A stretch of DNA of 64,000 nucleotides from Arthrobacter sp. V1I7. Its GTDB lineage: Bacteria; Actinomycetota; Actinomycetes; Actinomycetales; Micrococcaceae. Position 1 is the first letter of the stretch. Each line of letters opens with the position of its first letter. Positions 1-64,000 of this stretch are shown piece after piece. The stretch lies in assembly GCF_030817015.1 (NCBI RefSeq), contig NZ_JAUSYS010000001.1, positions 1 to 64,000 on the forward strand. The letters are read 5' to 3'. The notes below the pieces were generated by a model. That model did no database searches, was not told the DNA's origin, and worked only from the letters and a program-made list of their open reading frames with translations. Position numbers and translations under genes: made by a program.

Positions 1-187
1 TGTGTCTGTTGTTTGAGAACTCAATAGTGTGCCAAGTTTGTTGATACCAATTTATTTATATGGATTGGTTGTTTTGCCGGGCCCGCCACCCCGTGGTGTG
101 GTCTGGTTTTTACAGCTGGTTTCAAATTTTGTGCAGCCGGTTTCTCCCGTTTTCCCGGGGGTGTTGGTTGTGTCTGTTTTTGTTTTA
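1..187 (+). promoter_or_regulatory. rRNA operon leader with 16S processing arm
   Basis: This is the leader just upstream of 16S. Bases about 5-36 (ending AGTGTGCCAA) are largely complementary to about 1925-1957 in the 16S-23S spacer. The two arms would therefore form the long double-stranded stem that RNase III-type processing cuts to release pre-16S. The promoters of the operon probably lie outside the window. Confidence 0.6.
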
Positions 188-5393
<5,206 letters not shown>

Positions 5394-5638
5394 CACACAC
5401 CCTCTCCGTGAACGGATTCAAAAGACGTTCACACCATGAAGAGGGTACAAAGAAACAAGACTGCTTGCGTCCACTATGTGGTTCCCAACCAACAAACCCG
5501 GTCCCCGGGCTTTGTTGCCACGGGAACGAAACCACAACTGAATAACAACACCACAACTGCCCCCAACAGGGCAGAGCACATGTTGTAACACCAAAGTTTT
5601 CCCACCCCCGGGCACAGCCAGGCGGGGCGGGAGCAAGG
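5394..5638 (+). other. 23S-5S spacer with 23S processing arm
   Basis: Bases about 5463-5497 (containing TGCGTCCACTATGTGGTT) are the reverse complement, with few mismatches, of the spacer stretch upstream of 23S near 2102-2133. Together they close the pre-23S processing stem. No gene is seen. Confidence 0.65.
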
Positions 5639-5756
5639 GTTACGGCGGTCATAGCGTGGGGGAAACGCCCGGTCCCATCCCGAACCCGGAAGCTAAGACC
5701 CACAGCGCCGATGGTACTGCACCCGGGAGGGTGTGGGAGAGTAGGTCACCGCCGGA
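5639..5756 (+). rRNA. rrf: 5S ribosomal RNA
   Basis: The sequence starts GTTACGGCGGTCATAGCG and ends in the complementary CACCGCCGGAC, closing helix I. The internal CCCATCCCGAACCCGG block is the conserved loop B/helix III region of actinobacterial 5S rRNA. The length is about 118 nt. Confidence 0.95.
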
Positions 5757-5774
5757 CACTCATTAGAAACGGTC

Positions 5775-5806
5775 GAGAGCCTCCAACCACCAGGTTGGAG
5801 GCTCTC
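5775..5806 (+). terminator. rRNA operon terminator hairpin
   Basis: A perfect 14-bp stem (GAGAGCCTCCAACC with its complement) and 4-nt loop lies 18 nt after 5S. The following tract is only weakly T-rich, as is common in high-GC actinobacteria. The remaining stretch up to the HU gene (5807-6124) shows no gene and probably holds the HU promoter. Confidence 0.75.
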
Positions 5807-6124
5807 CCGCATTTAACCCCCACGAAGCCACCGCCAGAAGCCCGCCCCTCCCGCCGGCGAGTCCAGTGCGGAGGTCTGCCGCCGCCGCGATTCCCCATGG
5901 GGACATGCATTCGTTGCGGGAACCTGCGGGATCCGGCGGGCCCGTCCGCTCTCGGCGAAATATGCCCCCGAAAGCGACGGATTCCGATGATTTTCCCCGG
6001 AAAACGCCGAAAACACGCGGAATTTGTCACCTCGGCGGTGGCAAGACTGGTAAGTTTTCGAACAGTGGCTTGCGCGCACACCGTGTGCAGGCTCCCGAAA
6101 TCATGAGCGTCCAGGAGGACATAA

Positions 6125-6412
6125 ATGGCTAAGAACCGTAGTGAACTTGTTGCAGAGGTAGCAGGCAAGGCCGGCACCAGCCAGGCCGCCGTCAACTCCG
6201 TGCTCGATGCGCTGTTCGAGGTTTTCGAGACCTCTGTCGCCGAGGGCGAAAAGATCACCATCCCGGGCTGGCTCTCCGTTGAGCGCACCGACCGTGCAGC
6301 TCGCACCGGCCGCAACCCCCAGACCGGCGAGACCATCCAGATTGCCGCTGGCCACAGCGTCAAGCTGTCCGCCGGCTCCAAGCTGAAGGCTGCAGTCGCC
6401 AAGAAGAAGTAG
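6125..6412 (+). CDS. hup: HU family DNA-binding protein
   Basis: Histone-like HU protein of 95 aa. It binds DNA as a dimer, without sequence specificity, and helps compact the nucleoid. The sequence opens MAKNRSELV and continues with the two helices of the dimer core. The beta-arm region carries the family signature near residues 58-66 (RTGRNPQTG), and the short lysine-rich tail ends AKKK. A strong ribosome-binding site (AGGAGG) precedes the ATG by about 6 nt, which fixes the start. The gene stands alone between the rRNA terminator and its own terminator. This is the short HU form, without the long lysine/alanine-rich tail found in some actinobacterial paralogues. Confidence 0.95.
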   Translation: MAKNRSELVAEVAGKAGTSQAAVNSVLDALFEVFETSVAEGEKITIPGWLSVERTDRAARTGRNPQTGETIQIAAGHSVKLSAGSKLKAAVAKKK

Positions 6413-6429
6413 TCTTCTTCAAGCGACTC

Positions 6430-6463
6430 AAAGGAGCGGCAACCCCCGGGTTGCCGCTCCTTT
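6430..6463 (+). terminator. Terminator after HU gene
   Basis: A perfect 16-bp stem (AAAGGAGCGGCAACCC and its complement) with a 2-nt spacer, ending in TTT, lies 17 nt after the HU stop codon. It is symmetrical and could work in both directions. Confidence 0.85.
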
Positions 6464-6572
6464 CGCGTTAATCCGAGCTGCCGGCGTGGACGCAACGGCC
6501 CCCCGGCCCCCTCCCGCGGCACGTTCCGGCTCCCGATTCGGCCACCGGCCGGGCGTAGCGGACAATGGAGGT

Positions 6573-8738
6573 GTGCCTTCCGCAGCAAATCCCCGTGCCA
6601 CAGCCGCTCCGCCAAACCCTTCCGGGGGAGCGCGCGGCTCGGCTGCCGTTCCGGGCGGCGTCTCCCGGACCTGGCAGCTCATAGGCCTTGTGGCGCTTTT
6701 TGCGGGCCTGGCAGCCGCCCTGCTGTTCTCCGGTGCCGCCGCGGCCCGCCAGGTCTCAGACCCCGGCGCTTTGGTCCGCTGGGGCCTGCCGGTCAGCAAG
6801 GCCCTCCACAACATCTCCCTCGCCACTGTGATCGGTGGCCTCATTTTCGCCGTCGGGATCCTGCCACGCAGCCTCGGTGGCTCCCGGGCCAAAGACCCGG
6901 ACGGCCCCGAACATCCCGCCTTTACCCGCGCCCTGACGGTCGCCGCCGGGGCAGGTGCCATCTGGACCCTGTCCGCAATCGCCGTGCTGGTTCTGGCCTA
7001 CGCGGACGTGGCTGGCCAGAGGCTCTCCGGTGACCCGGAATTCACCCGGTCCCTGGTCTACTTCATGACGGACATCGAAACCGGACGGGCCTGGCTGGCC
7101 GTAGTCATCATCGCCGCGGTCGTTACCACCGCGCTGTTCGGCGTCCGCTCCATGGGTGGCCTGGCGGCCACCCTGGTGCTCGCCTTGGTGGGCCTGGTCC
7201 CGGCAGCATTGATCGGCCACTCCTCCAGCTCGGATGACCATGAAGGCGCCATAAACTCCCTCGGCCTGCATTTGGTGGGTGTCTCGGCATGGGTGGGCGG
7301 CATCATCGTGCTGGTGCTTCTTTCCGGCGTACTCGGAGGCGCGGCTGCCGGGACTGCGGGCAAGGCCGGCGCCAGGGTGGACATCACCGAGCCGACGCTC
7401 CGCCGCTTCTCGGCCCTGGCCGGGTTCGCCTTCGTTCTGGTTTTCGCCTCGGGCGTCGTCAATGCCAGCATCCGCGTGACCAGCTGGGCCGACCTCTTCG
7501 GCTCCCCCTACGGACAGCTCCTCGTGGCGAAAACCGCCGCGACCCTCGTACTCGGCGGCGTCGGACTGATGCACCGAGGCTGGGTCATCCCGCAGCTGGG
7601 CAGTCAGGGCGGTGGCATGTCCGCCCGGCGCGTGCTGTGGCAGCTCGTCGTGGTGGAGCTGATCATCATGGGAACGACGTCGGGAATCGCCGTCGCGCTC
7701 GGCCGTTCCGCGCCGCCGGAGCCAACCACCTTTGCCCCGGACGCTTCGCCTGCCTTCATCCTCTCGGGCTACGACCTTCCGCCCGAGCTCACGCCCGAAC
7801 GCTGGCTGACCGAATGGCGGCTTGACTGGCTGTGGGTCACCGTCGCGGTCTTCGGCCTGGTGTCCTACTTCCTCGGAGTATGGAAGGTGACACGGCGCGG
7901 CGACTCCTGGTCTGTGTTCCGGTCCGTGAACTGGGTAATCGGACTGGTGGTACTGACGTACGTTACGTCCGGCCCGCCGTCGGTCTATGGCCGGATCCTG
8001 TTCTCGGCCCACATGGTGGATCACATGGCACTGACCATGGTGGCGCCGATCTTCCTGGTCCTCGGCGCACCCGTCACGCTGGCCCTCCGTGCCCTGGCGC
8101 CGCGGCGGGACGGCTCCCGCGGGCCGCGCGAATGGCTGCTGATCTTCGTGCACTCGAAGTTCTCCCAGCTCGTGACGCACCCGCTGTTCGCCGCCGCCAA
8201 CTTCGCCGGCTCGATCGTCCTGTTCTACTACTCGGACGCGTTCGGTTACGCCATGCGGGACCATGTGGGCCACGAGCTCATGAACCTGCACTTCGCCCTG
8301 ACCGGGTACATCTTCGTGCTGACCATGATCGGCATCGATCCTCTGCCGCGGCGCGCACCTTATCCCATGCGGCTGCTGCTCCTGCTGGCCACGATGGGCT
8401 TCCACGCCTTCTTCGGTGTCGCCATTATGGGCGGCACCGGCCTGCTGGCCGCGAACTACTTCGGCAATCTCGGCCGCACCTGGGGTCCCTCGGCACTGCT
8501 GGATCAGCAAATGGGCGGGGCCGTGGCCTGGGGCATCGGCGAGGTGCCCACTTTGCTCGTCGCGATCGGCGTCGCGGTCCAGTGGTCCCGTTCCGACGCC
8601 CGCGAGTCCAAGCGCACCGACCGGGCAGCCGACAGGAATAACGATGCCGATCTCACTGCTTACAACGATATGTTTGCCAAGCTGGCCGAACGCGATGCCA
8701 AGCTGGCCGAACGCAACTCAAAGCTGGAAGGACGCTGA
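6573..8738 (+). CDS. Fused CopD-like / CtaG-type cytochrome c oxidase assembly membrane protein
   Basis: Polytopic membrane protein of about 721 aa, probably handling copper for the cytochrome oxidase. The N-terminal half has about eight hydrophobic segments and a CopD-like region (around residues 270-350). The C-terminal half matches the CtaG/caa3 assembly family, with a His/Met-rich HMVDHM motif, conserved EWLLIF and a final run of membrane helices. The tail has short KLAER repeats predicted to be helical. I chose GTG at 6573 because the protein-like sequence begins there and GGAGG lies just upstream, although the spacing is very short; GTG at 6486 would add 29 proline/arginine-rich residues. 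Its stop codon overlaps the next gene by one base, so the two are co-translated. Confidence 0.85.
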   Translation: MPSAANPRATAAPPNPSGGARGSAAVPGGVSRTWQLIGLVALFAGLAAALLFSGAAAARQVSDPGALVRWGLPVSKALHNISLATVIGGLIFAVGILPRSLGGSRAKDPDGPEHPAFTRALTVAAGAGAIWTLSAIAVLVLAYADVAGQRLSGDPEFTRSLVYFMTDIETGRAWLAVVIIAAVVTTALFGVRSMGGLAATLVLALVGLVPAALIGHSSSSDDHEGAINSLGLHLVGVSAWVGGIIVLVLLSGVLGGAAAGTAGKAGARVDITEPTLRRFSALAGFAFVLVFASGVVNASIRVTSWADLFGSPYGQLLVAKTAATLVLGGVGLMHRGWVIPQLGSQGGGMSARRVLWQLVVVELIIMGTTSGIAVALGRSAPPEPTTFAPDASPAFILSGYDLPPELTPERWLTEWRLDWLWVTVAVFGLVSYFLGVWKVTRRGDSWSVFRSVNWVIGLVVLTYVTSGPPSVYGRILFSAHMVDHMALTMVAPIFLVLGAPVTLALRALAPRRDGSRGPREWLLIFVHSKFSQLVTHPLFAAANFAGSIVLFYYSDAFGYAMRDHVGHELMNLHFALTGYIFVLTMIGIDPLPRRAPYPMRLLLLLATMGFHAFFGVAIMGGTGLLAANYFGNLGRTWGPSALLDQQMGGAVAWGIGEVPTLLVAIGVAVQWSRSDARESKRTDRAADRNNDADLTAYNDMFAKLAERDAKLAERNSKLEGR

Positions 8739-10720
8739 TGAGCGAAACCGTACGCACCCACCTCCGGGTCCGGGCTTCCGAGCTGGTGGGCCGTAACTGG
8801 CTGAACACCGGCGGCAAATCCCTGGACCTGGAATCCCTCCGCGGCAAAATCGTGCTGCTGGATTTCTGGACGTTTTGCTGCATCAATTGCCTGCACGTCC
8901 TGGACGAACTCCGCCCACTCGAGCAGCAGTACTCCGATGTCCTGGTGACGGTCGGCGTGCACTCGCCCAAGTTCGAGCACGAGGCTGACCCGGTGGCACT
9001 GGCCGCGGCCGTGGAACGCTACGAAATCCGCCACCCGGTACTGGACGACCCGGAGCTGGACACCTGGAAGGCCTACACCGCGCGCGCCTGGCCCACCCTG
9101 GTGGTCATCGACCCGGAGGGCTACATCGTGGCGCACCTCTCCGGTGAAGGCCACGCGGACGGCCTCTCCGTGCTCATTCCCGAACTGATCGCCGAACATG
9201 ACGCCAAGGGCACGCTGCACCGCGGCGACGGCCCCTACGTTGCTCCTGTTCCGACGTCGGGGACGCTGCGCTTCCCCGGCAAGGCCCTGTACCTCCCCGC
9301 CGGACGCGGCGCCCGCGCCGAAGGCTCCGCACCGGATTCCGACTCCGACGCCGGGTCCTGGCTCGTCACGGACACCGGACACCACCGCCTGGTGGAGCTC
9401 TCCACCGATTTCGAGACGGTGCTGGGCACCTACGGTTCGGGTGCAAAGGGCCACGCCGACGGCGGCGCCGAGGACTCCCGCTTCAACGAGCCGCAGGGCC
9501 TGGTCCTGCTCCCGGAAGACGTCGCCGCGAAGGCCGGCTACGACGTCGTGGTTGCCGACACGGTCAACCACCGGCTCCGGGGCCTGTCGCTTGCCGACGG
9601 TAGCGTCAGCACCCTCGCCGGCAACGGCGTGCAGCGCTTGCTCGAGACGGGCCCGGCCCGCGTGAACGAGGAAGGCGCCGCCTACGGTGCCCGGCTCGAG
9701 GCGGACCCGCTGCAGGTCTCGCTGAGCTCGCCGTGGGACGTTGTGTGGTCTGCCAAGCTGAACGCCGTCGTCGTCGCGATGGCCGGCGTGCACCAGATCT
9801 TCAGCTTCGACCCGCTCTCCGGGGCCGTGTCCATCATCGCCGGCAACGGGCTCGAAGGCCTGCTGGACGGCCCGGCGGCGGAAGCCTGGTTCGCCCAGTC
9901 CTCCGGCCTCGCCGAAGACGCCGACGGGAACATCTGGGTGGCGGATTCCGAAACCTCGGCCCTGCGGAAACTCGTCATCGGCGAGGACGGGAGCATCACG
10001 GTTGAATCCGCCGTCGGCAAGGGTCTGTTCGACTTCGGCTTCCGCGACGGCGACGCCTCAGAGGCCCGGCTGCAGCACCCCCTCGGGGTCACCGTGCTGC
10101 CGGATGGATCGGTGGCGATCGCTGACACCTACAACGGGGCGGTCCGCCGCTACGACCCCGCGTCCGGGACGGTGTCCACGCTGGCACGCGGGCTCTCCGA
10201 GCCCTCCGACGTCATCGTGGACCACACGCACGTCGCGGGGGCCGAGCCGCTGCTCGTGGTGGTCGAAGCCAACAAGCACCAGCTGGTGTACGTGCCGATC
10301 CCGAAGGAAGCCCAGCAGGTGGATGAGGGTGCCGTCCAGACCCACCGGCCCAAGAGCCCGGTTGCTCCCGGGCTGCTGCAGCTGACGGTCCGGTTCACCG
10401 CACCCACCGGCCAGAAGCTGGACGACCGCTGGGGCGATCCCACGCAGCTGAAGATCTCCTCGACCCCGCCGGAGCTGCTGCTGTCCGGCGGCGGGACCTC
10501 CGTGGGCCTGCTTCGCACGCTGGAACTTGCCTCCGACGTTCCCGAGGGCGTGCTACACATTACCGCCCGCGCCGCGGCCTGTGACGGCCCGGAAGACGCC
10601 GACGGCGAGATCCCCGACCATGCCGCCTGCCACCTGTACCAGCAGGATTGGGGCATCCCGGTGCTGCTGCAGGACGACGGCGACTCCGAGCTGGTGCTGG
10701 ACCTCCGCGGGATGGACTAA
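8738..10720 (+). CDS. Thioredoxin-like/NHL-repeat protein
   Basis: Protein of 660 aa with an N-terminal thioredoxin-like domain (about residues 5-150) and a C-terminal NHL-repeat beta-propeller. The redox motif C48-I-N-C51 lies within DFWTFCCINC, followed by a cis-proline region (ARAWPTLVVIDPEG). Repeats such as FNEPQGLVLL, VADTVNHRLRGL and IADTYNGAVRRYD mark the propeller. No signal peptide is visible, so the protein is probably cytoplasmic. It overlaps the upstream CtaG/CopD gene by one base (TGATG) and has a GGAAGGA site, so the pair is an operon. A thiol-redox role alongside oxidase or copper assembly is inferred from the neighbour only. A strong terminator follows. Confidence 0.87.
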   Translation: MSETVRTHLRVRASELVGRNWLNTGGKSLDLESLRGKIVLLDFWTFCCINCLHVLDELRPLEQQYSDVLVTVGVHSPKFEHEADPVALAAAVERYEIRHPVLDDPELDTWKAYTARAWPTLVVIDPEGYIVAHLSGEGHADGLSVLIPELIAEHDAKGTLHRGDGPYVAPVPTSGTLRFPGKALYLPAGRGARAEGSAPDSDSDAGSWLVTDTGHHRLVELSTDFETVLGTYGSGAKGHADGGAEDSRFNEPQGLVLLPEDVAAKAGYDVVVADTVNHRLRGLSLADGSVSTLAGNGVQRLLETGPARVNEEGAAYGARLEADPLQVSLSSPWDVVWSAKLNAVVVAMAGVHQIFSFDPLSGAVSIIAGNGLEGLLDGPAAEAWFAQSSGLAEDADGNIWVADSETSALRKLVIGEDGSITVESAVGKGLFDFGFRDGDASEARLQHPLGVTVLPDGSVAIADTYNGAVRRYDPASGTVSTLARGLSEPSDVIVDHTHVAGAEPLLVVVEANKHQLVYVPIPKEAQQVDEGAVQTHRPKSPVAPGLLQLTVRFTAPTGQKLDDRWGDPTQLKISSTPPELLLSGGGTSVGLLRTLELASDVPEGVLHITARAAACDGPEDADGEIPDHAACHLYQQDWGIPVLLQDDGDSELVLDLRGMD

Positions 10721-10744
10721 CAGCCCCACCTTGCCGGTTGCCGG

Positions 10745-10786
10745 GGCTGCTGGCCGTGACCCAGGCGTCACGGGCAGCAGCCTTTT
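10745..10786 (+). terminator. Terminator after the CtaG/thioredoxin-like operon
   Basis: A 16-bp stem with one mismatch (GGCTGCTGGCCGTGAC pairing with GTCACGGGCAGCAGCC), a 6-nt loop and then TTTT lies 24 nt after the stop codon. Confidence 0.85.
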
Positions 10787-10860
10787 GGCTTTCGCCGGAG
10801 TCCGGTCCCGCGGAATCCCGCTGCTCACCGCTCGATGCCGTCCCGAAGGGAGCCGCCGGC

Positions 10861-11859
10861 TCAGGAGCTCAGGAGCGGCGTCAGCTTCACGGTGTCGGCG
10901 TCGAAATCCAGGCGGGTGGTGAAGCTGAAGTCGTGGACCACGCTGATCTCGCCGGGGGCCCCGGTGAACAGGTCCACCTGACGGGCCGTGATCCGGGCCT
11001 TCCCGTCCAGCGGCGCGACGACCCACCGCCCGCCGAAGGGCTCAATGCTGACGACCGGGTAATCGGTGATGCTCCAGTCGATGGTTCCGTCCACGATGCG
11101 GTTGTTGGTTGCGTGGTAGAACGGGCAGTCCGGCTGCAGCTGCTGCTGCTTGTCCGCCTCGTCAGCGCAGCCGTCCAGGAAATCCTTGACCTTGGCGCTC
11201 ACGGCGTCCTTCAGGGCGTCGGTGGCCTGGGTCAGCAGGTTCAGTGGAGCGGCCGGAACATCCCGGCCGGAGAGCGTGACGCGGGTGGGCGGGGCCGAGA
11301 AGTACTGGCCGTTGAGCGTGGCCTCGTACTCCCCGGGATAGAAGACCGCGAAAGAGTTGCGGCCGCCGGGCATGTTCACCGGCACGCCGTTGAGCGTGGC
11401 CTCGTTCGAGTTCACGACCGTGACGTCGAGGACCGGGAGAGCCGACGGCACCATGGACCACTGGTGGAAGAACAGCCACTCCGTTCCCGACCTTTCGAGC
11501 AGGAATTCCGTGCGCAACTGGGCCCCGTCAATGGTGTAGTCGATCGGCACCATGACCTGGTTCCCGCCGCGGTCCTCCGCTTCGCGGAACTTAACGTCGC
11601 TGATCCGTGCTGCGGCGGTCTGCAGCGCTGACCCGTCGAGCATGGCCGCGTTGCTCTGCGGAACCGAGGCACGCAGAAGGCCCAGCGCCTTTTCGCCTTC
11701 GCCCTTCTGCAAGGCGTCAAGATACTCGCGGACGGGCTGTTGCGGGCTCGCGATGGTGTCGTTGACCACGGTCACCGCCACGATGGCTCCGGCCACGGCG
11801 AGCATCAGGCCCAGCAGCCATCCGGCTGCGATCCTGACTAACGCCTGACTCATTTGCAC
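10861..11859 (-). CDS. Membrane-anchored protein of unknown function
   Basis: Protein of 332 aa (330 if the second Met is the start). One hydrophobic segment (about residues 8-32) sits near the N terminus, and the rest is soluble and would lie outside the membrane. A stretch around residues 38-120 (SPQQPVREYLDALQKGEGEKAL, then a WLFFHQW block) resembles the DUF4878/NTF2-like outer domains often seen in actinobacterial membrane-anchored proteins. Two cysteines (DGCADEADK and QPDCPFYH) could form a disulfide. I do not recognise a precise function. It is convergent with the thioredoxin-like gene and transcribed in the same direction as the ATPase gene further downstream in the window. Confidence 0.75.
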   Translation of the reverse strand: MQMSQALVRIAAGWLLGLMLAVAGAIVAVTVVNDTIASPQQPVREYLDALQKGEGEKALGLLRASVPQSNAAMLDGSALQTAAARISDVKFREAEDRGGNQVMVPIDYTIDGAQLRTEFLLERSGTEWLFFHQWSMVPSALPVLDVTVVNSNEATLNGVPVNMPGGRNSFAVFYPGEYEATLNGQYFSAPPTRVTLSGRDVPAAPLNLLTQATDALKDAVSAKVKDFLDGCADEADKQQQLQPDCPFYHATNNRIVDGTIDWSITDYPVVSIEPFGGRWVVAPLDGKARITARQVDLFTGAPGEISVVHDFSFTTRLDFDADTVKLTPLLSS

Positions 11860-11992
11860 GTACCTTACGTTACCTGCACGTCACCGGAATGCTCTGGTCG
11901 TCTGCGTCCTGTGTGACATGCGCCATTCCGGGGCGCGCACCCAGCAAACGGGCCGAAGCGGCACGGGCCTCCGGGACCTGGCGGAGCCGCGG

Positions 11993-13742
11993 CTACCGGC
12001 GCCGGCGCTTGGTTGCCGTCCCGAAGACCCCGCGGAGCAGCTCGCGGCCCAGTTGCGTCCCGAGCGAGCGGGCCATGCTCTTGAGTCCCCCGCCCAGCGC
12101 CCCGGCGAGCTCTCCGGTCATGCCGTCCGCCCCCTGCGATGTCCCCTGCGACGTCTCCTGCGGCGCCTCCCGCCGGGCCTGGCGTTCGGGAGCCGGCGCG
12201 CGTCCCGGCGCCGGTGCGGGCCGGCTGCTGGGTCTGCCCAGGATCTCTTCCTCGATCCGCCGGGCCTCGGCGTCGATGTCGGGCTCGCCCGGAGTGCCTG
12301 CCGTAGCCCGGCTGCCGGCGCCGGCCGGCGCGTCAGCCAGCTTCTCCCTCGACGCTCCGGCAGCGCCCGCAACCCGGCCGCCCGCACCCGCGTTGCCGGT
12401 GATCTTCTCGTAGGCGGAGACGTTGTCCACCGCCGTACCGTATTTGCGGAGCAGGGCCGAGCTGGCCACGGTGCCCGAAATCAGGGCATCGCTGCTCGGG
12501 GCCCATCACTGATTCCGGCGCCCGGAGGCGGGTCAAAGCCACCGGAGTCGGGGCGCCCTTCTCGTTCATGACCGTGATGACGGCCTCGCCGATGCCCGCC
12601 GAGGTGAGCGTCTCTTCAAGGTCGTAGTCACTCATCGGGAAGGTGGAGACGGTCGCCTTGAGCGCCTTGGCGTCCTCGGGTGTGTAGGCCCGCAGGGCGT
12701 GCTGCACGCGGTTGGCCAGCTGCCCCAGCACCTCGGCCGGAACGTCCTTCGGCGTCTGGGTGACGAAGAAGATCCCCACGCCCTTGGAACGGATCAGCCG
12801 CACGGCGGTGGTGATGGCGTCCAGGAACGCCTTCGAGGCGTCGTCAAACAGCAGGTGGGCCTCATCCAGGAAGAACACGAGCTTGGGTTTGTCCAGATCG
12901 CCGGCCTCGGGGAGTTCCTCGAAGAGATCCGCCAGCAGCCACATCAGGAAGGTGGAAAAGAGCATCGGCTTCGTCTGCAGCGTGGGCAGCTCCAGGCAGC
13001 TGACGACGCCGCGGCCGTCCGGGGCCGTGCGCAGCAGCTCAGCGGTGTCGAACTCGGGTTCGCCGAAGAACTTTTCCATGCCCTGCGCCTCGAGCGTGAT
13101 GAGTTCACGGAGGATGACTCCGGCGGTGGACTTGGATGGCCCGCCGAGTTCCTTGAGTTCTTCCTTGCCCTCGTCCGAAGTGAGGAACTGGATGACGGCG
13201 CGCAGGTCCTTCAGGTCGATCAGTTCGAGGTTGTTCTTGTCCGCGAAGTGGAAGACAAGCTGGAGGCTGGATTCCTGCGTGCCGTTGAGCTCCATGACGC
13301 GAGAGAGCAGGAGGGGGCCGAAGGACGTGACGGTGGCGCGGACCGGGATCCCGTTGCCGTCGCCGCCGAGGGCCAGGAACTCCACTGGGAACGTCCTGCC
13401 GGACCAGGGCTGGCCGATGCTCTCAGTGCGGGCCACGAGCTTTTCGGTGCCGGTGGCGGCGGTGGCCAGCCCGGAGAGGTCGCCCTTGATGTCGGCGAGG
13501 AACACGGGCACACCGGCGGTGGAGAGCTGCTCGGCCATCATGTGCAGGGTGACGGTCTTGCCCGTACCTGTCGCGCCGGCCACCAGGCCGTGCCGGTTCA
13601 TCATCGACAGCGGCAGCCGGACGGGAGCGACCTTATGGAGCTCGCCGTCGATGATCGCCGCCCCCAGCTCGATCGAGGGGCCCTCGAGGGCATAGCCCTT
13701 TTGGATGGTGGCGATTTTATCTGCAGTGGATTTGATGGCCAT
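11993..13742 (-). pseudogene. HerA-like DUF853 ATPase, one frameshift
   Basis: ATPase of the DUF853/HerA-like helicase family. Walker A is GATGTGKT (residues 56-63), and Walker B is KLVFFLDEAH (about residue 290). The N-terminal frame runs from 13742 to about 12500, and the C-terminal frame continues to 11993 as an Ala/Pro-rich linker and basic end (TKRRRR). The shift lies in a run of four G at 12498-12501; with three the frames join at ESVMGPSSDALISG. Everything else is intact, so this may be a sequencing or assembly error rather than a dead gene. In the frame of the N-terminal part the protein would end in out-of-frame residues at 12333. Confidence 0.85.
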
Positions 13743-13835
13743 GCCGTCAGCCTAGCCGGATCCGGCTGCCCAGGTCCCGGTGTGGCCGCGCTATTCGCCG
13801 GATGCCCTTCCGCCCGGCGAGGGCCGTGAGGGGCG

Positions 13836-14536
13836 TTATTCGGCGAGGGCCGTGAGGACTGCCTTCGCAACGTCCTCGCTGGACTGCGGGTTCTGCCCGC
13901 TGATGAGGTTGCCGTCGCGGACCACGTGGGACGTCCAGGCCTCAGTGTTGTCCACGGTCGCGCCCTTCGCCTTCAGCGCATCCTCGACGAACCACGGCGT
14001 GTTGGCGCCGGTGCCGCCGTTGAGTTCCTCCTCGTTGGTGAAGACGGTGAGGCGGCGGCCCGCAAACGCGAACCTTCCGGCGTCGTCAACGGCGCTGAGC
14101 AGCCCAGCCGGACCGTGACAGAACGGCGCAATGATTTTGCCGGCCGTGTTTGCCTCGACCAGCAGCCTGCCCAGGTCGGCGTCCCGGTAAAGGTCGGCCA
14201 TGGGGCCGTGGCCGCCGGGCAGGACGATGGCGCCGTAGCTGGCAGGGTCGGCGTCGGCCAGCGCCAGGGGCGCGGACAGCTCGGTGTCGATGTCCGCGAG
14301 GTACTTCCGGAAGCTGTCGGCGCGGTGCTGCCCTCCGGCAGACCCCGCTGCGAGGCTTGCCTCGTCTACCGTAGGCTTCGCGCCGCCGGGGTGGCCAGTT
14401 GGATGGTGTGCCCGGCGTCGAGGAGGGTCTGGTGTGAAACCACGAGTTCCTCGGCCCAGTAGCCCGTGGGGTGTTTGCTGCCGTCCCGCATGGTGAGGGA
14501 ATCGGCGGCGGATACGACCATCAGAATGTCAGCCAT
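13836..14536 (-). pseudogene. DJ-1/PfpI family protein (Hsp31-like), one frameshift
   Basis: Class I glutamine-amidotransferase-like protein of the DJ-1/PfpI superfamily, members of which act as deglycases, chaperones or hydrolases. The ATG at 14536 starts MADILMVVSAADSLTM. The nucleophile elbow is APFCHGPAGLL, and the upstream GAIVLPGGHGPM strand is typical. The frame breaks at about 14385-14388, where CCGGGG is one base short of the length that would read LATPGGAKPTVDEAS. The downstream part is open from about 14390 to the stop at 13836. The indel is again in a G/C run, so the gene may be functional. An AGGAGCC-like site precedes the start. Confidence 0.82.
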
Positions 14537-15001
14537 GATTGGCTCCTGTTCTGCCGGCGAAGGGCCGGCAACTAGTGAAAGGCGGCAGGGTGTTCTGGCT
14601 CATAACGGCGGCAACTCCGTAAGCCTGCTGGGTATTCCATCGGGGGGTGCCGGGTGCGGCGGGTTCCGGGCAGCCGCGCGGCTCCCTGCAGCACCCTTGG
14701 GCATGCCCACCTCGCTGTTCAAGAAGCTTGCGTCCCTTGCCGTCACCCTTGGCCTGGTCCTGCTTGGAGCAGGACCGGCAGCCGCGTGGCAATGACGCAA
14801 TTCGTCTCCGGCGGCCTTGACTACAACTTTCCGTGCCGCTGAGCAGCTGAGGCGCCGGCGGCGTCGACCGAGGGCCATCGGGCCGGCGCGGAAATAACCG
14901 GTCCAGAAATAACCCGGGTCCCGGCGTCGTTGTTGCAATTGTGCGTGTGCCGGAAACCGGCGGCGCCTGACAACACTCCGCTACGAAGGGCCGGCTTTTC
15001 C
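14537..15001. other. Intergenic stretch with a signal-peptide remnant
   Basis: About 465 bases without an intact gene. The only protein-like element is the signal-peptide remnant at 14703-14795, listed separately. Further short open frames on both strands show no recognisable motif. Confidence 0.6.
14703..14795 (+). pseudogene. Remnant of a secreted protein (signal peptide only)
   Basis: A 30-codon frame begins MPTSLFKKLASLAVTLG and ends in a good signal-peptidase site (GAGPAAA) directly before a stop codon. The next frame continues with TQFVSGGLDYNFPC before stopping at 14842. This looks like the start of a small secreted protein gene that lost its body. There is no clear ribosome-binding site. 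Confidence 0.4.
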
Positions 15002-15991
15002 GTGACTGTTCCGCTTTCCATCCTTGACCTGGCAACCATCGGCAAGGGCCAGACGGCGGCGGAGAGCCTCGCGGGCAGCGTGGCCATGGCGCAGCTCGCC
15101 GAGAAGCTGGGCTACCGGCGGGTGTGGTACGCCGAGCATCACAACATGTCGTCCATCGCTTCGTCCGCCACCAGCGTGCTGATTGCCCACATCGCGGCCC
15201 ACACCGAGACCATCCGCCTCGGCGCCGGAGGCATCATGCTGCCCAACCACTCCCCGCTGACCATCGCCGAGCAGTTCGGCACCCTGGAGACCCTGCACCC
15301 GGGGCGGATTGACCTGGGGCTTGGGCGGGCGCCGGGCAGCGACCAGAACACCCTCCGGGCCCTGCGCCGGGATCCGATGTCCTCCGACAGCTTCCCGCAG
15401 GACGTGCTGGAACTCCAGGGCTACCTCAACGGCCCCACCCGCATCCCGGGTGTCGAGGCAACTCCCGGTAAGGGCACCAAGGTGCCGCTCTACATCCTGG
15501 GATCCTCGCTCTTCGGCGCCAGGCTGGCCGCCCAGCTGGGCCTGCCGTACGCCTTCGCCTCCCACTTCGCCCCCAAGGCCCTGCAGGACGCGGTCGCCAT
15601 CTACCGCCGTGAGTTCAAACCCTCAGCGCAGCTCGAGGCCCCGTATGTGATTGCCGGCGTTAACGTCGTCGCGGCGGAATCGGCCGCGGAGGCACAGGCA
15701 ATGCTCCGCGATACCCTGCGGGCCCGCGTCTCGCTGTTCTTCGGCAACGGCCGCGTGTTCAGCGACGCTGAGGCGGACATGATCCTGGATTCGCCGCAGG
15801 GCCAGCACGTGTCGCAGATGATGACGTATTCAGCCGTCGGAACGCCCGACGCCGTGCTCGAGTACCTCGACGAGTTCACCGCCCATTCCGGCGCCGACGA
15901 ACTGATGGTTGCCCACCAGAGCACGGAAACCGAAGGCCGGCTGCGCTCCGTTGAGCTGCTGGCCGAGACCGCAGGCCTTGTGAGGGCCTAA
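15002..15991 (+). CDS. LLM class flavin-dependent oxidoreductase
   Basis: Luciferase-like monooxygenase of 329 aa, in the MsnO8-like subgroup of FMN/F420-type oxidoreductases. The sequence [13 protein letters not shown], then YAEHHNM and the loop [13 protein letters not shown] are typical N-terminal features. [13 protein letters not shown] and the later [14 protein letters not shown] complete the TIM-barrel pattern. The GTG start at 15002 fits the family N terminus and leaves GAAGGG about 10 nt upstream; an upstream in-frame start at 14930 would add residues with no family resemblance. The substrate cannot be told from sequence. It stands alone between the amidotransferase-like gene and the beta-helix gene. 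Confidence 0.9.
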
Positions 15992-16212
15992 TCGCCGCCT
16001 CCGCGGCGAAAACGGAGGGCCCGAAACGCCCTGCACCGGAACGCCGGTGCCGGCGGAAAAGTCGTTGACTTCAGAAGGGCGTCACCCTACCGTTAAGCCC
16101 TCTAGGCTGTCGGCTCCGCCGGGTGCCTGGTGGTTATCTGCCGCCGCCGCTACACCCCGCACGTCGTTACACCCTGCATTCCGGGATAGTTTAGAAAAAC
16201 CCAGGGGCAAAC

Positions 16213-17595
16213 TTGAAGATCAAGGCCACCGCTGCAGCAACTGTGATGACCCTGCTGGTCATGGCTGGCCTGATCCAAGGCGCCTCGTCCCCGGCCTCGG
16301 ACTCCGACTCGGAATCGGCCGCCCGACAGTCAACGGCGTCCGGCGGCCCGTCTCCGGCGTCGGGTCCCGGAACGACGTATTACGTCAGTGACGCCGGTGA
16401 CGACAACAATGTCGGGACCTCGGTTGATGCCCCCTGGAAGTCGCTCTCGAAGATCAACGACACAGTTTTGAAACCGGGGGATTCCGTCAGCCTGCGCCGG
16501 GGTGACACCTGGAACGGCGGAATTGTTGTCGACGAAAGCGGAACGGCTCCAGCGGCCATCACCTTGAACAGTTATGGAAGCGGAAGTCCGCCAACAATCG
16601 TGGTGGGGCAGACAGGAAGCTGCGTCCGGATTAATGGCGACTTTGTCACGGTGGACGGGGTGCGCGCCGAGGGCTGTGGCTACTCGGGTTTCAGCATCTA
16701 CGGTGACCACGGCGTCGTCAAGAATGCCGAGGCGGTCAACAACGCGGCGGGCATCCAGGTAGGCAAGGGCTCCGATTTCGGCAAATATACGAACAACACC
16801 CTGACCGGCAACAACATCATGAACGTCAACACTCCTGGCGTAAGCTGCGGAACCCCCGGCGCCGTCTACTGCAATGACGATTCCGGGGCATTCGGGGTGC
16901 TCATCAACGGCAACGACAACGAATTTTCCGGCAACACGATCACCGGCTCCACCGCGACCTCCCACGATTTCAGTCACGACGGTGCAGCCTTTGAAATCTT
17001 TAACGGCGGCCGCAACAAGATCCACCACAACGTGTCCGTGGATAACAATGTGTTTTCCGAGATCGGCCGGTCCAACGGAACGGCTGACGGCAACACCTTC
17101 AGCTACAACCTCATTCGTGCCAGCTGCGGCGTCGAGTGTTCCGAGGCAACCGGCCTGATCGTCCGCGGCCCGACGTCTTCCTTTGGTCCGACCAACGACA
17201 CCGTCTTTGAACACAACACCGTCTGGCTGGACGGCGCTGAATCCAAGGCCGTGGTCTGCCACGCATCCTGCCCCTCCTCCACGGTGATCAGGGCGAACAT
17301 CCTGGTGGGAGTGAGTAACTCCCTGTGGATGGACGGCTCCGGCTGGACCGAGAGACAGAACGTCCTCAACGGCCCCACCAACATCTCCCCGAGCGCCAGC
17401 TCGAGCACCGCTGCGGCGCAGTTCGTGGACGCGCCCGCTGACCTGCACTTATCGGCGGACAGCCCCGCAATCGACCGTGCCGGCCCAAGCGCCGCCGGCC
17501 TGGACCTCTCCGGGCAATCACCGCAAAACGGTGACTGTGCCGGAACCAGCGCGGCTGATTCGGGCGCCTACGAGTACTCCGCCCCGAGCTGCTAG
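16213..17595 (+). CDS. Secreted right-handed parallel beta-helix protein
   Basis: Exported protein of 460 aa starting at TTG (MKIKATAAATVMTLLVMAG signal peptide), supported by the ATG-started paralogue at 39225-40548. After a Ser/Pro-rich linker comes GTTYYVSDAGDDNNVGT, the usual opening of secreted beta-helix proteins, then coils rich in N-x-V/I repeats (NNTLTGNNIMNVN, NDNEFSGNTITGS). Paired cysteines occur at several coils. The C terminus ends GDCAGTSAADSGAYEY. Such proteins bind or cleave polysaccharides, but no catalytic residues can be assigned. The two paralogues are collinear throughout. Confidence 0.83.
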   Translation: MKIKATAAATVMTLLVMAGLIQGASSPASDSDSESAARQSTASGGPSPASGPGTTYYVSDAGDDNNVGTSVDAPWKSLSKINDTVLKPGDSVSLRRGDTWNGGIVVDESGTAPAAITLNSYGSGSPPTIVVGQTGSCVRINGDFVTVDGVRAEGCGYSGFSIYGDHGVVKNAEAVNNAAGIQVGKGSDFGKYTNNTLTGNNIMNVNTPGVSCGTPGAVYCNDDSGAFGVLINGNDNEFSGNTITGSTATSHDFSHDGAAFEIFNGGRNKIHHNVSVDNNVFSEIGRSNGTADGNTFSYNLIRASCGVECSEATGLIVRGPTSSFGPTNDTVFEHNTVWLDGAESKAVVCHASCPSSTVIRANILVGVSNSLWMDGSGWTERQNVLNGPTNISPSASSSTAAAQFVDAPADLHLSADSPAIDRAGPSAAGLDLSGQSPQNGDCAGTSAADSGAYEYSAPSC

Positions 17596-17729
17596 CCCAC
17601 GCCGCAGACGTTACATTGCTGCAACCGACGGGACATCACGTGGAAATGGCGCGGGCGGACACTGGAGGCATGTCCTATTGAAGGACGATCTTCATGTTGG
17701 CATTGGGGACTATCCGAAGGACTCCGCGC

Positions 17730-20357
17730 ATGCCCACCCCGCTCAATCAGTCCCTCGCTGACTCTGCCCTTCTGACGAAATCCTTGCCGTTGGGCCTGCT
17801 TCGCGCCTTCGTGCAGACCAATGCCTCCGACGACGGGCTGACACCGCAACTGCTTGCGGAGCTCAAGCTCCTGGCCCGCACACCGGGGCTCCTCGTGGCC
17901 TGCAACTACGGCGGGACACTGTGCACGGCGGAAGGCATTTCCACCGAGACGCTTCCGCTGGGCAGCGCGGCGATTGCGCTGCGGGCGCTGGCCGCCCTCC
18001 CGAACACCCACGCCGCCGTCATCTCGGGGCGTTCCCTGCGGGATCTTGCCGCCGTCTCACGACTCCCTGCGGAGGTGCACCTTGTCGGTTCGCACGGGGC
18101 TGAGTTCGACATGGGCTACGCCCACGGGGTGTCCCTTGCCACCGAATCGGTGCTGCAGCAGACCAGCCAGGCGCTTGCCGAAACCGTGGGCGCCTACCGC
18201 GGCATCACCATCGAGCGGAAGCCGGTCGCCGTGTCCGTGCACACCCGCCCGGCCGAACCGGACGTCGTCGCACTGGCCACCAGACAGGCAGAAGTGATCG
18301 CCCGGGCGCACGGGCTGTCCTTCATTGTGGACGGCTCAGTCCTGGATCTGTCCGTGGTGGAACCGTCCAAGGCCTCCGCCCTGGAGCACCTGCGCTCCAT
18401 GCTCGGTGTCAGCGCCGCGCTCTATGCGGGCGACGCCGCCAGCGACGAACTTGCCATCGCCACCCTCCGCGGTCCGGACATGGGCCTGCGCGTGGGCGAG
18501 GGCCCGACGGCGGCGGCGCACCGGCTGCGGGACCCGGAGTCGTTCGCCCGGATCCTGGCCATCCTGTTTGAACTGCGGCGGGCCTGGCTGTTCGGGGAGG
18601 ACGCCGTCGGCCTGGAACGGCATTCGATGATCGGCAACGGCTCGTCGACGGCCCTCATCACCCCGGACGCCAAGATCTGCTGGATGAGTCACCCGCTGCC
18701 CGATTCGGGGTCGCTCTTCGCCCATCTCCTCGGCGGGGACGCGGCCGGGCATTTCTCGGTGGAACCGGTGAAGGCCTCGCAGGTCCTCGGGCAGCGCTAT
18801 GTGGACAGCACCATGATCGTGGAAACCCGCTGGGCCGACGTCATGGTCACGGACTACCTGGAGCATGCCCCAGAGGGCATTACGAGCCTGGTGCGGGTGG
18901 TCTCCGGGACCGGCGCGGCGCGGATTGTCTTCGCGCCCCGGCCGGATTACGCGAACGCCCCCTTCAGCATGGAGGCCCGCGGCGCGGAACTGCACGTGGT
19001 GGGCACCTCCGATCCGATCATCCTGCTGGCGCCGGGCGTCGGTTTCAGCATCACGTCCGACGGGCGCCATGCGACGGCCACGGCCGACGTCGAACTCCGG
19101 GACGGCCCCGTCGTGCTCAACCTGCGCTGCGGAGACACCGAACCCCAGCGCGCGGCGCCGCCGGACGAACAATCGCGCCGCGCCGCCGTCGCAGATCACT
19201 CGCGGCGCTGGGTGCGGGAGCTGCAGCTGCCCGGCGTGAAGCCCTCGCTGGTGCGGCGCTCCGCGCTGGTGCTCCGCGCCCTGGTCCACGACGCCACCGG
19301 CGCCGTGCTGGCCGCGCCCACCACCTCGCTGCCGGAGGGGATCGGGGGCACCCGGAACTGGGACTACCGGTACTGCTGGCTGCGGGACGGGTCCATGACG
19401 GTCAACGCGCTTGTGGACCTCGGCTCGACGTCGGAGGCGGAAGGATTCCTCGACTGGCTGGGGCGGATCCTGGCTCACGCGCCAGGGCCGGAATGGCTGC
19501 ATCCGCTGTACTCGGTAACCGGTGCGCCGCTTTCCACCGAGGCCATCATTGAGAGCCTGCCAGGGTACGCGGGCTCCCGTCCGGTCCGGATCGGGAACGC
19601 CGCGGACCATCAGGTGCAGCTGGATGTGTTCGGTCCGATCGCGGAGCTGATCGACGCCCTGGGCAAGCGGAACGGTGCCCTGCCGGACGCGTACTGGGAG
19701 CTCATGGTCCAGATGGCCTCGGCCGTGCTGGCCCGCTGGCGTGAGGCGGACCACGGGATCTGGGAGGCACGCCGCGCGCCACGGCACCACGTCTATACCA
19801 AGGTCATGTGCTGGGTGACGCTGGACCGGGCGCTGCGTGCGGCTGCCCGGCACGGCCGGACGCCGCTCCCGGTCTGGGAGCCGGAGGCGGCCGCCATCCG
19901 GGAGGAAGTCCTGCGCGAGGGCTGGGACGAGACCGCGGAGTCCTACACGGTGGCCTACGACAGCCCCGATCTGGATGCGGCCGTGCTGCACATCGGGCTC
20001 TCCGGGCTGCTCGATGTCAACGACCAGCGCTTCCTGGACACGGTCACCGCCGTGGAACGGGAGCTGAGGGTCGGTCCCACGGTTTTTCGGTACCGGTACG
20101 ACGACGGCCTTCCGGGACTGGAAGGCGGGTTCCACATCTGCACCACCTGGCTGATAGAAGCCTATGTGGCGGTGGGGCGGATTGACGAGGCATGGGATCT
20201 CTTCGACCAGCTCGTGAACCTGTTCGGGCCGACCGGACTGCTGCCGGAGGAATACGATCCGGGCACCGAAACGCACCTGGGCAACCATCCCCAGGCTTAC
20301 TCACACCTGGGCTTCATCCGCTGTGCGCAGTTGTTGGACGGGCTGCCGAAGGGCTAG
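17730..20357 (+). CDS. OtsB-like domain fused to GH15 trehalase/glucoamylase
   Basis: Two-domain protein of 875 aa. Residues about 50-270 are a trehalose-6-phosphate phosphatase (HAD) fold: ISGRSLRDLA, VGSHGAEFD and GDAASDELA are recognisable. Motif I reads N59-Y-G-G-T-L where active enzymes have D-x-D-G-T, so both catalytic aspartates are missing. Residues about 290-875 are a GH15 domain: GGTRNWDYRYCWLRDGS, GIWEAR with the likely general acid Glu near 675, and YDPGTETHLGNHPQAYSH. The GH15 half looks intact and probably hydrolyses trehalose or a related alpha-glucoside. ATG 17730 is preferred over 17694 because GAAGGA lies 8 nt upstream. Confidence 0.85.
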   Translation: MPTPLNQSLADSALLTKSLPLGLLRAFVQTNASDDGLTPQLLAELKLLARTPGLLVACNYGGTLCTAEGISTETLPLGSAAIALRALAALPNTHAAVISGRSLRDLAAVSRLPAEVHLVGSHGAEFDMGYAHGVSLATESVLQQTSQALAETVGAYRGITIERKPVAVSVHTRPAEPDVVALATRQAEVIARAHGLSFIVDGSVLDLSVVEPSKASALEHLRSMLGVSAALYAGDAASDELAIATLRGPDMGLRVGEGPTAAAHRLRDPESFARILAILFELRRAWLFGEDAVGLERHSMIGNGSSTALITPDAKICWMSHPLPDSGSLFAHLLGGDAAGHFSVEPVKASQVLGQRYVDSTMIVETRWADVMVTDYLEHAPEGITSLVRVVSGTGAARIVFAPRPDYANAPFSMEARGAELHVVGTSDPIILLAPGVGFSITSDGRHATATADVELRDGPVVLNLRCGDTEPQRAAPPDEQSRRAAVADHSRRWVRELQLPGVKPSLVRRSALVLRALVHDATGAVLAAPTTSLPEGIGGTRNWDYRYCWLRDGSMTVNALVDLGSTSEAEGFLDWLGRILAHAPGPEWLHPLYSVTGAPLSTEAIIESLPGYAGSRPVRIGNAADHQVQLDVFGPIAELIDALGKRNGALPDAYWELMVQMASAVLARWREADHGIWEARRAPRHHVYTKVMCWVTLDRALRAAARHGRTPLPVWEPEAAAIREEVLREGWDETAESYTVAYDSPDLDAAVLHIGLSGLLDVNDQRFLDTVTAVERELRVGPTVFRYRYDDGLPGLEGGFHICTTWLIEAYVAVGRIDEAWDLFDQLVNLFGPTGLLPEEYDPGTETHLGNHPQAYSHLGFIRCAQLLDGLPKG

Positions 20358-20382
20358 GCCGGGGGACCTCCGGAAGAGGCCG

Positions 20383-21498
20383 CTACTCGCAGGCGACGCC
20401 GTCGCCGTCGCGGTCCAGCTTGCTGCTGTAGCCGGGCTGGCCCGCCCGGACTGGGGCAGCGCCCGCGGCGCGGACCGCGGCGCAATTCGCGAAGGAGACG
20501 GCGGATGGAGCAGCGGGCGCGGGAGGAACAGCGGGTGCCGGCGCGACAGGCACCGGCGGCGGGACAGCGGCCGGTGCCCGTTCCAGCGGCGCGGCGGCCG
20601 GCGGCGTGTCGTCGGCCGGGGGAGGTGGGGCCTGCTGATCTGTAGGGGCCAGCGCGCCGGGGCAGTCGCCAAGGACCCGGGCCATCGCATCGTGCTCAGG
20701 CTGGGTTACCCACAGGGAGTAGCTGGACTTCACCGAGATCTGGCGGGCCACGTATTCGCAGCGGAAAGCTCTGTTGGGCGGCAGCCAGGTGGCGGCGTCC
20801 CCGTCGCTTTTCTGTTGGTTGGCGGGGCCGTCGACCGCCAGGAGGTTCAGGGGATCGTTGGCGAAGGCCACGCGCTGGGCCAGGCTGAGCTGCTGGGCGC
20901 CCTTCTGCCAGGCGTCACTGAGGGCCACGACGTGGTCGATCTGCACGGCGGTGCTGGTGCTGTTGCCGCGGAGGAAGTTGATCAGGGCCGCCGTGTAGGG
21001 GTCGTTCAGAAGGCCGGACAGCACCACGCAATCCCGCGTATCGGGTTTGATGGCGAGGGCGGAGAGATCACGGCGAAGCATGTCATTACGGGTGTCACAA
21101 CCGTTCCGGTCGACGTCGGCCCAGGCCTCGCCGAACTGATCCCGCGAGTACCCCGTCTTGGGGGCACGGCCCTTGACGGGCAGCGTTGCGAGCACGTCAA
21201 GGGCCTTGCTCGCATAGGCCGGCTGAGGGTGCGGGGCGTTGGTGCCGGCGACGTCGGCGCCCGCGGTGGAGTCCGGGTCCAGCGGGGCGTCACCGGAGGC
21301 CGCCGTCGTCGGCGTGCCCACGGCAGCCGCGGAATCGCCGGCGGCGGAGCTCCCGCCGGCGGCGGACGGCGTGGCACCCGGGCCGGCGCACGCAGTCGCG
21401 GAAACAAGCAGCACGCCGGCCAGACCGCGAACGATCCAGTCGACGGCGCCGAATCCACGGCGCGCAGGTTGTGGCCGGCGGCACGGAACGCTGTTCAA
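20383..21498 (-). CDS. Exported DUF1524 (HNH-like) nuclease with excalibur domain
   Basis: Protein of 371 aa. An N-terminal hydrophobic stretch ends in a cysteine (VLLVSATAC), perhaps a non-standard lipobox, followed by a Ser/Ala/Thr-rich linker. The central domain carries IDHVVALSDAW, NDPLNLLAVDGPANQQKSD and the late RCEYVARQI, typical of DUF1524/GmrSD C-terminal HNH-like nucleases. After a Pro/Ala-rich linker comes an excalibur domain ending LDRDGDGVACE, a calcium-binding-like motif common in secreted Gram-positive proteins. It is probably a surface or secreted nuclease; substrate unknown. It is convergent with the GH15 gene, 25 nt apart. Confidence 0.85.
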   Translation of the reverse strand: MNSVPCRRPQPARRGFGAVDWIVRGLAGVLLVSATACAGPGATPSAAGGSSAAGDSAAAVGTPTTAASGDAPLDPDSTAGADVAGTNAPHPQPAYASKALDVLATLPVKGRAPKTGYSRDQFGEAWADVDRNGCDTRNDMLRRDLSALAIKPDTRDCVVLSGLLNDPYTAALINFLRGNSTSTAVQIDHVVALSDAWQKGAQQLSLAQRVAFANDPLNLLAVDGPANQQKSDGDAATWLPPNRAFRCEYVARQISVKSSYSLWVTQPEHDAMARVLGDCPGALAPTDQQAPPPPADDTPPAAAPLERAPAAVPPPVPVAPAPAVPPAPAAPSAVSFANCAAVRAAGAAPVRAGQPGYSSKLDRDGDGVACE

Positions 21499-21612
21499 TT
21501 TTCTCCCCAGTTCAAGCGTGTGCGGGCCGGACTCAACCCGCGTTCCAGCCTACCCGCGGGGACCGGAACAGGCGGCGCGACCACGCCGATCGCCTTCCGA
21601 CGCGCGGGCCGA

Positions 21613-22743
21613 TCAGCTCACTCGCGGCCTGGATGCCGAGAAGATGGCCGGCGCGCGGCCCTCGCCGGTCGCGAGGTCGGCAAGGATGCGCCCCACCACG
21701 GGCGTGAACTTGAACCCGTGGCCGGAGAAGCCGGCGCCGATCACGAGGGGGCCGATGCGGTCCAGCACGAAATTCTCATCCACCGTGGTCGTGTACGTGC
21801 AGCTGATGTCGGTGAGGGAGTCCGGGTCGACGCCCGGCAGCCAGCGGCGGGCGTAGTCCTGCAGGGCCGCCCGCTGCTGAAGCTCCGGCGCGAAGGACCT
21901 CCGGTCCGGGTCCACCACCGGCCCGACCCCGTGCCAGCCCGCCTTGATCCCCTCGCCGGGGGTCGGCATGCCGTAGACCGGCGAGTACCAACCTGCGAAT
22001 TCCTCGCCGTGGCCGGGGGAATGGTTGAATCCGGGCCAGACGGCCCCGTCGTCCGCGACGGCGAAGTGCACAGGCTGTTCCTGGGTCACGGTCAGCCGGG
22101 GTAGTCCCGGTACGCCGGCGAGCAGCTTCGAGGTCCACCCTCCGGCGGTGACGATGGCCCGCCGGGCGGCAAGTGCTTCGGTGCGGCCGTCCACTTCGAC
22201 CGTTAGCCGGACGCCGTCGTCGAGGATTTCCAGCTCCACGACCCTTGACCGGTGGCGTATGACGGCCCCGTTTCCGGCGGCGAGCCGCTGCAGGACCGGC
22301 AGGGCGACGTCGGGGTTCAGCTGCCCGCCGTCGGGCATGTGCAGCACCTGCCGGTCGAACCGGATGCCCCGCCAGCGCTCGACCGCTTCCGCCGCGGCCA
22401 GGAATTCAGCCCGTAGCCCGGCCGCAAGCAAGGCGGCCCGCACGTCGCCGAGCCGGGGATCGGTGCCATGGTTCACAACACCGGTGCGGGCGAGGAGCCG
22501 CTCCCCGCCGTCGGTTTCAAGCTCGTTCCAGAGCGCCACGCTCTCCGCCAGCATGGCTACATAGCGGGGTTCGGAGTACGCCGGATTGAGGTTCCGCGTG
22601 GCGCCGTGGGATGCGCCGTTGCGGTGCCCGGGCCCGAACTGTTCCAGCAGGGTCACGTCGCGGCCGCGCCGGGCCAGCGCCCACGCGGCGGCGGAGCCCA
22701 TGGCCCCGCCTCCGATGACAACGGTGTCCAGGGTTGTTCTCAA
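21613..22743 (-). CDS. solA: N-methyl-L-tryptophan oxidase-like FAD amine oxidase
   Basis: FAD-dependent oxidase of 376 aa in the monomeric sarcosine oxidase/N-methyltryptophan oxidase family. The Rossmann motif is VVIGGGAMGSAAAW (residues 8-21). The sequence near residue 315 (SCTYTTTVDENFVLDRI) contains the cysteine that covalently holds FAD in the family. The C-terminal GAGFSGHGFKFTPVVGRIL is also a family hallmark. It oxidatively demethylates an N-methyl amino acid; the exact substrate cannot be told. It lies downstream of, and on the same strand as, the AEC transporter gene with a 66-nt gap, so the two may be expressed together. Confidence 0.88.
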   Translation of the reverse strand: MRTTLDTVVIGGGAMGSAAAWALARRGRDVTLLEQFGPGHRNGASHGATRNLNPAYSEPRYVAMLAESVALWNELETDGGERLLARTGVVNHGTDPRLGDVRAALLAAGLRAEFLAAAEAVERWRGIRFDRQVLHMPDGGQLNPDVALPVLQRLAAGNGAVIRHRSRVVELEILDDGVRLTVEVDGRTEALAARRAIVTAGGWTSKLLAGVPGLPRLTVTQEQPVHFAVADDGAVWPGFNHSPGHGEEFAGWYSPVYGMPTPGEGIKAGWHGVGPVVDPDRRSFAPELQQRAALQDYARRWLPGVDPDSLTDISCTYTTTVDENFVLDRIGPLVIGAGFSGHGFKFTPVVGRILADLATGEGRAPAIFSASRPRVS

Positions 22744-22809
22744 TGGTCCTCCAGAGGGTGCAGGGTGCGGGGTCGGGATGGAGCTGGCGGCCGTGCCGGC
22801 CGGCCGGTG

Positions 22810-23736
22810 TCACGCCAGGAGCAGGGCCACCCCGATCATGGCCGGCACGGCCACGACAGTCGTGATCAGCACGGTGTCCTTCGCGACCGTGATACCGGTC
22901 CGGTAGCGGCTGGCGGCGACAAAGACGTTCTGTGCCGTGGGCAGGGCGGATGTGACAACGGCGGCGAAGAGCGCCTGGCTGTCCAGGCCGAGTGCGAAGC
23001 GGGCAAACAAGTACGCCAGCAGGGGATGGACGATGAGTTTGAAACCACTGGCCAGGAGGGCGTCGAGGCGCCGACCTCCCGCGGCCTGCAGCGGCCGGGA
23101 GCCGTTGAGGCTCATGCCGAAGGCAAGCAGCATGGCCGGAATGGCGGCCCCGCCGATCAGATGGATCGGTTCCATCACCAGCGCCGGCACCTGCCACCCG
23201 GTCCCCGCCACGAGCAGGCCCAGGCCGGAACCCACGATCATGGGATTGCGCAGGATCATCAGCACGAATCCGAGCGCGGTGGTCCGGTGTGCGCTGGTGG
23301 TGGCGTCCAGGGCGATAAGGAAGATCGGGGTCAAGAACGCCAGCTGGAAAATCAGCAGCGGCGCCACGTAGCTGGCACTGCCGAGCACGTACACCGCGAT
23401 GGGAATGCCCAGATTGGCGGAATTGGCCAGGGACGCGCTCATCGACGAAATCAGCGACTCCGGCAGGGGCCGCTTGAGCAGGAACCGCACGATCCCGAAG
23501 TAGATTCCCGCCGTCGCGACGGCACCCACCGCCGCCACCAGCAGCGGCGCGGCGAAGACGTCCTGGAGTTTTGCCTTACTGAGCGTTTCGAACAACAGTG
23601 CGGGGCTGGCGACGAAGAAGGTCAGCGCACTGAGCACGGAGCGGGCGTTCTCGCCGAGGATCCCGCGCCGGCCCACGAACATGCCCACCAGGATGATGCA
23701 CCAGACCACGAAGAAGCCGGCAAGCACCCCTAGCAC
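22810..23736 (-). CDS. AEC family transporter
   Basis: Protein of 308 aa with about ten hydrophobic segments in the auxin efflux carrier (AEC) pattern: an N-terminal half (MLGVLAGFFVVWCIILVGMF, then LTFFVASPALLF) and a similar C-terminal half (ALVMEPIHLIGGAAIPAMLLAFGMSL, ALPTAQNVFVAASRY). Members carry organic acids or amino-acid-like compounds. The gene precedes the SolA-type oxidase on the same strand, so a transport/oxidation pair is plausible, but the substrate is unassigned. Confidence 0.87.
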   Translation of the reverse strand: MLGVLAGFFVVWCIILVGMFVGRRGILGENARSVLSALTFFVASPALLFETLSKAKLQDVFAAPLLVAAVGAVATAGIYFGIVRFLLKRPLPESLISSMSASLANSANLGIPIAVYVLGSASYVAPLLIFQLAFLTPIFLIALDATTSAHRTTALGFVLMILRNPMIVGSGLGLLVAGTGWQVPALVMEPIHLIGGAAIPAMLLAFGMSLNGSRPLQAAGGRRLDALLASGFKLIVHPLLAYLFARFALGLDSQALFAAVVTSALPTAQNVFVAASRYRTGITVAKDTVLITTVVAVPAMIGVALLLA

Positions 23737-23855
23737 GCGGTGGTCCGGCGCGTCGGAGCCTGGGGATGGGTGGTGGTCACCTTCCCAGAGTAATCAGCTT
23801 TATTTACCCGGGGCGCCTGTTACGGCGAAAGCCAGTCGGTCTGCCCGGGGCGACA

Positions 23856-24287
23856 TCAGTTCAGGTTGGCGTTGTTCAGCGCGTACGGCGGCCGCATCAG
23901 CCCCGGCGTGTGGCCGTCCTCCGCAGGATCGTTGCCGATCTGCACAATTTTGTTGTCTTTATCCACATGGACGACGCGCGGGGTATAGGCCTTGGCCTCT
24001 TCCGTGGTCATCTCGGCGTAGGTGATGAGGATGACGACGTCGTTCTCGTGCATGAGGTGCGCGGCCGCACCGTTGATTCCGATCACGCCGGAACCGCGCT
24101 CGCCGGCGATCGTGTAGGTCTCCAACCGCGCGCCGTTGGTGACGTCGACAATTGCCACGAGCTCGCCGGGGAGGATGTCGGCCGCCTCCAGCAGATCCAG
24201 GTCCACGGTGACGGAACCGACGTAGTGGAGGTCGGCATGCGTGACCGTGGCGCGGTGGATCTTGGACTTGAATATTGTGCGATTCAT
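23856..24287 (-). CDS. panD: Aspartate 1-decarboxylase
   Basis: PanD, 143 aa, decarboxylates L-aspartate to beta-alanine for pantothenate and coenzyme A synthesis. It is a pyruvoyl enzyme that cleaves itself between G24 and S25, visible here as YVGSVTVD. The opening [20 protein letters not shown], the [17 protein letters not shown] block and the YAEM stretch are all family marks, and the length is usual. It is not next to panB or panC here. Confidence 0.95.
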
Positions 24288-24345
24288 AACGGAACCAGTC
24301 TAGCGCCGGCGGGTTCTTCGCGCTGTGAGCCAAAACACCGGCAGC

Positions 24346-25269
24346 TCAGCCCGGCGCCGACACGGTTGCGGGGGAGATGGAGGCGGCAGTCTCGGCCAGG
24401 ATTTCCCGCGTTGCCAGAATGGCGGGCCGTTTGGCACTCGAGCGACGCACCGAGGTGAAGACCGTCCGGTGCGGATCGCCGGGCAGGCGGATCAGCTGGG
24501 CCGTGGTTCCCCGCCCTGTCCAGACCAGATCAGGCATCAGGGCTACCGCATTGCCTGATTCGATCAGCCGGATCTGTGCCTGCAGGTCCGCCGTTTCGAA
24601 GCGGACGTCGGGTTCGAAGCCCGCGCTGCGGCACGCCTGTTCGGCCCAGTGGCGCGACGCCGCTCCCCGCGGCTCCATGACCCACGCCAGTCCGGCGGTG
24701 TCGCCGAGGGAGGTGATGGCCGGCCGGTCGGGCGACGGCGGCGGAACGGCGAGCCTGATCGCATCGCCCGTCAGCCGGATGCGGTCCAGTTCCTCGTACC
24801 GGGGCGCCGCGTGGCCGGGATACTGCTCGGCTATGACCAAGTCGAAGTCCCGCGCCCAGGTCTCATGGAGGGCGGTTTCTGGTTCGCGCTGCGTCATCTC
24901 GATCCGGACCTCCGGGTAGCTGGATGACATCCGGGTCAGTGCGTCGGGCATGAGGGCCAGGGCCGCCGACTGGAAGACGGCGATCCGCACGGTGCCGGTC
25001 ACTGTGGTGAGGGACGCAGCCAGGTCCGCCTCAGCCTGCTCCAATGTCTCCAGCAATTGGGCCGTGTGCGCCACCAGCACTTCGGCCTGCGGAGTGAGCT
25101 GGACGCGGCGGCCGGTCTTCCGCAGAAGCTCAACCCCCGCCTCCTTTTCCAGCAGCGCCAGTTGCTGCGAGACCGACGACGGGCTGTACTGGAGCGCCCC
25201 GGCGACCTCTGCCAGCGTGCCGCGGATTTTCAGCTCGCGCAACAGGCGCAAACGTCGGACGTCGAGCAT
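24346..25269 (-). CDS. LysR-type regulator, divergent from APC permease
   Basis: Transcription factor of 307 aa. The N-terminal winged helix (residues about 2-60: VRRLRLLRELKIRGTLAEVA, then YSPSSVSQQLALLEKEAG) and the following linker helix are typical LysR. The effector domain begins near residue 90 (VTGTVRIAVFQSAA). It faces away from the permease gene across a 140-bp spacer with a strong dyad (25281-25314). A matching dyad lies upstream of putA, so this protein is the obvious candidate to control both. The effector is not known; proline is inferred from putA. Confidence 0.9.
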   Translation of the reverse strand: MLDVRRLRLLRELKIRGTLAEVAGALQYSPSSVSQQLALLEKEAGVELLRKTGRRVQLTPQAEVLVAHTAQLLETLEQAEADLAASLTTVTGTVRIAVFQSAALALMPDALTRMSSSYPEVRIEMTQREPETALHETWARDFDLVIAEQYPGHAAPRYEELDRIRLTGDAIRLAVPPPSPDRPAITSLGDTAGLAWVMEPRGAASRHWAEQACRSAGFEPDVRFETADLQAQIRLIESGNAVALMPDLVWTGRGTTAQLIRLPGDPHRTVFTSVRRSSAKRPAILATREILAETAASISPATVSAPG

Positions 25270-25280
25270 CGTGGTCCTTT

Positions 25281-25345
25281 GTGAATTCTAATGGTTATTG
25301 ATTAGGAGAATTCACTTTATCTAATGCAATTGGGCTTGCATACTG
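25281..25345 (+). promoter_or_regulatory. Dyad operator and promoter block for the APC permease
   Basis: Arms GTGAATTCT and its exact complement AGAATTCAC lie at 25281-25289 and 25306-25314, with inner AAT/ATT pairs. A 31-nt block follows directly at 25315-25345 (from CTTTATCT to GCATACTG). The same layout occurs upstream of putA at 27124-27186, with 24 of 31 positions identical in the second block. It is likely the binding site of the divergent LysR protein plus the promoter. Confidence 0.6.
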
Positions 25346-25409
25346 TTGTCTTGAGTAACCCCCATCACAGGGTGGATTGATGGGCAACAGAGCTGAGCAG
25401 GAGACCCTG

Positions 25410-26873
25410 ATGAGTGCACCAGATTTGACCAAGTCAGTCATGCGGAAGAAACCAATTGATGACATCGAGGTGGAAAACAAACACAGCGGACTGTTCAAGA
25501 GCCTTGGCCTCTGGCAGCTGACGGCGATCGGCGTCGGCGGCATTATCGGGGTCGGCATCTTCTCCCTCGCAGGCCTCGTGGCCCACGGCAGCGAAACGGA
25601 ACCCGGCGTCGGTCCCGCGGTGCTGTTTTCCTTTCTGATTGCAGGACTGGCGTCCGCGGCGGCCGCTTTGTCCTATGCGGAATTTGCCGGCATGATCCCG
25701 CGTGCGGGGTCGGCCTACACCTACGGATACGTGGCCCTCGGCGAAGTCATTGGCTGGTTCATCGGCTGGGACCTGCTGCTGGAATACATTGCCATCGTTG
25801 CCGTGGTGGCGATCGGCATATCCGGCTACTTCGGCGCGTTCCTCTCCGGCATCGGGATCGACATGCCCCTCTGGATGGCCTCGACGGCGGACGAGGGCCG
25901 GGGCGGCATCGTCAACATTCCGGCCATTGTCGTCTGCCTGATCGTGACCTGGATCCTCTCCCGGGGCACCAAGACCTTCGGCCGCTTCGAGCTGGTGGCC
26001 GTGGCCATCAAGGTCGTCCTGATCCTGTTCATCATCGGCCTCGGGATTTTCTACATCAACGCCGACAACTACAACCCGTTCATGCCCAGCGGAATCGGCC
26101 CGGTCTTCGCGGGCGCCGCCACGGTGTTTTTCGCGGTGTTCGGCTATGACGCCATGAGCACGGCAGCCGAGGAAGCGACCGACGGCAAAAAGCACATGCC
26201 CAAGGCCATCCTCCTCTCCCTGGTCATCGCCATGCTCCTGTACGTGGCCGCCACCCTGGTGCTCACCGGCATGCAGAACTACCGGGACATCGACCCCACG
26301 GCCGGGTTCGCCTCCGCCTTCACCGGCGTGGGCCTGCCCGTCATCGCCACGATCATCTCCGTGTTCGCGGTGCTCTCCATCCTCACCGTGATGCTGACCT
26401 TCCTCCTCGGCGTAACCCGCGTCTGGTTCTCTATGAGCCGCGACGGCCTGCTCCCGGGTTGGTTCTCCAAGACGGACCGTCACGGTACGCCGCAGCGGGT
26501 CACCTGGATCGCCGGCATCGCCTCCGCGCTGCTGGCCGGCGTGTTCCCGATCAAGGCCGTGGCCGACCTGACCAACATCGGCATCCTGGCCGCATTCGTG
26601 GTCGTCTGTTTGGCGGTGATCGTCTTCCGATACAAGAAGCCCGATGCCCCGCGCACCTTCCGCCTGCCCTTGATGCCGCTGGTGCCTGCCTTCGGCGTCC
26701 TGTCCTCGGCGTTCCTGATGTTCCAGCTGCACTGGGAGACCTGGGCCCGCTTCGGCGTCTGGCTCGCGATCGGTCTGGCAATCTACTTCGGGTACGGCCG
26801 CAGGCACTCCCTGATGAACCCGGACAGCCCGCGGCACGAAGAGGCCGTGGAGATGCACCGCCCCGTCGGCTAG
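25410..26873 (+). CDS. APC family amino acid permease
   Basis: Cytoplasmic-membrane transporter of 487 aa with about twelve hydrophobic segments, of the cationic/neutral amino acid APC group. The first helix carries the substrate-binding GVGGIIGVGIFSLAG loop, and helix 6 the FGYDAMSTAAEEATDGKK motif, both family marks. ATG at 25410 has AGGAG 7 nt upstream and matches the usual N terminus; an in-frame ATG at 25377 lacks a site. The shared regulatory block with putA suggests it feeds amino acid, perhaps proline, to that enzyme. It is followed by a repeat-rich spacer rather than a simple terminator. Confidence 0.88.
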   Translation: MSAPDLTKSVMRKKPIDDIEVENKHSGLFKSLGLWQLTAIGVGGIIGVGIFSLAGLVAHGSETEPGVGPAVLFSFLIAGLASAAAALSYAEFAGMIPRAGSAYTYGYVALGEVIGWFIGWDLLLEYIAIVAVVAIGISGYFGAFLSGIGIDMPLWMASTADEGRGGIVNIPAIVVCLIVTWILSRGTKTFGRFELVAVAIKVVLILFIIGLGIFYINADNYNPFMPSGIGPVFAGAATVFFAVFGYDAMSTAAEEATDGKKHMPKAILLSLVIAMLLYVAATLVLTGMQNYRDIDPTAGFASAFTGVGLPVIATIISVFAVLSILTVMLTFLLGVTRVWFSMSRDGLLPGWFSKTDRHGTPQRVTWIAGIASALLAGVFPIKAVADLTNIGILAAFVVVCLAVIVFRYKKPDAPRTFRLPLMPLVPAFGVLSSAFLMFQLHWETWARFGVWLAIGLAIYFGYGRRHSLMNPDSPRHEEAVEMHRPVG

Positions 26874-27110
26874 CTGGCGCGACGCTCCCTCACGTTCCGC
26901 GCCATTCGACCCGACGCTCCCTCACGTTCCGCGCCATTCGACGCGACGCTCCCTCTGCTTCAGGGCTTTGCTGACGAACCCTCCCTCACATCAGGTGAGG
27001 GAGGGTTCGTCGTTGTGGGGCAGGAGGTGAGGGAGGGTTCGTCGTTGTGGGGCAGGAGGTGAGGGAGGATCCGCAGTTTTGGGGCTGAAAGTGAGGGAGG
27101 ATCGGAGGGG
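26874..27110. repeat. Tandem GAGGGAG/CTCCCTC intergenic repeats
   Basis: The left part holds two close copies and a partial third of a unit containing GACGCTCCCTCACGTTCCGC (about 26880-26965). The right part holds about three copies of a unit containing GTGAGGGAGG, two with TTCGTCGTTGTGGGGCAGGA (about 26994-27105). A palindrome sits between them (CCCTCCCTCAC...GTGAGGGAGGG, 26980-27007), which could fold into a strong hairpin and help stop transcription. No gene is seen. Confidence 0.8.
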
Positions 27111-27123
27111 GATTAACCTTCGA

Positions 27124-27186
27124 CTTTTCTAACCTGTATTGCTCAGAAAACATCGCTTTATCTTATGAAAATCCGGTCGCATACTG
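27124..27186 (+). promoter_or_regulatory. putA operator and promoter block matching the permease site
   Basis: A dyad TTTTCT...AGAAAA (27125-27150) is followed by a 31-nt block at 27156-27186 (from CTTTATCT to GCATACTG) that matches the permease block at 24 of 31 positions. Inside the dyads both sites keep TTCTAA and TATTG at the same spacing. This suggests the same regulator, most likely the LysR protein at 24346-25269. Confidence 0.6.
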
Positions 27187-27230
27187 ATTCTAAGAACGGT
27201 CCATATTTCGAGAAAGAACGAGAAGCCGCC

Positions 27231-30200
27231 ATGACGAACATCTCAACGGAGTCCCGCGCGAACACCGGCAACACCGCCGGGCACGCCGCCGTTTCGGCAG
27301 GCTCCACGGTGCCGGAGGCCGCCGCCCTCGCGGAGGACACCATCGCGCTGGTCCGCCACTGGCTCACCGAAGCCGCCCAGGTCCCCGTTGATGCGTCGGC
27401 CGAGCAGCTCGCGGGGGTCCTGAAGGACCCCAATGGCCTCGACTTCACCGTCGGGTTCGTCGACGGCGTCGTCCGCCCCGAAGACCTGCAGGTCGCCGCC
27501 CGCAACCTGGCTGCCCTGGCCCCCAAGGTCCCGGCCTTCCTGCCCTGGTACATGCGCAGCGCCGTCCGCCTCGGCGGCACCATGGCCCCGGTCCTGCCGC
27601 AGGTGGTCATCCCGATCGCACGCCGTGTGCTCCGCGAGATGGTCGGCCACCTGATCGTCGACGCCACGGACGCCAGGCTGGGCCCTGCGATCGCCAAGAT
27701 CCGCAAGGACGGCATCAAGCTGAACGTCAACCTCCTCGGCGAGGCGGTCCTCGGCGAACACGAGGCCTCCCGCCGGCTCGAGGGCACGCACACGCTGCTG
27801 TCCCGCCCCGACGTCGACTATGTCTCCATCAAGGTCTCCTCCACGGTCGCCCCGCACTCCGCCTGGGCCTTCGACGAGGCAGTCGAGCACGTCGTCGAGA
27901 AGCTCACCCCGCTCTTCACCCGCGCCGCCTCCTACGCGGCCCTCGGGCAGAGGACCAAGTTCATCAACCTGGACATGGAGGAATACAAGGATCTGGACAT
28001 GACCATCGCGGTCTTCACCAGGATCCTGGACAAGCCGGAATTCAAGAACCTCGAGGCCGGTATCGTGCTGCAGGCCTACCTTCCGGACGCCCTCGCCGCC
28101 ATGATCCACCTGCAGGACTGGGCCGCCGCCCGCCGCGCCCACGGCGGCGCCGCGATCAAGGTCCGCGTCGTCAAGGGCGCCAACCTGCCGATGGAGCAGG
28201 TCGAAGCCTCCCTGCATGACTGGCCGCTCGCCACCTGGGGCACCAAGCAGGATTCGGACACCAACTACAAGCGCGTTCTCAACTACTCGCTGCACCCGGA
28301 CCGGATCGGCAACATCCGGATCGGCGTCGCCGGCCACAACCTCTTCGACATCGCCTTCGCCTGGCTGCTGGCCAAGCAGCGCGGCGTGGAATCCGGCATC
28401 GAGTTCGAGATGCTGCTCGGTATGGCCCAGGGCCAGGCCGAAGCCGTCAAGAAGGACGTCGGCTCGCTGCTGCTCTACACCCCGGTGGTCCACCCGGCCG
28501 AGTTCGACGTCGCGATCGCCTACCTGATCCGCCGGCTCGAGGAGGGCGCCAGCCAGGACAACTTCATGTCCGCGGTCTTCGAACTCGGGGGGAACTCCCC
28601 AGAAAGCAGAGCCCTGTTCGAGCGCGAGACGCAGCGCTTCCTCGCCTCCCTCGCCAAGCTCGACGACGCGGTGCCGGCGCCCAACCGCCGGCAGGACCGC
28701 AGCCTCCCGGCCGCGCCGATGCCGCACGACTCCTTCGAGAACACCCCGGACACCGACCCCTCGCTGCCGGCCAACCGCAGCTGGGGCCGTGCCATCCTGG
28801 AACGCGTCCCGGGCTCCACGCTGGGCAACGCCGCCGTCGAGGCAGCCACCATCAACGACGAGGAAACCCTCAACTCGGTGATCGAAACCGCTGTGGAAAA
28901 GGGCAAGGCCTGGGGCTCCCTCTCCGGCGCCGAGCGCGCCGAGATCCTGCACCGCGCCGGCGATGTGCTCGAATCCCGCCGCGCGGAGCTGCTCGAGGTC
29001 ATGGCCAGCGAGACCGGCAAGACCATCGACCAGGGCGATCCCGAAGTCAGCGAAGCGGTTGACTTCGCGCACTACTACGCCGAGTCCGCCCGCAGGCTCG
29101 ACGATGTCGACGGCGCAACATTTGTTCCCGCGAAGCTCACGGTCGTGACCCCGCCGTGGAACTTCCCGGTGGCCATCCCGGCCGGCTCCACCCTCGCGGC
29201 GCTTGCCGCCGGGTCCGCCGTCGTGATCAAGCCGGCCAAGCAGGCCCGCCGGAGCGGCGCCGTGATGATCGAGGCTCTCTGGGAGGCCGGCGTGCCCCGC
29301 GAGGTGCTCACCATGGTCCAGCTGGGCGAGCGTGAGCTTGGCCGGCAGCTGATTTCGCACCCCGCGGTGGACCGCGTCATCCTCACCGGCGGCTACGAGA
29401 CGGCCGAGCTGTTCCGGTCCTTCCGCCAGGATCTTCCCCTCCTGGCCGAGACCAGCGGCAAGAACGCCATCATCGTCACTCCCAGCGCCGACCTGGACCT
29501 CGCGGCCAAGGACGTTGCGTACTCCGCGTTCGGCCATGCCGGCCAGAAGTGCTCCGCCGCCTCGCTCGTGATCCTGGTCGGCTCCGTGGCCAAATCCAAG
29601 CGTTTCCATAACCAGCTGATCGACGCCGTCACCTCGCTGAAGGTCGGCTACCCCGAAGATCCGGCCAGCCAGATGGGCCCGATCATCGAACCCGCGAACG
29701 GCAAGCTCCTCAACGCGCTCACCACGCTTGGTGAAGGCGAAAGCTGGGCCGTCGAACCGAAGAAGCTGGATGAAACCGGCAGGCTCTGGAGCCCCGGCGT
29801 CCGCTTTGGCGTGCGGCGCGGATCCTACTTCCACCTCACCGAATTCTTCGGCCCGGTGCTCGGCGTTATGACCGCGGAGACCCTGGAAGATGCGATCGCC
29901 TTCCAGAACCAGATCGACTATGGGCTCACCTCCGGCCTTCACTCGCTCAACGCGGAGGAGCTGGGTATGTGGCTGGACAACGTCCAGGCCGGCAACCTGT
30001 ACGTCAACCGCGGCATCACCGGTGCCATCGTGCAGCGCCAGCCCTTCGGCGGCTGGAAGAAATCAGCAGTCGGCGCTGGCACCAAGGCCGGCGGGCCGAA
30101 CTACCTCGTCGGCCTCGGTGACTGGACCAGCAAAGCCAGCTCCGCCGTCGCTGTCCCGGCGCACTCCGGCGTCCGCCGGATCGAGAACGCCTCCAAGGGC

Positions 30201-30761
30201 TTCCTGCCCGCCGACGAGCTGCAGCTACTGCAGCGCGCGCTTGCCTCTGACGCCGTGGCCTGGGCCGAGGAGTTCGGCACCTCCAAGGACGTCTCCGGGC
30301 TGACCGCCGAACGCAACATCTTCCGGTACCGGGCGCTGCCCGTGACGGTGCGCCTCTCCGAAGGGGAACCGCTCGTTCACCTGGTCAGGACTGTGGCTGC
30401 CGGCGTGCAGGCGGGCTCCACGCTGACGGTGTCCACCGCCGTCGAACTTCCCGTCCCGCTGCGCACTGTCCTGTCCGGTCTCGGCATCGCCGTCACCGTG
30501 GAGAACGACGCCGGGTGGCTGGGCTCCGCGGCCAAGCTCGCCGACGCGGCCAGGCTCTCCACCTCACGGATCCGGCTCATCGGCGGGGACCCCAAGGCCC
30601 TGGCCGAGGCGACCGGCGGGCGCCCGGACCTGTCGGTCTACTTCCACCCGGTCACCGAGGCCGGCCGCGTTGAGTTGCTGCCGTTCCTGCACGAACAGGC
30701 CATCAGCATCACGGCGCACCGCTTTGGCACCCCGAACCACATCTCGGACAGCCTGCTCTAG
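27231..30761 (+). CDS. putA: Bifunctional proline dehydrogenase / P5C dehydrogenase
   Basis: PutA of 1,176 aa oxidises proline to glutamate in two steps. The N-terminal PRODH barrel (residues about 90-450) shows YVSIKVSS, NLDMEEYKDLDM, RVVKGANLPME and IGVAGHNLFDIAFA for FAD and proline binding. The aldehyde dehydrogenase half (about 540-1000) has TPPWNFPVAIPAG, the LAETSGKNA Glu and the catalytic Cys in GHAGQKCSAAS (about residue 767). A C-terminal extension of about 170 residues follows. There is no N-terminal ribbon-helix-helix DNA-binding domain, so it cannot repress itself as E. coli PutA does, consistent with an outside regulator. ATG 27231 follows a purine-rich AGAAAGAACGAGAAG. Confidence 0.95.
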   Translation: MTNISTESRANTGNTAGHAAVSAGSTVPEAAALAEDTIALVRHWLTEAAQVPVDASAEQLAGVLKDPNGLDFTVGFVDGVVRPEDLQVAARNLAALAPKVPAFLPWYMRSAVRLGGTMAPVLPQVVIPIARRVLREMVGHLIVDATDARLGPAIAKIRKDGIKLNVNLLGEAVLGEHEASRRLEGTHTLLSRPDVDYVSIKVSSTVAPHSAWAFDEAVEHVVEKLTPLFTRAASYAALGQRTKFINLDMEEYKDLDMTIAVFTRILDKPEFKNLEAGIVLQAYLPDALAAMIHLQDWAAARRAHGGAAIKVRVVKGANLPMEQVEASLHDWPLATWGTKQDSDTNYKRVLNYSLHPDRIGNIRIGVAGHNLFDIAFAWLLAKQRGVESGIEFEMLLGMAQGQAEAVKKDVGSLLLYTPVVHPAEFDVAIAYLIRRLEEGASQDNFMSAVFELGGNSPESRALFERETQRFLASLAKLDDAVPAPNRRQDRSLPAAPMPHDSFENTPDTDPSLPANRSWGRAILERVPGSTLGNAAVEAATINDEETLNSVIETAVEKGKAWGSLSGAERAEILHRAGDVLESRRAELLEVMASETGKTIDQGDPEVSEAVDFAHYYAESARRLDDVDGATFVPAKLTVVTPPWNFPVAIPAGSTLAALAAGSAVVIKPAKQARRSGAVMIEALWEAGVPREVLTMVQLGERELGRQLISHPAVDRVILTGGYETAELFRSFRQDLPLLAETSGKNAIIVTPSADLDLAAKDVAYSAFGHAGQKCSAASLVILVGSVAKSKRFHNQLIDAVTSLKVGYPEDPASQMGPIIEPANGKLLNALTTLGEGESWAVEPKKLDETGRLWSPGVRFGVRRGSYFHLTEFFGPVLGVMTAETLEDAIAFQNQIDYGLTSGLHSLNAEELGMWLDNVQAGNLYVNRGITGAIVQRQPFGGWKKSAVGAGTKAGGPNYLVGLGDWTSKASSAVAVPAHSGVRRIENASKGFLPADELQLLQRALASDAVAWAEEFGTSKDVSGLTAERNIFRYRALPVTVRLSEGEPLVHLVRTVAAGVQAGSTLTVSTAVELPVPLRTVLSGLGIAVTVENDAGWLGSAAKLADAARLSTSRIRLIGGDPKALAEATGGRPDLSVYFHPVTEAGRVELLPFLHEQAISITAHRFGTPNHISDSLL

Positions 30762-30785
30762 AGACGCCTGCCGGCAGAACGAAAT

Positions 30786-30824
30786 GAGCCGGACGGCCAC
30801 CCTCCAATGGTGGCCGTCCGGCTC
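30786..30824. terminator. Bidirectional terminator after putA
   Basis: A perfect 16-bp stem (GAGCCGGACGGCCACC with its complement) and 7-nt loop lies between the stop codons of putA and the convergent zinc-ribbon gene. Confidence 0.85.
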
Positions 30825-30863
30825 AGGTCTTTAGACGGCTGGTTGACCGGACTTTGCCCGGCT

Positions 30864-31220
30864 TCAGCCGAAGTACCAGCCGGGCGGGACCCAGGAAGCC
30901 GGTACCGCGTGGGCGGAGAAGTCGTCGCAGCCGGAGCAGAAGTAGGTGACCTCACCGAGCCGGCTGACGGATCCGTCCCGATGGTGCGTGGCCGGCACAA
31001 AGGTCTCCAGGTAGATGAATTCGTCGGTACCGCAACGTTCGCAGTTGGGGCTACTGGCGTAGTCGGCATCCGCCAGGGAGACTGCGTGCGCGTCGCGGCG
31101 GCCTCGGCGCGGATGCTGGGCGGCGGCGCCACGGTGAATTGCCGGCGTCAGCGGACGCATCGGCTTCAACCCGACATCGGAAGCTGCGGTGGCATGGGGG
31201 CGGTTTATGGCTGGCGTCAT
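30864..31220 (-). CDS. Small protein with zinc-ribbon cysteines, function unknown
   Basis: Protein of 118 aa. Two CxxC pairs (CERCGTDEF and CSGCDDFSAH) about 30 residues apart probably bind one zinc. The N-terminal third is basic and low in structure (HRGAAAQHPRRGRRDAH). ATG 31220 is preferred to one at 31268 because the upstream residues overlap the presumed promoter region, though neither has a strong ribosome-binding site. The end ASWVPPGWYFG is distinctive. No function is assigned. Confidence 0.65.
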   Translation of the reverse strand: MTPAINRPHATAASDVGLKPMRPLTPAIHRGAAAQHPRRGRRDAHAVSLADADYASSPNCERCGTDEFIYLETFVPATHHRDGSVSRLGEVTYFCSGCDDFSAHAVPASWVPPGWYFG

Positions 31221-31447
31221 TGTCGGCCTATCCCGAACGCTTCCGGTCTGGTTGCCGGACGGCAACACCGCGGGGGAGCGTTCGTTGTCGAGTCGGTGTC
31301 ATAGGCCTTTTTTCTTGACCTTCAACGTTCTCAGGATAGGTCACGCGCTGCAGGTGATCAATGGCCCGCGTAAGTACACCCTCCAAGTAGCGGCAGCGCA
31401 GGTACCCCGAAGTCCAGCGTGGAGGGCGCCTGGCGGGCCGGCACGGG

Positions 31448-32302
31448 TCAGGCCGAACGCTTGAGCGTCCTCCCCGCAATGGCCTGGGTGAGGGCGTCAA
31501 TTACCTCGGCATTGGCCAGTGGGTTGCGGATGAGCGTGAAGTCGACGTCGCCAACGGGCGGCAGGTCGAAGCGGCGGGTGATGATCTTCAGGTCGTCAGG
31601 GACCAGCGAGGACGGCATCACGGCGACGCCGATGCCCGCCCGGACGGCAGCGAGCACTCCGCTGATCTGGCGCGTGGTGCAGGTGATGCGCCAGGTCCGC
31701 CCGGTGGATTCGAGCGCGTCGATGGCAAGCTTCCGGCTGAGGCTGGGCGACGGGTAGGCGATCAGGGGCACAGGGTCGGCGGGGTCAAGGGCGGTCTGTT
31801 CCAGGCCCACCCAGGCGAAGGAATCCTGCTGCACCACGGTGCCGTCTTTGGCCCCGGCCACCCATTTGACGAAGACGAGGTCCAGTTGGCCTGCGTTGAG
31901 CCGCTTGTAGAGCTGGTCGCTTTGTCCCACCGTCAGTTCCAGGTTGATCTGCGGGTAGATCTGGCGGAACTCCCTGAGGATCCTCGGCAGCCCGGTGATC
32001 GCCAGATCATCCGCCGTGCCGAAGCGCAGCCGACCGCGCATGGCCGATCCGGAGAAGTAGCGCGCGGCGGCGTCGTGGGCGGAGAGGATGCTGCGGGCGA
32101 AGCCGGCCATCGCGTCGCCGTTGTCGGTCAGGCTCACATCGCGGGTGTCCCGCGCCACCAGGACCCGCTTCGCCGTGGCCTCGAGCTTGCGGACGTGCTG
32201 GCTCACGGTCGGCTGGGCCAGGCCCAGCCGTTCGGCAGCCTTGGTGAAGCTCAAGGTTTCGGCCACGGCCAGGAAAGAACGGAGCTGGGCAGGGTCAAAC
32301 AT
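31448..32302 (-). CDS. LysR-type regulator, divergent from MFS transporter
   Basis: Protein of 284 aa with a complete N-terminal helix-turn-helix (residues 3-60: FDPAQLRSFLAVAETLSFTK, then RLGLAQPTVSQHVRKLE) and a LysR substrate-binding domain starting near RGRLRFGTADDLAI. It is transcribed away from the MFS gene over a 151-bp spacer with a candidate dyad. Regulation of the exporter in response to its substrate is the normal arrangement. Confidence 0.9.
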   Translation of the reverse strand: MFDPAQLRSFLAVAETLSFTKAAERLGLAQPTVSQHVRKLEATAKRVLVARDTRDVSLTDNGDAMAGFARSILSAHDAAARYFSGSAMRGRLRFGTADDLAITGLPRILREFRQIYPQINLELTVGQSDQLYKRLNAGQLDLVFVKWVAGAKDGTVVQQDSFAWVGLEQTALDPADPVPLIAYPSPSLSRKLAIDALESTGRTWRITCTTRQISGVLAAVRAGIGVAVMPSSLVPDDLKIITRRFDLPPVGDVDFTLIRNPLANAEVIDALTQAIAGRTLKRSA

Positions 32303-32334
32303 GCAGCCTCCCGGGGCGCCGGCCGTCGCAGGCC

Positions 32335-32380
32335 ATTGCGGTCTGTAATGCGAGTTATGCGGTCAATAACCTTCCGCAAT
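32335..32380. promoter_or_regulatory. Candidate LysR operator between regulator and MFS gene
   Basis: An inverted repeat ATTGCGG (32335-32341) and CCGCAAT (32374-32380) flanks two related ATGCG copies. The spacer between two divergent genes is where a LysR-type protein would bind. A short ATCCCGC tandem run (about 32408-32430) follows toward the MFS start. Confidence 0.4.
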
Positions 32381-32453
32381 CGATGCGGTCCAGCCTAGCG
32401 TTAACGCATCCCGCATCCCGCATCCCGCACCCCGCCTCCCAAAGGACTTTTCC

Positions 32454-33908
32454 GTGGCACCCCCTCCGCCCTTACCGGCCAGCCTGACTGACTTGCCCGA
32501 CGCGACCACCCAGCCGATCGCCGTCGTCCAGGAGCGCCTGCCCTGGCGCCACACCTTCATTTCCCTGAAGGTCCGGAACTTCCGGATCTTCGCGATCGGT
32601 CACTTCATCGCGGTGGTAGCGCTGTGGATGCAGCGGATCGCCCAGGACTGGCTGGTGCTCCAGCTCTCCGGGTCCGTCACGGCCGTCGGGATCACCGTGG
32701 CGCTGCAGTTCCTGCCTTCGCTGTTCCTCGGACCGTGGGCCGGCATGATGGCCGACCGCTTCGCGAAACGCAGGATCCTGATGCTGTGCCAGTCGGTGGC
32801 CGCACTGCTCGCGGCAGTCCTTGCGGTCCTGGCCCTGACCCAGCGGATCGAAGTCTGGCACGTCTACGGGATTGCGCTGGCCCTCGGGTTCGTCACGGTG
32901 TTGGACCAGCCCGCGCGCCAGGTCTTCGTCAACGAGCTCGTCGGTCCGCGGTACTTGCGGAACGCCATCAGCGTGAACTCCACGACCTTCCAGCTGGGAG
33001 GGTTGATCGGCCCCGCGCTCGCCGGGGTGCTGCTCACTGCGGTGGGCGCCGGCTGGGCCTTCGCCGCGAACGCCGCAGCCTGCTGCTCCACCGTCGCCAT
33101 GCTCCTGATCCTGCGGAAGGATGAACTGCAGATCAGCGCCCCCGTCCCCAAGCGGAAGGGCATGCTCCGGGAGGGGTTGCACTACGCACTGGGCAAGCCG
33201 ACCATTTACTGGCCCTGGCTCACGGCCGGATTCATCGCGGTGTTCGCGATGAGCCTGCCAGTGCTGCTGGCCGCCTTCGCGGACCAGGTCTACGACGTCG
33301 GCGCCGGCGGCTACGGTTTGCTGAACGCGTTGGTGGCACTGGGTGCGTTGGCCGGGGCCGTCACCTCCGCCCGTCGGCGTGAGCTACGGCTTCGCTCGGT
33401 GATGCTGGGGGCAGGCATGTACGGACTCATGCTCTGCCTGTCCGCGCTGGCGCCGTCCCTGCTGTGGTTCGGTGCGGCCATGGTCCTCGCAGGTTTTTGG
33501 TGCCTGATGTTCCTGACCGCGGCCAACCAGCTGGTCCAGATCAGCGCGAACATGGCTATTCGCGGGCGGGTCATGAGCCTGTACATTATGGTGCTGATCG
33601 GTGGCCAGGCGATCGGCGGCCCGCTGATCGGCTGGCTGGCCGAGCATGTCGACCCGCACGCCGCCATCCTGGTATCCGGCGGCGTGCCGGCACTCGCGGC
33701 CGCGACGATCGCCGCCGTGCTGGCGCGGCGCGACCAGTTGATGCTCAAGGTTGATCTTAAGGACCGCCGCCGCCTGGTGAAGATCGTCCACAGGCAGGAC
33801 GGTCATGGGCGGTACCCGGGTGACCGGCGGGCGGCCGCCACGCCCGGATCCCGGACACTCGCTCCTGTAGCGGAACCGAAGGTTCCTGACTTCGAAAGAT
33901 ACAGATAG
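32454..33908 (+). CDS. MFS family transporter
   Basis: Membrane transporter of 484 aa with about twelve hydrophobic segments in the major facilitator pattern. The motif between helices 2 and 3 reads LGPWAGMMADRFAKRR, as in drug/efflux MFS proteins, and the DQPARQVFVNELVG stretch resembles the entS-like/MFS_3 group. The GTG start at 32454 has AAAGGAC 8 nt upstream. The last 60 residues are charged and extend into the cytoplasm. It is divergent from a LysR regulator and is probably an exporter under its control. Confidence 0.87.
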   Translation: MAPPPPLPASLTDLPDATTQPIAVVQERLPWRHTFISLKVRNFRIFAIGHFIAVVALWMQRIAQDWLVLQLSGSVTAVGITVALQFLPSLFLGPWAGMMADRFAKRRILMLCQSVAALLAAVLAVLALTQRIEVWHVYGIALALGFVTVLDQPARQVFVNELVGPRYLRNAISVNSTTFQLGGLIGPALAGVLLTAVGAGWAFAANAAACCSTVAMLLILRKDELQISAPVPKRKGMLREGLHYALGKPTIYWPWLTAGFIAVFAMSLPVLLAAFADQVYDVGAGGYGLLNALVALGALAGAVTSARRRELRLRSVMLGAGMYGLMLCLSALAPSLLWFGAAMVLAGFWCLMFLTAANQLVQISANMAIRGRVMSLYIMVLIGGQAIGGPLIGWLAEHVDPHAAILVSGGVPALAAATIAAVLARRDQLMLKVDLKDRRRLVKIVHRQDGHGRYPGDRRAAATPGSRTLAPVAEPKVPDFERYR

Positions 33909-33966
33909 CGACCTGACCGTCTTCGGCTCGGTGGCCCTGCCGGAAAGCGGCGGCGGTGCTGGAAAA

Positions 33967-34040
33967 TGGAGCGGCTGACGGGAATCGAACCCGCGTATCA
34001 AGCTTGGGAAGCTAGCGCTCTACCATTGAGCTACAGCCGC
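33967..34040 (-). tRNA. tRNA-Gly (anticodon CCC)
   Basis: Reading the minus strand, the acceptor GCGGCTG pairs with CAGCCGC. The D arm is GCTC/GAGC, the anticodon loop TTCCCAA gives CCC, and the T arm has loop TTCGATT. A genomic CCA follows the discriminator base. One mismatch is present in the anticodon stem. The accessory region begins about 140 bases past its 5' end. Confidence 0.93.
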
Positions 34041-34178
34041 GTGGGGACCGGCCAGAATCCAGCCATGGTCCCGAACAACGAGATTCACATTACCTCAGTC
34101 TTCGACTATCTCGGAACCACGATGCCGGCGGGCTCCGCGCGGCCCGGACATCGGCATTCATCGCAGTCGGACGGGCGA

Positions 34179-34673
34179 GTTCTAGCGATCGTTGCAACAC
34201 CCCCACGTAATCGGGAGTTGCAACACCCATGGGGTCACCGTCAGGAAATAGTTCTTCCAAAAAGAAAAAAATTCGCCGTCAGCGGAGAAATCGGCGCCCC
34301 TTGCCGGTGCGGGCGGCCAGCGTCATCAGCAGTCCTATTCCCGTGCTCAAGGCAGGATTTCTTTTCCGCCGTTGCGCGCCTGGGGACGGTCGCGGCGGCG
34401 GCCAGGGAGCTCGACATCAATAGGAGCACCTGCCAGAAGTGGGCGAACGCTGCCGGGATCAGGAGTCAACGCCAGTACACCCAGGCCGACAAGGACCGGT
34501 TCTATGCCGTCCTAGATCGGACCGGAAATATCGTGGCCGCTGCCAGGGAACTGGGGCTGAACATCAGCACCGCGAACACCTGGGCCGGCCGGGTCAATCC
34601 AGCGGCCGGGAAGCCACGGACCACCGGAACCGTGAAAGCCGGGCCGGCACAACGCCACCCCTCCGCGGTGGTT
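34179..34673 (+). pseudogene. IS30 family left-end remnant
   Basis: The left inverted repeat (GTTCTAGCGATCGTTGCAAC) and the start of an IS30-type transposase. An ATG at 34229 opens MGSPSGNSSSKKKK. A frameshift then leads into the HTH repeats (INRSTCQKWANAAGIR, then a similar ARELGLNIS block) in another frame. The copy at 58825 is clearly related but diverged. This copy is cut off at 34673 by the end of the IS3 element, and its remaining transposase is missing. Confidence 0.75.
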
Positions 34674-34741
34674 TGAGCTGCCGCGGAGATCTCGGACAGT
34701 GGGCCCCTTAAAATGAGGGTCTACCGAAAGTAGAGATCAGC

Positions 34742-34954
34742 ATGACCGCATCACGCAAGCGATTTACCCAGGAGTTCAAGGACGAGCTGTGCCGCGAGGT
34801 GATCAGCACGTCCAAGCCGATCAAGGACGTGGCCCCCGCATACGGTGTCGGCCCCGAGACGCTCCGCAACTGGCTGGTCAAGTACCGCGAGGCCAACGGC
34901 GGCACGGAAGCGGATCTGACGGTGTCGGAACGGGCCCGGCTGAAGGAGCTTTAG
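34742..34954 (+). pseudogene. IS3 transposase orfA, early stop
   Basis: HTH protein of IS3 elements, 70 aa as read. The sequence KRFTQEFKDELCREVI and VAPAYGVGPETLRNWLVKYRE is the standard OrfA helix-turn-helix. The normal leucine zipper would continue (ERARLKELEREVQELRAETAFL), but a GAG codon has become TAG at 34952, and the zipper is readable only past that stop. Confidence 0.8.
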
Positions 34955-35029
34955 CGTGAAGTTCAAGAACTGCGGGCGGAGACTGCCTTCTTGAAAAGCC
35001 AGCGCTTACTTCGCGCGGGAGCAGCGGTA

Positions 35030-35933
35030 GTGAGCAAGTATGAATTCATCGATTCCCAAAAGGCTGAGCCCGCCAATCTGAATTCGGTGGTGAGAATGTG
35101 CCGCTGGCTGGCCGTCTTGACGTCCGGTTTCTATCACTGGGCCACACGTGCGCAGTCGGCCACGCCGGCCCGCCGCCAGGCCCTGACAGCGCGGATCCGG
35201 CACTACTTCGAGGAGTCCGAGGGCACCTACGGGTACCGGCGCATCCGCGCCGATCTCGCCGCGGAACAGACCGAGTGCTCTCCCGAGTTGGTGCGGCAGA
35301 TCATGCGCTACCAGGGCCTGGTGCCTGTCAACCACGCCCGATCCGCATCACCACCGAGGCTGACGCTGAGGCAGCCGCGGGCATGCCCGACCTCGTCAAG
35401 CGGGACTTCACCGCCGACCGCCCCGGGGTGAAGTTCGTCGGCACATCACCTACATCCATACCTGGCAAGGGTTCGTCTACCTCGCCACCGTCATCGACAG
35501 CTACTCGAAGAATGTCGTGGGCTGGTCCATCGCCGATCACATGCGCACCGAGCTCGTGGCCGATGCGCTCAAGAACGCCGCCGCTACGACCCGGATCGAG
35601 CCTCTCGCGATCTGGCACTCCGATCGGGGAAGCGTCTACACCTCGACAGATTTCAGGGCCCTGGTGACCGGGCTGGGCATGCGCTCGTCGATGGGGCGCA
35701 CCGGCGTGTGTTGGGACAACAGCATGGCCGAATCGTTCTTCTCAGCGCCGAAAAACGAGCGTGTGTATCGGACCGTTTACGCGACTAAATCACAGGCTCG
35801 GAGCGACGTCATTCGCTACATCGAGGGTTTTTACAACAGCCGCGCCGTCACTCCGCGCTCGGTTACCGGCGGCCTAACGAAGTCCACTATGGTTATCAAC
35901 AGCCAGCCTTGGCAGCGTAGAAGAATCCACTAA
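35030..35933 (+). pseudogene. IS3 transposase orfB, frameshifted
   Basis: The rve-type DDE integrase of IS3, starting GTG 35030 (MSKYEFI). Pieces in successive frames are YGYRRIRADL, then VGWSIADHMRTELVADAL with IWHSDRGSVYTS (second Asp region) and MAESFFSAPKNE (Glu). At least three shifts are visible, near 35325, 35445 and after 35860. It cannot make a full transposase. Confidence 0.8.
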
Positions 35934-35964
35934 TTCTGCTGTCCGAAATCCCCGCGGCAGCTCA

Positions 35965-37317
35965 GGGGTGTTGATGCCGGCTGAGGCGCCGGTCTGATGT
36001 TGGGGAAGGTTCCGGGCATGCAGGAAGCCCCCGTTCGCGGCGAAGTCGAAGAAAGGCAGCTTGCCCAGGCCGGTGTTTTTCAGGGTCTTGATCCGGTTCT
36101 CGCACCTGCCGCGTGCCGGTGTCTGGCGTCAAGGAACGGGCCGTGCCAGCTGGGTGAGTTGGTCAGGAACGCGGTGATGCGGTGTCCGTCGATGTCCAGC
36201 AGCGTCGGTTGCGCGCCGGGGTGCAGGGGCTCGGCGCGCAGGTAAAGGTTCGTTCCCGGCGGGTAGTCGGTGAGCGGGATGATGTCGGTGGCGTTGATGA
36301 CCCAGGCATCGGTCCGGTCGTTGCCGGCCTGGTCCAGGGCCGGCTGCCAGTTCTTCTTGTCGTTGATCCAGTCGACCATGTGGGCTTTGGCCGCGGGGAC
36401 GGGGTAGGAGACGGAGAACTGGGCGTTCCGGCTGTGCAGGTACCAGAGGAACTTCCTTGAGGCTCCGGCGCTGTCGGTGCGGACCAGGACGTTCTCTCCG
36501 GCCAGCGCCCCGGTCTCGTCGAAGAATCCTTCGGGCAGGCCGGACACGGCGGTCTCGAAGACGCGGATGTGGTCATCGGCGCTGTTCGCGCCGGCGTTGC
36601 CGGGCCGCAGCAGGCAGGCGAGGATTTCCCCGGTGCCGTTACCGGCACCGTAATCGCAGGACGCGATGAAGGGGGCGAAGCCGTAGCCACCTTTGTAGGT
36701 GCCGGCGACGTTTTCCTTCTCCGAGTGTGAGGCCACGAGGGTGGCGTCCAGGTCCAGGATGAGCGGATCCGCCGCTGTCGCGGACAATGCCGGGTTCCGG
36801 TTCCCGGCCGCTTCCCGGGCCGTGGAGCGCAGTTGCCGGGTGAGGGTTTCGATGCCATAGCCGAACAGCTCGGGGTTCGTCACGGTCCGTTCGAAAAACC
36901 GGGACACCGTCGCGTTCGAGGGCAGCTGGCCGAAGACCCCCGGTGAGACCCGCAGGATGTCCAGATCGGACACGTGTTCACCTCCGGCGGCCAGCATCGC
37001 CGCCAGAGAACCGACCAGCCGGCCGGGCCGGTGCGTCGCGCCTGCGGGAACGAACTGGCCCAACCGGTCCTCGCACAGTGCCCCGAAACCCAGGGCATCC
37101 ATGAAACCGGTCAGGACCTTCACCCCGGCGTGGGAGACCAGCGACTGGCCGGTGAAAGTGACCGGAACGGACGGAAAAACACGGGTAGACTTTTGCATCG
37201 AAAGGGTGCTCCTTCACTCGGCAAATAACGGTCTCGACAACCACTATTTTCCCAGTTCAGAGCACCCTTTCCCTGCTTAAACACACCCTCTCAGCGACCC
37301 GCCATGAAACCCCCGGG
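35965..37317 (-). mobile_element. IS1380 family element A, partly deleted
   Basis: A copy of the same IS1380-type element found at 59255-60973, in the same orientation. The right terminus (ending CCCCCGGG near 37317) is present, but about 270 bases of the left transposase-coding end have been deleted near 36000-36060 relative to the other copy. Confidence 0.8.
36080..37198 (-). pseudogene. IS1380 transposase, C-terminus lost
   Basis: The N-terminal 340 residues match the other copy closely: ALGFGALCEDRLGQFV, then LILDLDATLVASHSEKENV (catalytic Asp) and LVRTDSAGASRKF (second Asp). After FLDARHRH the frame leaves homology and stops, so the C-terminal domain with the catalytic Glu region is missing. 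It starts ATG 37198. Unlike copy B it keeps the 23 bp deleted there near YPPGTNLYLRAEPLHPG. Confidence 0.85.
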
Positions 37318-37674
37318 CTAAGCGATCACCGCCGAAGTGTTCTTCCACTGGTCACATGGGCAGTCCGACGGCCCCGACAACCTCCCGGCCACGGCCGCCG
37401 AACCCCCGACCCAGGATTGCAAACCGTACCCCGGCTGGTGTGACTTTTCGTTGGGAATGGCGGTTATTTCACAGTTGGGAATGGCGGTTCTGCCGGACGT
37501 CGCCTGATCTCCGTAGTCCTTGTGGTCACGGGTCTGTAGACGTTGGGGTCAGCGGTCGGGGTGCGGCAACAGCCGGGGATTGAACGCGGAGGAAGGAACG
37601 CCGGCATCCGTTATGCGCGGAGCCGGCCTGGTCGTTCCGCCCTGGTTCTTTTCAAGAGGCCCGGGTTCGGACGG
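37318..37674. other. Spacer with two GTTGGGAATGGCGGT repeats
   Basis: No gene. Two direct copies of GTTGGGAATGGCGGTT sit at about 37451 and 37477, preceded by TGTGACTTTTC. This resembles the repeated ends of IS21-type elements, and no transposase is attached. The identification is weak. Confidence 0.35.
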
Positions 37675-38169
37675 TTAGGGCGTGCTGGTCAGTTGCCGTG
37701 CTCTGTTGAGGGCCTGCTGGCATGCCTGTGCGAGATGCTCGCGTTGGCCGGTGCTGCGATAGAGGTCCCGGGCCCATTCGAACTCCGCGGCAGCTTCCCT
37801 GTACCGGGCTTCATCGAAGAGCCGCCCGCCGATCTGACGGCGGACCAGGGCTTCCCTGGCCGGCGTGCGGGCCAGGCGCAGGGCCTCTTCGTGCAGCCGG
37901 GTGGCCTCGTGCCAGGAGTACTGCCGCTGGTAGGCCTGGGCAAGCACGAGCAGTGGCCGGAACCGGTCCGATGCCCCTGCCAGCAGGTCCAGCCCCTCCG
38001 TAATCGCTTCCTGGGGCCGGTCCAACAGGCACAGAATCCAGACCCGTTCCAGCGCAGGGCACTGTGTCAGGCGGTCCTCCATGACGGCGCGGTCCAGGAC
38101 AACATCCCGCAGCGTAGCAGGGTCCGTCCGCCAGATGTCCCCTGGTGGCTTCACTTGACCGGACGTCAC
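37675..38169 (-). CDS. TPR-like repeat protein, unknown role
   Basis: Protein of 164 aa starting GTG 38169 with a GGGAAGG site 4 nt upstream. Helical pairs repeat in tetratricopeptide style: FRPLLVLAQAYQRQYSWHEA, then LVRRQIGGRLFDEARYREAAAEFEWARDLY, so it is probably a protein-binding scaffold. There is no signal peptide. It lies between the IS1380 copy and the duplicated DUF916 gene end, and could be cargo of this region. Confidence 0.65.
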   Translation of the reverse strand: MTSGQVKPPGDIWRTDPATLRDVVLDRAVMEDRLTQCPALERVWILCLLDRPQEAITEGLDLLAGASDRFRPLLVLAQAYQRQYSWHEATRLHEEALRLARTPAREALVRRQIGGRLFDEARYREAAAEFEWARDLYRSTGQREHLAQACQQALNRARQLTSTP

Positions 38170-38211
38170 AGGCCTTCCCCTTTCCCCGGGCTGACGGAAT
38201 TGCCGGGACCA

Positions 38212-38990
38212 GCGATGCCAGCGGTCCCTTTCCAGTATTGTGCCGTAAACCGTTCCGGCCCGCAGATATAGGTCTGCAGCGGAGCCGGCGTCTTTGGCGC
38301 CGGGGAAGAGCGAGACTGCGTGCTAGGTCCGCGAATCGCAGGGCTGATGTCAGTAGTCACCGTCGAATGCGGACCAGGAACGATGCGGGGCGGAGAAGGA
38401 GCCGGGCGTCAGGCCGGGTCGTCGGGGGCGGGCCGGGTGCGCCGGCTCCGGCGCATCAGAACCCAGGCCAGCGCAGCGGCAAGCAAGACCAGGGCGGCGA
38501 GGATTTGCCACCACGGGGCTGCCGGTTCCTGCGCCGGTTTCGCCACCGACTCGGTGGGGGGCCCGTCGTCCGGGAAAGTAATTCGGGTCTGGGCTTGTCG
38601 TTCCAGGAGTCCGCTCTTCAGGGTGACCCGGGCGTTCCATGGGCCGTTCGGTATTTCGCGGGGCACCGAAAAGTCCGCGGTGCGGACCTCGCCGGGGGCA
38701 AGTGTCGTTTGCTGTTGCAGACCGAACGGACCGGCGGAAAGTCCGCCCGGGCCTGCTGTCAGGCTGAGTTCGCCGGTGAGGTCAAGAGCTCGTCCCCCTG
38801 AGTTGGTGACTACGGCCTTTAGTTGGGGGTTGCCCTCAGTGTCCCGGGCAACGGTGACTGACGTGATGGTGAAATCGGCGGCTTTGCCGCCGCCGGGACC
38901 CACAGACAGATAGATGCGGACACCGACCCTGTTGACGGCGATGACTCCGCCGGCACCTGCAGTACCGCGCATCTCGGCCCAGAAAACGCC
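38212..38990 (-). repeat. 779-bp inverted duplication, copy 1
   Basis: Nearly identical in reverse complement to 57979-58757, which holds the 3' half of the DUF916-like gene plus about 200 bases downstream. Both copies have exactly the same length between their break points, with only scattered substitutions. The two lie about 19 kb apart in opposite orientation. Confidence 0.9.
38409..38990 (-). pseudogene. 5'-truncated DUF916-like surface protein gene
   Basis: Codes for the last 187 residues of the protein at 57517-58560, from around GTAGAGGVIAVNRVGVRIYL to the membrane segment and Arg-rich tail (ending DPA here, DPV in the full copy). The signal peptide and first domain are missing, so it cannot be exported normally. 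It is cut at the exact end of the inverted duplication. Confidence 0.85.
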
Positions 38991-39224
38991 ATCATGTTCG
39001 CATCAGCAAGGCCGGCGATTCCGCGGGTTCCTGAGGCCGGCCACCCGAGCCTGTCAGAACCTTCTTGGTCTCCCGGCCGTTCCTCGCTGCATGCGATAGC
39101 CGAGGTCGTAGCGGGGATGGGACGAGGGGATGGCGTTTCCGGCTCGTCTTCGCTGGGGGCGCGGTAGTCATCCCATCGGAGTGTGCGCTGAGCGCCGCCA
39201 CGGCGACACGCTCCCTCCCGGGTA

Positions 39225-40548
39225 TCAGCAGTTGGGTGAGTCATACTCGTAGGCCCCCGAATCGGCGGCAGCCGTTCCGGCGCAGTCGCCGTTCTGGGGC
39301 ACTGCCCGTCCGTCCAGATCGAAAGTGGAAAAGCCGGTTCCGGCGCGGTCGATCGCCGGGCTGGTGCCGGTCAGGTGGAGATCGACGGGCGCGTTCACAA
39401 AGCGTGCCGGAGCGCTGGTGGACGTGCTGTTAAGCGGCACATTGATCGGACCGTTGAGGACATTCTGCCGTTCGGTCCACCCGGAGCCGTTAATCCACAG
39501 TGAGTTCTTCACGCCGACGAGGATGTTGGCCCGGATCACCGTCGATGAAGGGCACGTCGCGTGGCACACAACCGCCTGCGACTGCGGACCGTTCAGATAC
39601 ACCGTATTGAACTCAAAAATAGTGCCCTTGGTGGGTCCGAACGAAGTCCCTGTTCCCCGGGCTATCAGGCCCGTAGTCTCGGAGCAGTTCGCACCGCAGG
39701 TTGCCCGAACAAGGTTGTAGCGGAAGATGTTGTTGTCCGCTGTTCCTGTGGACCTTCCGAGCTCGGCGAAGTTGTTGTTTTCCCGGGCCACATTGTGATG
39801 AATGTAGTTGCGGTTGCCGTTGTAGATTTCGACTGCGCTGCCGTCGCGGTTGTAATCGTAGGAAAGCGCGTTGGATCCGCTCACCGTATTTCTGGAGACC
39901 TCGTTGTCGTTGCCATTGATCAGCACGCCGAAAGCGCCGGAGTCGTCACTGCACTTCACGGCCTGGGGCGTTCCGCAGTTCGTTCCTTGCGTTTTCACGT
40001 TCATGATGTTGTTGTTCGTCAGCGTGTTGCCGGTGTATTTACCGAAGTCAGACCCGCTTCCGGCCTTAATTCCAACTGCATTGTTGGAGGCGCTGGAGTT
40101 CCGGACTATGTTGCGGTCACCCGTGACGCTGATGCCTGCATAGCCGCAGGCGACACCGCGTAGCCCGTCAACAATCGTGTAGTTGCCGTTGATCCTGATG
40201 CAGTTCCCGGACTTGCCGCCGGTTACAGTCGGAGGGTTGCCGGTTCCGTAGCCGTTCAAGGTGATGGGAGCGGTGGAGGTCCCGCTCTGGGCGGTCACAA
40301 TACCCCCGAACCACGTGTCGCCCCTGCGGAACCTGACGGTGTCCCCCGGTGCGAGGACGACGGAATTAACTTTTGTAAGCGTTTTCCACGGCGTCGAGCT
40401 TGACCTTCCCGAGTTGCTGTCGTTCCCTGCGGCACTGACGTAGTAAGCGGTACCGGCAGCCGAGGCCGGAGTCGGAGTTCCTACCAGCAACCCGCCGGCG
40501 GAGGAGGGCGGTCATGAATACGGCTGCGGCGACAGACTTAATCTTCAT
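39225..40548 (-). pseudogene. Secreted beta-helix protein, frameshift in signal peptide
   Basis: Paralogue of 16213-17595 with the same layout: GTAYYVSAAGNDSNSG, RFRRGDTWFGGIV, repeated N-x-V coils and GDCAGTAAADSGAYEY at the end. The true start is ATG 40548 (MKIKSVAAAVFMTALL), but an extra base at about 40499-40502 shifts the frame. Removing one base gives ALLAGGLLVGTPTPASAAG, a perfect signal peptide. Apart from this, the 420-residue body is open. A TTG at 40490 could start translation only without a signal. A GCAGGGA site precedes the ATG. It may be a sequencing error. Confidence 0.8.
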
Positions 40549-41337
40549 GTGCGTCCCTGCGATTCAAGAGTGGACGAGCTGATCAGCTAAATCCCCTAAA
40601 TGCATGAAAGCAGCCAGAACCGATCTGCCTTGGAGCAGGACCTCCAAGGGGGTGGAACTAGGAGCCTATTGATTCAACTGACCACGCGCGTTCTTGCATC
40701 TACGTTGAGCGCGTCCCAATATCTGGCAGCTAAGCCCGATACCCGACGCCCCTTTTTCTTCGGTAACAACTGGTATGCCGCGACCGGCACCACCACCAGA
40801 CCAAGGTCGGCTACTGCACTGCAAGCACCAGAAATGTTTGCTACTCAGGCACCCTAGACGTGAGACCTTGGATAAACCTAGGGCAACCCGGCGGCGTCCT
40901 TCCGGGGCCCATCCACGGGGTATCGATCGCGGCAAAGCCGTTCATGGAGCATGGACGTTCCTCCTCTCTGTAGCGGAAGCATGCCACCGGCGCGGCGCGG
41001 CGCGGCCTCGGACCTCAGTCCGTGGAGGCGCGGAGGCCCGCTCCTGTCGGCGTGTAACCGCATACCGCGACGCATCCCGGCCCGAAGTCATTCCAAGGGC
41101 TCGCTCGAAAGCGCCTCCCCCCACAAACGCCCCGAGCGTCTGCCACGGGCAGAATGAGGAAAGCACCCATTAACCACCCTCAAAAGACCCCATTTGCACA
41201 TCGTTTGAGGGACCCTGACTGATGGTTGGAAGGCTAATCCGCGGCTATTTACTGGGCAGGGTAGGCCCACTCCCAGCCGCTGGCGACGCCGGAGGGGCGC
41301 CAAATGAGTGTTCCCGCGCCCGGTGGCACGTCGAACG
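40549..41337. other. Gene-free stretch before the IS256 element
   Basis: About 790 bases. Open frames up to 132 codons exist (for example 40775-41173 on the plus strand) but are rich in Arg/Pro/Ser and lack ribosome-binding sites and known motifs. I see no RNA gene or repeat. Confidence 0.5.
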
Positions 41338-42712
41338 GGACTGTAATTTAAACGGTGTAACTCCAGAGAATTAGGAGGTTGCCGTGACTGATGTGATTAG
41401 TGATGTGACTGCTGCGACGAGCATGGTTGCGCCGGCTCCGGCGGACGCGCTGGATGAGCAGTTGGTGCAGCAGCTGAGTGAGCGGGCGCGTGCGGAAGGC
41501 CTGCGGCTGACCGGTGAGGGCGGGCTGCTGTCCCGGCTGACGAAGATGGTCGTGGAATCGGCGCTGGAGGGCGAGATGGAGGACCATCTGGGCTACGCCC
41601 GGCACGATCCGGCTGGCAGGGACGGCGGGAACTCGCGGAACGGCACCCGGTCCAAGGAGCTGTTGACCGAGGCCGGTCCGGTGCAGATCGCGGTGCCGCG
41701 GGATCGGGACGGCTCGTTCACCCCGGAGCTGGTCAGGAAGCGGCAGCGCCGCCTGTCCGGGCTCGATGACCTGGTCATCTCGCTGTCCGCCAAGGGACTC
41801 ACGTACGGGGAGATCTGCGCCCACCTGGCCGAGGTCTACGGCGCGGAGGTCTCCAAGCAGACGATCTCCACCATCACGGAGAAGGTCTTGGAGGGTTTGT
41901 CGGCCTGGCAGAGCCGACCGCTGGATCCGGTCTATCCGGTGATCTTCATCGACGCGGTGATCGTGAAGATCCGCGACGGGCAGGTCACGAACCGGCCGAT
42001 CTACGTGGCGCTGGCGGTGACCTGCGAGGGCACCCGTGACATTCTTGGGCTCTGGGCGGGCGAGCACGGTGACGGGGAGGGGGCGAAGTACTGGCTGCGG
42101 GTCCTGTCCGAGATCAAGAACCGCGGCACCCAGGACTGCCTGATTGTGGTCTGTGACGGGCTCAAGGGCCTGCCCGAGGCCATCGCCACCGTCTGGCCGC
42201 AGACGATCACCCAGACCTGCATTGTTCACCTTTTGCGCAACTCGTTCCGCTACGCGTCGAAGAAGGACTGGTCCGCGATCGCGAAGGACCTCAAGCCCGT
42301 CTACACGGCGGCGTCGGAATCCGATGCCCTGGACCGGTTCGTGGAGTTCAGCGAGAAGTGGGAGAAGCGCTACCCGGCGATCATCCGGCTGTGGACCAAC
42401 GCCTGGGCCGAGTTCGTGCCCTTCCTGCAGTTCGACCGCGAGATCCGCACGATCATCTGCACGACCAACGCCATAGAGAGCATCAACGCGCGCATCCGGC
42501 GAGCCGTGAATGCCCGCGGACACTTCCCCACGGAGCAGGCCGCGCTCAAATGCGTCTATCTGGCGGTCATGAGTCTGGACCCCACCGGGACGGGCCGACA
42601 ACGCTGGTCCAACCGCTGGAAGGCTGCGCTCAATGCCTTCGAAGTCACCTTCGACGGACGCCTGTCCGCCGGCAAGAAATAAAATCAAAACCAGTTACAC
42701 CGAAAACTTGAC
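41338..42712 (+). mobile_element. IS256 family insertion sequence
   Basis: A complete transposase gene lies between ends that share CGGTGTAACT in opposite orientation (about 41354 and 42694). Outer repeat bases match poorly, so exact ends are uncertain. No target duplication could be fixed. An IS110 element lies immediately to the right. Confidence 0.75.
41384..42682 (+). CDS. IS256 family transposase
   Basis: Mutator-type DDE transposase of 432 aa, full length. The catalytic core shows YPVIFIDAVIVKIRDG (first Asp), LIVVCDGLKGLPEAI (second Asp) and CTTNAIESINARIRRA (Glu), and the RNGTRSKELLTEAGPVQI lead-in is standard. The start is GTG or ATG around 41384 with AGGAGG upstream. No frame damage is seen, so it may be active. 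Confidence 0.95.
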   Translation: MTDVISDVTAATSMVAPAPADALDEQLVQQLSERARAEGLRLTGEGGLLSRLTKMVVESALEGEMEDHLGYARHDPAGRDGGNSRNGTRSKELLTEAGPVQIAVPRDRDGSFTPELVRKRQRRLSGLDDLVISLSAKGLTYGEICAHLAEVYGAEVSKQTISTITEKVLEGLSAWQSRPLDPVYPVIFIDAVIVKIRDGQVTNRPIYVALAVTCEGTRDILGLWAGEHGDGEGAKYWLRVLSEIKNRGTQDCLIVVCDGLKGLPEAIATVWPQTITQTCIVHLLRNSFRYASKKDWSAIAKDLKPVYTAASESDALDRFVEFSEKWEKRYPAIIRLWTNAWAEFVPFLQFDREIRTIICTTNAIESINARIRRAVNARGHFPTEQAALKCVYLAVMSLDPTGTGRQRWSNRWKAALNAFEVTFDGRLSAGKK

Positions 42713-42844
42713 GCTGATACTGGAAGGGTCCGGGAATGCAGTGACCCGATACTTGACTGGCGGCCCCCTTCGGGGGACCTGTCCTTGACCTGATTTGTCC
42801 TGCGTTCCCGGGACCAGCCGTGGGCTCTGCCGGTTCATGACCTC

Positions 42845-42966
42845 ATAGGAGCATGACCGATCCCATGACCAGTTGGCCCTGCCATGGTGCGCGTCCCTTC
42901 AGCGTCCTGTCTGCGGCCGACAGGGCCAACGGTGACAACCCGAACCGTTGCTTGGAAGGACACCAT
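42845..42966 (+). ncRNA. Possible IS110 bridge RNA region
   Basis: The non-coding leader of IS110 elements encodes a bridge RNA that pairs with target and donor DNA (known for IS621-type elements). Here the leader has a 10-bp stem GTTGGCCCTG / CAGGGCCAAC (42872-42881 and 42921-42930) with an inner hairpin, and CATGACC repeats. No expression evidence; the RNA limits are unknown. Confidence 0.35.
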
Positions 42967-44190
42967 ATGCCACACGCGAGAGCGGATGTCGACGCGGCCG
43001 GACGCGTCGCCGGGGTCGACACCCACACCGACACTCACACCCTTGCCATTCTCACCGAGAACGGCGCGGTGGTCTCCACCGCGACGTTCACGGCGGACAG
43101 CCGTGGCTATGCCGCGCTCATCGATGCCGTAGCCTCAGCCGGCCCCGTCCGGGGGATCGGTGTCGAGGGCACCAACTCCTACGGCGCCGGCCTGACCCGG
43201 GCCCTTCAGTCCGCCGGACACACCGTGCTGGAAGTCCTGCGCCCTACCCGGCAGGTGCGCCGGATGAATGGGAAATCAGATCCTGTCGACGCAGTCGAAG
43301 CTGCCCGTACGGTGCTTTCCGGCCGTGGCATCTCCATCCCGAAAGACACCAACACCGCCGCTGAATCCATCCGATTCCTGCTCGGCGCGCGGAAACGGTT
43401 CGTCTCCTCCATGACCTCGATCTCCAACGCCATTAAAGGGCTGCTGATCACCGCTCCAGAACCGGTCCGCGCCAGATACCGGGACCTGGACACGGACGCG
43501 CTGCTGCGCCGTCTGGCCAGTAGTCGTCCTGGATCCGATCTGGCCGGCCCTGAAGACGCCGCCGGGCTGGCCCTGAAGACGATGGCTTGCGCCCACCAGG
43601 AGCTCTCAGACCGCGTCGCCGGCATCGAGACGCAATTGCATGAACTCGTCCAGGCGCACCACCCAGCATTGCTGGATGTCTACGGCGTCGGGACCCTGGT
43701 CGCCGCGCAACTCGTCGTGACCGCGGGCGGCAACCCAGAGCGGATCCGCAACGAAGCGTCGTTCGCCGCGCTCTGCGGCGCCGCGCCAATCCCGGCGTCC
43801 TCCGGGCGCACCACCCGCCACCGGCTCAACCGTGGCGGCGACAGACAGGGTAACGCCGCCCTCCACCGCATCGCACTCGTCCGAATGCGCCACGACCCCA
43901 AAACCCGCGCCTACGTCGAGCGCCGCACACAGGATGGCAAGAGCAAGAAGGAAATCATCCGCTGCCTCAAAAGGGCCATCGTCCGAGAGATCTACCGCAT
44001 CCTTACCAGCCCAGCAGTAAGGACGGTCCAAGCCGACCTCCGCGCCATTCGCACGAAAAAGAACATCACCCTCAGTCAAGTGGCCGTAGCCTTAAGCACG
44101 TGGCCCGCCCGGATCTCCGATATCGAGCGCAAAGCCCGGCCGCTGCCCGAACTCGCCGATCGCTACAGAAACTGGCTCGCCACCGCTTGA
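42967..44190 (+). CDS. IS110 transposase with C-terminal Xre-like HTH
   Basis: DEDD recombinase of 407 aa. The RuvC-like domain has GVDTHTDTHTLAIL, GIGVEGTNSYGAG and KSDPVDAVEAAR; the Tnp domain has GAAPIPASSGRTT with the catalytic serine. The last 50 residues (AIRTKKNITLSQVAVALSTW, then ISDIERKARPLPELADRYRN) form a Cro/C1-type helix-turn-helix not needed for the family core. ATG 42967 has GGAAGGA 7 nt upstream; starts further upstream lie in the leader RNA. It appears intact. Confidence 0.92.
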   Translation: MPHARADVDAAGRVAGVDTHTDTHTLAILTENGAVVSTATFTADSRGYAALIDAVASAGPVRGIGVEGTNSYGAGLTRALQSAGHTVLEVLRPTRQVRRMNGKSDPVDAVEAARTVLSGRGISIPKDTNTAAESIRFLLGARKRFVSSMTSISNAIKGLLITAPEPVRARYRDLDTDALLRRLASSRPGSDLAGPEDAAGLALKTMACAHQELSDRVAGIETQLHELVQAHHPALLDVYGVGTLVAAQLVVTAGGNPERIRNEASFAALCGAAPIPASSGRTTRHRLNRGGDRQGNAALHRIALVRMRHDPKTRAYVERRTQDGKSKKEIIRCLKRAIVREIYRILTSPAVRTVQADLRAIRTKKNITLSQVAVALSTWPARISDIERKARPLPELADRYRNWLATA

Positions 44191-44205
44191 CACACGATAG
44201 GAGCA

Positions 44206-44742
44206 TCAGACCCCGTCGAACGCCATCTTTCCGACGATCTTTTCGCCAGGACCGATCTGCGACGGGACCCGCTCCGCGGGCGTGATGCAGTTAATGTTGT
44301 CGATTCGGCCGTTCACTGTCGTGCCACCGCTAGTGATTGCCTTCCAATCGACGATCGTGGTGAACGGTTGGTACGGGTCCTGGGCCAGTTCCGGAGTGGT
44401 CGTGATCTCCATGTCCATCACAACGGACTGGCCCTGTTGGGCGTCGAACATGTACGACTGGCACGCCGCATTGGGGGTGATGCCCTTGACGGTGATAGTA
44501 ACGGTTTCGACGCCCTTGTACTTCAGCTGGAGCACGTCGCCCACATGTGCGACGAGATTACCTCGGACACTCTTGGGTGGGCCCGTAGGTGTGGGCTTAG
44601 GATTCGGCGTGGCGGTTTTGCTTGGCGTCTGACTTGGGCTTGGAGACGCTGACGTCGACGGCGCCGCTTCACTGGAGCCCCCACACGCTGCAAGCCCAAA
44701 TACCGACGCGCTGACCATCGCAGCGCACACAATTCTTCTCAT
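44206..44742 (-). CDS. Lipoprotein, C-terminus cut by IS110
   Basis: Exported lipoprotein of 178 aa: MRRIVCAAMVSASVFGLAAC with lipobox LAAC, then a Ser/Thr/Pro linker and a domain resembling DUF4352 (GDVLQLKYKGVETVTITVKGI ends in a disulfide-capable Cys). It stops at VGKMAFDGV, where DUF4352-like domains usually continue with another strand. The stop codon TGA falls at the IS110 right end (44206-44208), so the true C terminus is lost. Confidence 0.75.
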   Translation of the reverse strand: MRRIVCAAMVSASVFGLAACGGSSEAAPSTSASPSPSQTPSKTATPNPKPTPTGPPKSVRGNLVAHVGDVLQLKYKGVETVTITVKGITPNAACQSYMFDAQQGQSVVMDMEITTTPELAQDPYQPFTTIVDWKAITSGGTTVNGRIDNINCITPAERVPSQIGPGEKIVGKMAFDGV

Positions 44743-45082
44743 ACAAGCATTCCCTAATTATTCGAGCGCGAAAGCCCGCGCAGGCCGGGGGACAGGAAGG
44801 GCGGACAACAAATGTCGACCTTCATGGACTGGCTCTCGAGAGTCCCCTCAGCATCCGAGCCCAGTGAACGCTCACGCTGGGTTGCCTAGGATTCGCGTCC
44901 GCCAGTACCCAAAATGAAGGTCCGCCACGACCGGTCCAGTCTGGAACAATATTGGTACAGCCCTTCTGGAAGATCCTTTGGATCGGGCTTGTTCCTGTCA
45001 TCTCCGGCCGGGTCCGCATTTTCGCCGGCCGCCGGAACCGGTGCTGTCGAAAGGGCCAGCCGAATGAGTCATAGGACCGGCG
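44743..45082. other. Gene-free spacer
   Basis: About 340 bases between the lipoprotein start and the next IS element. No convincing reading frame, RNA or repeat. It probably includes the lipoprotein promoter. Confidence 0.5.
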
Positions 45083-45087
45083 CTTAG

Positions 45088-46738
45088 CCTCGATCCACCG
45101 GTCGGGTTGAGGTTGGAGCGGCGGTTTAAACGGAGAATGCCTGTCGGATCGGCAAAAATGGGGTTTGTCTAGAACTCCGTTTGGCCAATCCGAGAGGCAT
45201 CTCGTAGGTGCAACTTTTCCATAGATCCACGCGCGTGTCAGCCGCGTTCGATGATTCCAATCTCGTGTCGGCCGCAGGGCTGGTCCCGGCGATGGCGCTG
45301 GCGATGAAAACCTGCCTGGGCGAACTCGCTGATCAGTGGCTGACGCTGCCCGGATACTTCGGCGCAAATGCGGGGTTGAAGGTCACTGCGATGGTCGCGG
45401 GCATGGTCGCCGGGGCCGATTCCATCGATGACATGGCCTTGCTGCGGCACGGCGGGATGAAGAAACTCTCGCCGGCGCATATGCCCCGTCGACTCTGGGA
45501 TCGTTCCTGAGGGCGTTCACTTTCGGCCATGTCCGCCAGCTCGACGCCCTCGCGGCCCGGTGGCTGGTGAACGTCGCCGCCGTGGCCCCGATCGCCTCCG
45601 GTATCGATGATTACGCTTTGGTCGATATCGACGACACCATCAAGGAAGTCCACGGCTACCGGAAACAGGGTTCCGGATACGGTTACTCAGGGGTCCGGGG
45701 ATTGAACGCGCTGATCGGGATCCTCTCGACCGCGACCGCGGCGCCGGTCATCATCGGCGCGAGGCTGCGCAAGGGAAGCTCCGGGTCCCCGCGCGGGGCG
45801 GGGAAGTTCATCGGTGACATCCTTGCCACCGTGAAACGGCTGCGTGGCAAGGACGCCACCGGGCTGGTGCTGCTGCGTGCCGACAGCGCGTTCTACGGCC
45901 ACTCAGTTGTCGCCGCTGCCCACCGCGCAGGCGCAAAAGTGTCCATTACCGCCAGGATGGACCCGGCCGTCAAACGCTCCATCGCCACCATCAACGAGCA
46001 GGCCTGGACCACAATCCAATACACCGACGCAGTCCGCGATGAAACCACCGGAGCCTGGATTTCCTCGGCGGAAGTCGCCGAAACCGCCTTCACTGCCTTC
46101 GTGGGCCGAAAGAAAGCCGAACGCATCCACGGGCGCCTGGTCGTGCGCCGGATCCCGGAACTGAACGCCAAAGCCAGCGCGGGGCAACAGACCCTGTTCG
46201 ACACCCACCGCTTCCACGCCTTCTTCACCACCAGCGCCCTGGACACCGTCACCGCAGACAAAACCCACCGCCAACACGCCATAATCGAGCAGGTCAACGC
46301 AGACCTCAAAGACAGTGCCCTGGCGCACCTGCCCTCGGGAAAATTCACCGCCAACGCAGCCTGGCTGGTCCTGGCGGCCATCGCCTTCAACCTCTCACGC
46401 GCCATCGGCACCCTCGCCAGCACCGACCTGGGCAAGGCACGCAGCGGAACCATCCGCCGAAAAATCATCACCGTCCCCGCCAGGATCGCGACCTCGGCAC
46501 GGAGAATCATCCTGCACCTGCCCGCCAACTGGCCCTGGGAAACCAGCTGGTCAAATCTCTTCGAAGCGGCCTGCGGGCCACCACGGACCGCCACCATCTG
46601 ACCACCCAGCCGACTCGGCGCAACCAGGACCAAGGAACACCACCGGCAGCAAGGCCGGCAACCCCGTCATGCCCATCGACCGAACCGGACCCAGATCAGA
46701 ACGACCCTGCCCCATCAAACACAACCGGTGGATCGAGG
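45088..46738 (+). mobile_element. IS1380-like element with CTTAG target duplication
   Basis: Element of 1,651 bp with perfect 14-bp inverted ends CCTCGATCCACCGG (45088 on) and CCGGTGGATCGAGG (ending 46738). The 5-bp CTTAG is present on both sides (45083-45087, 46739-46743), proving a simple insertion. It split a VOC-family gene. Confidence 0.9.
45208..46601 (+). pseudogene. IS1380-type transposase, one frameshift
   Basis: A DDE transposase read in two frames. The first part starts GTG 45208 (HRSTRVSAAFDDSNLVSAAG). The second, to 46601, carries ALVDIDDTIKEVHGYRKQG (catalytic Asp), VLLRADSAFYGHSVV (second Asp) and HAIIEQVNADLKDSAL (Glu). The frame breaks at about 45466-45470, where ACTCTCGCC is one base short of reading KKLFAGAYAPSTLGSFLRAF. 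All motifs are otherwise present. Confidence 0.88.
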
Positions 46739-46743
46739 CTTAG

Positions 46744-47070
46744 GGGGTGCGCCCGTTCGCGACCTCGAAGCAACAATCGCCTTTTTCACCGACCTCGGGC
46801 TCCTGGTCGTCGGCCGTGACACGGTCAGCGGCGAGTGGACCGACACTGCCGTCGGAACTGCCGTCGGACTTGATGCAACCACGCCAATATTGCGATGCTC
46901 CAGACCCCAGACGGTCATGGTCGACTTAAGCTCTTCGAATACATCCACCCCAAAGCGATCGAGTCGAACCCAACTCGTCCCAACGACATCGGCATGCACC
47001 GCGTGGCCTTCTAGGTCGACAACATAGACAAAGCCCTTGAGGTAGCTGCCAACGGTTCCCGGCCCCCCGG
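46744..47070 (+). pseudogene. VOC/glyoxalase-family fragment
   Basis: APVRDLEATIAFFTDLGL and DTVSGEWTDTAVG begin a VOC-family domain, without its first residues (cut by the IS insertion). At about 46876-46882 the frame shifts and continues NIAMLQTPDGHGRLKLFEYI to IGMHRVAF, where a TAG (47012) stops it, then VDNIDKALEV can be read past the stop. At least three lesions are present, so it is a dead gene. Confidence 0.8.
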
Positions 47071-47209
47071 GCGCGTCGGCGGCCTCCCCCGCTGGCGCTC
47101 CTCCGGCCGCCGATCAACGCTGACGCGGGCGCAGCACCCACGAGAGGGGCAAGGACTCCGCCGGGCTACAGTGAGAAGGCAACGGACCCCACTCACGCCA
47201 GGGAGCAGC

Positions 47210-47356
47210 ATGAGCCACGACTTCATCCTCACGGACGAGGACGCCGCACCCGCTGGTGCAACCCACGCCCAGGACGTGCTTGAGCTGTCCATGCTGACCA
47301 TGCAGCAGGGGCCCTCCATTGTTGACATTTCCTGGGAAAAATCCCCGCTGAACTAA
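47210..47356 (+). CDS. Short acidic protein of unknown function
   Basis: 48 aa: MSHDFILTDEDAAPAGATHA, then LELSMLTMQQGPSIVDIS and the end WEKSPLN. A GGGAG site lies 6 nt upstream of the ATG. It is acidic in its first half and has no Cys. The layout (acidic leader, short end) is like some modified-peptide precursors, but no modifying enzyme lies nearby. It could be a chance frame. Confidence 0.35.
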   Translation: MSHDFILTDEDAAPAGATHAQDVLELSMLTMQQGPSIVDISWEKSPLN

Positions 47357-47566
47357 CGATCAGGCAGCGACGACGCTGCCCCACGGGTTTCCTTTTGCTG
47401 AGGGAAAACTGAGGCCGGCCCCTGACATGCCGGCCTCACCTCGTTTAGTGCTCCCAAAGGGCCCAGGTCAGGGCGCACGAAGGTAGCGTGAGGCATATCG
47501 CGCCCATCGGCCTCCGAGGCATTAGCAGGTCTCGTCACGCCTACCGGGTCGACTGGTTCGAGTGCG

Positions 47567-48558
47567 TCAGCACCAGAATTCGGTGAGCTGCGCGGCAAGG
47601 GCTCTGCCTTGGTTGTAACCAGCCCGGGCAGCGGGAGGACGCAGCGACAGATCCATCGCATTGGCGCCGAACATGTGCTCGGAGTTGCTATCCGGGAAGA
47701 TCGTTTCGACTCTGCTGCCGTGTGCGCGTAGCTCGTCGACCTGTGCTGCAAGATGCCTGCCCCACTGCAACGGCGTCCGTTTTCTGCCGCCGAATGGCGA
47801 CAGCACCAGCACTCGCCCGTATCCGGCTGCCAGATCAGCATTCTCGTTGCGTCGGTAGCCGCCGTCGATATATCGGTTGTCCCCGATCCTGTATGCGAAG
47901 CCACTGGCACAGCTGGCGGCGACAGCGTCCACCAGGTCGACTCCGCTATGGCGGTCGAACACGACCGGTTCACCGGTATGGGCATCGACCGCCGTGATGA
48001 GCACCGTTCGTTGCGGCCAGCGCTGACTGGGCAGCCGCGCGGCGACGGTAGCGCGCCACTGTGTTTGCCCGGAACCGTCCGACGCCGCATCCATGTCGAG
48101 GCCACCGCGCCCATTCTGCGGCGCATGTCAGCCGCATCCTCAGCGGCGGCGATGATCTTGCTCGTTCTCTCCATCTGATCCGCCGCCGGCCTGATCGGAA
48201 CGTGTCCACCGTCAGATCCGACCGGACCGGTCCGTTGCTGGGGCGCCGCGGCCAGGATAGCGGCAAGCAGTTCGGTTGGGGTCGCGCCAACCACCTGGGC
48301 CGCGGCCGTCGATCCGGCCGACGTCCCGATGACCAAATCAGCGTCGGTCACATCCAGCCCGGCATCGAACAGGCCGGCGATGACGCCGATCAGCCACGCG
48401 TTGCCTGTCGATCCGCCGCCACCGAGGACCAAGGCTCGCTCGCCCGCGGCGCGCACCCGCTTTGTGGCGTCGACCTGCGGCTGATCCTGGTCAGACCTCG
48501 GCCGGTCGGAGGCCGTCGTCGAGGTGAAGCGCAGAGCTAAAGAAGGTGTCGTGTTCAT
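47567..48558 (-). pseudogene. Patatin-like phospholipase, one frameshift
   Basis: Patatin family lipid hydrolase. The oxyanion glycines (LVLGGGGSTGNAW), the serine elbow GTSAGS and the Asp motif YIDGGY are all visible. The first half reads from ATG 48558; the second half from about 48100 to 47567 in another frame (AVDAHTGEPVVFDRHSGVDL, ending AAQLTEFWC). Adding one C at 48099-48101 would join them at MGAVALDMDAASDG. The catalytic pair Ser/Asp is retained, so the sequence may be an error. Confidence 0.85.
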
Positions 48559-49113
48559 GGGAGTCGCCTTTCGCGAATTGCCTGGCGGGCGCTCCCTGCG
48601 GCGACTACTTCAGTCGCGCGATCCCGGACTCCAGGGAGCACCCATTGCGGATACTGCATACATGGGTCTCACCTCCTGCCGATGGATCACGATTACCGGA
48701 AAGCTATCACGCCGGCGACGCGGTGCGCCACCGGCATCAAGCCGAGGGCCGGCCGTCGAACGCTACACCCTCCTGTGATGGGCACCCAAAGGACCTCGCT
48801 CCGCTCGGGCTGCACAAGCGATTCCTATGTCATTTTTGACTGCTGTCCTGAGGATCATACATACCCGCTCCGCCGGGCACAGCTACGCGAAGCTCCGCCA
48901 GCAGGCAAAAACATGGCGGGGGAGAAGGGACCCCGGTAAAGGTGCCGCCCCGCCCACGTGAAAGGAACAACCCATGAGCAACAGCAAAGCCCGCAGACCC
49001 GACCCGGGAATGACGACTTCCAAACGCCTCGGCCCCTAACCATAGGCTCAGGAATCCGTTGACAACATCATTGAGAATCCTTATGGGGAACCCTCACCGC
49101 TCAACCCGTGGCG
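48559..49113. other. Spacer with a 20-codon frame
   Basis: No assigned gene. A short frame at 48974-49036 (MSNSKARRPDPGMTTSKRLG) has AAAGGAAC upstream, and two stops later the same frame reads VDNIIENPYGEPSPLNPWR, so it may be a broken small gene. Confidence 0.35.
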
Positions 49114-49479
49114 CTAGATGCCGGTGAGCTGCTCTCGGCAACGGCCGTCAGGGAGCCGGCCTTCGGCTGAGACCCAGGCGATGACCTCTTCCATGCGGGC
49201 AAGGTCCTTGGGGGAGGGGTAAGGAACGGGTATGGCGCCGGCGGCCGCCAGGTGTTCGGCCTCGAGTCCCGGATCCTGGCGGCGGGCGATCACCAGGTGG
49301 TACCCGACGACGGCGGGATGAACGCGCACGAGCTCAGCAATGCGTTGCCGGCTCAGTCCGAGCCGGTACATCAGCACCCATTCCGCGTCAGGAGCGCGCC
49401 GCAACCGCCTGTCCACAATGGACCCCATCCTGCCACGGCCCACCCACAAGACGGGCGGGCACCCCGGGGACCAAGACAC
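49114..49479 (-). pseudogene. Helicase-associated-domain type protein, truncated
   Basis: 121 aa resembling the N-terminal part of proteins common in Arthrobacter with a small HTH followed by helicase-associated repeats: WVLMYRLGLSRQRIAELVRV, then VVGYHLVIARRQDPGLEAEH and EEVIAWVSAEGRLPDGR. The normal protein continues with more repeats; this one ends abruptly at REQLTGI. The first 15 residues may not be translated. Confidence 0.55.
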
Positions 49480-49867
49480 AGCTCTCGGGCGTCCGCTGAC
49501 GCGGCCGGCTGTTGGGTCCAGTGCTGTCCGTCGCAGCCGGCCATCCCTGGCCCTGCTGTGTCTACGACGATGCTCCTATAGGTGTCAAAATCAACAAAGT
49601 GAACGTCTACTCGGGTTGTCCGGGACACACCTAAATTTTCTTTTGCCGAGGAAACACCGCGAGGGGAGGGCCACGTGCCGGCAAGCCGTTCGCGGAGCTC
49701 GAGGGCGGCCGTGTTCGGGTAGCGGTTCATCCTTCCGGTTTCCGGTACGGTGCCGTCAGGATCTGCTCACGGTCATCAGGCTCGACCATGAAAGTGACCT
49801 GAAGCGTTGCAAGATACGTTGGAGCCATTGGGATTTCTGCTCAACTTCTACTGTTTGAGATGAAGAA
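49480..49867. other. Spacer with an IS110-end-like motif
   Basis: No confident gene. On the minus strand, TGACACCTATAGGAGCATC (49566-49584) closely matches the right end of IS110 element A, without a transposase beside it; it may be an old end or an unused target. A minus-strand frame (MNRYPNTAALELRERLAG) is possible but unsupported. Confidence 0.4.
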
Positions 49868-50119
49868 ATGATCACCCCGAATCCCCGTATCCCCGACTCG
49901 TTGGACGCCAGGATCATCCTCGCCCTCGACGAGGACCCGGAAGCCAGCGCCTTGGCACTTTCCCGGACGCTCAGCCTCGCACGGAACGCGGTGCATGCGC
50001 GCCTGACGAAGCTGGAGCGCGGCGGGGCCCTGGTCAACGAACTGGCCGTCGCCCGGATGCCCGTGCGGAACGTGTGGCTGGTGACTTCCAGCTACTGGAA
50101 AGAGTTCGGCAGCGAGTAG
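49868..50119 (+). pseudogene. Lrp/AsnC-type HTH fragment
   Basis: 83 aa. The first 55 residues (LDARIILALDEDPEASALAL, then RTLSLARNAVHARLTKLERGGAL) are an Lrp/AsnC DNA-binding domain. The usual ligand-binding domain is missing, replaced by unrelated residues and a stop. Whether the shortened protein is made is unknown. Confidence 0.6.
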
Positions 50120-50282
50120 CCCGGACTGAAAGACGGGTACCGTCTGCGAAAAAAGCGGGTACAGGGAAGCCCCTCACCACGCTGGTAGGCCTCTTGTCCC
50201 CGGGCATATGCTCTCGACCACGTCTCGCCGCGCAAAACAGAAATCACACCGCTCACTCCACGCTCAAAACCAGGAGGCCCCC

Positions 50283-51455
50283 ATGAAAACCCTCACCACC
50301 CACCCCTGTGTCCGTATCGGTGTCGTTGCCGTTGCCGTCGCCGCCTTGGTCAGCGCGCCGGCAGCCGCCATGGCCGTCAGTTCCGTCACCGACCTCACCG
50401 TCCAGACCTCGACCGGTCTGGCCCAGTCGCTCGTGGGCGCCGGTGTCACCATCAGCAACGTCGTCTACACCGGCGGCACCAACGCCTCGGGCACCTTCGC
50501 CGGCGGTGCCACGACAGTCGGCTTCGACTCCGGCGTCATCCTCACCAGCGGAGCGGCCGCCAACGCCCTTGGGCCGAACAACAACTCGGGGACCACCACC
50601 GCCAACGGCCTGGCCGGGGATCCCGACCTCACAGCCCTGTCCGGTGTATCCACCTTGGATGCCAGCGTCCTCGAATTCGACTTCACGCCCAATGCGGACA
50701 CTGTGTTCTTCCAGTACGCTTTCGCCTCCGAGGAATACCTCGAATACGTGGGCTCCTCGTTCAATGACTCCTTTGCTTTCTTCGTCAACGGAGTCAATTG
50801 CGCGGTGGTCGACGACGGCCTGGGCGGCACCCAGCCCATCACCATCAACAACATCAACCCTGGGAGCAATGCCGGACTCTTCGTGGACAACACCGACGCT
50901 CACCTGAACGTCCAGTACGACGGGCTCACCACCGTCCTGACCTGCATGGCTCCGGTCAACAACGGCGTACCCAACCACATCAAGCTGGCTATTGCCGACG
51001 GCAGCGACTCCGTCCTGGACAGCGCAGTCTTCCTCAAGGCGGGATCCTTCTCCACCACCCCGCCGCAGGGCCAGGGCAAGATAACCGGCGGCGGACGCCT
51101 GAGCGAATCCAACGGCCACGTCACCTTCGGAACCACTGTCACTTTGGATGACCAAGGTCTTCGGGGAAACCTGCAGGTCAACGACCACAGGACCGGCGAC
51201 AAGTTCCACGGCTATTCCGTCGACGCCCTGAACGTGGTGGACAAGACCGCAAGCTGGTCCGGTGACGGACGCTGGAACGGCCAGGATGGCTACAACTACA
51301 CGGCCACGGTGACAGATAACCGCAACGGCAATTCGGCCAAGAAGGGCTCCCCCGACACGGTCAAGATAGTCATCAAGGATTCGGGCGGCGCAACCGTTTG
51401 GGAAAACACCGTGCAGCTCCTTGAACAGGGAAACCTGACGGTCCACCAGCCATAG
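50283..51455 (+). CDS. Secreted choice-of-anchor L-like protein
   Basis: Exported protein of 390 aa. The signal peptide MKTLTTHPCVRIGVVAVAVA ends near SAPAAAMA. The main domain (residues about 35-255) has the choice-of-anchor L pattern: LVGAGVTISNVVYTGG, FDSGVILTSGAA and FASEEYLEYVGSSFNDSFAF. The final part (about 265-390, KITGGGRLSESNGHVTFG) resembles the C-terminal beta domain of post-COAP-1 proteins. No LPxTG or membrane anchor is seen. An AGGAGG site 8 nt upstream fixes ATG 50283. It is probably a surface or matrix protein. Confidence 0.85.
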   Translation: MKTLTTHPCVRIGVVAVAVAALVSAPAAAMAVSSVTDLTVQTSTGLAQSLVGAGVTISNVVYTGGTNASGTFAGGATTVGFDSGVILTSGAAANALGPNNNSGTTTANGLAGDPDLTALSGVSTLDASVLEFDFTPNADTVFFQYAFASEEYLEYVGSSFNDSFAFFVNGVNCAVVDDGLGGTQPITINNINPGSNAGLFVDNTDAHLNVQYDGLTTVLTCMAPVNNGVPNHIKLAIADGSDSVLDSAVFLKAGSFSTTPPQGQGKITGGGRLSESNGHVTFGTTVTLDDQGLRGNLQVNDHRTGDKFHGYSVDALNVVDKTASWSGDGRWNGQDGYNYTATVTDNRNGNSAKKGSPDTVKIVIKDSGGATVWENTVQLLEQGNLTVHQP

Positions 51456-51580
51456 GCAGTCCGGATTTGTCCGGACGGAGCCAGCAAGTCCAGACAGGAA
51501 AAAAGCCCAGCGGGTCCAATGAACTGCTCCCGGAAGTGGACTAAGAAATTCAGTTCCGACTGGATTAACCCCTAAGAACC

Positions 51581-51622
51581 AAAAAGCCCCCGGAATCAAG
51601 CAAGGATCCCGGGGGCTTTTTT
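51581..51622. terminator. Bidirectional terminator
   Basis: AAAAGCCCCCGG...CCGGGGGCTTTT stem with a 14-nt loop and T-runs on both sides. It follows the choice-of-anchor L-like gene and, on the minus strand, the tRNA-Met remnant. Confidence 0.88.
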
Positions 51623-51671
51623 CTGTAGCGGCGGGGAGGCTCGCTCTCCCGACCTCAGATTATGAGTCGTC
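51623..51671 (-). pseudogene. 3' half of a tRNA-Met gene
   Basis: On the minus strand GACTCATAATCTGAGGTC is an anticodon arm with CAU, followed by a T arm (stem GGGAG/CTCCC) and an acceptor-like end. The T loop is altered, and the 5' half (D arm and 5' acceptor strand) is missing. A terminator follows just as after an intact tRNA, so it is a truncated gene or an old attachment site. Confidence 0.6.
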
Positions 51672-52068
51672 AGCTGATTCGGCCAGAGTATAGGGATGCT
51701 TCGCCAACCAGTATCCATTTTGTAGCCAACCCTTTTCCGATAGCCATTGCCATGGCTGCGCAACCGGCCCGTTTAGCAGTGCATCCACAGCCCTGGCGGA
51801 GGACTGTGCATCGTGGACGGAGAGTGGCGCATAACGTCAGGCGTGGTGACAGCAGAGCTTTGCCGCATCACCTCGAGCGTCCCGGGCCCCGTGGCTGAGC
51901 GAATGGATGAAGGCTCCGCAGGCCGCGAAGGCGACGGTGGCGGCAGCGAATTCATTGGATTAGTCCGAGAGACTCGCTCCTCGGTTAGATATGGCAGCTC
52001 GTTCATGCTCTGCCTCAATGCCGTGAGCCGGGGCCCGCAGTGCTCGTCGCGTCCTTAGGTGGCAAAGC
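51672..52068. other. Gene-free spacer
   Basis: About 400 bases between the tRNA fragment and the IS110 element. Small frames on both strands show no known motif or ribosome-binding site. The right end of IS110 element B probably lies within its last 50 bases. Confidence 0.5.
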
Positions 52069-53178
52069 CTAACCCTCTGCGGCCGTGATCGTCAGACCGA
52101 GTGTGGTGCGCTTTTGGCGCAGATCGGTGTTGGCTGGGGCTGCCTGGGGGTTGGTGATCTGGCGGTAGATTTCCCGGGCCGCGTAGCGTTTGAGGCAGCG
52201 CATGATTTCCCGTTTGCTCTTGCCCTCCGCGGTGCGTTTGGCCACGTAGTCTTTGGTCCGTTGGCACGATGCCATGCGTACCAGGACGACCTGATACAGG
52301 GCGTGGTTGGCGTTGCGGTCGCCGCCTCTGCTGAGCCGGTGACGGGTTGTTTTGCCGGACGATGCGGGTATGGGTGCGACCCCGACGAGGGCAGCGAACT
52401 GGGCCTCGTTTCCAAGGCGGTCCGGGTTGTCTCCGACGGTGACCAGGAGCTGGCTGGCTACTTCCGTTCCGACACCTGGAAGGTCACAGAGCATCGGTGC
52501 ATAGGTGTCGAGGATTTCCTGGAGCGCGGCGTCCGCGGTGGCGATTTCTGCTGTGAGTGAGTGGCATCGGGTGGCCAGGGCTTTCAGTGTCAGCAGGCAC
52601 ACGTACTCGGGGTCAGCCATATGGCCTGAAGGTCGGATGCGCTGCAGGGCCGTGATCATCGCGGAGGTTCCGAGCCCTCTGTATTTTGCCCGGAGTTTGT
52701 CCGGGGCTGAAACGAGGAGGCCCTTGATCTGGTTGATGGCTGCGGTGCGGGCCTTTAGGGCCGATGTGCGTCCGGCGCGCAGGATTCGCAGGCATTCAAC
52801 GGGACCGTCTTTGGCTTTCGGGACCGATGTGGTCCGGCCTTCGAGTACTGATTGGGCGGCCTGGTAGGCGTCCAGCGGATCGGACTTGCCCTCCAGCCGG
52901 CGCGCTGCCCGGTTCGGCCGGTTCACCTCCAGCACGGTCAGGCCTTCACTGCGCAGGATCCGGGAGATCTCGGCTCCATAGGATCCTGTTCCTTCGACCC
53001 CTACGGCGGTGATTGTGCCGTGGCTGGTGATGAACTCCACGATCTTCCGGTATCCGGATCCCACGGCCAGGAATTCCCGGTCCGCGAGGGGCTTGCCGTG
53101 CTCGTTGATGACGGCCACGTGGTGTGTGTCGGCGTGAGTGTCGATACCGGCGATGATTTTGGTTGTTTCGGTTGTCAA
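52069..53178 (-). CDS. IS110 family transposase (element B)
   Basis: DEDD recombinase of 369 aa: IIAGIDTHADTHHVAVIN, VGVEGTGSYGAEISR, KSDPLDAYQAAQS and the serine domain VGVAPIPASSGKTTRHRLS. It is a relative of the 42967 element but ends soon after LRQKRTTLGLTITAAEG, where that protein goes on into a helix-turn-helix; the HTH is largely missing. The leader region lies at 53179-53283 and contains CATAGGAGC on the minus strand, as in element A. The core is intact. Confidence 0.93.
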   Translation of the reverse strand: MTTETTKIIAGIDTHADTHHVAVINEHGKPLADREFLAVGSGYRKIVEFITSHGTITAVGVEGTGSYGAEISRILRSEGLTVLEVNRPNRAARRLEGKSDPLDAYQAAQSVLEGRTTSVPKAKDGPVECLRILRAGRTSALKARTAAINQIKGLLVSAPDKLRAKYRGLGTSAMITALQRIRPSGHMADPEYVCLLTLKALATRCHSLTAEIATADAALQEILDTYAPMLCDLPGVGTEVASQLLVTVGDNPDRLGNEAQFAALVGVAPIPASSGKTTRHRLSRGGDRNANHALYQVVLVRMASCQRTKDYVAKRTAEGKSKREIMRCLKRYAAREIYRQITNPQAAPANTDLRQKRTTLGLTITAAEG

Positions 53179-53283
53179 GATGGAAGTTGCCCCCAGTCGG
53201 ATTGATGGCTGATGAGTGGGGCGCGGGCCAGGTGGGCAGACAGAACGGTAATGGGACTGGTCGTATCAGGCTCCTATGAAGTC
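53179..53283 (-). ncRNA. Possible bridge RNA region of IS110 element B
   Basis: Non-coding leader upstream of the transposase. Its far end carries CATGACTTCATAGGAGC (minus strand), matching the leader of element A at the same relative position. A structured RNA is expected from the family but is not proven. Confidence 0.3.
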
Positions 53284-53370
53284 ATGTCCGCCTGGCTCGA
53301 CACCCTTTGACGGACCTTGAGTCGGCGGACAGATCGTCGGAAAGGCAGTGCCGCCCTGCCCGAGGCCATG

Positions 53371-53458
53371 TCGAGGGTGCCCGGAATCCGCCCAGACAAC
53401 ACGCCAGCCGCTCAGCCGCCATCAACACCCCCGACCGACGACCGATGCAAAATCCGGG
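53371..53458 (-). mobile_element. Terminal fragment of an IS1380 element
   Basis: 88 bases match, in reverse complement, the left end of the IS1380 element at 59255-59342, including the terminal CCGGG. It is a solo end left by deletion. The rest of the stretch 53284-53668 shows no gene. Confidence 0.85.
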
Positions 53459-53668
53459 TTAGGGAATATGCTGCTTGTGGTACTTACGTACATAGCTACT
53501 GATGAATCAGCTGAAGCCATCAGAGGCAGAGTGGGTTTCCCGGGCCGAAGGATGGCGATCGCCGGATCAGAAGCCCGACGGTGGTGGAGACCGGGCGGGT
53601 GACGTACCGGAAAGGCGGAGGGGCGCCGCCGCGGATGGCGGCGACACCCCTGACCGGATGTCGAGCGT

Positions 53669-54940
53669 CTACGGCAGGATGCCCGAGCTCGAATAGCCGA
53701 TTTGAATCTTGGATCCTGTGGGCAGAGCGCCGAGCGCCTGATTCAAAACAATTTCGATCATGGTGACGGCAATTGTCGTGGATGACTTGGTCACTTTGTG
53801 CAAGGTGACGCGGCCCAGGCCCGGCACCTGGATCACGGTGTTGGGTGGAACAGAGGCGGTGATCGCCGGCAGCCCGGCGATCCTGAGATTGGTAAACGAC
53901 GAGGTGTCCGTCAACGTGACCTTGCCGCCTGCTGGAGCTTTGCTGGCGCTGGTCTCTGCCTTGATAGCGTCAGCCCGAACTACGCCGTTTAGCATGTTGA
54001 GTCCTGAAAGGGTGTTGGTCACGGTGCTCTTGGGCGCGGGTGCCAGAACGCCGGTAGTTGTCGTCGAGGTGGCTCCGGCGGACGCAAGTCCCGGAATGCT
54101 GACCCCGGCCGCGTTTGATGTTGTGGTTCCGCCGCCGCACTTGACGTGGGCAAGCGCCGTCGGACCTGATCCTATGAGACCGGACGACAATACGGCCCTT
54201 GTACCAAATCCGGCACCCGTCAGATAACCTGTCTGTGGGGGCGTCAGGCTGACGGTGCTGACACCGAGACGGATGTCCGTTCCGGCCTTGAGGCCCGGGA
54301 GTCCGGCCTTGAGGATCTGTACACGCAGCGCGGTCGTGGATACCTGATAGATGTCGCCGACCATTCGTTTCTCCTGGCCGTTGAGCGTGATTTTGCCAAG
54401 TGAACCCAGGAGCGGCAGCTTGAGGTCAATAACCGTGTTAGCGGCGGGACTAGCATTCCGTGGGACACCCAGGACTTTGAGACCGGCAATAGTCGTCTGA
54501 TTCGTGCCGGTAAAAGCACCTGCGGTGTTCTTTTCGGCGGAGCTCTCGGAGGCAATACTCCCGGCCGTGATGAGTCCGCCCAATAGGTCCGCGCCGGTAA
54601 GAGTTGACCGTCCCTCGATACGCTTACCTGTTGTGGTCAGCAGCGTCTTGACACTTGTTGTTGCGGAGCCGATGGTCCCGACTGCGGGGACATTGACTCC
54701 GACCCCCATGTTGGTGGCGGTCTTTCCGGTGCTGGCGGTGCAGCTAACTGATGAATTCGCCGTCGGACCCGATGTGAGCGACTTGTCAGAATTGAAAATG
54801 TAGGAGCCATAGGCGGTGCCCGAGAAACCGGTGTTGACCTGTGCGGGCGTGATGCTCGGGTCTGCCGCCTGGGCCGGGACGAGTGGCCCCGCAACCACAA
54901 GCGTCAGGGCGCCCACTAACGCGGCTAATGTTCGTCTCAT
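53669..54940 (-). CDS. Secreted choice-of-anchor P-like protein
   Basis: Exported protein of 423 aa. The signal peptide MRRTLAALVGALTLVVAG ends at VPAQAAD. Two similar halves (GTAYGSYIFNSDKSLTSGPT and GFGTRAVLSSGLIGSGPTALAHVKC) each contain paired strands and a cysteine, a choice-of-anchor P-type pattern: TADLLGGLITAGSI and GLNMLNGVVRADAI match each other. No membrane anchor is seen. ATG 54940 is chosen because the signal peptide starts there; the in-frame extension upstream is unlike protein. It lies on the opposite strand to the WxL-like genes but in the same surface-protein cluster. Confidence 0.82.
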   Translation of the reverse strand: MRRTLAALVGALTLVVAGPLVPAQAADPSITPAQVNTGFSGTAYGSYIFNSDKSLTSGPTANSSVSCTASTGKTATNMGVGVNVPAVGTIGSATTSVKTLLTTTGKRIEGRSTLTGADLLGGLITAGSIASESSAEKNTAGAFTGTNQTTIAGLKVLGVPRNASPAANTVIDLKLPLLGSLGKITLNGQEKRMVGDIYQVSTTALRVQILKAGLPGLKAGTDIRLGVSTVSLTPPQTGYLTGAGFGTRAVLSSGLIGSGPTALAHVKCGGGTTTSNAAGVSIPGLASAGATSTTTTGVLAPAPKSTVTNTLSGLNMLNGVVRADAIKAETSASKAPAGGKVTLTDTSSFTNLRIAGLPAITASVPPNTVIQVPGLGRVTLHKVTKSSTTIAVTMIEIVLNQALGALPTGSKIQIGYSSSGILP

Positions 54941-56195
54941 GTAGGTCTCCCGACGTTGTATGCACTGGTGGTGCCCGCACCGTACGTCCGGCACCTTATG
55001 GAAACCTTGGATCGACATGGCCCTCCCGTTTGGGCATGGTTGGTCTGTTGGGTTCGGTGGGGGCGGTGGCCGCCGGCAGGGATCTGAGCCTCTTTGGGGA
55101 AGTTGCGGAAGCAGGCCACGACGTAGGTACTTTGTCTCGTTACGCAACGTTCGCGCACCAATATCTCTCCCACGGTGAGGGTTTCCGCGGGATTTACCAA
55201 GCTCCGGGCTGTTCGGCGGGCTTGCTGTTATGTTCGGTCTGTTAGGGGACAGCGGTGGCCTACGGCCGCATCGGTTTCGCCCACGAATACCGGCCCCTCA
55301 GCCCCGACGAACTCACCACTGACTCTCCCGACGCATCCCTGCCGGGCCCGACGAAACCGAGGGCGGTCTCGCCCACGCCACCGCCGGCGCGACCATCGTC
55401 CGAATCACTGGCGGAAGCTTCCGCCTGGTCGACAGCCTCCTGACCCAGATCGAACGCATCTATGCGCTAAACAACCTTGACACCCTCACGCCTGGGTCGT
55501 CGACGCCGCGAGAGAAGCCGTCATCATCGGCCACTAAGCGCTGCGAATTCGCTGCCATTTTGCCCTGGATTCACAGGTGCAGCCAATTCCTTTGGACGGG
55601 CCGGCTGGTTTGTAGCTTTTAGTTTCCTCATTGCTTTACTCTCCGTGATTGGTTCGATTTGTTCATTGATGCCAACGAGTACTCCGGCGCCATTCAAGCC
55701 GGCTGCCTGGCCACTGACCCTTGCAGGACGGTAAGTCCGGACACCTCATTCACCGGCCTGCAGCGCTTTCGGAGTTCTCTGGTTCAACTCCGGAGTCACG
55801 GCGTGTTCCCGGAGCGGCTGTGGAGCCGAAGCACAGTTCGGAGTAATCGTTATGGCAAACGGTGTTGACCTGCGCAGCGCGTGCAATTTCCTGGTGCGCA
55901 GCCCGTTGATGGCACCGGATCGGCCCTTTCCGCAGCGCGAGGCTTTGACGACATCGTGTTCGTGCCGGGATGGCGCGCCCGCCCGGAGATTCTTTTGGAT
56001 GCCCATACCGCCGTCCCGTTCAGCGCTACGCTGATGGGAGCATGTCCGTGGCGGAACTCAGCGCACTCCCGGTGGGATGACTACCCGCGCCTGCAGCGAA
56101 TGGGGCAGGTTGGCAACGGACATTTCAATCAGACTCCTGCGGCTCAGTTGGGCGGTGGCTTTGGTGGCTGGGCTGGGCCGGGTGCGGACTGGGTG
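54941..56195. other. Long stretch with gene fragments only
   Basis: About 1.25 kb. The only recognisable protein sequence is a TniB-like ATPase end at about 55370-55537. The rest has lower GC in places (about 55550-55700) and no ribosome-binding sites or repeats that I can see. Confidence 0.5.
55370..55537 (+). pseudogene. C-terminal fragment of a TniB/IstB-like ATPase
   Basis: The frame reads ATIVRITGGSFRLVDSLLTQ and IERIYALNNLDTLTP, then with one base shifted VVDAAREAVIIG before the stop. This resembles the end of transposition ATPases that load the transposase. The ATP-binding part is missing. Confidence 0.5.
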
Positions 56196-56450
56196 CTAGT
56201 CCGGCCGGCGCAGCTGCCGATAGTCGTAGAAGAAGATGCGATCCGCTGTCTGCAATCCCACGAAAGTACCGTTCTTGACGACTACATGGCCTTCCCTGCG
56301 GCCGTTGAAGTGATCGTCGCCGACGACAACTTCACCGATACCGTAGGGAACAGTCACCATGCGTGCACGGACAATGATGTAGCGGACGAGCGAAGACAGC
56401 CGCCGAGGTCGTGTTCTGGCAGCTGGAATACCGGAAATTTTGTTCCCCAT
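56196..56450 (-). CDS. Small basic protein of unknown function
   Basis: 84 aa: MGNKISGIPAARTRPRRLSS, then VRYIIVRARMVTVPYGIGEV and ending FFYDYRQLRRPD. AAGGAG 7 nt upstream of ATG 56450 is a strong site, so translation is likely. It is rich in Arg and beta-prone residues. No family recognised. Confidence 0.5.
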   Translation of the reverse strand: MGNKISGIPAARTRPRRLSSLVRYIIVRARMVTVPYGIGEVVVGDDHFNGRREGHVVVKNGTFVGLQTADRIFFYDYRQLRRPD

Positions 56451-56898
56451 AAGGATCACTCCTTCGCAGTGCGATCATCGCTGACTCACTTGCGGTGCGC
56501 GTCCAGTTTCGCCTGCGGACAATTTCTCCTTCTGAGTCGCACCCAAGCCAACGGTAAAACCCACCAGCATCCGCAACACGAGTAATAGTTACCTCAATTC
56601 CCTCCCGGGTTCCCAAGGCAACACTCGATAAGTACTGGTCTGAATCTGCCGGGCTACTTGGATGGACTGAAACAACTACGATGGCTCGGCATCCCGACCT
56701 GTTAACGAAAACCCAAAACAGGGCCGGGAACGCCGACTGAAAACAGGACCACGGGGCAGTCCTTTGTTTTAGCGTGCATTAGTAGTGGACATTGGTTGAA
56801 TTCAGTTGTTGAATTCAGTACATCTGCTAGCTTGGTTGGGTGGTTGATGCCGGTTGAGGTTTACCGGGCTTTGCATAAGAAAAGAGGGGGATCCGGTC
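56451..56898. other. Spacer before the WxL-like operon
   Basis: About 450 bases with lower GC than its surroundings and no convincing gene. It ends in the leader of the WxL-like gene, with AGAGGGGG as its ribosome-binding site, and should hold that operon's promoter. Confidence 0.5.
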
Positions 56899-57420
56899 AT
56901 GTTTACAGCTGCTCGTGTGTCATCCGTGGTTGCAGTTTCAGCTGCCCTTATATGTTCCGCCGCCTTACCGGCCACCGCCGCAGACACCACGACCACTGTC
57001 AGTGTGACCGCGGGGTCTCTGGCTATTTCCGCTCCGGCAAACGCAAACCTTGGCTCTGCCGCGCCCGGTGGGACAGCTACTGCTAACCTGGCGGGTATCC
57101 AGGTCACGGATACCCGGGCAGGGACGGCAGGGTGGGTTGCCCAGGTTGCCTCGACTGCTTTCATCGGTGGTATCGCAAATAACAACATTGCTGCTTCTGC
57201 AGCGAGCTACACCCCGGCCGCGGCAACACCAACCGGTGTAGCTGTTGTCACGCCGGCGCCGGCGCCGGTTGCTTTGTCCGCTACCCCGCAGACGGTCCAG
57301 ACGGCCACGGTTGTCGTGGGAAACAACGGTGCCACGTGGGGCGCGGGGTTGAGTCTGGCGGTTCCCGGCAATGCCCTCGCTGACACGTATACCGCGACAC
57401 TGACCCACTCGGTCCTTTAG
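56899..57420 (+). CDS. WxL-like secreted surface protein
   Basis: Exported protein of 173 aa: signal peptide MFTAARVSSVVAVSAALICS to ATAADT, then a beta-rich domain with two Trp motifs, GWVAQV (about residue 80) and WGAGLSLAVP near the end (TATVVVGNNGATW before it). In WxL proteins two W-x-L motifs bind the cell wall; these are variants of that pattern. The next gene encodes a DUF916-like protein, the usual WxL partner. ATG 56899 has an AGAGGGGG site; an upstream ATG at 56854 has none. Confidence 0.68.
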   Translation: MFTAARVSSVVAVSAALICSAALPATAADTTTTVSVTAGSLAISAPANANLGSAAPGGTATANLAGIQVTDTRAGTAGWVAQVASTAFIGGIANNNIAASAASYTPAAATPTGVAVVTPAPAPVALSATPQTVQTATVVVGNNGATWGAGLSLAVPGNALADTYTATLTHSVL

Positions 57421-57516
57421 AAACGCCGGTGTAGCATCCGTTCCAGATGGTGATTCCGGCAGCGGGGCCTTGGTCCCCGCCCTGCTCCACGCTCCGACGT
57501 TGTTGAGGTCTTCAGC

Positions 57517-58560
57517 ATGGATTTCCTGACCAGGTTGATCTGCGTTCTGTTGTTGGCAGTCGTCCCGGCGGCTCCGGCCTCGGCATCGGCCCCTTCCGGA
57601 TCCCGTCCGGCCACGGCAATTACCACTCCCGCCCCCGAGCCGTCGGGTTTTGGCCTCCGGCTGCTGGATATTCCCGCGGACCTGAAGGATGATCTGCGGG
57701 CACGTTCCTACATCGTGGACAGGGTCGCACCCGGCACGGAAATCAGCAGACGTCTCCGCGTGGAGAACAACACCGGGGCGCCGCAGACGGTTCGGATTTA
57801 TCCAGGGGCTGCGCAAATCAGGGATGGGTCATTTACCGGTGAGGGTGTTGACGTCGCAAGCGACCTCACCCTCTGGGCCGCGGTCGAACGTCAGCAGCTG
57901 CGCCTGGCGCCGGGCGAGTCAGCCGATGTGCCAGCCACCATCAACGTGCCGGCGGATGCGCCCGAGGGCGAACACTACGGCGTTTTCTGGGCCGAGATCC
58001 GCGGTACTGCAGGTGCCGGCGGAGTCATCGCCGTCAACAGGGTCGGTGTCCGCATCTATCTGTCTGTGGGTCCCGGCGGCGGCAAAGCCGCCGATTTCAC
58101 CATCACGTCAGTCACCGTTGCCCGGGACACTGAGGGCAACCCCCAACTAAAGGCCGTAGTCACCAACTCAGGGGGACGAGCTCTTGACCTCACCGGCGAA
58201 CTCAGCCTGACAGCAGGCCCGGGCGGACTTTCCGCCGGTCCGTTCGGTCTGCAACAGCAAACGACACTTGCCCCCGGCGAGGTCCGCACCGCGGACTTTT
58301 CGGTGCCCCGCGAAATACCGAACGGCCCATGGAACGCCCGGGTCACCCTGAAGAGCGGACTCCTGGAACGACAAGCCCAGACCCGAATTACTTTCCCGGA
58401 CGACGGGCCCCCCACCGAGTCGGTGGCGAAACCGGCGCAGGAACCGGCAGCCCCGTGGTGGCAAATCCTCGCCGCCCTGGTCTTGCTTGCCGCTGCGCTG
58501 GCCTGGGTTCTGATGCGCCGGAGCCGGCGCACCCGGCCCGCCCCCGACGACCCGGTCTGA
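57517..58560 (+). CDS. DUF916-like membrane-anchored surface protein
   Basis: Protein of 347 aa: signal peptide (MDFLTRLICVLLLAVVPAAP), DUF916-like peptidoglycan-binding domain (about 45-180: FGLRLLDIPADLKDDLRARS, NNTGAPQTVRIYPGAAQI), a second immunoglobulin-like domain (about 185-290), one membrane segment (about 310-330) and an Arg-rich inner tail. It is 96 nt after the WxL-like gene and probably co-transcribed. In WxL systems such proteins anchor the WxL partner at the wall. The 3' half is duplicated at 38212-38990. Confidence 0.78.
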   Translation: MDFLTRLICVLLLAVVPAAPASASAPSGSRPATAITTPAPEPSGFGLRLLDIPADLKDDLRARSYIVDRVAPGTEISRRLRVENNTGAPQTVRIYPGAAQIRDGSFTGEGVDVASDLTLWAAVERQQLRLAPGESADVPATINVPADAPEGEHYGVFWAEIRGTAGAGGVIAVNRVGVRIYLSVGPGGGKAADFTITSVTVARDTEGNPQLKAVVTNSGGRALDLTGELSLTAGPGGLSAGPFGLQQQTTLAPGEVRTADFSVPREIPNGPWNARVTLKSGLLERQAQTRITFPDDGPPTESVAKPAQEPAAPWWQILAALVLLAAALAWVLMRRSRRTRPAPDDPV

Positions 58561-58757
58561 CCCCCGGCTCCTTCTCCGCCCCGCATCGTTCCTGGTCCGC
58601 ATTCGACGGTGACTACTGACATCAGCCCTGCGATTCGCGGACCTAGCACGCAGTCTCGCTCTTCCCCGGCGCCAAAGACGCCGGCTCCGCTGCAGACCTA
58701 TATCTGTGGGCCGGAACGGTTTACGGCGCAATACTGGAAAGGGACCGCTGGCATCGC
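57979..58757 (+). repeat. 779-bp inverted duplication, copy 2
   Basis: Reverse-complement partner of 38212-38990. It covers the 3' part of the DUF916-like gene and about 200 bases downstream, and is probably the source copy since the gene is complete here. Confidence 0.9.
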
Positions 58758-59254
58758 CTCGTCCCGGTGTTAGCGGCCATGAAAAACTGCCCATAGGCGG
58801 CCACGGAACTGCCCACTGAGGCGGGTTCTAGCGATCGTTGCAACACCCCCGAATAATCGGGAGTTGCAACACCCATGGAATCACCATCAAGGATTGGTTC
58901 TTCCTTAAAGAAAAAATCTGCTTCAGCGGAGAAATCCGTGCCTTTGGCTGGGGGCACCGTGAAGCGTCTGCAGCAGTCCCATACCGGTGCCCAACGACAA
59001 GATTTCCTGGCAGCGGTGGCGCGTCTGGGAACTGTCGCCGCGGCGGCCAAGGAACTCGGCATCAACAGGAGTACCTGCCAGAAGTGGGCGAACGCTGCCG
59101 GGATCAGGCGCAAGCGCCAGTACACCCAGGCCGAGAAGGAACAGTTCCATGCCGCCCTTGATCGAACCGGGAGAATCGTGGCGGCAGCCAGGGAACTGGG
59201 GCTGAATATCGGCACCGCGCATAACTGCGCTGGCAGGATCAATTCAGCAGCTAG

Positions 59255-60973
59255 CCCGGATTTTGCATCGGTCGTCGGTCGGGGGTGTTGATGGCGGCTG
59301 AGCGGCTGGCGTGTTGTCTGGGCGGATTCCGGGCACCCTCGACCGTCCCATGCGCCGGGGTTGGCGCGGGTTTCCACGTACCCGTGATGGCTGTCTGTCT
59401 GCTCGCAGTGATGGGGCTGGTTCCGGGCGTCAGGTCTGCATGATGGCGGTGGGGTTCTTGAGGCTCGCCGCGATGCTTGCGGTGGCTTCGAGTAATCTGT
59501 GGATCAGTTGGTGTTCGGGTGCCGTTCCGGGCAGGAGGAGATAGCTCTTTCTGGCGCGGGTGATGATCTTGCCTGCAGTGGCGAAGAGCCGGTAGCGCCA
59601 GCGTTTGATGTCCCATCCCTTGGCGTGGTCGCCGGCGGGGAGCGCGGTGAGCTGGAGCCAGGAGACGAGGTTGGAGGCCAGGGCTGCGATCCACGCCCAG
59701 GCCTGGTTCGCGGCGAAGTCGAAGAACGGCAGCTTGCCCAGACCGGTGTTTTTCAGGGTCTTGATCCGGTTTTCGCACCGGGCCCGGGCCCGGGCGCGGT
59801 GTCTGGCGTCAAGGAACGGGCCGTGCCAGCGCGGTGAGTTGGTCAGGAACGCGGTGATCCGGTGCCCGTCGATGTCCAGCAGCGTCGGTTGCGCGCCGGA
59901 ACAGGTTCGTTCCCGGCGGGTAGTCGGTGAGCGGGATGATGTCGGTGGCGTTGATGACCCAGGCATCGGTCCGGTCGTTGCCGGCCTGGTCCAGGGCCGG
60001 CTGCCAGTTCTTCTTGTCGTTGATCCAATCGACCATGTGGGCTTTGGCCGCGGGGACGGGGTAGGAGACGGAGAACTGGGCGTTCCGGCTGTGCAGGTAC
60101 CAGAGGAACTTCCTTGAGGCTCCGGCGCTGTCGGTGCGGACCAGGACGTTCTCTCCGGCCAGCGCCCCGGTCTCGTCGAAGAATCCTTCGGGCAGGCCGG
60201 ACACGGCGGTCTCGAAGACGCGGATGTGGTCATCGGCGCTGTTCGCGCCGGCGTTGCCGGGCCGCAGCAGGCAGGCGAGGATTTCCCCGGTGCCGTTACC
60301 GGCACCGTAGTCACAGGACGCGATGAAGGGGGCGAAGCCGTAGCCGCCCTTGTAGGTGCCGGCGACGTTTTCCTTCTCCGAGTGTGAGGCCACGAGGGTG
60401 GCGTCCAGGTCCAGGATGAGCGGATCCGCCGCTGTCGCCGACAACGCCGGGTTCCGGTTCCCGGCCGCTTCCCGGGCCGTGGAGCGCAGTTGCCGGGTGA
60501 GGGTTTCGATGCCATAGTCGAACAGCTCGGGGTTCGTCACGGTCCGTTCGAAAAACCGGGACACCGTCGCGTTCGAGGGCAGCTGGCCGAAGACCCCCGG
60601 TGAGACCCGCAGGATGTCCAGATCGGACACGTGTTCACCTCCGGCGGCCAGCATCGCCGCCAGAGAACCGACCAGCCGGCCGGGCCGGTGCGTCGCGCCT
60701 GCGGGAACGAACTGGCCCAACCGGTCCTCGCACAGTGCCCCGAAACCCAGGGCATCCATGAAACCGGTCAGGACCTTCACCCCGCGGTGGGAGACCAGCG
60801 ACTGGCCGGTGAAAGTGACCGGAACCGACGGAAAAACACAGGTAGACTTTTGCATCGAAAGGGTGCTCCTTCACTCGGCAAATAACGGTCTCGACAACCA
60901 CTATTTTCCCAGCTCAGAGCACCCTTCCCTGCTTAAACACACACCCTCAGCCACCCGCCATGAAATCCCCGGG
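59255..60973 (-). mobile_element. IS1380 family element B, with CTAG target duplication
   Basis: 1,719 bp from CCCGG (59255) to CCGGG (60973). The 4-bp CTAG flanks both sides (59251-59254, 60974-60977), and the empty site can be rebuilt from the IS30 reading frame. It is a copy of the element at 35965-37317. Confidence 0.93.
59430..60855 (-). pseudogene. IS1380 transposase with 23-bp deletion
   Basis: Starts ATG 60855 (MQKSTCVFPSVPVTF). Motifs LILDLDATLVASHSEKENV and LVRTDSAGASRKF are intact. Near 59897-59900 copy B lacks 23 bp present in copy A, which shifts the frame after YPPGTNL; the C-terminal part continues in another frame (FLTNSPRWHGPFLDARHR, then GLGKLPFFDFAANQAWAWIA) to 59430. Together the two copies hold all parts, but neither alone does. 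Confidence 0.88.
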
Positions 60974-62015
60974 CTAGGAAGCCACGGAACACCAGGTTAG
61001 TGAAGACCGGGCCGCCGCAACGCTACCCGTCGGCGCTGATTGAGGAGTTCCTCAGCGTGCTGCGCGAAATCGGCAGCGTCAGCGCGGCAGCGAAGCAGCT
61101 GGGTCTGAACCGCTCCACGTGCTCGAACTGGGCGATCGATGCCGGCATCGTCTCCACCTGTCTGCGACGCTCGTCGGCGAAACAGATTCACTACCTGCGC
61201 TTGCGCCAAGAAGGTGCCGGCCGGAGGGACGCCGCCCTCGCCGTTGGTGCCAGCAAACAGAGCTCTTACCAATGGGACCGGCAGCAGGCTGCGAAGGACA
61301 CGGCCGCGACCGAAGGTCATGCCGGGGATCTGCCGTATAAACAGGAAGTGACAACTACATTCGCGGAACCTTCGTCTCCTGCAGCGGCGCCGGAGCTGCC
61401 AGCCTTAGCAACGGAGCCTGCACCCGCCGCGGTGGCGTTGGAAGCTCTGGAGCAGTCCGTCAGCGCCCGATACCTGTCATTGCAGGAGCGGGAGAGAATT
61501 GCGGACCTGCGCTCCCACGGAACCTCAATGCAGGCGATCGGCAGGGCATTGGGTCGGTCTGTGGGCACCATCAGCCGGGAGATCAAGCGCAACAGTCACC
61601 CGATGCTGGGTTACCGGCCTTACGGTGCTCACCGGGCCGCCACGGCGGCCCGGGCACGGCCGAAGGACAGTAAGCTGGCAGAACCGGGGGAACTGCACGA
61701 CTACGTGAAAACCAAGCTCCTCACCCGCTGGTCCCCGCAACAGATTTCGAAGCTCCTGATCAAGGAATTCCCCGATGACGGGCAGATGCGCGTGAGTCAC
61801 GAAACGATCTACCAGGCCCTCTATTTTCAGGCCCGCGGCGGACTCAAACGTGAGGTCAAAGAGGCGTTGCGCTCCGGCAGGACCCGCCGCAAGCAGCACA
61901 GGAATCCCGAAGAACGCACCTCCCGTTTCCGGGACCCGATGATCAACATTTCCGAACGCCCCGCCGAGGTCCAGGACCGCGCCGTCCCGGGCCACTGGGA
62001 ATCTCAATGTTTCTG

Positions 62016-63218
62016 TCAAGCCGCCTGAGCGGTGATGCTTGGCAGTGGTTCCCGGTAGGTGCTGTGGTCGCGGAGCATGGCCCAGAGGACGTTGATTCGG
62101 CGTCGGGCGAGGGCGATGAGCGCCTGCTTGTGGGACTTTCCTTCGCGGCGTTTCCGGTCGTAGTAGATTCGTGAGGCCGGGCTGTTCTTCAGGCTGGAGA
62201 GGGCGGCGAGGTAACAGGTTCGGAGAAGCCTGCGATTGAAGCGACGCGGCCGGTGCAGATTCCCGCTGATTCGTCCTGAATCTCGTGGGACCGGTGCCAA
62301 CCCGGCGACGCTGGCGAGCCGGTCGACCGAGTCAAAACCCTCCAGATTGCCGCCGATGTTCGCGAGAAAAGTTGCCGCGAGAACGGGGCCGAACCCTGGC
62401 ATACTCAGCAGAACGTCGGCGCTCTCGTGCTTCCGGAAGATGTCCGTGATCTGGGCATCGACGCCGGCGATCTCTGCGTCGATTGTGCCTATTTGGTCGG
62501 CCAGCCGGGCGACCAGGGCTGAGCCCGTGGATTGGGCCGGCAGGACGGTGTGCTGGGAGTTCGCGGCCTCAAGGGCTTTCTCTGCCATGGCAGCGCTGTT
62601 ACGGCATCTGCGTTTCTTGAGCCAGCTTGTGAGCCGGGTCAGTCCTATCCGCCGAATGCCTTCCGGCGTTTGATAGCCGCCCAGGAGGATCAGGGGCGCC
62701 TTCTTGGAGTAGTCGAATGCCCGCTCAAGTGCGGGGAAGTACTCCAGCAAAGTGGCCCGGAGCCGGTTGATCGCCCGGACCCGATCACACATCAGATCCG
62801 TGCGGCGGGCAGTAAGCAGCTGCAGGTCAACGCTGATCTGGTCCGCAGTGCGAACCGGTTGGAGGTCGGTGCGCATGCGTGCCTGGTCGGCGATGATCCG
62901 GGCGTCTTTGGCGTCAGTTTTGCCATCCCCGCGATAGGTTGCTGCGGCGTGATGCACGACCCGTCCGGGGATATAGAGCAGCCGCTGGGCGTGCGCGGCC
63001 AACAGCTCGATCATCAGCGCCGCGCCGCCGGCGTTCAGATCCGTGGCCCAGCAGACCTCGCCACCGGCGGCGATCTCCGCGACCTCGGCTATGAGCTCGA
63101 GGAGTACGCCTTCGTCGTTTTCAACCCGTTTCGAAAGCATTACCGTCCCGGATTGGTCGATAAGTACGCAATGATGTGTTCTCTTGCCTGAGTCGATTCC
63201 TGCCCACACCGCCGGCAT
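62016..63218 (-). CDS. IS110 family transposase (element C)
   Basis: DEDD recombinase of 400 aa: WAGIDSGKRTHHCVLIDQSG, EVCWATDLNAGGAAL, GDGKTDAKDARIIADQARM and the later GFGPVLAATFLANIGGN with VAGLAPVPRDSGRISG, including the catalytic serine region. It belongs to a different branch from elements A and B (no C-terminal helix-turn-helix). Starts ATG 63218, with AAGGGAC upstream on the minus strand. The frame is intact. Confidence 0.94.
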   Translation of the reverse strand: MPAVWAGIDSGKRTHHCVLIDQSGTVMLSKRVENDEGVLLELIAEVAEIAAGGEVCWATDLNAGGAALMIELLAAHAQRLLYIPGRVVHHAAATYRGDGKTDAKDARIIADQARMRTDLQPVRTADQISVDLQLLTARRTDLMCDRVRAINRLRATLLEYFPALERAFDYSKKAPLILLGGYQTPEGIRRIGLTRLTSWLKKRRCRNSAAMAEKALEAANSQHTVLPAQSTGSALVARLADQIGTIDAEIAGVDAQITDIFRKHESADVLLSMPGFGPVLAATFLANIGGNLEGFDSVDRLASVAGLAPVPRDSGRISGNLHRPRRFNRRLLRTCYLAALSSLKNSPASRIYYDRKRREGKSHKQALIALARRRINVLWAMLRDHSTYREPLPSITAQAA

Positions 63219-63460
63219 GCCTTGTCCCTTCGATCAGCTCCGATTTTTCGTGGCCCTGTCGATAACTGCGCCGGCACGTCCTTACCCAACGATCAATGTC
63301 GTAATTCTCAATCAGCGGTCGAGTTATCGGCGGGCAGCGGGCGGCCATTCCCAGTGGGCCGTCCAAGCGGCAGGGAGATCTGTGCCATACCCGCCACCCG
63401 AGGGTGATCGAAACACTACGACAGCCCCGAAATCACCCACAACAACACCGTAAGGAGGGG
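63219..63460 (-). ncRNA. Leader of IS110 element C, possible bridge RNA
   Basis: About 240 non-coding bases between the left end and the transposase, the place where IS110 elements of this type encode their bridge RNA. Several short stems are possible, for example GGCGG...CCGCC pairs near 63345-63365. Not proven. Confidence 0.3.
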
Positions 63461-63936
63461 GATTTAATAACCGGAGCCTACAACCAGTCGGCGATCGCCA
63501 CCCTGGTCGAGCGCACCACCCGTTACGTGATGTTGGTGCACCTCCCGGTGTACCATACCGCCGAATCGGTCCGCGACGGGCTGATCAAGACCATGGGGAC
63601 CCTGCCGGCGCACCTGCGCGGATCCCCTGACCTGGGACCAGGGCGCCGAAATGGCCAAACACAAGGCTTTCAGCATCGCCACCGACATGGACGTCTACTT
63701 CTGCGACCCCGCCAGCCCTTGGCAACGCGGATCCAACGAGAACACTGTGAGGTCTGCTACGCCAATACTTCCCCAAGGTGCCGACCTGAACGCCTACGGG
63801 CCCGAGGACCTGGAGCACGTCGCCCAGGAACTCAACGCACGACCACGCAAAACACTGGACTGGGACAGCCCGGCAGAGCGTCTTCGTGATTTACTGATAG
63901 CCAGCTGACCTCGGGTGTTGCATTGACCCCTTGAAT

Positions 63937-64000
63937 TCGCCCAGCGGGCATTTCTGCTGGCCGCCCGTGGGCAGAAACTATTGGCCATTGACATCCCGGC
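63937..64000. other. Window end, outer inverted repeat
   Basis: Bases 63938-63986 are an imperfect reverse complement of 58775-58824. No gene can be recognised before the window stops. Confidence 0.5.

Follow-up and report, generated by a model that had tools for sequence, protein, structure and literature searches.

The window, a stretch of 64,000 nt, belongs to the 5.03 Mb genome of an Arthrobacter-group host. Among the 80 named loci compared with it, the nearest come from Arthrobacter and Pseudarthrobacter, with up to 98% identity in the LysR protein. It carries a lysR gene divergent to a permease gene, which is followed by putA, and the spacers before the permease gene and before putA hold similar sites, referred to here as site A and site B, respectively:

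24346-25269, minus strand: lysR, proposed regulator of putA and the permease gene (Pfam HTH_1 and LysR_substrate); divergent to putA or the permease gene in 48/48 family loci opened
25288-25305, no strand: dyad CTAATGGTTATTGATTAG in site A, where LysR is proposed mainly to bind; CTAA-N10-TTAG exact in 69/77 named relatives
25312-25324, plus strand: TCACTTTATCTAA box of site A, overlapping the proposed -35; mean pairwise identity 0.98 over 76 distinct named sequences
25316-25344, plus strand: proposed permease promoter, TTTATC (25316-25321), 17 nt, CATACT (25339-25344); CATACT at this distance in 75/77
25410-26873, plus strand: APC-family amino acid permease, proposed proline importer (AA_permease_2 185 bits, AA_permease 154 bits; 5oqt, E=2.8e-120)
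27129-27146, no strand: dyad CTAACCTGTATTGCTCAG of site B, before putA; CTAA-N10-T[TC][AG]G in 67/72 and CTAA-N10-TTAG in 28/72 named relatives
27153-27165, plus strand: TCGCTTTATCTTA box of site B, overlapping the proposed -35; mean pairwise identity 0.99 over 72 distinct sequences
27157-27185, plus strand: proposed putA promoter, TTTATC (27157-27162), 17 nt, CATACT (27180-27185); CATACT at this distance in 72/72
27231-30761, plus strand: putA, bifunctional proline dehydrogenase / glutamate-semialdehyde dehydrogenase (Pfam Pro_dh and Aldedh; 5ux5, E=2e-278)

The lysR product consists of an N-terminal HTH_1 domain (46.6 bits) and a C-terminal LysR_substrate domain (100.7 bits), both above the Pfam cut-offs. 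Its best solved relative in a structure-database comparison is distant (E=5e-9), and among the best 25 of the 47 NCBIfam models that match it, none reaches its cut-off. The putA product carries both catalytic domains, Pro_dh (201 bits) and Aldedh (324 bits), and its closest solved protein, 5ux5, is named Proline utilization A and aligns over residues 33-1051. The NCBIfam PutA models stay below their cut-offs on this protein. Pfam finds Pro_dh and Aldedh alone and no DNA-binding domain, so it does not qualify as a trifunctional, self-regulating PutA. Proline serves as a carbon source for a relative, A. arilaitensis, which possesses a bifunctional PutA (PMC2991359). The listed putA frame opens at ATG 27165, upstream of the proposed -10 hexamer; for this reason we took ATG 27231 as the start, which the sequence suggests is more likely the true one. 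The permease falls within the APC family by its Pfam domains, AA_permease_2 and AA_permease, and 5oqt is its closest solved relative. Downstream of lysR lie panD, a gene for an auxin-efflux-type carrier and a sarcosine/N-methyltryptophan-oxidase-like gene (21613-24287); they are kept beside lysR in many named relatives, and no tie between these three genes and proline was found.

The initial annotation had singled out a 31-nt block shared by the two spacers, and our comparison bears this out: the blocks before the permease gene (25315-25345) and before putA (27156-27186) are identical at 24 of 31 positions. The motif TTCTAA(N4)TATTG likewise recurs at the same spacing, as had been proposed (starts at 25286 and 27127). 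The distance from dyad to block, described as nearly equal, is indeed similar, but the wording was too cautious, since it amounts to 29 nt in both spacers and is thus exactly equal. Over the 60 nt from TTCTAA to CATACTG, the spacers match without gaps at 42 positions (42/60). Their best ungapped segment scores 24, and 2000 dinucleotide shuffles never exceeded 15; when stretches of the window were paired at random as a second control, 1 of 1822 such pairs reached the score of the spacer pair. This single pair is probably due to long direct duplications in the window (34174-36533 and 58820-60190), which extend up to 300 nt at 99% identity, lie about 23.7-24.6 kb apart from start to start and are perhaps two copies of a mobile element. 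Scans of the host genome with up to three mismatches returned sites A and B alone and no third place. Between the permease gene and site B lie two arrays of 32-bp tandem repeats (26880-26955, 2.4 copies; 26993-27100, 3.4 copies), and GTGAGGGAGGGT-like repeats are visible by eye in the same permease-putA spacer of many relatives.

The 80 named loci provided 77 permease spacers and 72 putA spacers. Permease spacers are missing for L029 and L072, which gave partial matches, and for L088, which has no permease there; putA spacers are missing for L014 and L072 (partial matches), for L030, L044, L060, L062 and L069 (the locus taken contains no match to putA), and again for L088. In these relatives the conserved unit consists of CTAA-N10-TYAG, followed by TCRCTTTATCTWA and then CATACT. 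All 77 permease spacers and all 72 putA spacers contain CTTTATCT, and a distance of 33 nt from CTAA to the second CTWA is kept in 71/77 and 69/72 of them, respectively. Mean pairwise identity reaches 0.95-1.00 in the half-sites, the box and the -10, with the exception of the second half-site before putA (0.76); it is 0.59-0.84 between the elements and 0.46-0.54 in the flanks. Comparing both spacers in related genomes, the check suggested at the outset, thus shows that the site has been kept throughout, whereas its flanks have diverged.

A longer dyad with 9-bp arms, GTGAATTCT (25281-25289) and AGAATTCAC (25307-25315), was also considered as the core element. The arms are exact in the permease spacer, as the initial annotation stated, but they are exact in just 12 of 77 relatives; we therefore rejected this dyad in favour of the inner CTAA-N10-TTAG, which is conserved instead. 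Likewise, the two blocks might represent a recent copy of one promoter with no meaning for control, as their location within 2 kb of each other in the window could suggest. Because they are conserved between diverged flanks in the 77 and 72 named relatives, and because far-off permease genes also have the site (described below), we rejected a recent meaningless duplication, to which we assign almost no probability.

TTTATC and CATACT, 17 nt apart in both spacers, are proposed to serve as weak -35 and -10 hexamers. A promoter consensus scanner called no promoter at either of the two proposed positions, and this silence would suit activator-dependent promoters. No RNA element in 24200-27400 matched Rfam at the gathering score. 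The arrangement of dyad, box and hexamers also bears on the sign of control, which cannot be read from sequence. LysR could act on both genes as a repressor relieved by proline rather than as an activator, and a dyad and a box placed over or beside the -35 would accommodate such a role. In LysR-type activation, the usual layout is an upstream dyad together with a box on a poor -35. This is also the layout of the two spacers, where the hexamers are weak and escape the scanner; repression is therefore an unlikely mode of control in our view, and activation by LysR is preferred.

The site accompanies the permease gene and putA through several gene arrangements. Where relatives have a LysR about 78% identical to that of the window, lysR and putA are immediate neighbours transcribed away from each other, with a site of the same kind in the spacer that separates them; of the eight divergent lysR-putA spacers, two (L113 and L114) lack the site by anchor search. 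In five such genomes, the permease orthologue (88-90% identical) is remote from lysR, yet it carries the site. Three further remote permease genes with the site (86-88% identical) were found by the pattern alone, bringing the number of genomes with remote, site-bearing permease orthologues to eight. In the first five of these genomes, the remote permease gene comes after an apparent tRNA-Gly gene, as judged by eye. A permease paralogue (about 42% identical), used as a control and taken from six loci including one in the host genome itself, has no site there (best match 12-13 mismatches), against 0-3 mismatches in six loci of the permease orthologue. Finally, the divergent neighbour of lysR in two other genera is a permease-putA pair, whose genes are separated by a few dozen nucleotides and which has a single site. 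The four layouts are therefore lysR divergent to putA; lysR divergent to permease and putA with one site; the permease gene in between with two sites, as in the window; and the permease gene elsewhere with its own site. Because the site accompanies both genes in each of them, the two stay under one kind of operator. Site A shows a mean identity of 37.0/57 to the far-off permease sites and 34.8/57 to the divergent lysR-putA sites, and the corresponding values for site B are 38.3/57 and 38.2/57; these means favour no particular order of copying among the sites.

A blind scan of 158 family genomes with a 56-nt pattern, allowing up to three mismatches, returned 46 places, distributed over 35 genomes from 10 genera, and the reversed pattern returned none. 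All 46 could be placed, and 43 of them lie directly before a putA or permease orthologue, so that the site is nearly confined to these genes. Within the window's own genus, each of the nine genomes of the scanned set (9/9) has two sites. Two of the places, with three mismatches each, occur in related genomes (L166 2034-2089 and L167 2012-2067) and have no lysR, putA or permease homologue within 4.6 kb around them. One more site precedes a GABA-permease-like gene in genome G200 (TIGR01773, 622.2 bits with a cut-off of 678.1), a possible third member of the regulon; the gene and its operator occupy 3288-4718 and 4818-4873 of locus L176, and a gamma-glutamyltransferase-like frame, recognised by eye, is found further on (1247-3073). 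The permease site of G200 is closest to the lysR-putA site of its own genome (47/57), and the next best of 219 sites reaches 42, as expected if regulator and operator change together.

The occurrence of the site follows that of the LysR protein. LysR matches at E<=1e-70 are present in 98 of the 158 family genomes; all genomes with the site have LysR (35/35), and no genome without LysR has the site (0/60; Fisher 3e-9, relatedness not corrected). The remaining 63 of the 98 LysR genomes have no site within three mismatches. We opened 25 such loci beyond the reach of the scan, and the best match before lysR shows 4-6 mismatches in 14 of them and 7-13 in the other 11. This match beats all 200 shuffles in 21/25 loci, and in four (L206, L219, L221 and L223) it is no better than some of the 200. 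In LysR genomes out of the scan's reach, the site thus appears mostly to fade rather than to vanish.

The placement of lysR is equally persistent. Of the 48 family loci opened, 43 have putA and 5 have the permease gene as the divergent neighbour of lysR, and putA is divergent to lysR in all 20 of 20 family loci chosen as more distant. In the order, 70 of 198 genomes matched LysR, and 30 of these together with G037 (L115) gave loci. Of these loci, 25 were checked, and 23 of the 25 belong to genomes that reach E=1e-60: putA is divergent to the LysR homologue in 20/25 loci, or 20/23 from the genomes reaching this threshold. It is absent beside the homologue in the other five (L115, L116, L117, L234 and L247), of which L116 and L117 contain LysR homologues of 35-36% identity that fall short of E=1e-60. 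The site itself is mostly not recognisable in these 25 loci outside the family.

These observations have to be weighed against the idea that the block is the promoter or operator of another, unlinked regulator, such as a global nitrogen or carbon regulator, and that LysR controls something else. LysR binding to the block is a prediction, the protein reaches the cut-off of no named regulator among the best 25 of 47 NCBIfam models, and nearly two thirds of the LysR genomes (63/98) are without a close site, all of which would be compatible with an outside regulator. Such a regulator would leave unaccounted for the divergent position of lysR with the site region in between in every family locus opened, the confinement of the site to LysR genomes, and the fact that genomes of the window's genus have just two sites each; we consider its involvement improbable. 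Control of both genes by the one LysR, as the initial annotation had proposed, is instead favoured by the persistence of the site at remote permease genes, the wide occurrence of the lysR-putA divergence and the co-occurrence of site and regulator.

The sequence of the dyad offers a view of how LysR might recognise it. In 108 distinct dyads, the pairs 2-17 (P=0.005), 3-16 (P<0.0002) and 5-14 (P=0.009) are complementary more often than in shuffles; these values are not corrected for relatedness, and the distant dyads in the set had been selected because they resemble the pattern. No significance is reached at pair 1-18, pair 4-15 is nearly invariant, and 6-13, 7-12 and 8-11 lack any such excess. 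This covariation fits a symmetric protein sitting on the outer half-sites. LysR-type proteins canonically bind the motif T-N11-A. The dyad CTAA-N10-TTAG has even symmetry and does not readily accommodate the canonical motif, a point against LysR as the protein bound there; by eye, a T-N11-A can be found within TCRCTTTATCTWA, but without a dyad.

We interpret LysR (24346-25269) as a pathway regulator that activates proline uptake and breakdown together, and on the sequence evidence we put the probability of this reading at roughly 0.78. A LysR tetramer would sit on the CTAA-N10-TYAG dyad, whose centre is some 20 nt upstream of the -35 hexamer, and would also contact the TCRCTTTATCTWA box, which overlaps the weak -35 in the permease promoter and in the putA promoter. 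The co-inducer may be proline or its product P5C, in whose presence both genes would be switched on together. At site A, LysR might also limit its own expression, a proposal made because the dyad lies 19-36 nt upstream of the lysR start.

We infer that the permease carries proline from its co-regulation with PutA, from the single-site permease-putA pair in two genera and from the PutP search: TIGR02121 gives four matches in the host genome, the best at 107.5 bits against a cut-off of 515.5, so no PutP is present at the cut-off. The permease itself scores 45.5 bits with the ProY model (cut-off 736). Co-regulation could be correct and the permease could still transport wider or other amino acids, whose breakdown would meet PutA only partly. 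The top NCBIfam model, the branched-chain transporter BcaP, points in this direction with 505.8 bits, below its 690-bit cut-off, and APC carriers often have a broad substrate range. On the other hand, the permease gene has the operator of putA wherever it is located, in addition to the pairing with putA and the lack of a PutP above the cut-off. A wider or different substrate range is accordingly possible but the less likely case, and proline remains our preferred substrate.

In kind, the system is ordinary, as LysR proteins with neighbouring catabolic genes are familiar; the assignment of a LysR-type regulator to proline genes seems to be new. Our searches of an open library brought up no publication in which a LysR-type protein is named as regulating putA, and the putA regulators described in the surveyed papers are PutA itself, the Lrp-type PutR and the AraC-type PruR. 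A LysR-type putA regulator would, if true, show that this control problem has been solved independently once more. We think it fairly probable that the protein represents an undescribed LysR-type master regulator of proline use across much of the actinobacterial order, with one uptake-plus-breakdown regulon in four layouts and with operator and regulator co-changing. The regulon suggests that proline enters through an APC-family importer in this genome, in which no PutP can be recognised. Its small size, its sharp definition and its survival when genes are rearranged also make it well suited to studies of joint change in a regulator and its operator. The system is of moderate interest because it is assigned to proline, because it outlasts rearrangements and because it seems to have no described precedent.

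The closest mechanistic parallels are the LysR-type catabolic regulators BenM, CatM and CbbR, which are among the solved relatives and share both domains with the window LysR. Their genes are divergent to the target, and they act through an upstream dyad and a box at the -35, the same logic that we propose here. The window LysR differs from them in its distance (the E=5e-9 of its best solved relative), in its proline-gene targets and in the even symmetry of its dyad. PruR of Pseudomonas aeruginosa, an AraC/XylS-family protein, reportedly regulates putA; like the window LysR it is a regulator separate from PutA, but the two belong to different protein families. In Caulobacter and Agrobacterium, a divergent regulator adjoining putA, PutR, activates putA with proline (PMC6168545). 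This arrangement resembles that of the window, whereas the protein is of the unrelated Lrp/AsnC family rather than of the HTH_1 and LysR_substrate type. In the E. coli putA-putP system, PutA itself acts as the repressor, and proline is carried by PutP (PMC8249747). There, too, one regulator serves both proline uptake and breakdown; in the window, by contrast, PutA comprises Pro_dh and Aldedh only, the carrier belongs to the APC family rather than being a PutP, and the role of common regulator would fall to LysR.
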